IMG/VR virus record: IMGVR_UViG_3300035703_000226
Span: 1 to 36,926 of that record
Strand: one strand, 5' to 3'
Length of the DNA: 36,926 nucleotides
DNA from: a virus
Positions 1 through 36,926 of the stretch are shown piece after piece. The position numbers and the translations under genes were made by a program. Position 1 is the first letter of the stretch; every line of letters begins with the position of its first letter. Under the pieces are notes generated by a model. The model saw nothing but the letters and a program-made list of their open reading frames with translations, made no database searches and was not told where the DNA came from.

Positions 1-750
1 ACCGACAAGGATCAGGCCGCCGAACTGGCGGTTTACGAGGTTTACCAGCGGCGCGAGATCGGGCCGGTTGTCCTGCCGCTGAAGGCGCATTTCCGCGGTT
101 ACGAGCCGGGCGACTGCTTCACGCTGAATGCGGACCTCTCGCCCACCGGCGCAAGCCTCAAGGTGGTGCTGCGCCGCCGCGCGATCGACGTCGCCAGCGG
201 CGCGGTCAATTGCACCTTCGAGGCCGAGAGCGATGCCAAGCACACCGCCGCGCTGGGCAGCACCGCCACCGCGCCCAGCACGATCAGCTTCCCGACGCCG
301 GAGGAGCTCGACGATGTCTGGGCGGTCAATTCGCAAGGCTCGGGCGAGGTCGGCGCGCTGATCACCGGACGCGCGATGGTCGATGCCGATCCGCTCGACG
401 GGCTGATTCAGGCGACCGACGCCAGCATCACGGTGGAAACCCACACCGCGCAATATTTCGACAAGAGCGTTTCGGTCACCGGCGCGACGCTGACCACCGA
501 GGACGACGGCACCACCGCGATTGCAGCCGAAACCCGCTATTTCATCTATTACGACGACGCGTTGCGCAACGGCGGGGCGGTGGCGCTGAAGGCCACCCAG
601 CTGCTGGCCGACGCGCTCAATTCCGAAACCAATCCCGGCCGGCATTATGTCGGCGCGATCACCACCGACGTGGTTGGCGGCACCGGCGTGTCCGGCGGCG
701 GCCAGCCCCCGCCCTACGTCCCGCCGGGTGACTGGGACGAAATACCTTAA
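1..750 (+). CDS. Tail-tip / host-specificity protein, C-terminal part (5' end outside window)
   Basis: The reading frame is open from base 1 with no start and ends at TAA 748-750, so only the last 249 residues are present. The segment is a mixed beta-rich sequence ending in a Gly/Pro-rich tail (GGGQPPPYVPPGDW). Such proline-rich tails are common in alphaproteobacterial phage tail-tip proteins of the lambda J / GTA host-specificity type, which form the central hub and contact the cell surface. It sits just before two fibre-like genes and, if the genome is circular, a few kb downstream of the tape measure, which is where a tip protein is expected. Family assignment rests on position and composition, because no diagnostic N-terminal domain is visible. 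Confidence 0.6.
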   Translation, partial: TDKDQAAELAVYEVYQRREIGPVVLPLKAHFRGYEPGDCFTLNADLSPTGASLKVVLRRRAIDVASGAVNCTFEAESDAKHTAALGSTATAPSTISFPTPEELDDVWAVNSQGSGEVGALITGRAMVDADPLDGLIQATDASITVETHTAQYFDKSVSVTGATLTTEDDGTTAIAAETRYFIYYDDALRNGGAVALKATQLLADALNSETNPGRHYVGAITTDVVGGTGVSGGGQPPPYVPPGDWDEIP

Positions 751-765
751 CAGGAGCAAACGAGC

Positions 766-1179
766 ATGACGATTCCCTCGCAGTTCGCGGGCTGGCTGAG
801 TGTGTCCGAACGTGACGGCCTTGGCGGCAAGTCGGCCGAGCCGCCGGCAATCCGGCGCGGGCGCAAGCTGACGATGAAGCTCAACCTGCCGCTCGATCCC
901 GCGTTCGGCGACTGGACGCTGGGCACCTTTGCCGCCCGCCTGCGCGCTGCGCCCGGTGCCGAGGGTTCGCCGCTGGCGAGCTACGATTGCACCATCGGCA
1001 CGCCTGCCGGCGGTGTCACCCCGATCGAGATGGTGCTGGAAGCCGCAGACCAGTCGGGCCTGCCCGCCAGTGACCCGGCAAGCGGCCTTGTCGAACTGTT
1101 CCTCGATGTCACTTACACGATTGCCGGGACCGAGGAGACGCTGATCTCCACCCGCCAGCTGGTGGTGGAGGTGGTCTGA
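766..1179 (+). CDS. Small tail-associated protein, probably beta-sandwich
   Basis: Encodes 137 residues. The start is fixed by AGGAG at 752-756 ahead of ATG 766. The stop overlaps the next ATG (TGATG at 1177-1181), so it is translationally coupled to the large fibre gene. No named family is recognised. The sequence has no signal peptide or membrane segment and is rich in alternating hydrophobics typical of a beta fold. Together with the similarly sized protein at 5645-5989 it resembles short adaptor proteins that sit beside phage fibres. That role is inference from position only. Confidence 0.75.
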   Translation: MTIPSQFAGWLSVSERDGLGGKSAEPPAIRRGRKLTMKLNLPLDPAFGDWTLGTFAARLRAAPGAEGSPLASYDCTIGTPAGGVTPIEMVLEAADQSGLPASDPASGLVELFLDVTYTIAGTEETLISTRQLVVEVV

Positions 1180-4100
1180 TGGGCGTCCGCTCCTTCACGC
1201 TCAAGCCGCTGTCCTCGGTGATCCTCGCTTCGTGGAGCTGGAACACCCCGGCCTTCACCTTTGCCGAGGTGGTGCTGAGCGATCTCAGCGTGCCGATGAC
1301 CTTCGAGGACGGGATCAGCGCCGGGCTGCTGAGCGCGGCCTCCGATCCCAAGCGCTTCACGCTGACGGCAAACGGCTTCGAGCCGTCCGAGGGGACCGAG
1401 CGCGTCGTCACCCATCCGGATGCGCCCGCCGGCACGCTGATGCAGCCCGCCGCGAGTTTCACCGCGATGCCGCTCGACAATCCCGATCTGCCCAACACCT
1501 CGGCCGATCCGGTCTATTTCTCCAAGAACGTCGCGGGTGACAGCATCGCCTACCCGGGCGACCATTCCGAGCCCGACATTTTCGGCACCACCGGCAAGGG
1601 CGTGGTGCTGACGCAGGGCGCGAGCGGAACCGGCGTGTTCAACGCTGACAACATCAAGGCGACCGGCCTTGTCGCGGGCGACCGCGTGCGCGTTTCGGCG
1701 ATGCTGCGGATCGACGCGGCCAGCGGCGGAACGATCGGCCTCGGCCTGACCGGGGGGATCACCGCCGCCTTCAACTTCGCGCACGATGCCGATGGCAAGA
1801 TCACCAGCTTCACCGAGGCCTGGGGCACCTGGCGCACCGGCTTCTACAACTTCCCCTTCCTGATCAACGGCGAACAGTTTGTGTTCCTGTGGGTCGAGCG
1901 CGTCGCCACCAACACCACCGACATCAATTTCCGCATCCAGTTCATCGACACGGTGTCGGGCCGCAAGCTGCACCTGTGTTCGGTGGCGATCCAGAAGAAC
2001 CCGCTCGACGCGCCGGCTGCGGTGCCGGTGACGCAATCGGGCAGCTACGGCGCGGATCAGGTGCTGACCGGCATCACCAGCCAGATCGGCTACGTCCTGC
2101 GCGGGGTCGAGGCGGCGCGTTCGATGGCGCCGAGCGGCGTGATCACCGCGCCCGCGCTGGAAATCGGCCAACCCTATCTGCCGGTCTGCACCCAGATCGA
2201 CGTGATCGCCTCGGAAGAAATCGCCGACCGGGCAGGCATCATGCCCAACGAGAACCTGCTCTACTATTCGACGCCGTGGCTCGCGCCGGTCAACTTCGTG
2301 CGCAATTACGGGCCGGGCCGGTTCTCGCGCAACTGGCTGATCAGCGCCAGTTCCAAGGGCTGCACCAACGCAACGATCGGCAGCGTCTTCCGCCGCCGGC
2401 TCGACAAGCGCGCCAAGCTCGGCCGGATCAGCCTCAGCCGCACCTTCCTGACCGGCAAGCTGACGATTGACGACAACATCCTGCTTGCCGGGCCGGACAG
2501 CCGCGTCACTTCCTACTGGGAGCAGAACAGCAACCGCTCCTCCGGTGCGGGCACCTTCGACTTTCAGGTCGGCAGCGGCGGGGTTTCGCAGAAGAATTGC
2601 CTCGTCATCGGCTCGACGCTCGATGTCACCCGCGCGCGCTATCAGGTCCAGCAGGATCGCAGCTGGAGCAAGCAGGTGTTTGTCGGCGAATGGCTGCCGC
2701 AGGTGACCGGCGGGGCGATCGACGATTCCGGCTCGCGTTACCAGTACATTTCGCGCCGCAACCCGGGCGGGCAGGTCGCGGCGACGGTCTATTCCGTCGT
2801 CAGTGACGATGTGATGGTGCTGGATTGCTGGTCCGATCCGATGATCCGCGGGGCCGGCACCTATTCCTTCGCCCGGAACCGCAATTTCTACGGCCACACC
2901 ACCAGCTACCACGATCTTTATCTGGCCCAGTCGCAGCGCCAGATTCAGGTGAGCTTCGACGGCGGGACTTCGTGGGAGAACTTCCTCGACACCGGGCTGG
3001 AGATCAGCGATCTGCCGCACGGCGCGCAGGCAACCTACGTCGGGACCTACAATCCCGGCACCGGCGCTGTTGCCTACGGCAGCGCGTCGGACAAGGGGCC
3101 GCTCAGGTTCCGTTATTACGAGGCGGGCAGCGTCACCGGCTTTGTCAACCGGATCGGCTACCAGATCCACATGAGCCAGATGGATATGGGGACGCACACC
3201 CGCTATCCGCTGGACAACGACGTCTTCCGCACCGCCGAACTCACCGGGCCGACCGGCATCACGATGATGCTGGAGCACGTCTACCAGTCAGGCCGCTGGA
3301 ATGACGAGAGCACCTGGGCTCCGTGGACCGGGGGCAGCGCGGGCAATCCGTCGCAGGGCGCGACCGGCACGCACCCGGACTTTGACCAGATCACCCGCTT
3401 CGATGCGATCATCACCTCTTCGCAATGCGTCGGCAATGTGATGATCGGCAAGGCGCAGGGCCTGTTCTACACCGGCGCGAGCAGCCTTGCCTCGAACGGT
3501 TCCTCGCTCACCGGCTTTGTCGATGATGACTGGATTTTCGTCGGCGAGGCGATCCGCGCGGTTTCGTGGGACTGGTCGCTGGCAACGCCGTCCGAAATGG
3601 AAATCCCGGCCGCGCTGGTAATTCAGGCCGAACAGGCGAAGCCGTTCCGCTTCGTCAACGGTTCGGCGGGCTCGGTGCAGATGCTCACCGCCGGTCCGAA
3701 CAATATCTTGACCTTCGGCTCCAACGTGGTGATTGCCACCTCGGCGGGCAGTTCGGGCGGGCCGACCAACGGCGCCAGCATTGTCGGAACCGCGACGCTC
3801 CTGCCGCTGTCGGTGGTGTCGAACTTCACCACTTACACGCCGGCCGCCAACACGCTGGCGCGCGATCTGGTGCCCAACGAATGGCGCAAGACCGGCGACC
3901 GCATCCGCCTGCCCGAAAGCTCGGACGAGGCGCGCGCCTTCCGTTTCCGCGCCGATCTCCAGATTCGCCCCGGCCTGCTTGCCAACACGGTGATCGAGAC
4001 TGCGCTGGGCGATCATGACAAGTGGGACGACATCGTCCTCGATCTGCGCAGCAAGTATCTCGGCGCGCCTGACGTGCTGGTTGAAACGCCCAACAACGTC

Positions 4101-5453
4101 GCGGTCGGCACGGTGCTGGCCAGCGGCCTTTCCGGCACCGGCTTTGCCTACGGCGAGGGCGGCAACGAGGTGGACGGGCTGTTCGAAATTGTCGGCGGCG
4201 AGCTGCGCACCGCCAAGCTGCTGACCGGCCTCAACCGGATCGACCAGCTGCTGAGCAACGCGGGCGAGCAGATCGTGATCGACATGCGCCCGGCGGTTGC
4301 CCCCAGTATCGCCGGGGCGCGCATCCTCGGGGCAGCGGAAAATGGCGAGACGCTGGAGGTGCGCTGGGTGGCGCGCGGGCTTCCCGCGCCGGGCGCGGCG
4401 AGCCTCCAGTGGCAGAAGAACGGCACCAACATCTCCGGCCAGACGGCGGCCACCATTACCCTCGATCAGACGGCGATGAGCCTTGCCGACGGCGACGTGA
4501 TCAGCTGCGAGATCAGCGTCACCAGCGCGGCCGGCAGCGCCACCGCCGAACCTTCGGTCAGCTACGCGGCGGCCGAGGCCCCGGCCTTCACCGCCTCCTC
4601 GATCAGCGGCAGTCCGTTTGACGGGCAGGTGATGACAGCCAGCGCCACCGTCACCGGCACGCCGACCCCGACGCTTTCCTACCAGTGGCAGCGCAACGGC
4701 ACCAACATCTCCGGCGCGACCGCGAGCACCCTGACACTCGACGCCGCAACGCAGGGCTGGGTGGCGGGCGACACGATCTCCTGCGAGATCACCGCCACCA
4801 ACGCCTCGGGCAGCGCGACCGCCGAGCCGACCCGCACGATCGAGACCGATCCGGTCGCTCAGATCGCGGCAATCACCAGTGGCAAGACCGGCTCGGGCAC
4901 ATGGGATTTCCGCGACGCGACCAACACCGGCACGCTGACCGCGACCAACCTTGGCGGGACGGCGGGCAACTTCACGCAGGCCACCGCCGCAAACCAGCCT
5001 GCGATCAGCACCGTCACCGGCCTGACCTTCGATTCGAACGATCAGGTGGGCGCGACGATTTCAAACAGTCAGCCCTATTCGCTCTTCATCCTGATGAAGA
5101 AGGACCCGGCCTCGAACGACGGGCGCATTCTTCCTGCTCACATTATCTACGGCAACGGCTCGGCTCTCTCCTTGTTCATCACGGGCAGCGGGGTCGCGTC
5201 GGTCGACGGTACGGCGGTTGCGGGTAGTCCGCAGACCCGCGATGCGCTGCATGATGCGCTGGACGATGATGCCTGGCACATTTTCAGCGTCACCGGCCTG
5301 TCTCCGGGCGCAACCTTCGACATCGGCCGGGCTGCCGGAGCGGCGATGGTGGGCAACGTGATGGCCGCCGTCGCCCTGCGCGAGAGCGAGTTCGCCGACA
5401 TCGCCGCGACCCGCGCCGCGGTGCTGGCGGAACTCGAAAGGCTGCGCCCGTGA
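1179..5453 (+). CDS. Large tail fibre-like structural protein with two Ig-like domains and a lectin-like C-terminus
   Basis: Encodes 1424 residues, starting with ATG 1179 overlapping the previous stop. Residues 1-1035 are a long beta-rich region with no recognised domain. Residues about 1040-1125 and 1135-1222 are two Ig-like repeats that share QW-Q-NGTNISG, a TLD strand, GD-ISCEI and GSATAEP; their DNA is also nearly identical around 4409-4440 and 4685-4715, indicating an internal duplication. The last 200 residues (about 1227-1424) look like a concanavalin/LamG-type sandwich. Ig-like domains on phage tails are known to mediate weak surface attachment. Likely a side or tip fibre that binds cell-surface glycans. 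It is followed by a holin-like gene overlapping its stop. Confidence 0.75.
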   Translation: MGVRSFTLKPLSSVILASWSWNTPAFTFAEVVLSDLSVPMTFEDGISAGLLSAASDPKRFTLTANGFEPSEGTERVVTHPDAPAGTLMQPAASFTAMPLDNPDLPNTSADPVYFSKNVAGDSIAYPGDHSEPDIFGTTGKGVVLTQGASGTGVFNADNIKATGLVAGDRVRVSAMLRIDAASGGTIGLGLTGGITAAFNFAHDADGKITSFTEAWGTWRTGFYNFPFLINGEQFVFLWVERVATNTTDINFRIQFIDTVSGRKLHLCSVAIQKNPLDAPAAVPVTQSGSYGADQVLTGITSQIGYVLRGVEAARSMAPSGVITAPALEIGQPYLPVCTQIDVIASEEIADRAGIMPNENLLYYSTPWLAPVNFVRNYGPGRFSRNWLISASSKGCTNATIGSVFRRRLDKRAKLGRISLSRTFLTGKLTIDDNILLAGPDSRVTSYWEQNSNRSSGAGTFDFQVGSGGVSQKNCLVIGSTLDVTRARYQVQQDRSWSKQVFVGEWLPQVTGGAIDDSGSRYQYISRRNPGGQVAATVYSVVSDDVMVLDCWSDPMIRGAGTYSFARNRNFYGHTTSYHDLYLAQSQRQIQVSFDGGTSWENFLDTGLEISDLPHGAQATYVGTYNPGTGAVAYGSASDKGPLRFRYYEAGSVTGFVNRIGYQIHMSQMDMGTHTRYPLDNDVFRTAELTGPTGITMMLEHVYQSGRWNDESTWAPWTGGSAGNPSQGATGTHPDFDQITRFDAIITSSQCVGNVMIGKAQGLFYTGASSLASNGSSLTGFVDDDWIFVGEAIRAVSWDWSLATPSEMEIPAALVIQAEQAKPFRFVNGSAGSVQMLTAGPNNILTFGSNVVIATSAGSSGGPTNGASIVGTATLLPLSVVSNFTTYTPAANTLARDLVPNEWRKTGDRIRLPESSDEARAFRFRADLQIRPGLLANTVIETALGDHDKWDDIVLDLRSKYLGAPDVLVETPNNVAVGTVLASGLSGTGFAYGEGGNEVDGLFEIVGGELRTAKLLTGLNRIDQLLSNAGEQIVIDMRPAVAPSIAGARILGAAENGETLEVRWVARGLPAPGAASLQWQKNGTNISGQTAATITLDQTAMSLADGDVISCEISVTSAAGSATAEPSVSYAAAEAPAFTASSISGSPFDGQVMTASATVTGTPTPTLSYQWQRNGTNISGATASTLTLDAATQGWVAGDTISCEITATNASGSATAEPTRTIETDPVAQIAAITSGKTGSGTWDFRDATNTGTLTATNLGGTAGNFTQATAANQPAISTVTGLTFDSNDQVGATISNSQPYSLFILMKKDPASNDGRILPAHIIYGNGSALSLFITGSGVASVDGTAVAGSPQTRDALHDALDDDAWHIFSVTGLSPGATFDIGRAAGAAMVGNVMAAVALRESEFADIAATRAAVLAELERLRP

Positions 5454-5641
5454 GCGACCCCTTCCACAACCTGCCCGAAGGGGTGAAGGCCGCCGGCGAT
5501 CTCGTCTCGATCGCAACGCTGCTCGGCTCGCTGGCCAGCCTGCTGCCCGCGATGGCCGCGCTGCTCACCATCATCTGGACCGCCATCCGCATCTACGAAA
5601 CCGACACCGTCCAGCGGCTGCTCGGCAAGAAAAAGGGTTAA
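5450..5641 (+). CDS. Small membrane protein, holin-like
   Basis: Encodes 63 residues from GTG 5450, which overlaps the fibre stop codon (GTGA). One long hydrophobic stretch covers roughly residues 18-48, followed by a tail ending in KKKG. A single membrane span with a basic C-terminus is typical of small phage holins, which permeabilise the inner membrane to trigger lysis. It lies 1.5 kb upstream of the endolysin and apart from the second holin-like gene at 7109, so it could instead be a tail-associated membrane protein. The assignment is by topology only. Confidence 0.5.
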   Translation: MSDPFHNLPEGVKAAGDLVSIATLLGSLASLLPAMAALLTIIWTAIRIYETDTVQRLLGKKKG

Positions 5642-5644
5642 GTC

Positions 5645-5989
5645 ATGATCACCCAGACGTTCCGCATCGGCGAGGACATCACCATCGCGCTCGACGTGGC
5701 GCAGGGCGATGTCGCCGATGTGGCCAGCCTGACCGCGAAAATGCAGCGATCGATCTCGGCAGACAGCTTTGCCCCGGCGCGCGGCAGCGTGGCGATCCCC
5801 TTCGCGGTCGGCGCGCGGGCGGCAGAGGGCGAGATTCCGGCGGGCTGGAATCTGACGTTGTCCGCCGCGGTGACGGCTGATCTCGCGCCCGGGGTCTACG
5901 CGGTCGATGCCACCGCGACCGGCACCGGCGATGAAATCGAGCTGACTGACGAAACCCTGTTCATCCGCCTGACGCGGGCGGTGATCTGA
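5645..5989 (+). CDS. Small tail-associated protein of unknown function
   Basis: Encodes 114 residues from ATG 5645, four bases after the previous stop. The stop overlaps the ATG of the collagen-like fibre (TGATG 5987-5991). The sequence opens with an [13 protein letters not shown] strand pattern and ends FIRLTRAVI, suggesting a compact beta-sandwich reminiscent of N-terminal domains of baseplate upper proteins. No catalytic motif, signal peptide or membrane segment is visible. Coupling to the next gene suggests it attaches or assists that fibre; this is inference. Confidence 0.7.
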
Positions 5990-7092
5990 TGGCGGTGCTG
6001 CTGCGCTGGCGCATCCCCGCGCCCTTCGTGACGCTGCGCTGGCGCACCAGCGCGGGCGTGCTCGATGCGCTGGGCCGCGATCCCGAGGCCCCGCTGGCGG
6101 GCTTCCTGATCCCGGCGGCGGCGGCGGGCGGCGAAGGCCCTGCCGGTCCTGCCGGACCCGCCGGACCGCAAGGCCCGCAGGGTGAGACCGGCCCCGCCGG
6201 TCCTGCCGGGGCGACGGGCGCAACGGGAGCCACCGGCCCCGCTGGCCCGGCAGGTGCTGACGGGGCCGATGGTGCCGACGGCGCAGACGGGGCCGACGGT
6301 GCCAGCGCCTACGAAGTCGCGCTCGCCAACGGCTTTGTCGGGACCGAGGCGGCGTGGCTGGCCTCGCTGGTCGGCCCTGCCGGAGCTGATGGTGCCGACG
6401 GCGCGGACGGCGCGACCGGCCCTGCTGGCCCCACCGGCGCGACCGGCCCGCAAGGCCCGCAGGGGGACACCGGCCCGCAAGGCCCGGCAGGGGAAGCGGG
6501 GGCCACCGGCGCGACCGGAGCCACTGGCCCGCAAGGCCCCGCCGGTCCGGCGGTGGCGCACTTCATCAGCCCCAGCCTCGCCGCCGGGGCCTTCATCACC
6601 AACAACATCGGCGCGCTGGCGCAGGGGACAGTCGCCGGGGTGGCCGGGCGGATGGAGATGACGCCCTTCATCCCCTCGCGCGACATCACCGTCGACCAGC
6701 TGGCGATTGAAATCACCGCCGCGGTCGCATCGGCGCAGGCGCGGGTGTGCATCTACGCCAGCGGCACCGACGGCCTGCCCGACGCGCTGCTGACCGGACA
6801 GGGGACGACGCTCGACTGTTCCACCACCGGCGCGAAAACCAGCGACATCAGCGGCGGGATCGCGCTGACGGCGGGCGAGCAATACTGGCTGGCGGTGCAA
6901 TCCAGCTCGACCGCGACGATTCGCGCGCTGGCAGTTGGCAGTCTGCTGCCGCTGGGCGTGCCTTCGACCGGCACCACCGTCAACGTCGGCCGCCGCGCCA
7001 GCACCACCTTTGCCAGCGGGTTGCCCGATCCGGCACCCTCCACCTCGCTGCTCTCCGGATCGATGCCCCGCGTCGCCCTGCGCCTCGCCTGA
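5989..7092 (+). CDS. Collagen-like repeat tail fibre
   Basis: Encodes 367 residues. Residues 1-47 are a short N-terminal domain. Two Gly-X-Y tracts (about 48-104 and 128-187, rich in GPAGPAG, GATGATG and GADGADG) are separated by a non-collagenous insert of about 25 residues that begins [19 protein letters not shown], and residues about 188-367 form a globular C-terminal domain. Gly-X-Y tracts in phage fibres form collagen-type triple helices, so this is most likely a trimeric fibre with a receptor-binding or decorating C-terminus. It follows the tip and fibre genes and directly precedes the lysis genes. The repeats make the locus prone to length variation. Confidence 0.85.
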
Positions 7093-7108
7093 CCTGAAAG
7101 GAAAACCG

Positions 7109-7372
7109 ATGATCGACTGGCTGGACAAGCACCTGGTGCCCGAATGGCGCAAGGCGTGGAAGTGGTCGAGCGTGCAGCTCGCCGCGCTGGTGAGCACGGC
7201 CATCGGCGCGCTCGCCGCGCAGCCGCAGCTGATGCTCTCGATCGTCAATTACATGCCGGCCGATCCGGCCCAGCGCGCGCTGGCGGCGATTGCGGTGGGC
7301 GGCATCGCGTTCTTCGGGCCGACGCTGCTGCGGCTCTGGCAGCAGGGGGGCAAGAGCGATGCAGCCGAGTAA
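7109..7372 (+). CDS. Holin-like membrane protein of the lysis cassette
   Basis: Encodes 87 residues. ATG 7109 is preceded by AAAGGAA at about 7097-7103; longer upstream starts in this frame lie within the fibre gene and have no such site. The protein begins MIDWLDKHLVPEWRKAWKW, an amphipathic opening seen in small phage membrane proteins encoded next to lysozymes. Two hydrophobic segments follow (about residues 22-40 and 55-75). Its stop lies within the endolysin gene, a coupled arrangement typical of holin-endolysin pairs. It probably controls the timing of inner-membrane permeabilisation. Confidence 0.7.
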   Translation: MIDWLDKHLVPEWRKAWKWSSVQLAALVSTAIGALAAQPQLMLSIVNYMPADPAQRALAAIAVGGIAFFGPTLLRLWQQGGKSDAAE

Positions 7373-7958
7373 CCATATTCCCGACGCCGGGAAAAAGGTC
7401 TCCGGCAACCCGAACCTGCCGCCCAAGTCGCCGCTGGTCGCGCTGATCGGCGCGGCCGCCGCCGCCGCGCTGGCGGTGATGATCCCGCACGACGAAAGCG
7501 GTCGCAAGGTCGAAGCCAACGTCACCGAAGACGGCGCGCTGCAGGTGCGCCACCTTTCCGGCCCGCAATATCTGCGCGCCTACGCCGACATCGTCGGGGT
7601 CTGGACGATCTGCGACGGCGACACCAAAGGCGTCCGGCGCGGGATGGTGGAGACCGAGGCGGGCTGCACCGACCGGCTCGAGCGCCAGCTGGTCGCGCAC
7701 GCCAAGCCGGTGCTGGCCTGCGTCCCTGCGCTGGGGCAGAAGGGCCGCGAGAACCAGCTCGTCGCCAGCGTCAGCCTTGCCTACAACATCGGCACCGGCG
7801 GCTTCTGCCGATCGACCGCCGCGCGCCGCTTCAACGCGGGCAACTGGCGCGGGGGCTGCGATGCCTTCCTGATGTGGAACAAGGCCGGCGGGCGGGTGGT
7901 GCGCGGCCTTGCCCTGCGCCGCGAAAGGGAGCGGGCCTTGTGCCTGAAGGGCCTGTGA
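7359..7958 (+). CDS. R21-like SAR endolysin (lysozyme fold, GH24 type) lacking the usual catalytic Glu
   Basis: Encodes 199 residues from ATG 7359, 14 bases inside the holin gene. An Ala/Gly-rich weakly hydrophobic segment (residues 25-42) resembles the signal-anchor-release domain of phage 21 endolysin. The lysozyme core aligns with it: AYADIVGVWTICDGDT at residues 74-89, and the C-terminal AGNWRGGCDAF and RRERERALCL blocks match its QGDIKGACDQL and RREIEREICLW. Asp77 and Thr83 occupy the catalytic Asp and Thr positions, but the residue nine before the Asp, normally Glu, is Gly68. It would cleave peptidoglycan after release into the periplasm, if active. Confidence 0.85.
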   Translation: MQPSNHIPDAGKKVSGNPNLPPKSPLVALIGAAAAAALAVMIPHDESGRKVEANVTEDGALQVRHLSGPQYLRAYADIVGVWTICDGDTKGVRRGMVETEAGCTDRLERQLVAHAKPVLACVPALGQKGRENQLVASVSLAYNIGTGGFCRSTAARRFNAGNWRGGCDAFLMWNKAGGRVVRGLALRRERERALCLKGL

Positions 7959-8104
7959 AGGGCGAGGTGCCGACCCCGGAGCAGGAGCGCGCCGCGCTCG
8001 CCGCGCTGTTCGGGATGCTGGCGCTGACGATTGTCGGTGCCTGCGCGCTGATCATCGCGATTGGCTGGGGGCTGGGCCTGATCGCCCGCTGGGTGTTCGG
8101 GTGA
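7940..8104 (+). CDS. Small single-span membrane protein of the lysis cassette
   Basis: Encodes 54 residues from GTG 7940, chosen because AAGGGAG at 7924-7930 lies about nine bases upstream; GTG 7955 is an in-frame alternative. It overlaps the end of the endolysin by 19 bases, and its stop forms TGATG with the start of the Rz gene. One strong hydrophobic helix covers about residues 22-50, preceded by a charged N-terminus. It could be a holin, antiholin or pinholin partner, since SAR endolysins normally work with pinholins. No family is recognised. Confidence 0.55.
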   Translation: MPEGPVKGEVPTPEQERAALAALFGMLALTIVGACALIIAIGWGLGLIARWVFG

Positions 8105-8694
8105 TGCCGGGGCTGCTCCTCGCCCGCGCGCGGGACTTTGTGCTCGCCAATGCGCTGATCGTGATCGCGGTGCTGCTGGCGCTGCTGGCGGTGCAGACGA
8201 TCCGGATCGACGGTTTCCGGATTGATCCGCCGCTGCTCCCCGCCTTTGGCCCCAAGGGCCTCAAAGCCGAAAACGCCCGGCTGCGCGCCGATCTGGCGCA
8301 GATGCAGCGCGAGCGCGACGCTGCCGATGCGCTGGCGAAAGCGGTCGCCTCCGACAATTCCCGCGCAACCGAGAAGGCCAACACCGATGTCAAAGCCGAA
8401 CTGGATCGCCAGGGCGACCGCACCGAGCGCTTTATTGCTGGCGGCGGGGTGCGCCCATCCTGCCCCCGAACCGCCCCGGGTGGTGCCGGTGACCGCGCCG
8501 GAATCGATGCGCGAGCCGGTGCGCTGCCCGAGCTGGATGGAATGCAGCCCGGAGACCAGCGGGGCGCCTTCGACCCGCCGACCGTAACCGTCTTCGCCGA
8601 AGACGTGCGGATCTGCACCGAGAACACCGTCAAAGCCCGCGCCTGGCGCGAATGGGGCCTCGGCATCGAGGCGAATTCGAAGGGGAACGAGTGA
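8104..8694 (+). CDS. Inner-membrane spanin, Rz-like
   Basis: Encodes 196 residues from ATG 8104 (TGATG overlap with the upstream stop; the adjacent GTG 8101 is a less likely start). An N-terminal membrane helix at about residues 12-30 is followed by a charged heptad-rich coiled coil at about 52-105 (LKAENARLRADLAQMQRER). This is the topology of i-spanins, which span the periplasm and fuse inner and outer membranes in the last step of lysis. A lipoprotein gene is nested within it in the +1 frame at 8387-8587, which strongly supports the assignment. The C-terminal 90 residues overlap that nested gene and are probably constrained by it. Confidence 0.8.
   Translation: MPGLLLARARDFVLANALIVIAVLLALLAVQTIRIDGFRIDPPLLPAFGPKGLKAENARLRADLAQMQRERDAADALAKAVASDNSRATEKANTDVKAELDRQGDRTERFIAGGGVRPSCPRTAPGGAGDRAGIDARAGALPELDGMQPGDQRGAFDPPTVTVFAEDVRICTENTVKARAWREWGLGIEANSKGNE
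8387..8587 (+). CDS. Outer-membrane spanin lipoprotein, Rz1-like, nested in the Rz gene
   Basis: Encodes 66 residues in the +1 frame entirely inside the Rz-like gene, from ATG 8387 to TAA 8585-8587. The signal peptide has Lys3 and Arg9 and then a short hydrophobic core ending in a lipobox-like LLLAAGC with Cys22 as the lipidated residue. The mature part is short and proline-rich (HPAPEPPRVVPV), as in lambda Rz1. The nested layout is the classic embedded i-spanin/o-spanin arrangement. Lipidation at Cys22 would anchor it in the outer membrane, where it pairs with the Rz coiled coil. A larger open frame extends upstream, but only this start yields a lipoprotein signal. Confidence 0.8.
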   Translation: MSKPNWIARATAPSALLLAAGCAHPAPEPPRVVPVTAPESMREPVRCPSWMECSPETSGAPSTRRP

Positions 8695-9738
8695 ATGGCC
8701 GCCAGGAAACTGCCCGACGAGACCTGCATCGAGGTGCTCAAGGCGCTGCACGCCGCCGAAAGCAATCAGGCCGCTGCCGCTGATCTGCTCGGCATCAAGC
8801 GCCAGACCTTCGTCTCGCGCCTCGCCCAGGCCCGCGCGCGCTTTCCGGACTGGCAACCGGGCGAGGTCGCCGTCCCTGCCCTGCCCCCGAAAAATCTGCC
8901 CTTCGAAGAGCGGCTTGCGCTGATCAAGCGGCGCAACGCCCGCGCGATCGAGCACAAGCGGGCGCAGGCGTGGCAGCGGGTCTACATTCCGGTGAGCGGG
9001 CCTTACGGCATCTGCTGGTTCGGCGATCCGCACCTTGACGATCCCTATTGCGATCTCGCCAGCTTCGAGCGTCATTCGCGCATCTGCGCCGAGACCGAGG
9101 GGATGTTCGGGGTTAACGGCGGCGACACGCTCAACAACTGGGTTGGCCGGCTGAAGGCGCTTTACGCCGATCAGCCGACCACCGCCGAGGAAGGCTGGGA
9201 GCTGGCCGACTGGGCGCTAAACGGCCTCGGTGTGCGCTGGGCGGCGTGGCTGCTGGGCAATCACGACGACTGGGAGATGGGTTTCCGCATCTTCGAAAAG
9301 ATGAACACCCGACGCGTCCTGATGCGCGACTGGGAGGCCAAGCTGGTGTTCGCCAGCGAATGCGGCGGCGAGTGCCGGGTCTGGGCGCGGCACGATTTCA
9401 AGGGCTCCTCGATCTACAACGAGCTGCACGGCCAGAAGCGCGCCGCGATGTTCTCGGGTGGGGTGGCCGACATTTACGCGGCTTTCCACCGCCACACCAT
9501 CGCCACGGGTAAATACGAGCTCGACAGCGGCGAGATCGCCACCCTGATCCGCGCGCGCGGCTACAAGGACTGCGACAGCTACGCGATGAAGGCGGGTTTC
9601 ACTGAACAGCAACACGGCCAGTCGGTGGTGACGGTGATAACCCCGGTGCCGGGCGGCAGGCCGAAGGTCGAGACATTCTGGGATGTCGAGGAGGGGGCCG
9701 AGTTTCTGACCTTCAAGCGCCGGAAGGCGGCGGCGTGA
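8695..9738 (+). CDS. HTH-metallophosphoesterase fusion (calcineurin-like fold)
   Basis: Encodes 347 residues from ATG 8695, immediately after the Rz stop. Residues about 20-52 look like a helix-turn-helix (NQAAAADLLGIKRQTFVSRL). The rest carries the metallophosphoesterase signatures in order: GDPHLDD at 110-116, GGD with Asp144, GNHD at 188-191, His233/His245 and a FHRHT block at 264-268. These residues would bind two metal ions and hydrolyse phosphoesters such as nucleotides or DNA ends. Similar genes are widespread in alphaproteobacterial prophages, but their substrate is unknown. Its place at the end of the late operon, next to lysis genes, gives no direct clue to function. Confidence 0.85.
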   Translation: MAARKLPDETCIEVLKALHAAESNQAAAADLLGIKRQTFVSRLAQARARFPDWQPGEVAVPALPPKNLPFEERLALIKRRNARAIEHKRAQAWQRVYIPVSGPYGICWFGDPHLDDPYCDLASFERHSRICAETEGMFGVNGGDTLNNWVGRLKALYADQPTTAEEGWELADWALNGLGVRWAAWLLGNHDDWEMGFRIFEKMNTRRVLMRDWEAKLVFASECGGECRVWARHDFKGSSIYNELHGQKRAAMFSGGVADIYAAFHRHTIATGKYELDSGEIATLIRARGYKDCDSYAMKAGFTEQQHGQSVVTVITPVPGGRPKVETFWDVEEGAEFLTFKRRKAAA

Positions 9739-9914
9739 TCGAGGCGACTGCAAGACTGGAGCGTGCCGCGCGGATGCTGCGCGAGCGGCCCGTCCCGCTG
9801 CGTCACGCGGCAATCATCGAGCTATTGACCGAAGCGATCTTTGATGTCGCCCAGACCAGCCCGAGCGATCAGGCGCACAAGGTCGAGATCATCGCCCGGG
9901 CAATGCGGGACTGA
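9735..9914 (+). CDS. Small protein of unknown function ending the rightward late operon
   Basis: Encodes 59 residues from GTG 9735, which overlaps the phosphoesterase stop (GTGA), to TGA 9912-9914. It is charged and probably all-helical (for example RLERAARMLRERP), with no membrane span. The start-stop coupling and lack of any other good frame support it as a gene. Only 27 bases separate it from the convergent gene that follows, and I see no clear terminator hairpin there. Confidence 0.6.
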   Translation: MIEATARLERAARMLRERPVPLRHAAIIELLTEAIFDVAQTSPSDQAHKVEIIARAMRD

Positions 9915-9941
9915 GGACTGGATGCGCGCGGGAAGTTGGGG

Positions 9942-10187
9942 TTAGTCGATCGGAGCCCAAGCAACCGGATTTTCGTACTCGCCGAGGAATCCCGAATCAT
10001 ACCAAGCGAAATGCCACGCGCCGCCTTTTCCGGTGTGATCGGCCATCTTTTCACTCCACTGCGCAACGACTATCGGGGGCTGCTCTTCGCTGTCCCAGCG
10101 GTAGGTGATGCAACCACCCTTGAGGAGCACCCATGTCCCATCCTTGGGGGCTGCTTGCATGTCGTAGCAAAATTCGATCGCCGCCAT
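9942..10187 (-). CDS. Small protein of unknown function (short APKDGTW-type phage protein)
   Basis: Encodes 81 residues on the minus strand, starting at ATG 10187, one base after the thermonuclease stop. It opens MAAIEFCYDMQAAPKDGTW and ends AWAPID. The pattern of an APKDGT block, a Trp-rich middle (AQWSEKMA, AWHFAWYDSG) and a terminal W-P resembles short phage proteins of the DUF551 type. No function is known for that type. It appears co-transcribed with the thermonuclease gene and runs against the late operon. Confidence 0.7.
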   Translation of the reverse strand: MAAIEFCYDMQAAPKDGTWVLLKGGCITYRWDSEEQPPIVVAQWSEKMADHTGKGGAWHFAWYDSGFLGEYENPVAWAPID

Positions 10188-10188
10188 C

Positions 10189-10533
10189 TCAGCACCACCC
10201 CTTTCTGCGCGGCCAGCGCTGTGCCAGCCCTTCCTTGATCAGTTGCTCCGGAATGGAGCCGAAAGTTGCCAGCGTGCGGCCGTAACGGTCCTCGCCGACC
10301 CGCTCGAAGCGGGTGCCGCGCTCGCGCAGCAGCTCCACCAACCGCCAGCGCGCCCGCAATGCCAGCGCCCGCTCGGCCGGGCAACGCCCGTTGATTTCCG
10401 GCGCGTCGATCTCAGCAATGCGGATCTTCTCGCCCGCGATCCAGACGGTATCGCCGTCGACGACGCAAGTGACCCGCTTGCCCTGAGGCGGGCAGATGGC
10501 TAGGGCGGCGGCGGCAAGCGTGACGGTGATCAT
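10189..10533 (-). CDS. Thermonuclease-like (SNase fold) nuclease, probably exported
   Basis: Encodes 114 residues on the minus strand. ATG 10533 has AAGGAG (complement of 10542-10547) eight bases upstream. A short hydrophobic N-terminus (residues 1-14) could be a signal peptide. The staphylococcal nuclease motifs follow: VDGDT with Asp28, then Arg38, Asp43 and Glu46 in the spacing seen in the reference enzyme (R-x4-D-x2-E), and YGR with Arg86. The protein is shorter than the reference nuclease but retains all catalytic positions. It lies beside attP on the far side from the integrase, a common place for accessory cargo genes. It may degrade DNA in the periplasm or outside the cell. Confidence 0.85.
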   Translation of the reverse strand: MITVTLAAAALAICPPQGKRVTCVVDGDTVWIAGEKIRIAEIDAPEINGRCPAERALALRARWRLVELLRERGTRFERVGEDRYGRTLATFGSIPEQLIKEGLAQRWPRRKGWC

Positions 10534-10551
10534 CGTGCGGGCTCCTTGGCA

Positions 10552-10577
10552 GGTTCGGGACTATTCCGGGACTCGGC
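10552..10577 (+). repeat. Left copy of 26-bp direct repeat (putative integrase arm site)
   Basis: Identical over 26 bp to 10773-10798. Each copy contains two CGGGACT motifs 11 bp apart (10556-10562 and 10567-10573 here), about one helical turn, as expected for paired arm-type binding sites on one face of the DNA. It lies in the untranslated region upstream of the thermonuclease. Confidence 0.75.
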
Positions 10578-10587
10578 CCGCCTGTTC

Positions 10588-10614
10588 CCGCCACGTTCCG
10601 CCACAAACCGCCAC
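10588..10614 (+). repeat. Three CCGCCAC motifs with exact 10-bp period
   Basis: CCGCCAC occurs at 10588-10594, 10598-10604 and 10608-10614. Helical phasing between the left repeat and the tRNA core suggests protein-binding sites, for the integrase, the excisionase-like protein or a bending protein. Confidence 0.6.
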
Positions 10615-10669
10615 GAAAGGCCCGCCGAAAAGCGGCCAGAACGGCGGAAAACCAAGGATTTCCCAGCGT

Positions 10670-10712
10670 CGGGGAGTAGCGCAGTCTGGTAGCGCATCTG
10701 CTTTGGGAGCAG
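10670..10712 (+). pseudogene. 5' half of a tRNA-Pro(UGG) gene (attachment core)
   Basis: The segment starts CGGGGAGTAGCGCAG and runs through the D-loop (GTCTGGTAGCGC) and the anticodon stem-loop with TTTGGGA, anticodon TGG, ending at GCAG 10709-10712. It matches bacterial tRNA-Pro(UGG) positions 1 to about 43. After that the sequence diverges: there is no TTCGA T-arm and no CCA, although a CTCCCC that could mimic the 3' acceptor strand occurs at 10730-10735. It is therefore a truncated copy, not a working tRNA, and most likely the identity block shared with the host attB. Confidence 0.85.
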
Positions 10713-10720
10713 CGGTGCGA

Positions 10721-11806
10721 TCATGCGCTCTCCCCTGCTTTTCTGCGGGTTTCGGGGGTTTCGGCTTCGGGTGGTTCGGGACTATTCCGGGACTCGGCGG
10801 CGGCCATCAGTTTGCGGACCTCGTCCTCGCTGGTGTGGAAGTAGCGGCGGGTGGTGCGGATGTCGCTGTGGTTCGCCAGCCTCTGCGCGGCCTCGATGCT
10901 GCCGAGCCTTGTCAGCGCGGTGTGGCGGGTGTCGTGGAAGCGGAAGCCTTCGATCCCGGCCTCGGCCAGCGCGCGGCGCCATTTGCGGTCCCAGCCCTGC
11001 TTGCTGAAGGGGTAGCGCTCGCCCCTGCGGCGCGCGGGGCGGTCTTTGCGTTTGGGGCTCGGCCGCTCGCAGACGTAGGTAAAGACCTGGGCGCAGACCT
11101 TCGGCTGCTGGCGGATGATCGCGGCGAGGCGCGGCGTCAGCGGGAAGGTGTGGCGCTGGCCGCCTTTCGTGCTGACAGTCGCGCGGGCGTTCACCAGATC
11201 GACGTCGCTCCAGCGCAGGGTGACGATTTCGGCGCGGCGCTGGCCGCTGATCAGCGCGAATTCGACGATCGGTTGCAGGCTCTCGGGCAGGTGATCGAAC
11301 AGGCGGGCTTCCTCCTCGGCGGAGAGGATGCGGGTTTCGGGGGCTTTCTCTTTCAGCTTCGCCTCGCGCCAGTCGATCGCCGGGACATCATAGCCGCGGG
11401 CCTCGCACCAGTTGCAGACCCGGCGCAGCAGCGCGATCTCGCGGTTGACGCTGGCGTTGGAGACGGCGGCGCGGCGGCGGGCGATGTACTTGTCGAGATC
11501 GCGCAGGGTGAGATCGTGCAGCCAGCGGTTCTTGCCGAGGCTGACGGCGAGATTGTCGAGCTGGTAGAAGGTGGTGGCGCGGCTGCGCTGGTGCTGGCCC
11601 TTGATCTCGAACCACTGGCCGCAGGCGAGATCGAGGGTGATCGGCGGCTTGGCGACCTCGCCTAGCGCGGCCTTGCGGCGGAGCTCGGCCTCGAAGCGTT
11701 CGGCATCGCGGCGCGACGTGCATCCCGTAGAGCCGTGATACCGACGACTCTGGAACTGGAAATCGAATTGCCAGAAGCGGCTTTTGGCGGGTTTGTAGAC
11801 GGACAT
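10721..11806 (-). CDS. int: Tyrosine recombinase integrase
   Basis: Encodes 361 residues on the minus strand. The start is ATG 11806 because GAGGAG (complement of 11815-11820) precedes it by eight bases; the frame continues upstream but only as a shadow. An N-terminal arm-binding region (residues about 1-60) and a core-binding SAM-like region (about 65-150) precede the catalytic domain. Catalytic residues are visible: Arg190 in SGQRRAE, His291 and Arg294 in HDTRH, His313 in ANHSD and nucleophile Tyr322 in RRYFH. It ends the leftward operon and abuts attP; its last codons contain the right arm repeat. It should integrate the phage into a tRNA-Pro gene. Confidence 0.95.
   Translation of the reverse strand: MSVYKPAKSRFWQFDFQFQSRRYHGSTGCTSRRDAERFEAELRRKAALGEVAKPPITLDLACGQWFEIKGQHQRSRATTFYQLDNLAVSLGKNRWLHDLTLRDLDKYIARRRAAVSNASVNREIALLRRVCNWCEARGYDVPAIDWREAKLKEKAPETRILSAEEEARLFDHLPESLQPIVEFALISGQRRAEIVTLRWSDVDLVNARATVSTKGGQRHTFPLTPRLAAIIRQQPKVCAQVFTYVCERPSPKRKDRPARRRGERYPFSKQGWDRKWRRALAEAGIEGFRFHDTRHTALTRLGSIEAAQRLANHSDIRTTRRYFHTSEDEVRKLMAAAESRNSPEPPEAETPETRRKAGESA
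10773..10798 (+). repeat. Right copy of 26-bp direct repeat, inside the integrase 3' end
   Basis: Perfect copy of 10552-10577, read through by the integrase gene as the residues around SRNSPEP. The paired location on either side of the tRNA core supports an arm-type site. Coding and recognition functions would overlap here. Confidence 0.75.
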
Positions 11807-11991
11807 TGCGGGCGCTCCTCGCGGGCCTGCCGCTCGATATAGTCGGCGAGATCGTCCTCGCGATAGAGGATTGTGCGGGGGGTCGGGCGGACGTGGCGGA
11901 TGAGGCCGGCGCTGCGCAGGCCGCGCAGGGTGCGCGGGGCGATGTGCAGGCGGGCGGCGGCCTCGGCCTCGGTGAGGAGGTGGGGGATCAT
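11662..11991 (-). CDS. Excisionase-like DNA-binding protein (MerR/HTH_17 type), overlapping int
   Basis: Encodes 109 residues on the minus strand from ATG 11991, which overlaps the methyltransferase stop (ATGA). Residues 1-60 form a winged helix of the excisionase type (LLTEAEAAARLHIAPRTLRG, then ILYREDDLADYIERQ). Proteins of this kind direct integrase toward excision by bending attP. The remaining 50 residues have no recognisable fold and are encoded in a 145-bp out-of-frame overlap with the integrase gene. The domain normally ends where the overlap begins, so the tail may simply be read-through tolerated by the overlap. Confidence 0.8.
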   Translation of the reverse strand: MIPHLLTEAEAAARLHIAPRTLRGLRSAGLIRHVRPTPRTILYREDDLADYIERQAREERPQCPSTNPPKAASGNSISSSRVVGITALRDARRAAMPNASRPSSAARPR

Positions 11992-13664
11992 GCGGCCTCC
12001 CTGCCCTGCTCGGCAGCATCGATCATGTTCGCGCCCGCCAGCGCTCGCGCGAGTGGCGGGCAGACCGAGTTGCCGCACTTGGCGACCTGCGCGGTCTTGG
12101 TGATCGGCTTGCCGCTGCTGTCGCGGTCGATGATGTAATCGGGCGGAAAGCCCTGCGCGTTGAAGAGTTCGCGCGGGGTCAGCATCCGCATCCCGATATC
12201 GACGATCACGTATTCCTCGCCCGCGATGGTGACGGTCACCAGCCCGAAGCGATCGTTGACGGTGACGGTGCCGAGCGGATTGCTCAGGCCGTGGCCGTCC
12301 TGTTCGTTGCCGTAGTATTTGACGAGGAAGGCGCGGACTTCGGCCATGTGAAGGCCGCCTGCGCTGAGGGTGTGGAGCGGTTCATCGACCGGCTGACCGT
12401 GGGCGCAGGTGCCGCGCAGCTTCACCAGATTGCTGGTAACAAGGCGCTGCTGGCTGCCAGTGGTGGCGACGGTCGAAAGCGGATCGCTGGCCGCGCGACC
12501 GGCAAGGTTGGCATTGTTCGGCCCGCCGTTGGCCTGCTCAACATGCGCGGCGACCAGCTGGGCAACGGCGACATGATGCTTGGTCCCGCCGGCAACGACG
12601 GTGCCGAGAGGTTTCTCGATGTCCATTGCGCGCGGCGCCTGCCCTGCCCTTTCGCCGTTGCCGACGTGGACCAAGTGCGCGGCGGCGAGGCCGAAGCGCG
12701 GATCGCAAGTGGCAGTGCGCAGGGGTTCGTCAACGGGATTGGCCGAGCGCACCTTGCCCCCCTCCTTCTCGCCGTAAAAGGGCGATATCACCGGGCTGAC
12801 CACCGCCATCTCGCCGCCCTTAGCGGTGGTGATCGTGCGCAGCGGCTCGTCGCCCGGATAGAACCTATCGCCCGCCCAGTTGGTGTTGCAGATCGGCACG
12901 ATGAACGGCGACGGGTTGTTGACCACGAATTTCATGATCCCGTGCGCGATGCGGCGCAGGGTCTTTTCGGCAAGCGGCTTCGGGCGCTCGAAGATGCTCG
13001 GGCACGGGATCGACCAGTCGATGATCTCCGCCGCGGTGCGCCACGGTTTGCGCTGGCCGCTCAGAACCTCGGGGCTGCCGGGCTTGCCGTGCGTCGGTTC
13101 GGGCCAGCGGATCGGCTTGCCATCGCAGCGGGCGACCATGAAGAACCGCTTGCGGATCGTCGGCGCGCCGTAATCGCAGGCGCGCAGCTCGCGGAACTCG
13201 ATCTTGTAACCCAGCTTGCGCAGCTCGCGGCACCACTGGTCGAAGGTTTCGCCCTTGCGTTCGGGGATCGGCTTGCCCTGTTCGCAGAGCGGCCCCCAGG
13301 TGCGAAATTCCTCGACGTTCTCGAGCAGGATCAGCGCGGGCCGGACGCGCTTGGCCCAGAGCACCACCACCCACGCCAGATCCCGGATCGACTTCTCGCG
13401 CGGCTTGCCGCCCTTGGCCTTGCTGAAATGCTTGCAGTCGGGCGAGAACCACGCGAGGTCGACGGGCTCGCCCTTGGTTACATCACGCGGGTCGATCTGC
13501 CAGATGTTGTTGCGGATGTGCACGGTGCCGGGGTGGTTTGCCTCGTGCATCCGGATCGCCTGTTCATCGTGATTGATGGCGTAATCGACCGCGCGCCCCA
13601 GCGCCTGCTCGATGCCGGTGGAAGCCCCGCCGCCGCCAGCAAAGTTGTCGATGATGAGGCCCAT
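11988..13664 (-). CDS. C5-cytosine DNA methyltransferase with a repeat-containing target-recognition region
   Basis: Encodes 558 residues on the minus strand from ATG 13664, overlapping the upstream stop. The methyltransferase motifs appear in order: IDNFAGGGGAS (motif I, residues 5-15), SPDCKHFS with catalytic Cys77 (motif IV, PDC instead of PC), LLENVEEF (motif VI, about 113-120), RKRFF (motif VIII, about 171-175) and LTPRELFNAQGFPPDYI plus KCGNSVCPPLA near the C-terminus (IX-X). Between about 270 and 470 a PL-x-T motif recurs six times. It probably methylates phage DNA against host restriction. The gene sits in the leftward early arm with excisionase and integrase. Confidence 0.92.
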   Translation of the reverse strand: MGLIIDNFAGGGGASTGIEQALGRAVDYAINHDEQAIRMHEANHPGTVHIRNNIWQIDPRDVTKGEPVDLAWFSPDCKHFSKAKGGKPREKSIRDLAWVVVLWAKRVRPALILLENVEEFRTWGPLCEQGKPIPERKGETFDQWCRELRKLGYKIEFRELRACDYGAPTIRKRFFMVARCDGKPIRWPEPTHGKPGSPEVLSGQRKPWRTAAEIIDWSIPCPSIFERPKPLAEKTLRRIAHGIMKFVVNNPSPFIVPICNTNWAGDRFYPGDEPLRTITTAKGGEMAVVSPVISPFYGEKEGGKVRSANPVDEPLRTATCDPRFGLAAAHLVHVGNGERAGQAPRAMDIEKPLGTVVAGGTKHHVAVAQLVAAHVEQANGGPNNANLAGRAASDPLSTVATTGSQQRLVTSNLVKLRGTCAHGQPVDEPLHTLSAGGLHMAEVRAFLVKYYGNEQDGHGLSNPLGTVTVNDRFGLVTVTIAGEEYVIVDIGMRMLTPRELFNAQGFPPDYIIDRDSSGKPITKTAQVAKCGNSVCPPLARALAGANMIDAAEQGREAA

Positions 13665-13915
13665 CACCCTTCCCCTTCTTCGAGCGCCTTGCGGGCGTTG
13701 GCGGCCCAGCGGGTTAGCAGGTGCTCGCCTGCGTCCCAGGTGCAGCTGGCGGTGATGCCGAAGAGGCGGATGGTGTTGGTGTTGCCTTCGGGGAAGGTCG
13801 CGCCCCATGCGGCCAGTGCCTCGCGGATGGCGGGCGCGTCGAAGCTCTCGGCGTTGCTGGCGGCGCGGATCAGGTCGACCGCCTCGGTGAGGGTCTTGCG
13901 GCGCTCGGGGGTCAT
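13664..13915 (-). CDS. Small protein of unknown function upstream of the cytosine methyltransferase
   Basis: Encodes 83 residues on the minus strand from ATG 13915 to a TGA overlapping the methyltransferase start (ATGA). The start also overlaps the DUF4326 stop. It has a helical N-terminal half (TPERRKTLTEAVDLIRAAS) and a compact C-terminal part ending EEGEG. No family is recognised and no membrane segment is present. Coupling on both sides supports translation as part of the leftward operon. Confidence 0.7.
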   Translation of the reverse strand: MTPERRKTLTEAVDLIRAASNAESFDAPAIREALAAWGATFPEGNTNTIRLFGITASCTWDAGEHLLTRWAANARKALEEGEG

Positions 13916-14244
13916 TCGGTGGCCTCGTTGCGGTTCGCCAGTTCGAGCAGAACATCGGCGTGGCAGGGCTGATGGAGCGGGCACCAGCAGGCGAGGTTCT
14001 TGCCGCGCAGCTCCTCGCGCACCTGTTCGACAAAGCGCTTCCCAATGTCGTGCAGGCAGTAGCATTCGAAGGTATCGACTGCCTCCTGGGCTGTGAAGCA
14101 GAGGGCGGTGATGTTTCCGACCCTTACCCGCGAACCGATGACGAATGGGTTGCCCCAGCGGGTCGAGCGATCGACCTTCACTGTGTTTTCAGGCATCCGC
14201 CAGCCCTTACGGCGGGAGAGTTGGACGCGGTGCGGCGTGCTCAC
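13912..14244 (-). CDS. DUF4326 family protein
   Basis: Encodes 110 residues on the minus strand. GTG 14244 is preferred because it gives the family's N-terminus (HRVQLSRRKGWRMPENT) and overlaps the upstream stop (GTGA); ATG 14193 inside the domain would truncate it. The DUF4326 hallmarks are the RSTRWGNPF block and the C-terminal LACWCPLHQPCHADVLLE with three Cys and two His residues that may bind a metal. The family is common in phages and has no established function. Confidence 0.85.
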   Translation of the reverse strand: MSTPHRVQLSRRKGWRMPENTVKVDRSTRWGNPFVIGSRVRVGNITALCFTAQEAVDTFECYCLHDIGKRFVEQVREELRGKNLACWCPLHQPCHADVLLELANRNEATE

Positions 14245-14399
14245 CGCCCCACCCTCCGCAGCAGCTTGGTGAACAGGGCTTCGAAGATGTCGGCCTTGGG
14301 TTCCGGCATCGGCTGCACCGGGCCGAAGCGGGCGCGGCGTTCGAGGGGGCACATCGTGTTGCCCTGCCCCGTCCAGCGGCGGCGGGTTTCGTAGCTCAT
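14241..14399 (-). CDS. Very small basic protein of unknown function
   Basis: Encodes 52 residues on the minus strand from ATG 14399 to TGA 14243-14241. Both ends overlap neighbouring genes (ATGA with the gene above, GTGA with the one below), exactly the pattern used throughout this operon. The product is Arg-rich at its N-terminus (MSYETRRRWTGQGN), contains a single Cys and ends in a short amphipathic helix (IFEALFTKLLRRVG). No homologous family is recognised. Confidence 0.6.
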   Translation of the reverse strand: MSYETRRRWTGQGNTMCPLERRARFGPVQPMPEPKADIFEALFTKLLRRVGR

Positions 14400-14545
14400 T
14401 GTTTCACCTCAAGTAGCGGAGCGGTAGGTGACGGGGATGTCACCCTCCAGATGATGGCCCCGAGTGCCGGGGCGAAGGCGAGGCCGAAGGCGGCGGTGGC
14501 GAGCGCGATCAGGGCGGCGCGCCAGAGGGTTTCGGTGGCGGGCAT
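14396..14545 (-). CDS. Tiny membrane protein of unknown function
   Basis: Encodes 49 residues on the minus strand from ATG 14545, which overlaps the upstream stop. One hydrophobic helix covers roughly residues 9-30 (ALIALATAAFGLAFAPALGA). It is the last of three consecutive membrane-protein genes in the leftward operon. No family is recognised. Position suggests an early host-takeover or superinfection-exclusion role, but that is inference. Confidence 0.6.
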   Translation of the reverse strand: MPATETLWRAALIALATAAFGLAFAPALGAIIWRVTSPSPTAPLLEVKQ

Positions 14546-14673
14546 CAGAACGGCCTCCACTGCGGGGCCCAGATCGAGCAGGCCGGAATGATCAGGCTGG
14601 CGGCGAGGATCAGCGCGATCGCGAGGATCTCGGGCCACGGTTCGCCTTCGGGTTCGAAGTCGGGCTGGGTCAT
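14545..14673 (-). CDS. Tiny membrane protein of unknown function
   Basis: Encodes 42 residues on the minus strand from ATG 14673 to a TGA overlapping the next start. An acidic N-terminus (TQPDFEPEGEPWPE) precedes one hydrophobic helix (ILAIALILAASLIIPACSIW) ending near the C-terminus. Coupled overlaps on both sides support expression. Nothing recognisable beyond topology. Confidence 0.6.
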   Translation of the reverse strand: MTQPDFEPEGEPWPEILAIALILAASLIIPACSIWAPQWRPF

Positions 14674-14981
14674 GCTGCCCACCACGAGACTGCGAACCCC
14701 ATCAGCCAGAGCGCCGCGGATGCGGTGACGAATGCCAGCAAGTCGTGCGGCGGGCGGTCTTTCTCGGCAGTCTTCATCCGCAGGGCCGAAAGCAGCAGGC
14801 AAATGCCAAGCACGCTAACGTACCCGACCGGCGGCGCGCCGAGCGGGACAGCGAACCAGTGATAGAGATCGCGGATCACCCACGCATGGAAGGCGTAGAT
14901 CGGCGCGGCTATCACGGCGGTAACCGGCGCGGCAAGCGGAACGCTTAAGAGCCTCGCTGCGATTGTCGGTTGATTGCTCAC
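14670..14981 (-). CDS. Multi-span membrane protein of unknown function
   Basis: Encodes 103 residues on the minus strand from GTG 14981, which overlaps the upstream stop (GTGA); the longer frame upstream is an Arg-rich shadow of the preceding gene. Three hydrophobic segments are visible, about residues 13-32, 47-66 and 82-101. No family is recognised. It begins the group of three small membrane-protein genes and is likely made soon after infection from the leftward promoter. Confidence 0.65.
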   Translation of the reverse strand: MSNQPTIAARLLSVPLAAPVTAVIAAPIYAFHAWVIRDLYHWFAVPLGAPPVGYVSVLGICLLLSALRMKTAEKDRPPHDLLAFVTASAALWLMGFAVSWWAA

Positions 14982-15508
14982 GCTGCTTTCCTTTCGGTCA
15001 CGGCGGGTTCGATCCCGCGCAGGAGTTCGGGGTCTGGCGCGGGGGCGCCGAGGTGGATGGCGAGGCACTGCAGGTCCCATCCGCGTTGCAGCGCGGCGAG
15101 ATCGGCGGGCTGCTCGCAGGCCTTGCGCAAGGCGGCGTCGCGGGCGCGGGCGAGCTCGGCGAGGATTTCGGCGCGCTCGGCCAGTTCGAACCACTCCATC
15201 CGCGCGACCTTGCCCTGCGGCCAGATGCAGGGGGCCGCGAGTTCGGGCAGATCGGCCCCGGCCTTGCCTGCGATCGCGAGCCAGAGGCGGGCGTTGTCGT
15301 TCGCGGCCTCGGCCGAGATCGTGCCGGCGGCGTGCGCCTGCTCGAGCGCGGCGCGGCGGCGGTGGAATTCCTGCGAGGCGATTCTTGTGAGCGCGCCCGC
15401 CTCCGCGGGCGCGTCCTCGCGGCTGTTCCTCGCTGCGCTCGGGCCGCTGCGGGCGGCCGGTCGGCCTTGCGGCGAGGCTTCGCCCGCCGGTGCTTGCTCG
15501 GGCTTCAT
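14978..15508 (-). CDS. Unknown early protein carrying an inserted repeat peptide
   Basis: Encodes 176 residues on the minus strand from ATG 15508 (overlapping the upstream stop). Residues about 12-31 (SPQGRPAARSGPSAARNSRED) lie in a DNA repeat of 60 bp that has a second copy at 17720-17779. From about residue 40 on, the protein is predominantly helical (for example RRRAALEQAHAAG and LAELARARDAALRK) with a conserved-looking LWLAIAGKAGADLPE stretch. No domain is recognised. The repeat lies in what looks like an unstructured N-terminal tail, so it may have been inserted without disturbing the fold. Confidence 0.7.
   Translation of the reverse strand: MKPEQAPAGEASPQGRPAARSGPSAARNSREDAPAEAGALTRIASQEFHRRRAALEQAHAAGTISAEAANDNARLWLAIAGKAGADLPELAAPCIWPQGKVARMEWFELAERAEILAELARARDAALRKACEQPADLAALQRGWDLQCLAIHLGAPAPDPELLRGIEPAVTERKAA
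15413..15472 (-). repeat. 60-bp dispersed repeat, copy 1 (in-frame inside a gene)
   Basis: About 92% identical (five differences) to 17720-17779 in opposite genomic orientation, but read in the same frame in both genes, giving PQGRPAAR-x-G-x-SAA. Copies lie in the first parts of the two divergent early operons. Confidence 0.85.
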
Positions 15509-15999
15509 GCGGCTGCGCTTTCGGCGGTTTCGGTCTGGCGGTCGCAGTGGCGCAGGATGTAGGTGTGGATCTGATCGACCCATCCGTCGATGCTGACCTG
15601 GACGACGCCAGAAATCGTGTCGATCTGCCACTCAGCCAGCGCGTCGCGCAGCCCTTCCTCGGTGATAAGGCCGCCGCCAGCCTGGGGGGGGATCGTGCTG
15701 GCGGCGGCGCCCGTCGCGTCGGGAGAGAGAGGGGACGCGGGCGGGGTTTCGGGGATCAGGGCTTCGGCAAGCTCGCGGGGGGAGAGCGCCCCGCACCGGC
15801 GGGCCGACATGAGTGTCGCCGGAATGGCTGGGCCCGCCGCGGTGTTTAACGTCAGGTCCGGCCGCGCCAGCTTCACCAGCTGGTCGAGCGTGGCTTCGTA
15901 GGGCTGGTGGCTCGTCTGGTCGCCGCGCAGCAGGGCCGACAGGCGGTGCTCGAGCTGGATCACCAGCGCGGCTTCTTCGAGAGTAATCTGACGCGGCAT
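15505..15999 (-). CDS. First gene of the leftward operon, unknown function
   Basis: Encodes 164 residues on the minus strand. ATG 15999 is preceded by a strong GGAGG site six bases upstream (complement of about 16006-16010). The protein has a helical N-terminus (LEEAALVIQLEHRLSALL), a Pro/Ala-rich low-complexity middle (about 80-105) and a C-terminal helical part with DALAEWQIDTISG and DGWVDQIHTYILRH. No family is recognised. As the first gene after the operator-controlled leftward promoter it should be among the earliest expressed on infection or induction. Confidence 0.7.
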   Translation of the reverse strand: MPRQITLEEAALVIQLEHRLSALLRGDQTSHQPYEATLDQLVKLARPDLTLNTAAGPAIPATLMSARRCGALSPRELAEALIPETPPASPLSPDATGAAASTIPPQAGGGLITEEGLRDALAEWQIDTISGVVQVSIDGWVDQIHTYILRHCDRQTETAESAAA

Positions 16000-16007
16000 C
16001 GTCGCCT

Positions 16008-16021
16008 CCGTTGTTCAACGG
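16008..16021 (-). promoter_or_regulatory. Small hairpin in the leader of the leftward operon
   Basis: CCGTTG-TT-CAACGG on the plus strand, a six-base-pair inverted repeat. In the minus-strand transcript its 3' arm runs into the GGAGG ribosome site of the gene starting at 15999, so it could reduce ribosome access. It might instead be a protein-binding dyad. Confidence 0.4.
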
Positions 16022-16080
16022 GGTGACTGTTTGCATATTGCAAACTGGTTGGTCAAGCTAAATGTTTGCGTGATGCAAAC
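16021..16080 (-). promoter_or_regulatory. Leftward early promoter with two operators (left operator cluster)
   Basis: Two 17-bp dyads, GTTTGCATATTGCAAAC at 16029-16045 and GTTTGCGTGATGCAAAC at 16064-16080, have centres 35 bp apart. On the minus strand TTGACC (16056-16051) and CAAACA (16033-16028) with a 17-bp spacer form a plausible promoter; the first dyad covers its spacer and -10, and the second lies upstream. The same dyad occurs in the right cluster, so one repressor should control both sides. The -10 is weak, so the promoter call is less certain than the operators. Confidence 0.75.
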
Positions 16081-16088
16081 CGTGCAGC

Positions 16089-16859
16089 CTAGCCGTCGCC
16101 GGTCGAGACCACCTCAAAGCTGCAATCGCTGTTGTTCACGGTTGCCACCAGCGCGCCGACATTCATGCCGCCAAAGCCGTTGCGGGCGCGGTAGCGCATC
16201 ATCAGGACGTGCGTGCCCTTGTCGCTGACGGGCGTGATCCGGGTCTCGATGTGCTCGAAGCTGTCCGGATCGCGCAGGTTGTCCTTGAGTGTATTCACCA
16301 GCTCGCGGTGCGAGCCGTCCCACGCCGAGAGGCAGTGAAAGCCCGCTTTGCGCTTTTCCTGCTCTGCGATGGCGTCCGGATCGGGCGCGGGTGGGGACGA
16401 GCTGGCCGTCCTGCTGGCGCTTTCGGGTTCGGGCAGGGTGCCGGTCAGGATAAGTCCAACGACAACCGCCGCCGCGATCAGGGCGATCTTGAGCGGCTTC
16501 CACGAAGGTTGCTTCTGGGCTGGGGCGCGCTTTTGCGGGGCTGGCTGCCCTGCCCTTGCATCTGCGGCTGTCAACACTGCGAGCACGACGCCGCGCGAGG
16601 GCTTGCCCCGCTCGCCGCCGACAACAGCGTGGATTTGCGCGCGAACGGCGGTCTTCTGGTCTAGCATCGCGCCGGTCAGCCAGCTATCGCGCGGGATGTA
16701 ACCGATGGTCGCGCCGGTCAGATCGGCGCAGCGCAGCGCGCGGGGATCGTGGGGATTGTCAGGCTCGTGCGTGATGGTGACAGGATCGCCCGGGGAAAGG
16801 CTGGTGATCGCCGCCTGATAGTTTGCCTCGCCCGCAAGCTCGATGGTGTAGCGCCCCAT
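16089..16859 (-). CDS. HIRAN-domain membrane protein co-expressed with the repressor
   Basis: Encodes 256 residues on the minus strand, starting five bases after the repressor stop. Residues 1-90 form a HIRAN domain: SPGDPVTITHEPDNPHDPRA, then IGYIPRDSW at 52-60. A Lys/Pro-rich linker precedes one membrane span at about 123-141. A second linker leads to a C-terminal domain (about 172-256) with a LRDPDSFEHIETR block and RARNGFGGMNVG, and two Cys (176, 246) that could form a disulfide outside the cytoplasm. HIRAN domains elsewhere bind DNA ends or stalled forks. Downstream of the repressor, it is probably expressed in the lysogen. Function is unknown; superinfection exclusion or another conversion trait is possible. 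Confidence 0.8.
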   Translation of the reverse strand: MGRYTIELAGEANYQAAITSLSPGDPVTITHEPDNPHDPRALRCADLTGATIGYIPRDSWLTGAMLDQKTAVRAQIHAVVGGERGKPSRGVVLAVLTAADARAGQPAPQKRAPAQKQPSWKPLKIALIAAAVVVGLILTGTLPEPESASRTASSSPPAPDPDAIAEQEKRKAGFHCLSAWDGSHRELVNTLKDNLRDPDSFEHIETRITPVSDKGTHVLMMRYRARNGFGGMNVGALVATVNNSDCSFEVVSTGDG

Positions 16860-16864
16860 TGCCT

Positions 16865-17230
16865 CTAGCCCTTGCCGCCCTCCGATGTTCCGAAAGCCGG
16901 TAAGTCAAAGTCGTCGGGCTTGCCAGCGAAATCCGCTTTGCGATCAGAGACAAGGCGCAGTGCCTCGCGCTGGATTTCCTGCCGGTGGCGGATGATCTGG
17001 AAGGCGTCCTCGGGCGGCATCAGCAATTCGTAGGGTTCGCGCTTCAGTGCGGTTGCCGCTGATTTGAGCAGATCGACATTCATGTCCTGCTGGCAATTGT
17101 AGAGCAGGCTGGCGGTGGTTTTCGACCAGCCTGCCTCGCGCACCATGTAGGACTGGTTCACGCCAAGCGTGTCCATCCATTCCTTGAGATACCAGGTCAC
17201 CGGGATCACGGGGCGCGTGCGCTTGGCCAT
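16865..17230 (-). CDS. XRE-type phage repressor (CI-like), no self-cleavage domain
   Basis: Encodes 121 residues on the minus strand from ATG 17230. Residues about 13-72 form an XRE-like helix-turn-helix (WYLKEWMDTLGVNQSYMVRE, then KTTASLLYNCQQDMNVDLL). A helical linker and a short tail follow; there is no S24/LexA-type peptidase domain. It lies between the two operator clusters and faces away from the Cro-like gene, the position of a CI repressor. An operator abuts its start codon, with a promoter placed so that transcription would begin at the ATG, implying a leaderless, autoregulated message. The upstream extension of the frame overlaps the divergent gene and is rejected. Confidence 0.8.
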   Translation of the reverse strand: MAKRTRPVIPVTWYLKEWMDTLGVNQSYMVREAGWSKTTASLLYNCQQDMNVDLLKSAATALKREPYELLMPPEDAFQIIRHRQEIQREALRLVSDRKADFAGKPDDFDLPAFGTSEGGKG

Positions 17231-17324
17231 GTTTGCAGAATACAAACGGGGCAATCGCCTGTCGTTAGGCCTCCCGCAAACTTGGGGGCTTGTCAGACAG
17301 TTTGCAATATGCAAACTAGCGAGC
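17231..17324. promoter_or_regulatory. Right operator cluster with divergent repressor and early rightward promoters
   Basis: Dyads GTTTGCAGAATACAAAC at 17231-17247 and GTTTGCAATATGCAAAC at 17300-17316; a degenerate site (TTAGG...CCGCAAAC, 17265-17281) lies midway, giving centres at 17239, 17273 and 17308. On the minus strand ACGACA (17265-17260) and TATTCT (17242-17237), 17 bp apart, would start transcription at the repressor ATG. On the plus strand TTGTCA (17290-17295) and CAAACT (17312-17317), 16 bp apart, drive the Cro-like gene. The layout resembles the lambda right operator. Confidence 0.8.
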
Positions 17325-17627
17325 ATGGACGAGCAACTCACCATCGAAGGTCTGCGCCGCGAACTGGGCCTCACCCAGACCGAGTTTGCACTCAAGATCG
17401 GCCTTGCGAACAAGGCTTCGGTTTCGCTGCTGGAGCGCGGCGGCCCCTGCTCGCTGCCGGTCGCGCTGGCGATCGAGGCGCTGAGCGGGGGCCGGATCGA
17501 TGCCGGTGAACTCAACGAGGATGTGAAGGCGTCGCGTCATGCCCTGCTGGATAGCGCGGGGGCTGCGGCGGTGTCAGCGGGAAAGAGCGGCGGGAATTCC
17601 CGCCTTTCCGATCAGGGGGTTGCGTGA
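17325..17627 (+). CDS. Cro-like XRE regulator, first gene of the rightward early operon
   Basis: Encodes 100 residues from ATG 17325, nine bases after an operator. An upstream extension of the frame would cross the operators and is rejected. Residues about 7-55 are a helix-turn-helix (LRRELGLTQTEFALKIGL, NKASVSLLERG). The last 30 residues are Ser/Gly-rich and probably disordered. No ribosome site precedes the ATG, and the predicted start of transcription is within a base or two of it, so this message may also be leaderless. Divergent from the repressor and under a shared operator, it fits Cro, the antagonist that favours lytic growth. Confidence 0.8.
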   Translation: MDEQLTIEGLRRELGLTQTEFALKIGLANKASVSLLERGGPCSLPVALAIEALSGGRIDAGELNEDVKASRHALLDSAGAAAVSAGKSGGNSRLSDQGVA

Positions 17628-17815
17628 TGGGTTGGCTTCAGGATTCGTTTCTGACGTCGGGGCGTTCCCTCGCTGAAGTGCCGCGTTGCATCGTGTCGCG
17701 ATCATCGGTGGCGCAGCCGCCGCAAGGCCGACCGGCCGCCCGCAGGGGCCTGAGCGCAGCGAAGAGCAGCCCCGAGGACGACGGCGCGGATGCGCCGGCG
17801 GGGGACAAGAAATGA
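17627..17815 (+). CDS. Small protein largely made of the dispersed repeat
   Basis: Encodes 62 residues from ATG 17627 (TGATG overlap with the Cro-like stop) to TGA 17813-17815, which overlaps the next ATG. Residues about 1-30 are unremarkable (GWLQDSFLTSGRSLAEV). From about residue 31 the sequence comes from the 60-bp dispersed repeat (PQGRPAARRGLSAAKSSPED) followed by an acidic tail. No known family. It may be a small gene that has been extended by repeat insertion. Confidence 0.5.
   Translation: MGWLQDSFLTSGRSLAEVPRCIVSRSSVAQPPQGRPAARRGLSAAKSSPEDDGADAPAGDKK
17720..17779 (+). repeat. 60-bp dispersed repeat, copy 2 (in-frame inside a gene)
   Basis: About 92% identical to 15413-15472 in inverted orientation, and read in the same frame as that copy. 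It begins CCGCAAGGCCGACCGGCC and ends CCCCGAGGAC, and is rich in short inverted CGG/CCG blocks. Confidence 0.85.
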
Positions 17816-18291
17816 CCATTCGCAAGGGCTTCATCAAGCTCGCCGTGATCCGGGCGATCAAGCATGTCGGCGGGATCGAGCGCGCGGGGCAGGCCTGCGC
17901 GGTCTCGCCTTCGCAGGCCGGGCGCTGGAACAACCGCAACGACATTGATCTGCCGACGCTCGAACACATGGTCGAGCTGGACGAGGCGGCGCTGGCTTGC
18001 GGCGGTCGGGCGGAAATCCTTGCCACCTTCGCCGCCGAGCTGGGCCACGTCGCGATTGCCCTGCCCGATGTCACCGGATCGCAGGCCAGCCTTGCCCTCC
18101 AGATGGCCGAGGCCACCGCCGAGTTCGGCGACGTCGCGCGCACGCTGATGGCGGCGCTGTCCGACGACGCGATCGACAACCGCGAGGCCGGCGCGCTGGC
18201 GCACGAGATCGATCAGGCGATGGGCGCGCTCGGCAAGCTGCGGGCGCTGGTGATCGAGGAAGAGCGCGGGTTTGTCCGCGCGGTGAAGTAG
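17812..18291 (+). CDS. Early regulatory protein, possibly CII-like
   Basis: Encodes 159 residues from ATG 17812, overlapping the previous stop. Residues about 10-50 form a helix-turn-helix-like block (AVIRAIKHVGGIERAGQACAVSPSQAGRW), where a residue-level pattern of ERAGQ-x-CAV-S-SQAGRW resembles phage regulatory CII-type proteins that sense copy number or damage and activate lysogeny. The remainder is helical with many Ala and acidic residues (MAEATAEFGDVARTLMAAL). Position as the third gene from the rightward promoter fits a CII-type role. The similarity is by eye only. Confidence 0.6.
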   Translation: MTIRKGFIKLAVIRAIKHVGGIERAGQACAVSPSQAGRWNNRNDIDLPTLEHMVELDEAALACGGRAEILATFAAELGHVAIALPDVTGSQASLALQMAEATAEFGDVARTLMAALSDDAIDNREAGALAHEIDQAMGALGKLRALVIEEERGFVRAVK

Positions 18292-18305
18292 CGGGAGGCG
18301 AGGGG

Positions 18306-19007
18306 ATGCTGGCTCGGGCCGAGAAAGAAAGGTTCACCTTCACCATCGCGCTCGCCGCGCCGGAAAGCGAGTTGCAGGCGTGGTTCGATCAGGCGCAGGC
18401 GGGCGAGAGTGTCACTTATGCCAGCGGCTTTGCCCTTCCGCGCGAGGCCGCCGGGGTCAAGCTGGTGCAGGCCTGGGCGCGCGAGGGCTTTGTCCACCTC
18501 AAGCAGGCGCGCGACCGCGATGATCCGCGCCGCATGCTGTTCCTTGCCGAGCGCGCCAGTCAGGGCTTCGCCCGGCCTCGTCCGGCCGCTGCGCGCGGTG
18601 ACGAGGTGACCCGCATCCAGCTGCGCAAGCTGCTCGAGACGATCCGCCGCGTCGCCGATCGCGGCGAGGTGCTGCCGCCTTACCGCCGCCTTGCGAGCGA
18701 TCTGTGCGGCACGCCGGCGCGCGGCCCGCAGGCGCGGCGCGGGGCTGACCGCATCAGCTACCTGCTGCGCCGCCTCGAGACCGAAGGCCGCATCCGCCTG
18801 ATCCCCGCCCCCGCCGGTGCCCAGCACGGCCCGCAGGTGACAGTGATCGCCAAGGGGCGCGGGTGCGGTTGCACGACGGCGAAGGGTGCGCGCTCAAGCA
18901 GCGCAGCGGTAGCGCAGAAAGAAACGCGCTCAAGCAGCGCAGCGGTAGCGCAGAAAGAAACGCGCTCAAGCAGCGCAGCGGTAGCGCAGGCAGGGAGCGG
19001 CAAGTGA
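18306..19007 (+). CDS. Winged-helix-like protein with a tandem-repeat C-terminal tail
   Basis: Encodes 233 residues. ATG 18306 has GGGAGG about eight bases upstream; the longer frame upstream is a shadow of the previous gene. Residues about 100-180 look like a winged helix (TRIQLRKLLETIRRVADRG, then ISYLLRRLETEGRIRLIPA). The last 40 residues come from a 36-bp tandem repeat and read SSSAAVAQKETR three times. No catalytic motif is seen. It may regulate the early operon or assist replication. Confidence 0.7.
   Translation: MLARAEKERFTFTIALAAPESELQAWFDQAQAGESVTYASGFALPREAAGVKLVQAWAREGFVHLKQARDRDDPRRMLFLAERASQGFARPRPAAARGDEVTRIQLRKLLETIRRVADRGEVLPPYRRLASDLCGTPARGPQARRGADRISYLLRRLETEGRIRLIPAPAGAQHGPQVTVIAKGRGCGCTTAKGARSSSAAVAQKETRSSSAAVAQKETRSSSAAVAQAGSGK
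18889..18989 (+). repeat. 36-bp tandem repeat, 2.8 copies, in frame
   Basis: Units start at 18889, 18925 and 18961 and encode 12 residues each (SSSAAVAQKETR). The core AGCGCAGCGGTAGCGC matches single copies at 21018-21039 and 23176-23197, so this is the amplified member of a dispersed family. Confidence 0.85.
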
Positions 19008-19381
19008 TGGCGCTTTGCCCGTTTCGCTGCGCGCTGGCCTCGGATCTGGCGCAGGGGCCGGCGTGGGCCAATTCCTTCAGGGATTGCAAGTCGCTGGTGG
19101 AGGCGATGGTGGCTGACGGCGAGATCGAGCGGGTCGCGCCGTCGGGCGCGTCTTATCGGAATATGATCGCCCTGACGCAGGCCGGCGCGCGGCGCTATTT
19201 CGGGAAGGCGGTCGGCGTCTACTTCGTGTTGTCCCGCGCCGACGAGCGCGATGTCATTGCCGAGGTGATTGCCGAAGGCGGATCGCTGGCCGATGCGGCC
19301 CGCCGTCTGGCGATGCCTTATCCGACCGCGAAAAAGCGCTGGAACGAAATCCGCGCCAGCCTTGGAGGGCAGGCAGCATGA
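19007..19381 (+). CDS. Small HTH-like early protein
   Basis: Encodes 124 residues from ATG 19007, overlapping the previous stop (TGATG) with GGGAG about nine bases upstream. The N-terminal part has no recognised fold (MALCPFRCALASDLAQGPAW). Residues about 82-122 suggest a helix-turn-helix (DVIAEVIAEGGSLADAARRL, then YPTAKKRWNEIRASLG). Overlap with the DnaA-domain gene (ATGA) suggests the two are made together. Confidence 0.65.
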   Translation: MALCPFRCALASDLAQGPAWANSFRDCKSLVEAMVADGEIERVAPSGASYRNMIALTQAGARRYFGKAVGVYFVLSRADERDVIAEVIAEGGSLADAARRLAMPYPTAKKRWNEIRASLGGQAA

Positions 19382-20247
19382 GCGCGCAGGGCCGCCTTGT
19401 CCGCCATGACTGGGCCGTGCTTGATCCGAAGCTGCGCGCGCTGGTGGCGCAGGGCTTGCACCGTGCCGCGCTGGCGCGGGCGCTGGGGGTGCATGACGGC
19501 ACGCTTGACCGGCGGATGCAGAAGCTGGGGCTGGCCTATCCGGCGCGCCGGTGGAGCCCGGTCGACTGGGATGCGCTGGCGCCGCGGGTGCGCGCGCTGC
19601 TGGCCGAGGGGCTGCTGATCACGGAAATCGCGGCGCGGCTCGGGATGCATGAATCGACGGTGCGGGGTGGGATCAACCGGCTTGGCCTGCGTCCGGCGGC
19701 GGCGCTGGCACCCGGCGCCCTGACCCCGGGCGAGCTGCGGGCGCTGTGCGCCAGAGCCTTCGAAATCAGCGAGGCGAAGCTGATCGGGCGCGGGCGGCTG
19801 CATCCGGTGGTGGTGGCGCGGCACGCGGCGTTCTGGGTGATGCGCGCGCGCTTTCCGGCGATGAGCTATCCGATGATTGCCCGGCTGTTTGCGGGGCGCG
19901 ATCATTCGACCATCATCCACGGCTGCCGCCAGACCGAGGCGCGGATGGCGCGCGATCCGGCCCTGCGCGCGAAGTGCGAGGCGCTGGTGGCGGGCCGCTG
20001 CTGGGAGCCGCAGGACGCGCATGTCCGGCAGTGGCAGGCGCTGCGCGTGGCCAGAGTGCTGGCCTTTGTGCCGGTGAAGCCAGAGCTGGAGCCTGCCCGA
20101 GCCAGCGAGCCGGATGGGGACGAGGGACTTCCGAAGCGCTTTTGGTGCGACCAGTGCCAGAGCCTCAAGACCGAAGCCGCAGCCCAGCGCTGCGCCGCGC
20201 GCTGGTGCTCGCTCGCCCCGGCCTTCCGGCAGGGGGTGGCGGCGTGA
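19378..20247 (+). CDS. DNA-binding protein with DnaA domain IV and zinc-finger-like tail, no ATPase
   Basis: Encodes 289 residues from ATG 19378 (overlapping the previous stop). Two helix-turn-helix-like blocks occupy residues about 18-52 and 72-105 (RALLAEGLLITEIAARLGM). Residues about 119-205 match DnaA domain IV, including the GRDHSTIIHGCRQTE signature at 173-187. Near the C-terminus Cys257, Cys260, Cys272 and Cys277 could bind zinc. The AAA+ ATPase domain of DnaA is absent. It lies 1 kb upstream of primase and helicase genes, so it probably marks the phage origin for replication or acts as a repressor. A regulatory-only role is equally possible. Confidence 0.8.
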   Translation: MSAQGRLVRHDWAVLDPKLRALVAQGLHRAALARALGVHDGTLDRRMQKLGLAYPARRWSPVDWDALAPRVRALLAEGLLITEIAARLGMHESTVRGGINRLGLRPAAALAPGALTPGELRALCARAFEISEAKLIGRGRLHPVVVARHAAFWVMRARFPAMSYPMIARLFAGRDHSTIIHGCRQTEARMARDPALRAKCEALVAGRCWEPQDAHVRQWQALRVARVLAFVPVKPELEPARASEPDGDEGLPKRFWCDQCQSLKTEAAAQRCAARWCSLAPAFRQGVAA

Positions 20248-20867
20248 GCAATCCTCTTCCCACTGGCCCTTACAGCCTGCTGCTTGCCGATCCGCCCTGG
20301 GCGTTTCGCACCTTCAGTGCTGACCGGCGAACTCCGACGCAAAAGAATTTCCGCGAAGCCGAGGATCACTATCCGACCATGAGCTTCGACGAGATGGCGG
20401 CTCTGCCGGTGCGCTCCATGATGCACAAGAATTCGGTGTTGGCGATGTGGGTGGTTGGCTCGCATCTCGACGAGGCGCTGCGGCTCGGTGAGGCATGGGG
20501 CTTTCGTTTTTGCACGGATCTGTTCTGCTGGGTCAAGCAGAAGCTGATCGATGCCGATCAGATCGATCTTTTCACCGGAGACATCGCCGAGCCGCGGATG
20601 TCGATGGGCTATTACACTCGCAAGCAGAAAGAGGATTGCTGGCTGTTCACCCGCGGGCGTGGTCTGCCGGTGCTGGCGCATGATGTGCGGCAAGTGATTG
20701 TCGCGCCTAGCGTTGGTCACAGTCGCAAGCCGCCGGAGCAGTACCAGCGGATCGAGCGACTGTTCGGCGACGTGCCGCGCATCGAGATGTTCGCGCGCAA
20801 CACCGCTCCGGGCTGGGATTCGTGGGGCAATGAGGTGGGCAAGTACGACGCGAGGGACGCGGCGTGA
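20244..20867 (+). CDS. MT-A70 family N6-adenine methyltransferase
   Basis: Encodes 207 residues from GTG 20244, overlapping the previous stop (GTGA). The catalytic DPPW motif is at residues 16-19 (LLLADPPWAF), and the family's later VGHSRKPPEQYQRIERLFG block is intact, as is FARNTAPGWDSWGNE. MT-A70 enzymes in phages methylate adenine in DNA. It would modify phage DNA against restriction or mark replicated DNA, in parallel with the cytosine enzyme in the leftward arm. The start is not preceded by a strong ribosome site, so coupling is likely. Confidence 0.9.
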   Translation: MSNPLPTGPYSLLLADPPWAFRTFSADRRTPTQKNFREAEDHYPTMSFDEMAALPVRSMMHKNSVLAMWVVGSHLDEALRLGEAWGFRFCTDLFCWVKQKLIDADQIDLFTGDIAEPRMSMGYYTRKQKEDCWLFTRGRGLPVLAHDVRQVIVAPSVGHSRKPPEQYQRIERLFGDVPRIEMFARNTAPGWDSWGNEVGKYDARDAA

Positions 20868-21088
20868 CCCTGCTCGAGGAAATCCGCGCGGGGTTGGCCT
20901 CGCCCTTTGCCGACCGGATCGCGGTGGGCGCGAGCGTGCTGACCCGGGCCGAGGCGCGGGCGGTGGAGCGGGCGCTTTCCTCGGCCTCGACGCGAAGCAG
21001 AACCGGCGAAGCCGGGACAACCAGCGTAGCGGTAGGCCGCAAGGGACTCGTCAGGTTCACCTTCCTTGGTGTCGAGGTGGTGCGGTGA
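20864..21088 (+). CDS. Small protein of unknown function with a repeat insertion
   Basis: Encodes 74 residues from GTG 20864 overlapping the methyltransferase stop. Residues 1-40 are helical (LTRAEARAVERALS). Residues about 41-62 are Ser/Thr/Gly-rich and include the TTSVAVGRKG peptide encoded by the dispersed repeat. The end (VRFTFLGVEVVR) looks like a beta strand. The stop overlaps the next GTG. Not recognised. Confidence 0.6.
   Translation: MTLLEEIRAGLASPFADRIAVGASVLTRAEARAVERALSSASTRSRTGEAGTTSVAVGRKGLVRFTFLGVEVVR
21018..21039 (+). repeat. Dispersed AGCGNAGCGGTAG repeat, single copy
   Basis: Shares AGCGTAGCGGTAGGCCG with the copy at 23176-23197 and matches the core of the tandem array at 18889-18989. 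Read in the same frame as the others (SVAVGR here, SEAVGR at 23.2 kb, SAAVAQ in the array). Confidence 0.75.
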
Positions 21089-21285
21089 GTGCGCTGCGGC
21101 CGGTGGTTTGGCGCAATGCGCCGCGTGAAGCGGTTGCTGCGCGGCTTGGGGCGATGCTGCTGGCGCGGGTCGAGCGGCTCGAGGAGCTCGACCGGATCGT
21201 CCCGACTTCGGTGGATTGGGAATTTACGCTCGGCGGGGTGACCTACTCTGTCGCGGTAAAAGTTGCGCAGCGCGGGCAGCGCTAG
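21085..21285 (+). CDS. Small protein of unknown function
   Basis: Encodes 66 residues from GTG 21085 overlapping the previous stop (GTGA) to TAG 21283-21285, nine bases before the primase start. It has a helical N-terminal half (REAVAARLGAMLLARVERL) and a beta-like C-terminal half (DWEFTLGGVTYSVAV). No family is recognised. Its tight packing supports it as a real gene. Confidence 0.6.
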   Translation: MSALRPVVWRNAPREAVAARLGAMLLARVERLEELDRIVPTSVDWEFTLGGVTYSVAVKVAQRGQR

Positions 21286-21294
21286 GGGGTTGGA

Positions 21295-23064
21295 TTGATT
21301 TCGCAAGGTTTCATCGACGAGGTGCAGGCCCGCACCACGATGTCGCAGCTGGTGCAGACGCGCGTCAAGCTGACGCGCAGCGGGCGCGAGTTCAAGGGCT
21401 GCTGCCCGGTGCATCAGGAAAAGACGCCGAGCTTCTATGTCAACGACGCCAAGGGCTTCGCGCATTGTTTCGGCTGCGGGTTCCATGCCGGGCCGATCCG
21501 CTGGCTGACCGAGATCGAGGGCATGGATTTCCTCGACGCGCTGCGCCAGCTGGCCGAGGCGGCCGGACTGACCATGCCCGAACGCAGCGCCGAGGCGGCG
21601 GCAAAGGCCGCGCGGGTCGCAGGGGTTCGTCCGGCGCTGGAGGCGGCGATGGCGTTCTTTGCCGAAGGTCTGGGCTTCGATCCGCGATCGGACAGTTCCC
21701 AGTGCAAGGCGGTGCAAGCCTATCTGGCCGAGCGCGGGATTTCCGAGCAGCTGGCCGGGGCTTTCTGCCTTGGGCTTGCGCCCGAAGGCCATTCCTATCT
21801 CGGGCGGATCGGCATCAGCGATGCGGATGGCCTTGCGGCCGGGCTGATGTGGGAAAAGGACGGGCGGACCGGTGCGCGCTTCCGGGGCCGGATCATGGTG
21901 CCGGTGCATGATGCGCGCGGGCGGATCGTCGGGTTCGGCGGGCGGGTGATGCCCGGAGCGCCGGATGACGCCGCGAAGTACATCAACTCGCCCGATTCCG
22001 AGATCTTCGACAAGGGGCGGCTGCTGTTCAACCTGCACCGCGCCGCGCCTGCCGTGCGCGCGGCGAAGCGGGTTCTGGTGGTCGAGGGTTACTTCGACGT
22101 CATCGCGCTGGCCGGGATCGGCATTGCCGAGGCGGTCGCGCCGATGGGCACCGCGCTGACCGAGGCGCAGCTTGAACGGCTGTGGCAGCTGACCCGCGCG
22201 CCGATCCTGATGTTCGATGGCGACGCGGCGGGGCGCAAGGCGGCGCGGCGGGCGTGCGAGCGCGCCCTGCCCGGCATCGCGCCCGATCGCACGCTCAAGG
22301 TCGCGTTGCTGCCGCCGGGGTATGATCCGGACGATCTGGCGCGGGCGGAAGGCGCTGCCGGTGTCGAGGCGGTGCTGGCCGAGGCGATGGGCCTCGATGC
22401 CTTCCTGTTTGCCGATGTGGCGGGGCGGATTGGCCAGGATGCATCGCCCGAGGACCGCGCCGGCGTGTGGGATGAGCTTTCGTTGCTCGCGGCCGAGATC
22501 GGGCATGACGAGCTGCGCGGCGAATATCTGGCGACCTGGCGCTCGCGTTACGAGCGGCTGATCTCGGGCGTCGATCGCGCGGGCCGCGACGTGGCGCTGC
22601 ACACCGTTTCCCCGACCGAAGTTGCCAGCAGCGACTGGTCGGGCGACGATTACAAGTTCCCCGAGAGCGAGGACGACAGCGAGAAGCGGCTGATCTGGGC
22701 GGTCAGGCGGCTTGTCGAGCTGCGCGCCGAGGAGCGTGCGCTGGTCGAGCCGATCCGCGACGAGCGCAAGTTCGTGCGCGAGCTGGCCAAGCTGGCGGGC
22801 CTGCGCCTGCCGCAGATCGATGCGGTGGTGAAGATGATCGAGGCCGACCTTGCCGACAACACCAGCGCCTTCCGCCACGATGCCGAGAGCGTGCTGGTGC
22901 TCTATCGCCGGGTGCTCGGCATCAAGGGCCCGCTGACCGAGGCGTTATTGCCGCCTACCGCTTTGCTGCTTGAGGCGGGTGCTGCCGGTCGCGCCAAGCC
23001 TGCCCTCCCTGCCCAGCCCCGCGCCGCTTCTGCGCTCGCCTGGCATGATGCGGGGGCGCTCTGA
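21295..23064 (+). CDS. dnaG: DnaG-type DNA primase
   Basis: Encodes 589 residues from a TTG start (21295) with AGGGGG about six bases upstream; no ATG or GTG fits the N-terminal fold better. The CHC2-type zinc ribbon has Cys37, His40, Cys58 and Cys61, followed by the RNAP-like basic domain (KYINSPDSEIFDKGRLLFNL) and TOPRIM motifs VVEGYFDVIAL (about 261-271) and MFDGDAAG (about 305-312). The C-terminal part, from about 450, is helical with an EERALVEPIRDERKFVRELA segment that may interact with the helicase. It makes RNA primers for phage replication. Its stop overlaps the helicase start (TGATG). Confidence 0.93.
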   Translation: MISQGFIDEVQARTTMSQLVQTRVKLTRSGREFKGCCPVHQEKTPSFYVNDAKGFAHCFGCGFHAGPIRWLTEIEGMDFLDALRQLAEAAGLTMPERSAEAAAKAARVAGVRPALEAAMAFFAEGLGFDPRSDSSQCKAVQAYLAERGISEQLAGAFCLGLAPEGHSYLGRIGISDADGLAAGLMWEKDGRTGARFRGRIMVPVHDARGRIVGFGGRVMPGAPDDAAKYINSPDSEIFDKGRLLFNLHRAAPAVRAAKRVLVVEGYFDVIALAGIGIAEAVAPMGTALTEAQLERLWQLTRAPILMFDGDAAGRKAARRACERALPGIAPDRTLKVALLPPGYDPDDLARAEGAAGVEAVLAEAMGLDAFLFADVAGRIGQDASPEDRAGVWDELSLLAAEIGHDELRGEYLATWRSRYERLISGVDRAGRDVALHTVSPTEVASSDWSGDDYKFPESEDDSEKRLIWAVRRLVELRAEERALVEPIRDERKFVRELAKLAGLRLPQIDAVVKMIEADLADNTSAFRHDAESVLVLYRRVLGIKGPLTEALLPPTALLLEAGAAGRAKPALPAQPRAASALAWHDAGAL

Positions 23065-24947
23065 TGGCCTCGGCACACGACACCCCCGACCCCGCCGGGG
23101 AGGGATCTGGGATTGCTCCGAACGGATCGGGCGCGCCTGCTGACCAGAACGAAGGGGGCCGGGGAATAGAGGCCTCAAGCAGCGAAGCGGTAGGCCGACA
23201 GGAACGCAAGGTGGTCGCCTTGCGGCCCAAGGCCGACGAGGCGCTCGATCGCATCTGCGCCAAGTTTCCGATGACCGATCTCGGCAATGCCGAGCGCTTT
23301 GTCCACCGCTTCGGCAATGATTTCCGCTTCTGCGCCGAGCTGGGCTGGTTCCGCTGGGACGGCCGGCGCTGGCTGCTGCTGGGCGAGGAGCCGCGCGCGC
23401 TGCCGCCGGAAGTGATGCAGGCGCTGTTCGCCACGATGCGGGCGATCAAGAACGAGGCGCAGCTGGTGCGCGCCAGCGGTGCGCGCCCCGAAACGCCGCC
23501 TTACCTGGTGGGCGAGGATCTGGCGCGCTGGGAGCGCGAGCACGCCGGGAAGATGGATTTCGCGGTCGATTACAAGCGCAACGTGCCGGTGATGTATTCC
23601 GACAAGCTGGCCGAGTGGGCGCGCACCTCGGAAGCGGCGGGCAAGATCGCGGCCGCCGGCGCGCTGGCCAAGAGCATGGAGCGGCTCGTCGCCAACGTCC
23701 ACGACTTCGATGCCGACCGGATGGCGATCAATGTCTTGAACGGGACGCTCCGCTTGGAGCAGCGCCCGCGCAAACGCCCGGCGGATGAGATCGCGGCGGG
23801 CAAGAGCACCTTCCACACTGTCTGGACGCTGCGGCTCGACAACCACAATCGCGACGACTTCATCACCAAGGTCGCCGATGTCGAGTATCATCCGAACGCC
23901 AAGGCTCCGACTTACGAGGCCTTTCTGCAGGTGGTGCAGCCGAAGGAAGAGATGCGGCGATTCCTTGCCCAGTGGGGCGGGCTTTCGCTGACCGGCAACA
24001 CCGGGGAACAGAAGCTCGCCTTCTTCTATGGCGGCGGCTCCAACGGCAAGGGGACGTGGGTCGAGACGATCGCGCGAATCGCGGGCGATTATGCCGGCGC
24101 GATCAAGATCCAGTCGCTGCTGGATCAGGGCAAGCAATCGGGTGATGCGGCGACGCCTGCCATCGCCAGCCTGCCCGGCGTGCGCTTTCTGCGTGTGTCC
24201 GAGCCTTCGAAGGGGGCGGTGCTCGATGAGGGTCTCGTCAAGGAGCTGACCGGCGAGGATCCGGTGCGCGCGCGGCATCTGAACAAGGGCTTCTTCACCT
24301 TCTTTCCCGAGTTCAAGATCACGATTTCCGGCAACAACAAGCCGGTGATCAAGGATACCAGCGACGGCATCTGGCGACGGATGCAGCTGGTGCCGTGGGA
24401 GGCGGATATTCCGCCCGAGCAGCGCGACAAGGGCCTGAAGGACAAGCTGATGGCCGAGCGCGACGGGATCTTCGCCTGGCTGATGCGCGGCCTGCTGGAC
24501 TGGCGCAAGCACGGGCTGATCGAGCCGGAAGACGTGCGCCTTGCGACGTCTGAATACCGCGACGACAGCGACACCATCGGGCGCTTCCTGCGCCAGACCT
24601 GCGAGACGGGCGAGGACAGTCGCGCGCGGCCGTGGCGCGTGCGCAAGGGCGATCTGTTCGAGCTCTATCAGGCCTGGTGCCACCAGACCGGCGGCTACGA
24701 GATGCAGGAACGGGCGTTCTCGAAGGAGATGACGGCCAAGCGCTTCAGGGAGAAGCACTCCAATGGTTCGTGGTGGATCGGGGTCAAGCCGGTGGTCGAC
24801 CTGATCGACCTGAAGGACGGGCGCTGGACCGCTGCCGATGAGGATGCCCGCGAGGCCGATGATGCGGCGCGATCGGGCGCCGGCAGCGCGCCCTCGCCCT
24901 CTGCTTGGCCGACCGGCGAGAGCGGCGATTGGGTGCCCGGTGACTGA
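23064..24947 (+). CDS. P4/D5-type superfamily 3 replicative helicase
   Basis: Encodes 627 residues from ATG 23064. The first 35 residues are low-complexity and include a dispersed-repeat peptide (SSSEAVGRQERK). A D5-like N-terminal domain follows (residues about 45-270), then the helicase core with Walker A GGGSNGKGT at about 323-331, the Walker B region around LRVSEPSKGAVLDE, and a sensor-type ITISGNNKPVI. The C-terminal part is a winged-helix region (YRDDSDTIGRFLRQTCE). It unwinds DNA at the phage origin and works with the primase encoded just upstream. Confidence 0.92.
   Translation: MASAHDTPDPAGEGSGIAPNGSGAPADQNEGGRGIEASSSEAVGRQERKVVALRPKADEALDRICAKFPMTDLGNAERFVHRFGNDFRFCAELGWFRWDGRRWLLLGEEPRALPPEVMQALFATMRAIKNEAQLVRASGARPETPPYLVGEDLARWEREHAGKMDFAVDYKRNVPVMYSDKLAEWARTSEAAGKIAAAGALAKSMERLVANVHDFDADRMAINVLNGTLRLEQRPRKRPADEIAAGKSTFHTVWTLRLDNHNRDDFITKVADVEYHPNAKAPTYEAFLQVVQPKEEMRRFLAQWGGLSLTGNTGEQKLAFFYGGGSNGKGTWVETIARIAGDYAGAIKIQSLLDQGKQSGDAATPAIASLPGVRFLRVSEPSKGAVLDEGLVKELTGEDPVRARHLNKGFFTFFPEFKITISGNNKPVIKDTSDGIWRRMQLVPWEADIPPEQRDKGLKDKLMAERDGIFAWLMRGLLDWRKHGLIEPEDVRLATSEYRDDSDTIGRFLRQTCETGEDSRARPWRVRKGDLFELYQAWCHQTGGYEMQERAFSKEMTAKRFREKHSNGSWWIGVKPVVDLIDLKDGRWTAADEDAREADDAARSGAGSAPSPSAWPTGESGDWVPGD
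23176..23197 (+). repeat. Dispersed AGCGNAGCGGTAG repeat, single copy in the helicase N-terminus
   Basis: Shares AGCGAAGCGGTAGGCCG with the copy at 21018-21039 except one base, and is read in the same frame. It sits in the non-conserved N-terminal tail of the helicase. Confidence 0.75.
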
Positions 24948-25119
24948 CCCCGCACCCCGTCAGAGGCGCGAAATGGAGCGGATTGGCTCCATTTGCTGGC
25001 CGAATGGAGCTTGCTGGAAGCGTTTTGGAGCCGGTTTTTGGCGGATTTCCGCGCGTCTGGAGGAATGGAGCCAAGTTTCCAACCCCCTCGTATGTGCGGG
25101 CGCGGGTGCGCGGGGGTGA
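24940..25119 (+). CDS. Possible small gene overlapping the helicase end (doubtful)
   Basis: A 59-residue frame from GTG 24940, which overlaps the helicase stop (GTGACTGA), to TGA 25117-25119. The product would be Trp-rich (SICWPNGACWKRFGAGFW). Third codon positions are less G/C-rich than in neighbouring genes, and the frame runs through the iteron-like repeats, so it may be chance. Kept because the start is coupled to the helicase gene. Confidence 0.25.
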   Translation: MTDPAPRQRREMERIGSICWPNGACWKRFGAGFWRISARLEEWSQVSNPLVCAGAGARG

Positions 25120-25251
25120 CTGTGATTTATGCTCCATTCCTCCATTTACTCCATAAGAAGAAGGAGAATGCAGTGTATAATATTGATTTAGCGGCAAAAC
25201 TTGCGGGTTTTGCGAATGGAGGAAAGCTCCATTTGCGTGGGCGTGTGGAGC
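24972..25251. repeat. Iteron-like cluster of AATGGAGC / GCTCCATT, candidate replication origin
   Basis: Six exact copies of AATGGAGC or its complement (24972, 24986, 25003, 25064, 25131, 25226) and at least four near copies (25024, 25139, 25215, 25244) occur in 280 bp on both strands. An AT-rich patch at about 25173-25200 (TATAATATTGATTTAG) stands out in this GC-rich genome. Short repeats plus an AT-rich unwinding stretch next to replication genes is typical of phage and plasmid origins. TATAAT 25176-25181 could instead be a promoter -10 for the downstream genes. Confidence 0.6.
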
Positions 25252-25262
25252 CGGGCGCATGA
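25173..25262 (+). CDS. Possible 29-residue leader-type peptide
   Basis: GTG 25173 follows AAGGAG (25161-25166) by six bases, the best-placed ribosome site in the segment, and the stop overlaps the next ATG (ATGA at 25259-25262). The peptide starts MYNIDLAAKLAGFANGGK. It lies in the repeat cluster, so it may be a coupling leader for the next gene rather than a functional protein. A TATAAT overlaps its second and third codons. Confidence 0.35.
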   Translation: MYNIDLAAKLAGFANGGKLHLRGRVEPGA

Positions 25263-25834
25263 GCGCGCTGCCGGTGACGGTCGGGGCGCTTGAGGAGCGG
25301 CTGATCGGGGTTCACGCGCTCTGGCGGCGGACGCCGGGCGGTGGGCAGTCGCCCTTTGCGCGCGACATTCCGGCGCATCTGATGCTGCGCGACCGTGCGG
25401 CGGGCGACATCGTCGGCGAGTATTCCGAGACGCTGCTGGTCAACGAGGCGGGCAAGGAGCTGCTGGTGCGCAAGATCGACGAGCGCGCGCCCCGCTCGCC
25501 TCTGCGCGCCGCCGAGGTGGCCGAGCGCGAGCTGGTGACGGGGTGGCTGGGGCTACTTCTCCCCGAGGGCTTCGAGCAGCTGGCCGAAGCCAAGCAGCGC
25601 GACGCGGTGCTGACCGTTCGCGTCGTCTGGCTGGCGACGGCGCAGCTGGCGCGCGGCGAGGACCGGCCCCAGTGGAGCGAGATCAGGCGCGTGACGGGCG
25701 CGAAGCTGACCCCGCGCAGCCTTGCCTGGCGCTACACCAAGGCGCTGGCGGTGCTGCTCTGCCGGCTGCACGGGGTGCAGGTGCGGCACGCCAAGGCGAT
25801 TGCGGCGGGCTCTGCTGCACTGCTCCACCGTTGA
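25259..25834 (+). CDS. Unknown protein ending the rightward early operon
   Basis: Encodes 191 residues from ATG 25259. The middle and C-terminal parts are helical with a block (DRPQWSEIRRVTGAKLTPRS) that resembles a DNA-binding helix-turn-helix, preceded by AVLTVRVVWLATAQLARGE. No family is recognised with confidence. It is the last gene before a strong terminator hairpin, and lies just before the packaging genes, where late-gene regulators are often found. A role in late transcription is possible but unsupported by any motif. Confidence 0.7.
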   Translation: MSALPVTVGALEERLIGVHALWRRTPGGGQSPFARDIPAHLMLRDRAAGDIVGEYSETLLVNEAGKELLVRKIDERAPRSPLRAAEVAERELVTGWLGLLLPEGFEQLAEAKQRDAVLTVRVVWLATAQLARGEDRPQWSEIRRVTGAKLTPRSLAWRYTKALAVLLCRLHGVQVRHAKAIAAGSAALLHR

Positions 25835-25984
25835 AGGGCGCGGAAATGCTGGCTTTTGCAAATGTCAACGGTGGGATTTCGCTCCACCCTAAATTTCGCG
25901 TTTCGCCTCCACCGTCTGCGGGCGGTAATCAGGGATCACTCTGGGCGCGTGCGTTCGGGGTTACGGTCCTCCCCCTGACCAGCT

Positions 25985-26014
25985 GGCCCGGCGCAGTCGC
26001 TGCGTCGGGCCTTT
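25985..26014 (+). terminator. Intrinsic terminator ending the rightward early operon
   Basis: A 12-bp stem (25985-25996 with 26000-26011, one G-T wobble) around a TCG loop, followed by TTTGTGT. It separates the early genes from the HNH and terminase genes. Confidence 0.75.
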
Positions 26015-26029
26015 GTGTCGGGGGCTGAG

Positions 26030-26356
26030 GTGGGGCGGCTGACTCAACAGAAGGCGCGGATCGCGGGACTGTCGGCGCGGGTAAAGTCCCTGCCGAAGCG
26101 GGTCGAGCGGTTCTACCAGTCGCCAGAGTGGCGGCAGTATCGCCGCGATCATGCCGCTTGGACGCGGTTGCAGCAAGGCGGACTGTGGTGCTGTGTGTGC
26201 GGATCGTCGTCGCGGCTGATCCTCGACCATGTGATCGAGCGTAAGGATGGCGGTGCAGACTTCCCTCCCTACGAGGGGGCCAAGTGGTACTGCACTGGCT
26301 GCCATAACGTGAAGACAGCGCGGTCGAGAGCGGCGCGGGCCAATGGGCCGGCCTGA
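26030..26356 (+). CDS. HNH endonuclease next to the terminase genes
   Basis: Encodes 108 residues. GTG 26030 is preferred because the family opens MGRLTQQK-like and the earlier GTG 26015 lies in the terminator's T-tract. Zinc ligands are visible as Cys54, Cys57 (WCCVCG), Cys88 and Cys91 (YCTGCHN), with the catalytic Asp66-His67 (LDHV) and His92-Asn93. HNH proteins beside HK97-type terminases are known to assist cleavage of cos ends during packaging. It lies 70 bases before a palindrome that could be the cos site. Confidence 0.88.
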   Translation: MGRLTQQKARIAGLSARVKSLPKRVERFYQSPEWRQYRRDHAAWTRLQQGGLWCCVCGSSSRLILDHVIERKDGGADFPPYEGAKWYCTGCHNVKTARSRAARANGPA

Positions 26357-26381
26357 CGGGGGGGTGGTCAAAAGTCTGGAC

Positions 26382-26393
26382 AGGCGATCGCCT
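26382..26393. other. 12-bp perfect palindrome, candidate cos region
   Basis: AGGCGATCGCCT at 26382-26393, in the 73-bp gap between the HNH gene and the small terminase gene. In HK97-type phages the cos site lies near the terminase genes and is often dyad-symmetric. Position and symmetry fit, but cleavage cannot be read from the sequence. Confidence 0.4.
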
Positions 26394-26429
26394 CAAGACC
26401 GCCGTGCCTCTCATTCAAAGGTTTTTTCT

Positions 26430-26918
26430 GTGGCGGATGTGAAAATGGAGCGCGACCTTTTTGGGTTGCCCGTTCTGCCGCCGTCTGGTGGCCCTGGACG
26501 CCCTGAACATCGCTGGTGTCTCGAGACATCGAACCGCGTGCTGCTCGCTTTTGCTCGCGGTCTGTCGCAGGCTGAGGCGGCTGCGGTGATCGGGATCGAC
26601 GCCAAGACGCTGCGCAAACATTATTCCCGCGAATGCGGGATGCGCAAGACGGCGGCGCTCCGGCTTGAGCAGCGCCAGCTCGAGCGACTGAACGCCGAGG
26701 CCGAGAAAGGCAACGTCGGCGCAGAAAAGGCGCTTGCGAACCGGATCGAGCAGCTGCGGCTGCGCGATGCCGGCAAGCGGTTCACTGCCCCCGACCGGCG
26801 CAAGGCCGAGCCCGTGCTGGGCAAGAAGGCCGAGCGCAAGCTGCGGGCCAAGAAGCCGACGGGTTCCTGGGAGGATCTGCTCGGGGCCAAGACTGAGGGC
26901 GTCGCGCAGGCGCACTGA
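26430..26918 (+). CDS. terS: Terminase small subunit
   Basis: Encodes 162 residues. GTG 26430 has AAAGG eight bases upstream; ATG 26445 is an alternative, and earlier starts overlap the HNH gene. Residues about 36-66 form a helix-turn-helix (LLAFARGLSQAEAAAVIGID). A Lys/Arg-rich helical tail follows (RKAEPVLGKKAERKLRAKK). Small subunits recognise the packaging site and form a ring for the motor. The stop overlaps the large-subunit start (TGATG), as usual in terminase pairs. The call rests on position and fold type rather than a named family. Confidence 0.75.
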   Translation: MADVKMERDLFGLPVLPPSGGPGRPEHRWCLETSNRVLLAFARGLSQAEAAAVIGIDAKTLRKHYSRECGMRKTAALRLEQRQLERLNAEAEKGNVGAEKALANRIEQLRLRDAGKRFTAPDRRKAEPVLGKKAERKLRAKKPTGSWEDLLGAKTEGVAQAH

Positions 26919-28624
26919 TGGCGGTGGCCGAGTGGAATTTCGCCTGTCCTGACTGGGAGCAGCGGCTTGCCGCAGGGAACAGCCTGATCCCGGACTTGCC
27001 GCTTGATCGCAAGCTCGCTGACAAGGCGGTGGCGATCTTTAACCGGCTGCGTCTGCCGGATGTGGCCGGCAACCCTGCCCTAGCAGAGGCGGCGGGCGAT
27101 TGGCAGCGCGACATCGTCGCCGCGCTGTTCGGCTCGGTGGTCGGCAAGCACCGGATGGTCAAGCGGCCGTTTGTGCTGGTGCCCAAGAAGAATTCGAAGA
27201 CGACGGGTGCGGCGGCGATCATGCTGACCGCGCTGCTGATGGATGAAGCGCCGCGGCAGTCTTACCTGCTCTACGGCCCGACGCAGGCCATCGCCCAGCG
27301 CGGGTTCGAGCAGGCGGCCGGGATGATCAAGGCGGACCCGTTTCTTTCGGAGCGGTTCCACATCCGCGAGCACTTGAAGACGATTGTCGACCTGGTCACG
27401 GAAAGCACGCTCAAGGTGCAGACCTTCGACAGCAGCGTCGCGACCGGCGTGATCCCAAAGGGGATGCTTGTTGACGAGCTGCACGAGCTCGGCTCGGTTC
27501 ACTACGCCCAGCGGGTGCTGGGGCAGCTGTGGGGCGGGCTGGTATCGAAGCCGGATGGCTTCATGATGTTCATCACCACCCAGTCGGACCAGCCTCCGGC
27601 CGGGGTGTTCAAGGCGGAACTCGACCTGGCGCGCGGCATCCGTGACGGGCGCATCACCGGAAAGGCGGCGACGACGCTGCCGATCCTCTACGAGTTCCCG
27701 GAGAAGGTGCAAAGCGATCCGGCGCAACCGTGGCGCAATCCTGCGCTGTGGCCGCAGGTGTTGCCCAACCTCGGGCGTTCGGCGCAGATCGAGATGCTCG
27801 AGGCGCAGTTCGCCGAGGCCTGCGAGAAAGATGCTGCCGAGCTGGCCCGCTGGGCGAGCCAGCATCTCAACATCGAGATCGGCATGGGGCTGCATTCGCA
27901 GCGCTGGCGCGGTGCGGACCATTGGGCCGCCAATGCGGTTGAAGGTGGATTGACGCTCGAGCAGCTGCTTGAGCGGTGCGAAGTCGCGGTGGTCGGGATC
28001 GACGGCGGCGGGTTGGACGATCTGCTCGGGCTGGCGGTTGTCGGCCGAGAGACCGGCACCGGACACTGGCTCGCCTGGGCGCGGGCCTGGTGTGTCCGCG
28101 ACGTTCTGGAACTGCGCAAGGACATCGCCCCGCGGCTATTGCAGTTCGAGGCCGAGGGCACGCTGACGCTGTGCGACACGGCGACGCAGGATCTGGAAGA
28201 GGTGGCCGCTCTGGTTGGGCAGGTGCTTGAATCGGGATTGCTGCCGGAAAAGGATGCAATCGGGCTCGATCCGCTGGCTGTGGGCGGGCTGATCGATGCG
28301 CTGGTGGGTGTCGGCATTGAAGATGATCAGCTGACCGCGATCGGGCAGGGGTTCCGCCTCTCGAGCGCGGTCTGGTCGGCCGAGCGCAAACTGCGCGACG
28401 GCACACTGGAGCATGACGGAAGCGCGCTGTTCACCTGGTGCGTCGGCAACGCGAAGGCCGAGCAGAAGGGCAACGCGGTATACATCACCAAGGAGGTCGC
28501 GGGTAAGGCGAAGATCGACCCGCTGATCGCCATGTTCAACGCAGTCAAGCTGATGGAGCGCAACCCGGAAGCGGGTGGCAACCGCAAGTCGGTTTACGAA
28601 GAGCGAGGATTGCTGGTTCTATGA
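26918..28624 (+). CDS. terL: Terminase large subunit (Terminase_1 / HK97 type)
   Basis: Encodes 568 residues from ATG 26918. The ATPase domain has a modified Walker A (VPKKNSKTTGAA, Lys94-Thr95) and Walker B (GMLVDELHE, Asp186-Glu187). The nuclease domain starts around VVGIDGGGLDD with Asp362 as the first metal ligand and includes AIGLDPLAVGG later. It powers DNA packaging and cuts the concatemer. Its stop overlaps the portal start (ATGA). Confidence 0.95.
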   Translation: MAVAEWNFACPDWEQRLAAGNSLIPDLPLDRKLADKAVAIFNRLRLPDVAGNPALAEAAGDWQRDIVAALFGSVVGKHRMVKRPFVLVPKKNSKTTGAAAIMLTALLMDEAPRQSYLLYGPTQAIAQRGFEQAAGMIKADPFLSERFHIREHLKTIVDLVTESTLKVQTFDSSVATGVIPKGMLVDELHELGSVHYAQRVLGQLWGGLVSKPDGFMMFITTQSDQPPAGVFKAELDLARGIRDGRITGKAATTLPILYEFPEKVQSDPAQPWRNPALWPQVLPNLGRSAQIEMLEAQFAEACEKDAAELARWASQHLNIEIGMGLHSQRWRGADHWAANAVEGGLTLEQLLERCEVAVVGIDGGGLDDLLGLAVVGRETGTGHWLAWARAWCVRDVLELRKDIAPRLLQFEAEGTLTLCDTATQDLEEVAALVGQVLESGLLPEKDAIGLDPLAVGGLIDALVGVGIEDDQLTAIGQGFRLSSAVWSAERKLRDGTLEHDGSALFTWCVGNAKAEQKGNAVYITKEVAGKAKIDPLIAMFNAVKLMERNPEAGGNRKSVYEERGLLVL

Positions 28625-29964
28625 GCCTTGCCGGTTACAACCTCTCGCCGCAGGCGGCTGCGCAGGAAGCGCGCTGGGCGGCCCAGAGTGCCGGCGCAGT
28701 AGTGCCTTTCGTGCGCCCGGTTGCCGGTGCCAACTATCCGACCAGCGGACCGACCAACACCAACGGCAAGGATATGTTCGCCGACGACTGGTGGGCCAAC
28801 ATCACTTCGATGTCCTCGGCTGATCGCGCCGAAGCCGCGGCCAAGGTCTCGGCGGTCTATTTCTGCTGCAGCCTGATTGCCGTCATCGTGGGAAGCTTGC
28901 CGCGCGAGTTTCGCAATGCAGCTGGCCAAAATGATCCAGCGATGCCGATCAGTGATATGGTCATCAACGCTCCGAACCGGTTGCAGACCGGCGACGAGTT
29001 CTGGTCTTCGATGGCGTTTCGTTCGGCGCTGGCCGGGATCGCGTTTGCCGAGCCGGTCGGTTCGCCGGCTTATGGTGTCGAGATGTGGCCGCTCACGCCG
29101 GTTCGCACCGAAGTGGACTGGGAGGATCGCGATTTCGAGATCCGTTACACGCCCGAGCGTGGCTCGGTCCGGGTGCTGCGTCCGCAGGATGTGTTCTGGT
29201 TTTCCGGCCTCGCCGACAGCACCGCTCGCCCGCTGACGCCTTGGCGGATGGCCAAGGGCTCGATCGACTTTGCGCTGGCGCTGGAAAGTCAGGGCCGCGA
29301 TTTCTTTACCAACGGCGCCCGGCTTGCGGGCCTGCTGACCACCGAGGACAAGCTGACTGACGAGGCCATCGCACGCCTGAAGACGAGCATTGCAAGCTGG
29401 CGCAGCGGCAAGATCCCGGTGCTGGAACAGGGGCTGACGTTCAAGGATGTGGCCTCGAATAACAGCGATTCGCAGCTTGCCGAGCTGATCAAGCAGCGCA
29501 CGCTCGAGCTGGCGCGTTACTGGCATATCCCGAAGTCGCTGGTCGGCGAGGAAAGCGGTGCCAAGGCCAACCACGAGCAGGAAGCGCTCGATTTCGTCAA
29601 GTATGCTATCCGGCCGTGGACGCGCCGGATCGAGCAGGCGGTGCGCAACCGTCTGATGACGCCGGACCAGCGCGCACGCTGGAGCTTCAAGCTCAATCTC
29701 GACGGCCTCCTGCGCGGTGACAGCGCCACCCAGTTCCGCAACGCGGTGCTGGCGCGCACTGCCGGGACGCATTCGATCGACGAGCTGCGCAGCGAATGGT
29801 TCGGCCTGCCGGAAATCGGCGAGCCGTGGTCGCGCGATCCGCGCGCGCCCCTCAACAGCAACCGGGCGGCGGATAGCGCCAGCGGCGGACAGACTTCACC
29901 GCAGGACAATCCGGCCGCGCGCGCAATGATCGCGCAGGACATCATGGAGAACGACGATGCGTGA
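28621..29964 (+). CDS. HK97-family portal protein
   Basis: Encodes 447 residues from ATG 28621. Family features include AVYFCCSLIAVIVGSLP near residue 80, the WPLTPVRTEV and VLRPQDVFWFSGL strands, and a C-terminal LARYWHIPKSLVGEE block followed by QEALDFVKYAIRPW. Length is typical of HK97-type portals. Twelve subunits form the DNA gate at one capsid vertex and dock the terminase. The stop falls inside the protease gene start region, so translation is coupled. Confidence 0.95.
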   Translation: MSLAGYNLSPQAAAQEARWAAQSAGAVVPFVRPVAGANYPTSGPTNTNGKDMFADDWWANITSMSSADRAEAAAKVSAVYFCCSLIAVIVGSLPREFRNAAGQNDPAMPISDMVINAPNRLQTGDEFWSSMAFRSALAGIAFAEPVGSPAYGVEMWPLTPVRTEVDWEDRDFEIRYTPERGSVRVLRPQDVFWFSGLADSTARPLTPWRMAKGSIDFALALESQGRDFFTNGARLAGLLTTEDKLTDEAIARLKTSIASWRSGKIPVLEQGLTFKDVASNNSDSQLAELIKQRTLELARYWHIPKSLVGEESGAKANHEQEALDFVKYAIRPWTRRIEQAVRNRLMTPDQRARWSFKLNLDGLLRGDSATQFRNAVLARTAGTHSIDELRSEWFGLPEIGEPWSRDPRAPLNSNRAADSASGGQTSPQDNPAARAMIAQDIMENDDA

Positions 29965-30823
29965 CATTGCCGCCGCCCGCGCGATCTGGGCAATGCAGCC
30001 CGAGGCCCTGGCCGAACTGCTGCAGAGCGAAGCGATTTCTGCCCGACTGCCGGCCGGTCTGGCACATTTGCTCGGCGGCGGCGGTCAGGCGGCAAAGCCG
30101 GTTGATCCGGTTCGCGAAGGCGCAACGCTGATTCTGCCTCTGATGGGCACGCTCTCGCCGCGTGGCAGCTGGGGGGGCACTTCGACCGAGGAATTTGCCC
30201 AGGCCGTGCGCGAGGCCGCAGCTGACGACCGAATCGGCGCGATCGTGCTCAAGATCATGTCGCCGGGCGGGCTTGTCTGGGGCACGCAGGAGGCGGGCGA
30301 TGCAGTGTTCGAAGCGCGCCAGGCCAAGCCGGTGATCGCCGTTGCCGACAAGTATTCGTTCAGTGCCGCGCACTGGATCGCAACGCAGGCGAGCGCTTAC
30401 TATGCGACGCCGAGCGGTCAGGTCGGTTCGGTCGGTGTGCGCGCCGGGCACGTCGACAACTCGGGCTTCGAGGAGAAGATCGGGATGAAGACCACCCTGA
30501 TCGCCTCCAGCCCCAAGAAGGTGGCGGGCCATCCCTACGCGCCGCTGAGCGAGGAAGACCGCGCCGAGATGCAGGCGGAAGTCGATGAGATGGCGCAGGA
30601 CTTCAACGCGGCCATCGCGCGCGGTCGCGGCATTCGCGCGAGCGAGGTGCCGGGTATTCATGGCACTGGCGAAGTTTTCAGCGCCCGCCGTGCAGCCGAG
30701 CGCGGGATGATCGATGGCGTGGCGACGCTGCGCGAAGTGGTGGCCAAGTACTCGTCGCCGCGCTCGCGGCTCGCATTGATGCGCCAGCACGCGGCGCTGC
30801 GCGGGCGGCTCGCGCAGATCTGA
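29957..30823 (+). CDS. Head maturation protease, S49/ClpP-like (SppA type)
   Basis: Encodes 288 residues from ATG 29957, overlapping the portal end by eight bases. The S49 fold is visible in MSPGGLVWGTQEA (101-113), nucleophile Ser136 in KYSFSAAHWIA, and TPSGQVGSVGV (151-161). Lys187 or Lys188 (SSPKKVAG) is the likely general base. It cleaves scaffold or capsid N-termini during head assembly. A terminator hairpin follows the gene before the capsid gene. Confidence 0.92.
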   Translation: MRDIAAARAIWAMQPEALAELLQSEAISARLPAGLAHLLGGGGQAAKPVDPVREGATLILPLMGTLSPRGSWGGTSTEEFAQAVREAAADDRIGAIVLKIMSPGGLVWGTQEAGDAVFEARQAKPVIAVADKYSFSAAHWIATQASAYYATPSGQVGSVGVRAGHVDNSGFEEKIGMKTTLIASSPKKVAGHPYAPLSEEDRAEMQAEVDEMAQDFNAAIARGRGIRASEVPGIHGTGEVFSARRAAERGMIDGVATLREVVAKYSSPRSRLALMRQHAALRGRLAQI

Positions 30824-30849
30824 ATTCCCGTAACCAGTCGGGTAATCGT

Positions 30850-30879
30850 GGGCCTCGGGAGTGTTCCGGGGCCTTTTTT
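30850..30879 (+). terminator. Hairpin with T-tract between protease and capsid genes
   Basis: A ten-pair stem (30851-30860 with 30864-30873, two wobble pairs) with a GTG loop and six Ts at 30874-30879. It may act as an intrinsic terminator or attenuator ahead of the strongly expressed capsid gene. Confidence 0.7.
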
Positions 30880-30918
30880 CGTGGGCGTGCGCGCCCTTGA
30901 TGAAGCAAGGAGAAAGAC

Positions 30919-32202
30919 ATGGCTCTCGCCCTGTTGAAGAAGGAAGCGCGCGAAACCGGTGCGCGCATGGAAGCTCGCCTGCAGACGGCGATCAACGAAA
31001 ACCGCGAACTGACCGCCGAAGAGCAGGCGGCGCAGGACGCTGACGATGCGGCGCTGACCCGGCAGCTCGCGAACATCGAGCGGCTTGAGCAGATCGCTTC
31101 GCGCACTGCGGCGATCGGCGACGATCCGGCGCCGGTGGCGACCACCACTGTTCCCGCCCGCCCGCGCAACCCGAAGCCTTCGAGCGACGGTTTCGCCAGC
31201 CTTGGCGAATTCGCCATGGCGGTGCGCAATGCCAACCCGGCGGCGGGCTCCAACTTCCGCATCGACGACCGTCTCGCCGCGCCGACCAATGTCCACACCG
31301 AGCAGGGCGATCAGGCGGGCAGCTTCCTGGTGCCGGCGGAATTCCGCGAGGAAATCGTCGATCTGGTGTTCGGCGACAGCGACGAGATCATGAACCTGCT
31401 CTCGCCCGAGCCGACCAGCAAGAACAAGGTGCAGGGCCTCGGCGACGAGACCACGCCTTGGGGCACCACCGGCGTGCAGGCCTACTGGCGCAGCGAAGCG
31501 ACCCAGATGACGTCCAGCAAGCTGGACCTGACCCCGCGCGAAACCGCGCTGCACGAGTGTTACGCTTTCGTCAACGCGACCGAAGAGCTGCTCGAAGATG
31601 CGCCGCGGCTGACCAACTACCTGACCCGCAAGGCACCGGCCGCGATCCGCTGGACCGCCGTCGATGCCTTCGTCAACGGTGATGGCGTCGGCAAGCCGCT
31701 GGGCTGGATGAAGTCTGGCGCGCTGGTGACCGTGGCCAAGGAAGGCAGCCAGACGGCAGATACCGTCAACGCGAAGAACATCGGCAAGATGTATTCGCGC
31801 ATGCTGATGCCGACCAACGCCGTGTGGCTGGCGAACAGCGATGTGATGCCGCAGCTGATGACGCTCGAAAGCACCGCCGGCCAGCCCCTGTGGCAGCCGA
31901 ACTTCGCGGTTGCGCCGGGTGGCACGGTCCTCGGTCGCCCGGTGATCTTCACCGAGCACTGCGACCAGCTGGGCGATCTGGGCGACATCCAGTTCGTCAA
32001 CCCGAATGGCTACGAGGCGTTCCGCAAGGCCAACGGCGTCAGCCTGCAGGAGAGCATCCACCTGTTCTTCGACTACAACGTCCGCGCCTTCCGCTGGATC
32101 TTCCGGATCGGCGGTCAGCCGGTGCTGTCTGCGCCGGTTTCCCCGGCCAACGGCGGGTCGAACACCAAGTCGCACTTCGTCACCCTGGCCGAACGCGCCT
32201 GA
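30919..32202 (+). CDS. Major capsid protein (HK97 fold) with N-terminal delta domain
   Basis: Encodes 427 residues from ATG 30919 behind AAGGAG. Residues about 1-70 are a charged coiled coil (delta domain), removed by the protease during maturation, followed by a Pro-rich linker (PARPRNPKPSS). The fold then begins around EQGDQAGSFLVPAEFREEIV. Typical elements include the WRSEATQMTSSKLDLTP strand and QESIHLFFDYNVRAFRW near the C-terminus. It forms the capsid shell. Gene order with protease and portal is the standard HK97 arrangement. Confidence 0.95.
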   Translation: MALALLKKEARETGARMEARLQTAINENRELTAEEQAAQDADDAALTRQLANIERLEQIASRTAAIGDDPAPVATTTVPARPRNPKPSSDGFASLGEFAMAVRNANPAAGSNFRIDDRLAAPTNVHTEQGDQAGSFLVPAEFREEIVDLVFGDSDEIMNLLSPEPTSKNKVQGLGDETTPWGTTGVQAYWRSEATQMTSSKLDLTPRETALHECYAFVNATEELLEDAPRLTNYLTRKAPAAIRWTAVDAFVNGDGVGKPLGWMKSGALVTVAKEGSQTADTVNAKNIGKMYSRMLMPTNAVWLANSDVMPQLMTLESTAGQPLWQPNFAVAPGGTVLGRPVIFTEHCDQLGDLGDIQFVNPNGYEAFRKANGVSLQESIHLFFDYNVRAFRWIFRIGGQPVLSAPVSPANGGSNTKSHFVTLAERA

Positions 32203-32205
32203 TTG

Positions 32206-32236
32206 GAGGGGGGCTGAGACCCAGCCCCCCTCTCTT
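32206..32236 (+). terminator. Strong hairpin after the capsid gene (weak T-tract)
   Basis: A perfect 11-bp stem (32206-32216 with 32222-32232) with loop AGACC, followed by TCTCTT. Only three Ts are clustered, so it may slow or partly terminate transcription, or protect the capsid transcript's 3' end, more than stop it fully. Confidence 0.6.
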
Positions 32237-32265
32237 ACCCATCTTCCGATCCAAGGAGATCAAGC

Positions 32266-32715
32266 ATGAACAGCAATGTGAAGCCTTCCGATCGCGCGGC
32301 GATCGTCGGCAACATCGATCCGGACGCCTACGCGGCCGGCACCTACACCACCGGGTGGATCAACATGGCCGACTTCCTGTCGATCATGGCGATCGTGCAG
32401 GCCGGCACCCTCGGTTCTTCGGCCACGGTCGACGCCAAGCTCGAGCAGGCGACCTCTGCTGCTGGCGCGGGCGCCAAGGATGTCACCGGCAAGGCGATCA
32501 CCCAGCTCACTCAGGCGGGCACCGACAGCGACAAGCAGGCGGTGATCAACCTGTTCGCCAACGAGCTCGACATCAACAACGGCTTCACCCACGCGCGGCT
32601 GAGCATCACTGTTGGCACGGCGACTTCGGACGCTGGTGGCATCGTGATCGGCTTCGATCCGGTGAAGGACGTGGCGAGCGCCAACGATGCGGCGACGGTC
32701 GACGAAATCGTCTGA
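32266..32715 (+). CDS. Small head-associated (decoration-like) protein
   Basis: Encodes 149 residues from ATG 32266 behind AAGGAG. It has no recognised motif. The sequence is Ala/Thr/Gly-rich with many beta-type stretches (GTLGSSATVDAKLEQATSAA, NGFTHARLSITVGTA). Its position directly after the major capsid gene, between two hairpins, is where decoration or stabilising proteins are usually encoded. The role is inferred from position only. Confidence 0.65.
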   Translation: MNSNVKPSDRAAIVGNIDPDAYAAGTYTTGWINMADFLSIMAIVQAGTLGSSATVDAKLEQATSAAGAGAKDVTGKAITQLTQAGTDSDKQAVINLFANELDINNGFTHARLSITVGTATSDAGGIVIGFDPVKDVASANDAATVDEIV

Positions 32716-32741
32716 TCGGCCTGACCGCACGATGAAGAATG

Positions 32742-32778
32742 GGCCGGGGCAGTTCGCTGCTCCGGCCTTCGTGTTTTT
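32742..32778 (+). terminator. Intrinsic terminator after the decoration-like gene
   Basis: An 11-pair stem (32742-32752 with 32757-32767, one wobble) closed by a TTCG loop, then TTCGTGTTTTT at 32768-32778. The stable tetraloop and T-rich tail make it a convincing terminator. Confidence 0.75.
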
Positions 32779-32806
32779 GACCACCGCGCAGAATTGAGAG
32801 GGCGAG

Positions 32807-33376
32807 ATGCAGTTCGAACTGGCGCCCTTTGACCTGCCTGTCGATTACGGCGAAAGCGTTGTCTCGCTGGCCGAGATGAAGCTGCACCTCGCCATTCTGG
32901 ACGAGGATCACGACGAGGAAATCGCGGCCTATCGCGATGCGGCGGTCGACATGGTCGAGCGGTATTGCGGGGTCCGCCTCGCCCCGCTCGAGGATGTCAC
33001 CTGGCGCGGCGAGAGCCTGCCTTCGCTGGTGCGCCTCGGGGTCTGGCCGGTCACTGCGATCAACTCGATCACCTGGCTGGATGAAACCGGCGCGGCGGCC
33101 ACCGGCGAGGAAACCGACTGGCGCATCATCCGGCGCGACGAAATCACGCTCAAGCCGGGGCGCACCCTGCCCACCGGCGTTGCCGCCGGGGTGGAGATCA
33201 AGTTCGACGCGGGCTTCACCGCCGACAACCGTCCGCAGGCGCTGGTGCAAGCGGTCAAGCTGTTCGCGGCGCACCTGTTCCTGCACCGCGAGGCGGTGAA
33301 CACCGGCACCATCAGCGGCGAGATTCCGCTCGGGTTCCGGCTGCTCTGCGGGGCCTACCGGATGCCGGTGATCTGA
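32807..33376 (+). CDS. Head-tail connector protein (gp6-like adaptor)
   Basis: Encodes 189 residues from ATG 32807. The N-terminal helices (LAEMKLHLAILDEDHDEEIA, then DAAVDMVERYCGVRL) match the gp6-like adaptor family that attaches under the portal. A beta insert (VWPVTAINSITWLDETG) and a C-terminal helical part (LVQAVKLFAAHLFLHRE) complete the fold. It bridges portal and head closure protein. The stop overlaps the next ATG. Confidence 0.85.
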   Translation: MQFELAPFDLPVDYGESVVSLAEMKLHLAILDEDHDEEIAAYRDAAVDMVERYCGVRLAPLEDVTWRGESLPSLVRLGVWPVTAINSITWLDETGAAATGEETDWRIIRRDEITLKPGRTLPTGVAAGVEIKFDAGFTADNRPQALVQAVKLFAAHLFLHREAVNTGTISGEIPLGFRLLCGAYRMPVI

Positions 33377-33723
33377 TGGCGGCCCGCGGCGCAGGCACGC
33401 GCGACAAGCTGGTGGTGTTCCAGCGCGCGACGCTGACGCAGGACGCTTACGGCGAGCCTGTGCCGGTCTGGGCCGAGATCGCCCGCGCGCGCGCGCTGGT
33501 GATGCATGGTCGCGGCAGCGAGCGGCGGCAGGCGGCGATGGAGCAGGGCGAGCAGCCCGCCACCTTCCGCGTCGTCGCCAATTCGGTGATCCGAGGCCTG
33601 ACCCTGCGCGACCGGATCGTGTTCGAAGGGCGGCCCTGGGATATTCGCGGGATCGTGGTCGACAGTCCGGAGCGCGGGATGGCGGAAATCACCGCCGCCG
33701 CCAATCCGGAGCTGGCGGCGTGA
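33376..33723 (+). CDS. Head closure protein (SPP1 gp16-like / head-tail adaptor)
   Basis: Encodes 115 residues from ATG 33376, overlapping the previous stop (TGATG). It has the beta-barrel pattern of head-tail adaptors: RDKLVVFQRATLTQDAYGEP, VWAEIARARALV, and FEGRPWDIRGIVVDSPERGMAEIT. Proteins of this type plug the capsid until the tail attaches. It is followed by the HK97 gp10-like gene, as in many siphophages. Confidence 0.85.
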   Translation: MAARGAGTRDKLVVFQRATLTQDAYGEPVPVWAEIARARALVMHGRGSERRQAAMEQGEQPATFRVVANSVIRGLTLRDRIVFEGRPWDIRGIVVDSPERGMAEITAAANPELAA

Positions 33724-34181
33724 AGGTGGGGCTGAAGGCGGACGGCTTTGCCGGGCTGGAGGAAGCGCTGGTCGAGCTCGAGCAGCTCACCGGGCGCACC
33801 ACCACCGGCAAGAACGCGGTGCAGCGCGGAATGCGCAAGGCGCTGTCGCTGCTTGAGCAGCGCGCCAAGCAGCTGGCGCCGAAAAACACCGGGCGGCTCG
33901 AACGCCGGATCGTGACGAAGAAGGCCCGGGCGCAGCGTGCGCGCGGGCGTTACCTGCGCGAAACCGGGGTCGAGATGCTCACCGGCCCCACCGGCCGGCA
34001 GGAAGGCGGGATCGCCGCCTATCAGGAATTCGGGACGGTCAAGATGCCGGCCAGCCCCTTCATGCGCCCCGCCGCCGACGCCGAATCCGACGCGGTGGTG
34101 GCCGACGTGATCCGGGTGCTGGCCGACGAGATCGACCGCACCGTCCAGCGCGCCCGCAAGCGCGCGGCGAGGAAGGGCTGA
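33720..34181 (+). CDS. HK97 gp10-like minor tail / tail completion protein
   Basis: Encodes 153 residues from GTG 33720, overlapping the previous stop. The family signature is visible: KNAVQRGMRKALSLLEQRAK followed by APKNTGRLERRI, and the C-terminal YQEFGTVKMPASPFMRPA. A Lys/Arg-rich tail (ARKRAARKG) ends the protein. It acts at the head-tail joining interface. Gene order supports the assignment. Confidence 0.88.
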   Translation: MKVGLKADGFAGLEEALVELEQLTGRTTTGKNAVQRGMRKALSLLEQRAKQLAPKNTGRLERRIVTKKARAQRARGRYLRETGVEMLTGPTGRQEGGIAAYQEFGTVKMPASPFMRPAADAESDAVVADVIRVLADEIDRTVQRARKRAARKG

Positions 34182-34185
34182 GGCG

Positions 34186-34584
34186 ATGGCCGATCTGCAA
34201 ACCGCGCTCGTCACGCGGCTCAAGGCCGACAGCGCAGTCGCGGCGGCCACCGGCGGGCGGCTGTTCTGGAACATTGTCCCGCAGGGCACCGCCCTGCCCT
34301 ACGTCCGGATGCAGACCATCACCGATCTGCGCCCCCAGCATCTGACCGGCTACGACGCGAGCCGCCAGACGCGGGTGCAGGTGGATGCCTTTGCGGCAAC
34401 CTACGCGGCGGCGCGCGACATCGCCGAGAAAATCATCGCCGAGATGGCCGCCCCGGCCACCGCCGGCGGCGTGACGTTCGGACGCGGCAAGGCCGAGGGC
34501 CCCCGCGATCTGGGCGAGGAAACCACTGCCGGCTTTGTGCACCGGCTGCAGCTTGATCTGATCATCGAACACGCACTGGCATAG
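34186..34584 (+). CDS. Tail terminator protein (DUF3168 family)
   Basis: Encodes 132 residues from ATG 34186, four bases after the previous stop. It shows the DUF3168 pattern: an N-terminal helix (DLQTALVTRLKADSAVAAAT), the strand GRLFWNIVPQGTALPYVRMQ, then DASRQTRVQVDAFAATYAAA. Tail terminators cap the tail tube at its head-proximal end and set when elongation stops. It lies directly upstream of the tail tube gene. Confidence 0.88.
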   Translation: MADLQTALVTRLKADSAVAAATGGRLFWNIVPQGTALPYVRMQTITDLRPQHLTGYDASRQTRVQVDAFAATYAAARDIAEKIIAEMAAPATAGGVTFGRGKAEGPRDLGEETTAGFVHRLQLDLIIEHALA

Positions 34585-34595
34585 GAGCAAACGAC

Positions 34596-35054
34596 ATGGC
34601 CGAAACGCAGAAGGCTTCCACCGGGTTCAACGGCGAAGTCTGGATCTCCACCGATGAAACCTCCGCCAACCTGACCGAGCTGGTGCAGGTGGTCAGCTTC
34701 TCGCTGCCGACCGACACCGGCGAGCGGGTCGAGACCACGCACCTCAAGTCCGCCGGCCGCCGCCGCGAATACACCGTCGGCATGACTGACCCGGGCGAGA
34801 TCGAGGTGGTGCTCAACTTCCGCCCCGGCTCGGACACCGACGCTCTGATCGAAGCCGCCCGCGCCTCGGGCGAGGATCGCTACGTCCGCCTCGGCGTGCC
34901 CGAACTCGGCACGCTGACCTACCAGTACGACTTCCTCGCCTCGGTCCTCACCTACGACAAGGGCGAAGTCACCGCCGACGGCAAGATGGAAGCCACCGTC
35001 ACCCTCGCCATTAACGGCGCGGTGACCCCGGGCGCGTGGAGCGAGCCGGTCTGA
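34596..35054 (+). CDS. Major tail tube protein
   Basis: Encodes 152 residues from ATG 34596 behind AGGAG at 34584-34588. It has the tail-tube barrel pattern: FNGEVWISTDETSANLTELV, RVETTHLKSAGRRREYTVGM and a C-terminal GEVTADGKMEATVTLAING strand pair. It polymerises into the tube around the tape measure. The stop overlaps the chaperone start (TGATG). Confidence 0.9.
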   Translation: MAETQKASTGFNGEVWISTDETSANLTELVQVVSFSLPTDTGERVETTHLKSAGRRREYTVGMTDPGEIEVVLNFRPGSDTDALIEAARASGEDRYVRLGVPELGTLTYQYDFLASVLTYDKGEVTADGKMEATVTLAINGAVTPGAWSEPV

Positions 35055-35473
35055 TGACCAATCCGCTCAAAGGTGAAACCCCGCTCGTCCTCGCGGACGG
35101 GCGGGAATTCACGCTGGTGCTCGATTTCGAGGCGCTGCTCGGCGTCGAAACCACGCTCGGCAAGCCCTTGCCGCAGGCGATGGCGATGGCGGCGCAGGGC
35201 TTCATGTCGGCGGTCGCCGCGATTGCGCAGGCCGCCTTCGCCCGCCACCATCCCGAGGTGACCCGCGCCGACGTGCTGGCGATCCTCCAGACCGACGGCA
35301 AGGCGCTCGAAGCCGCGCTGGCCAAGGCCTCCGACGCCGCCTTCCCCAAGCCGGCAGCGGCGGGAAACGCGCCGGCCCCGCGCCCGGGTGGGAAGACCTC
35401 TGGGCCCAGTGGTGCGAAGCGGGGCTCGAGCCGGACGACTTCTGGCGGGCAACGCCGCGCAGCTTCGCGCTGA
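35054..35473 (+). CDS. Tail assembly chaperone, unshifted product (GTA gp10-like)
   Basis: Encodes 139 residues from ATG 35054. Residues about 1-95 match the GTA gp10-like family (NPLKGETPLVLADGREFTLV, then DFEALLGVETTLGKPLPQ). After about residue 105 the sequence is low-complexity and likely incidental, ending in SGGQRRAASR. The slippery site at 35362-35368 lets some ribosomes move to the -1 frame and make the longer G-T type fusion. Such chaperones bind the tape measure and recruit tube protein. Confidence 0.88.
   Translation: MTNPLKGETPLVLADGREFTLVLDFEALLGVETTLGKPLPQAMAMAAQGFMSAVAAIAQAAFARHHPEVTRADVLAILQTDGKALEAALAKASDAAFPKPAAAGNAPAPRPGGKTSGPSGAKRGSSRTTSGGQRRAASR
35362..35368 (+). promoter_or_regulatory. 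Slippery heptamer for programmed -1 frameshift
   Basis: GGGAAAC sits in the zero-frame phase G GGA AAC, the canonical X XXY YYZ form, one base different from the lambda G-T site (GGGAAAG). Slippage here enters the frame of the second chaperone ORF, which has no start codon of its own. Confidence 0.85.
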
Positions 35474-35664
35474 TCGTCGGGGCGCGGCTGCGCGCCCGCG
35501 ATGATCAGGCGATCACGACAGCCTGGCACGGCGAGGTCTTCGCCCGCCAGAAGCGGCTCAAGCCGCTCGAAGACTACCTCAAACGGCGCAAGCCCAAGAG
35601 CCCCGAGCAATCTGCGCTCGAGGTGAAGGCGATGCTTGACCGGATGGCGCGAAAGAAAGGCTGA
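35368..35664 (+). CDS. Tail assembly chaperone -1 frame extension (T-like; GTA TAC type)
   Basis: An open -1 frame runs from the slippery site to TGA 35662-35664. It encodes 98 residues, making a fusion of about 203 residues with the first 105 of the upstream ORF. It contains the GTA-type TAC motif (WAQWCEAGLEPDDFWRATPR) and a basic C-terminus (RKPKSPEQSALEVKAMLDRM). No start codon precedes the motif in this frame, so translation by frameshift is the simplest explanation. It ends three bases before the tape measure ATG. Confidence 0.85.
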   Translation, partial: RAGPAPGWEDLWAQWCEAGLEPDDFWRATPRSFALIVGARLRARDDQAITTAWHGEVFARQKRLKPLEDYLKRRKPKSPEQSALEVKAMLDRMARKKG

Positions 35665-35667
35665 CCG

Positions 35668-36926
35668 ATGGCGATGGGCGACGTGATCCGGCGGCTTGCG
35701 GTCTCGCTGTCGCTGGAAACCGCCGCGTTCGAAAAGGGCGCGACGCTGGCCGAAAAGCGCGCCAGCCAGATGCAGAAGAAGTTCGCCAAGCTGGGCGACA
35801 GCCTTTCGGGCACCGGCCAGACGATGACGCTGGCGCTCACCGCGCCGCTCGCCGCCTTCGGGGTTTCGGCGTTCAAGGCGGCCTCCGACGCGGCCGAGCT
35901 CGAAAGCGCGTTCAACCAGACCTTCGGCGCGCTGGCGGGCGAGATGACGCGCTGGGCCGAGGACACCGGCGACGCGCTGGGCCGCTCCACCCAGTCGATG
36001 ATGGAGCTGGCCAACACCTTCGGCATCTTCTTCAACCAGGCCGCGCCGACCCGCGAAGAAGCGGCAAAGATGTCGCAGACCTTCGCCGTCCTGGCGCAGG
36101 ATCTCTCCTCCTTCTACAACGTCACCGAAAGCGAGGCGCTGGCCAAGCTGCGTTCGGGCCTTGCCGGTGAAAGCGAACCGCTGCGCGATTTCGGCGTGTT
36201 CCTCACCGAAGCGGCGGTCGCCAACAAGGCGCTCGAGATGGGACTGGCGGAAACCGCCAAGGAACTCACCGAGCAGGACAAGATCCTCGCCCGCTACAAC
36301 CTGATTCTCGCCGGAACGGCCAACGCGCAGGGCGATGTTGCCCGCACCGCCGACGGCACCGCAAACCAGATGCGCCGCGCCTCGGCCGCGTTCGAGGAAC
36401 TGCAGGTCAAGATCGGCGACGCGCTGCTGCCGGTCATCACCCCGCTGATCGAAGGGCTGGGCAATCTGTTCGAAACCCTCGGCGATCTGCCCGACGGCGT
36501 GCAGACCGTGGTGATCGCGCTGGCGGGCCTTGCCGCTGCCGCCGGGCCGCTGCTGATCGCGGCGGGCGCGATGGTTTCGGCCTTCGGCACCCTCGCCCCG
36601 ATCTTTGCCGGGCTGGCGATCCCGCTTGCGCCGGTTGCCGTGGGCCTTGCCGCCGTTGCGGCGGCGGGCGCGGTGATCTACGCCAACTGGGACAAGATCG
36701 GCCCGCTGCTTGCCGATCTGGCTGCGCAGTTCGAGGCCGCCATCGGCGCCGACCTGCGCGAGAAAGTCGCCGCCATCGGCGCAAAACTCGCCGAACTCTG
36801 GGCCGGCCCGCTAGGCCAGCTGGTGCGCGGCGCAATCTCCACCCTGTTCGATTTCCAGACCGCTTACGCCGGCGTGCTCGGCGACGTGCTGATCCGCGCG
36901 CTCGATGCGGTGCTGACCGCCTTCAC
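35668..36926 (+). CDS. Tail tape measure protein, N-terminal part (3' end outside window)
   Basis: Encodes the first 419 residues from ATG 35668; the frame runs off the window. The N-terminus matches TP901-type tape measures: FAKLGDSLSGTGQTMTLAL, then GMTLAETAKELTEQDKILA-type and LARYNLILAGTANAQGDVAR blocks, followed by a hydrophobic stretch (about 270-335, VIALAGLAAAAGPLLIAAG and PLAPVAVGLAAVAAAGAV) that probably inserts in the host membrane during ejection. It sets tail length and is the largest tail component. The remaining tail genes and the start of the tip gene are expected beyond the window end. Confidence 0.93.
   Translation, partial: MAMGDVIRRLAVSLSLETAAFEKGATLAEKRASQMQKKFAKLGDSLSGTGQTMTLALTAPLAAFGVSAFKAASDAAELESAFNQTFGALAGEMTRWAEDTGDALGRSTQSMMELANTFGIFFNQAAPTREEAAKMSQTFAVLAQDLSSFYNVTESEALAKLRSGLAGESEPLRDFGVFLTEAAVANKALEMGLAETAKELTEQDKILARYNLILAGTANAQGDVARTADGTANQMRRASAAFEELQVKIGDALLPVITPLIEGLGNLFETLGDLPDGVQTVVIALAGLAAAAGPLLIAAGAMVSAFGTLAPIFAGLAIPLAPVAVGLAAVAAAGAVIYANWDKIGPLLADLAAQFEAAIGADLREKVAAIGAKLAELWAGPLGQLVRGAISTLFDFQTAYAGVLGDVLIRALDAVLTAF

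Follow-up and report, generated by a model that had tools for sequence, protein, structure and literature searches.

Background

In phage lambda and in P. putida the rexAB genes are located in the repressor operon, and the DNA-binding protein RexA is thought to activate the membrane protein RexB; lambda RexA acts on the CI promoter too (PMC12894663). Ltp of phage TP-J34 is a lipoprotein of the lysogeny module that blocks DNA injection (PMC3952083). The GenBank record of phage 186 carries for Orf97 the note 'expression from plasmid blocks 186 infection'. This annotation is a single line, and the blocking could reflect overexpression; no publication behind it was found in a literature search. 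The HIRAN domain of HLTF, finally, binds ssDNA (at 3' ends) and forks, a dinucleotide being stacked between Y72 and Y93 and N90/N91 being required (PMC4666394).

The protein described here is encoded in a 36.9-kb virus record, the whole of which is referred to as the window. By analogy, it resembles a one-chain RexAB with an outer domain placed as in Ltp. Like the genes of lambda RexAB and of the RexAB-type system of P. putida P1, its gene lies between the repressor and the next operators, and the product joins a DNA-binding-type module to a membrane module. Unlike the two-protein RexAB, however, the window has one gene between repressor and operators, with HIRAN standing for RexA, and the protein has one span, unlike the multi-span RexB channel; the likeness drawn here is one of layout. 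As in Ltp, a small domain of a lysogeny-module protein would be anchored outside the membrane, judging from predicted topology and operon position, whereas Ltp, a lipoprotein, has no cytoplasmic domain; this likeness is one of placement. The HIRAN domain, recognised by profile, is shared with HLTF/Rad5, HIRAN-HipA loci and the PADLOC model PDC-M03B. Unlike in these proteins it is tethered to the membrane, without helicase or nuclease. Orf97 belongs to a family (phrog_3403) whose named members are phage 186 Orf97, VHML ORF47, Peduovirus Orf97 and a protein of Aeromonas phage LPM4. Like Orf97, the window protein is membrane-anchored with the homologous domain placed after the span, but Orf97 has two N-terminal spans, no HIRAN domain and lacks the two cysteines discussed below. 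Moreover, unlike the window gene, 186 orf97 sits with tum in an SOS-controlled operon, outside the repressor operon.

The phage and its immunity region

Pfam scans of the window recognised a tyrosine integrase (10721–12019, minus strand; PF00589, E 5e-24), a terminase, a portal protein, a major capsid protein and a CII-type regulator (17812–18291, plus strand; Phage_CP76, E 3.5e-15), which is CII-like by phrog_101 as well. The window is a temperate phage. Its closest kin are IMG/VR contigs, and the host is likely to be a sphingomonad, since standalone HIRAN relatives of the window protein occur in Sphingomonadales genomes.

The repressor-type gene (16865–17230, minus strand) specifies a 121-aa HTH protein with a weak match to HTH_26 (E 0.11). 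Two other viral contigs, the related loci L021 and L022, carry this gene at 88% and 80% identity, and in both the HIRAN gene again follows it. In the window, the HIRAN gene starts 5 nt past its stop. A divergent HTH gene (17325–17627, plus strand; HTH_3, E 8e-4) occupies a Cro-like position.

The palindrome GTTTGCNNNNTGCAAAC occurs at four operator-like sites in the window (8 strand-matches vs 0.02 expected in shuffles). Two lie upstream of the repressor-type gene, one beside its ATG (17231–17247) and one upstream of the divergent HTH gene (17300–17316); the other two lie beyond the HIRAN stop, one just past the gene (16064–16080) and one before the next leftward gene (16029–16045), with a conserved TTGACC between them. 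The gene pair is thus bracketed, and both pairs of palindromes are kept in L021 and L022. A PRM-like promoter, ACGACA (17265–17260) and TATTCT (17242–17237) with a spacing of 17, stops six bases short of the repressor ATG; its putative -10 is overlapped by the operator-like site at 17231, which suggests that the repressor and HIRAN transcript is leaderless and autoregulated. Terminator-like matches near the HIRAN gene showed no excess over shuffles, and one of them is an operator palindrome.

The layout of lambda is OL-rexB-rexA-cI-OR. As read from the gene order and the palindromes, that of the window equals it. The first-pass annotation had the HIRAN gene encoded with the repressor, and this is borne out by the 5-nt gap and by the operator-like palindromes that close off the two genes as a unit at either end. 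Given this arrangement, the HIRAN gene is likely to be expressed in the lysogen.

The two arms of a 77-nt inverted repeat (15398–15474 and 17718–17794, 87% complementary) flank the immunity region, in which the HIRAN gene lies together with the repressor and the four operators; the repeat might delimit a cassette or be a repeated element. A C-5 cytosine DNA methylase (11988–13610, minus strand) is encoded between the immunity region and the integrase. Elsewhere, a 36-nt unit is present in three tandem copies within an ORF (18889–18996), coding for ALKQRSGSAERN repeats, and a fourth, diverged copy is found at 23170.

Architecture of the HIRAN protein

The gene (16089–16859, minus strand, ATG start) specifies a protein of 256 aa. 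An N-terminal HIRAN domain had been proposed, and PF08797 matches with E 5e-8 and 33.1 bits, above the gathering score of 24.7. The Pfam match covers residues 14–69 and our own profile residues 5–97, giving a domain of approximately residues 5–97 (16569–16847, minus strand). No match above cut-off was obtained with NCBIfam. The membrane span expected after this domain was recovered by a hydropathy scan as a single predicted span at residues 125–143 (16431–16487, minus strand). It is preceded by five K/R residues and followed by one; by the positive-inside rule the topology is therefore predicted to be N-in/C-out, which would put HIRAN in the cytoplasm and the Orf97-type domain beyond the membrane. 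The latter domain, approximately residues 168–252 (16104–16358, minus strand), was delimited by alignments, phrog_3403 and an AlphaFold2 model. Here too the earlier description holds for the domain and its two cysteines, Cys176 and Cys246, both kept in at least 90% of close relatives, while the location outside the cytoplasm is a prediction from charge. A full-length model had a pTM of 0.38 with a poor HIRAN half and was left out of the analysis. HIRAN-only and C-only relatives were aligned separately.

The best PDB sequence matches of the window HIRAN domain are HLTF HIRAN chains, but they are weak (E 0.036). At HLTF positions 90, 91 and 93 the alignment places D, N and H, and therefore end-binding cannot be assumed. 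The N91 and D94 positions are kept; the counterpart of Y72 in our own alignment is probably N13. The stacking tyrosines are thus absent and the DNA-contact residues partly kept. The ligand of this domain, and signalling across the membrane, are at present a matter of guesswork.

HIRAN domains had been regarded as normally soluble. The collected set speaks otherwise: a predicted span was found in 29 of 85 distinct HIRAN ORFs, approximately one third, and by this count membrane HIRAN proteins are not exceptional.

Two other assignments were considered for the protein. An assignment to the PADLOC candidate defence protein PDC-M03B was rejected, the match being limited to profile positions 141–205 of 245, the HIRAN stretch, and not reaching the whole model. 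A HIRAN-HipA toxin-antitoxin locus, with the protein read as the HipA antitoxin, was dropped for want of a HipA neighbour: Pfam scans revealed none beside the HIRAN gene, whose flanks are HTH, CII and ORFs of no known family. Proteins with a degenerate HIRAN-like copy ahead of a good HIRAN domain were noted in two sphingomonad genomes (L131, L132).

The full fusion of HIRAN, span and C-terminal domain was found in two phages only, the window and L021, whose protein is 69% identical. L022 retains HIRAN and span, a stop and a deletion of approximately 260 bp taking away the C-terminal domain. The dN/dS ratios between window and L021 are 0.16 for HIRAN, 0.36 for linker and span, and 0.13 for the C-terminal domain; by the low values for HIRAN and the C-terminal domain, both are under purifying selection. 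In L150 the integrase is 86% identical to that of the window, yet the repressor is a different one, of S24 type. Here a gene for HIRAN with a C-terminal span overlaps a lipoprotein gene and lies tail to tail with the S24 repressor; in L152 a HIRAN-span gene is similarly placed. The lipoprotein and HIRAN-span genes (L150:4791–5656) present outer and inner parts as two proteins.

The C-terminal domain

Alignments of the C-terminal 85 residues gave the pattern GFHCLSAWDGSH...LRDPDSFEHIETRITPV...YRARNGFGGMNV...NSDC. The domain is without a Pfam model, had no match in NCBIfam or PADLOC, and no sequence relatives were found in the PDB. Its AlphaFold2 model (mean pLDDT 88) shows a helix and a four-strand sheet. 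A fold search with this model gave no PDB match at E <= 0.001; the best viral match was a lipoprotein of a Gordonia phage (E 6.6e-5). The highest Z in VIA-align was 7.4, to sheets of the cystatin/adhiron/NTF2-like kind; as many folds share this arrangement, no function was drawn from it.

The domain was present in 104 ORFs, counted over the loci first fetched and including repeat copies of one contig. Among 46 distinct stronger ORFs, 41 had a predicted span ahead of it, and the topology expected from charge agreed with an outside location in 28 of these 41 and was opposite in nine. The inner parts include zinc-ribbon, SHOCT, a two-span hairpin, a lipobox or none. On these profile searches the domain, which Pfam does not list, is widespread in phages and carried on many membrane anchors; that it forms a phage family in its own right had escaped the first-pass annotation. 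It is also encoded in bacterial genomes (zinc-ribbon, SHOCT and lipoprotein architectures), not all of these genes being known to be prophage-borne. A shorter related domain (DPxS...YRARNGFGG) occurs on phage zinc-ribbon or plain span proteins in L092, L094, L098, L104 and L117; these form a large group, several members being encoded directly behind an HTH gene.

Against phrog_3403 the window protein gave a match of E 6.4e-9 over residues 176–242, and the reciprocal comparison, phage 186 Orf97 against the profile of the domain, gave 43.6 bits. The phrog_3403 match covers profile positions 164–231 of 243 only, and the full Orf97 architecture is not present. By these reciprocal profile matches the domain is homologous to phage 186 Orf97.

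Linkage to repressors in other phages

A search for the same fusion beside other repressors had been proposed, and the fusion was found in L021, with HIRAN and span alone in L022; membrane HIRAN genes also lie directly behind unrelated repressors. In L154, L163, L156 and L159 such a gene is within approximately 20 nt behind a repressor-type gene, and in L158 approximately 475 nt behind one. These five phages are unrelated (GC 27–51%), and in four an integrase-like gene is next.

For counting, an ORF was scored when a repressor-type HTH ORF lay directly upstream on the same strand, the other ORFs of the same loci serving as baseline; against circularity, the HTH profiles were trained on repressors beside the other gene family. 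Membrane HIRAN genes scored in 7 of 31 cases and strong C-domain genes in 9 of 39, vs 13–15 of 1892 in the baseline (Fisher p 9e-9 and 2e-10, respectively), while soluble HIRAN genes scored in 3 of 62 (membrane vs soluble, p 0.014); these counts are inflated by related phages, the ORFs are mechanical and the loci were picked by similarity to these proteins. In L047, L059, L077, L010, L051 and L072 the gene upstream of the C-domain gene was confirmed by Pfam as a repressor of S24 or HTH type. Both domain families recur directly behind repressors in unrelated phages, and the window protein fuses them. In sphingomonads, many soluble HIRAN genes are arranged tail to tail with an HTH gene of repressor size. 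No description of a HIRAN-repressor association was found in a literature search.

Possible function

We cautiously favour the view that the lysogen makes the window protein as a membrane protein for excluding infection, encoded in the position of lambda rexAB. In such a scheme the repressor's promoter would provide both repressor and HIRAN protein, while the two operator pairs would silence the genes flanking the unit. Located in the inner membrane, the protein would keep HIRAN on the cytoplasmic side and expose the Orf97-type domain on the other. Upon superinfection the HIRAN part might encounter DNA of unusual structure, or an unusual replication structure, from the invading phage; alternatively, the outer domain might meet the entry machinery; infection would then be stopped at the membrane. 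This last step we infer from the homology of the outer domain to 186 Orf97 and from a gene position that is Rex-like and Ltp-like.

Superinfection exclusion had been suggested from the outset, through sensing of incoming DNA ends. Exclusion as such gains mainly from the Orf97 homology, at the other end of the protein, and from the recurrent repressor linkage. Operator bracketing in kin, purifying selection and the RexAB and Ltp precedents also count in favour of exclusion. Against it, no phenotype is on record for any membrane HIRAN protein; L022 has lost the C-terminal domain, and one part may therefore be dispensable; the Orf97 note is one line and orf97 belongs to an SOS operon; the HIRAN contacts are partial and the topologies of C-domain proteins mixed.

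The pair could instead be a damage-responsive switch, with HIRAN sensing host DNA that is damaged or stalled and titrating or releasing the repressor from its membrane position during induction. The tight coupling to a repressor gene in unrelated phages would suit this, as would the recognition of ssDNA and forks by HLTF HIRAN (PMC4666394) and the action of lambda RexA on the CI promoter (PMC12894663). We nevertheless think it unlikely. The repressors behind which such genes occur belong to different families (HTH_31, HTH_3, S24). In L150 and L152 the HIRAN-span gene lies tail to tail with the repressor, outside its operon, and a role in induction leaves the outer domain and its Orf97 homology unexplained. 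S24-type repressors, moreover, already possess RecA-linked induction of their own.

It is likewise improbable, in our judgement, that the protein is a lysogenic-conversion factor acting in the host envelope or stress response instead of against phages, its place in the repressor operon merely securing expression in the lysogen. Two conserved cysteines would fit an outer domain of this kind, as would the C-domain genes of bacterial genomes in zinc-ribbon, SHOCT and lipoprotein forms that are not all known from prophages; however, the one phenotype recorded for the family is an effect on phage infection, and phage immunity regions are enriched for both domains. That the fusion arose by chance when adjacent genes merged, and is neutral or decaying with one part being lost, might be read from its presence in two phages only and from the loss in L022, but is very improbable given dN/dS of 0.13–0.16 on both domains and the enrichment of each part on its own behind repressors.

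Returning to exclusion, a wider proposal is possible but decidedly tentative: temperate phages of unrelated hosts may use a repressor-coupled membrane HIRAN protein as a one-protein Rex system, in which a sensor of DNA or fork structure inside the cell is wired through the membrane to an exclusion domain. That domain may be of Orf97 type, but a lipoprotein of its own or just the span could also fill the role.

Conclusions

HIRAN, known mainly from DNA-repair helicases, emerges as a recurrent membrane-anchored module in lysogeny operons, and this prompts the question of what couples a sensor of DNA structure to the envelope in lysogens. The one-line observation on Orf97 is revived, its C-terminal domain belonging to a large phage family with no Pfam entry that tends to be encoded behind repressors. 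With the window protein, a common prophage exclusion device gains a candidate that can be tested; if the wider proposal is true, one-protein Rex systems would constitute an undescribed, widespread class of prophage-borne anti-phage devices.
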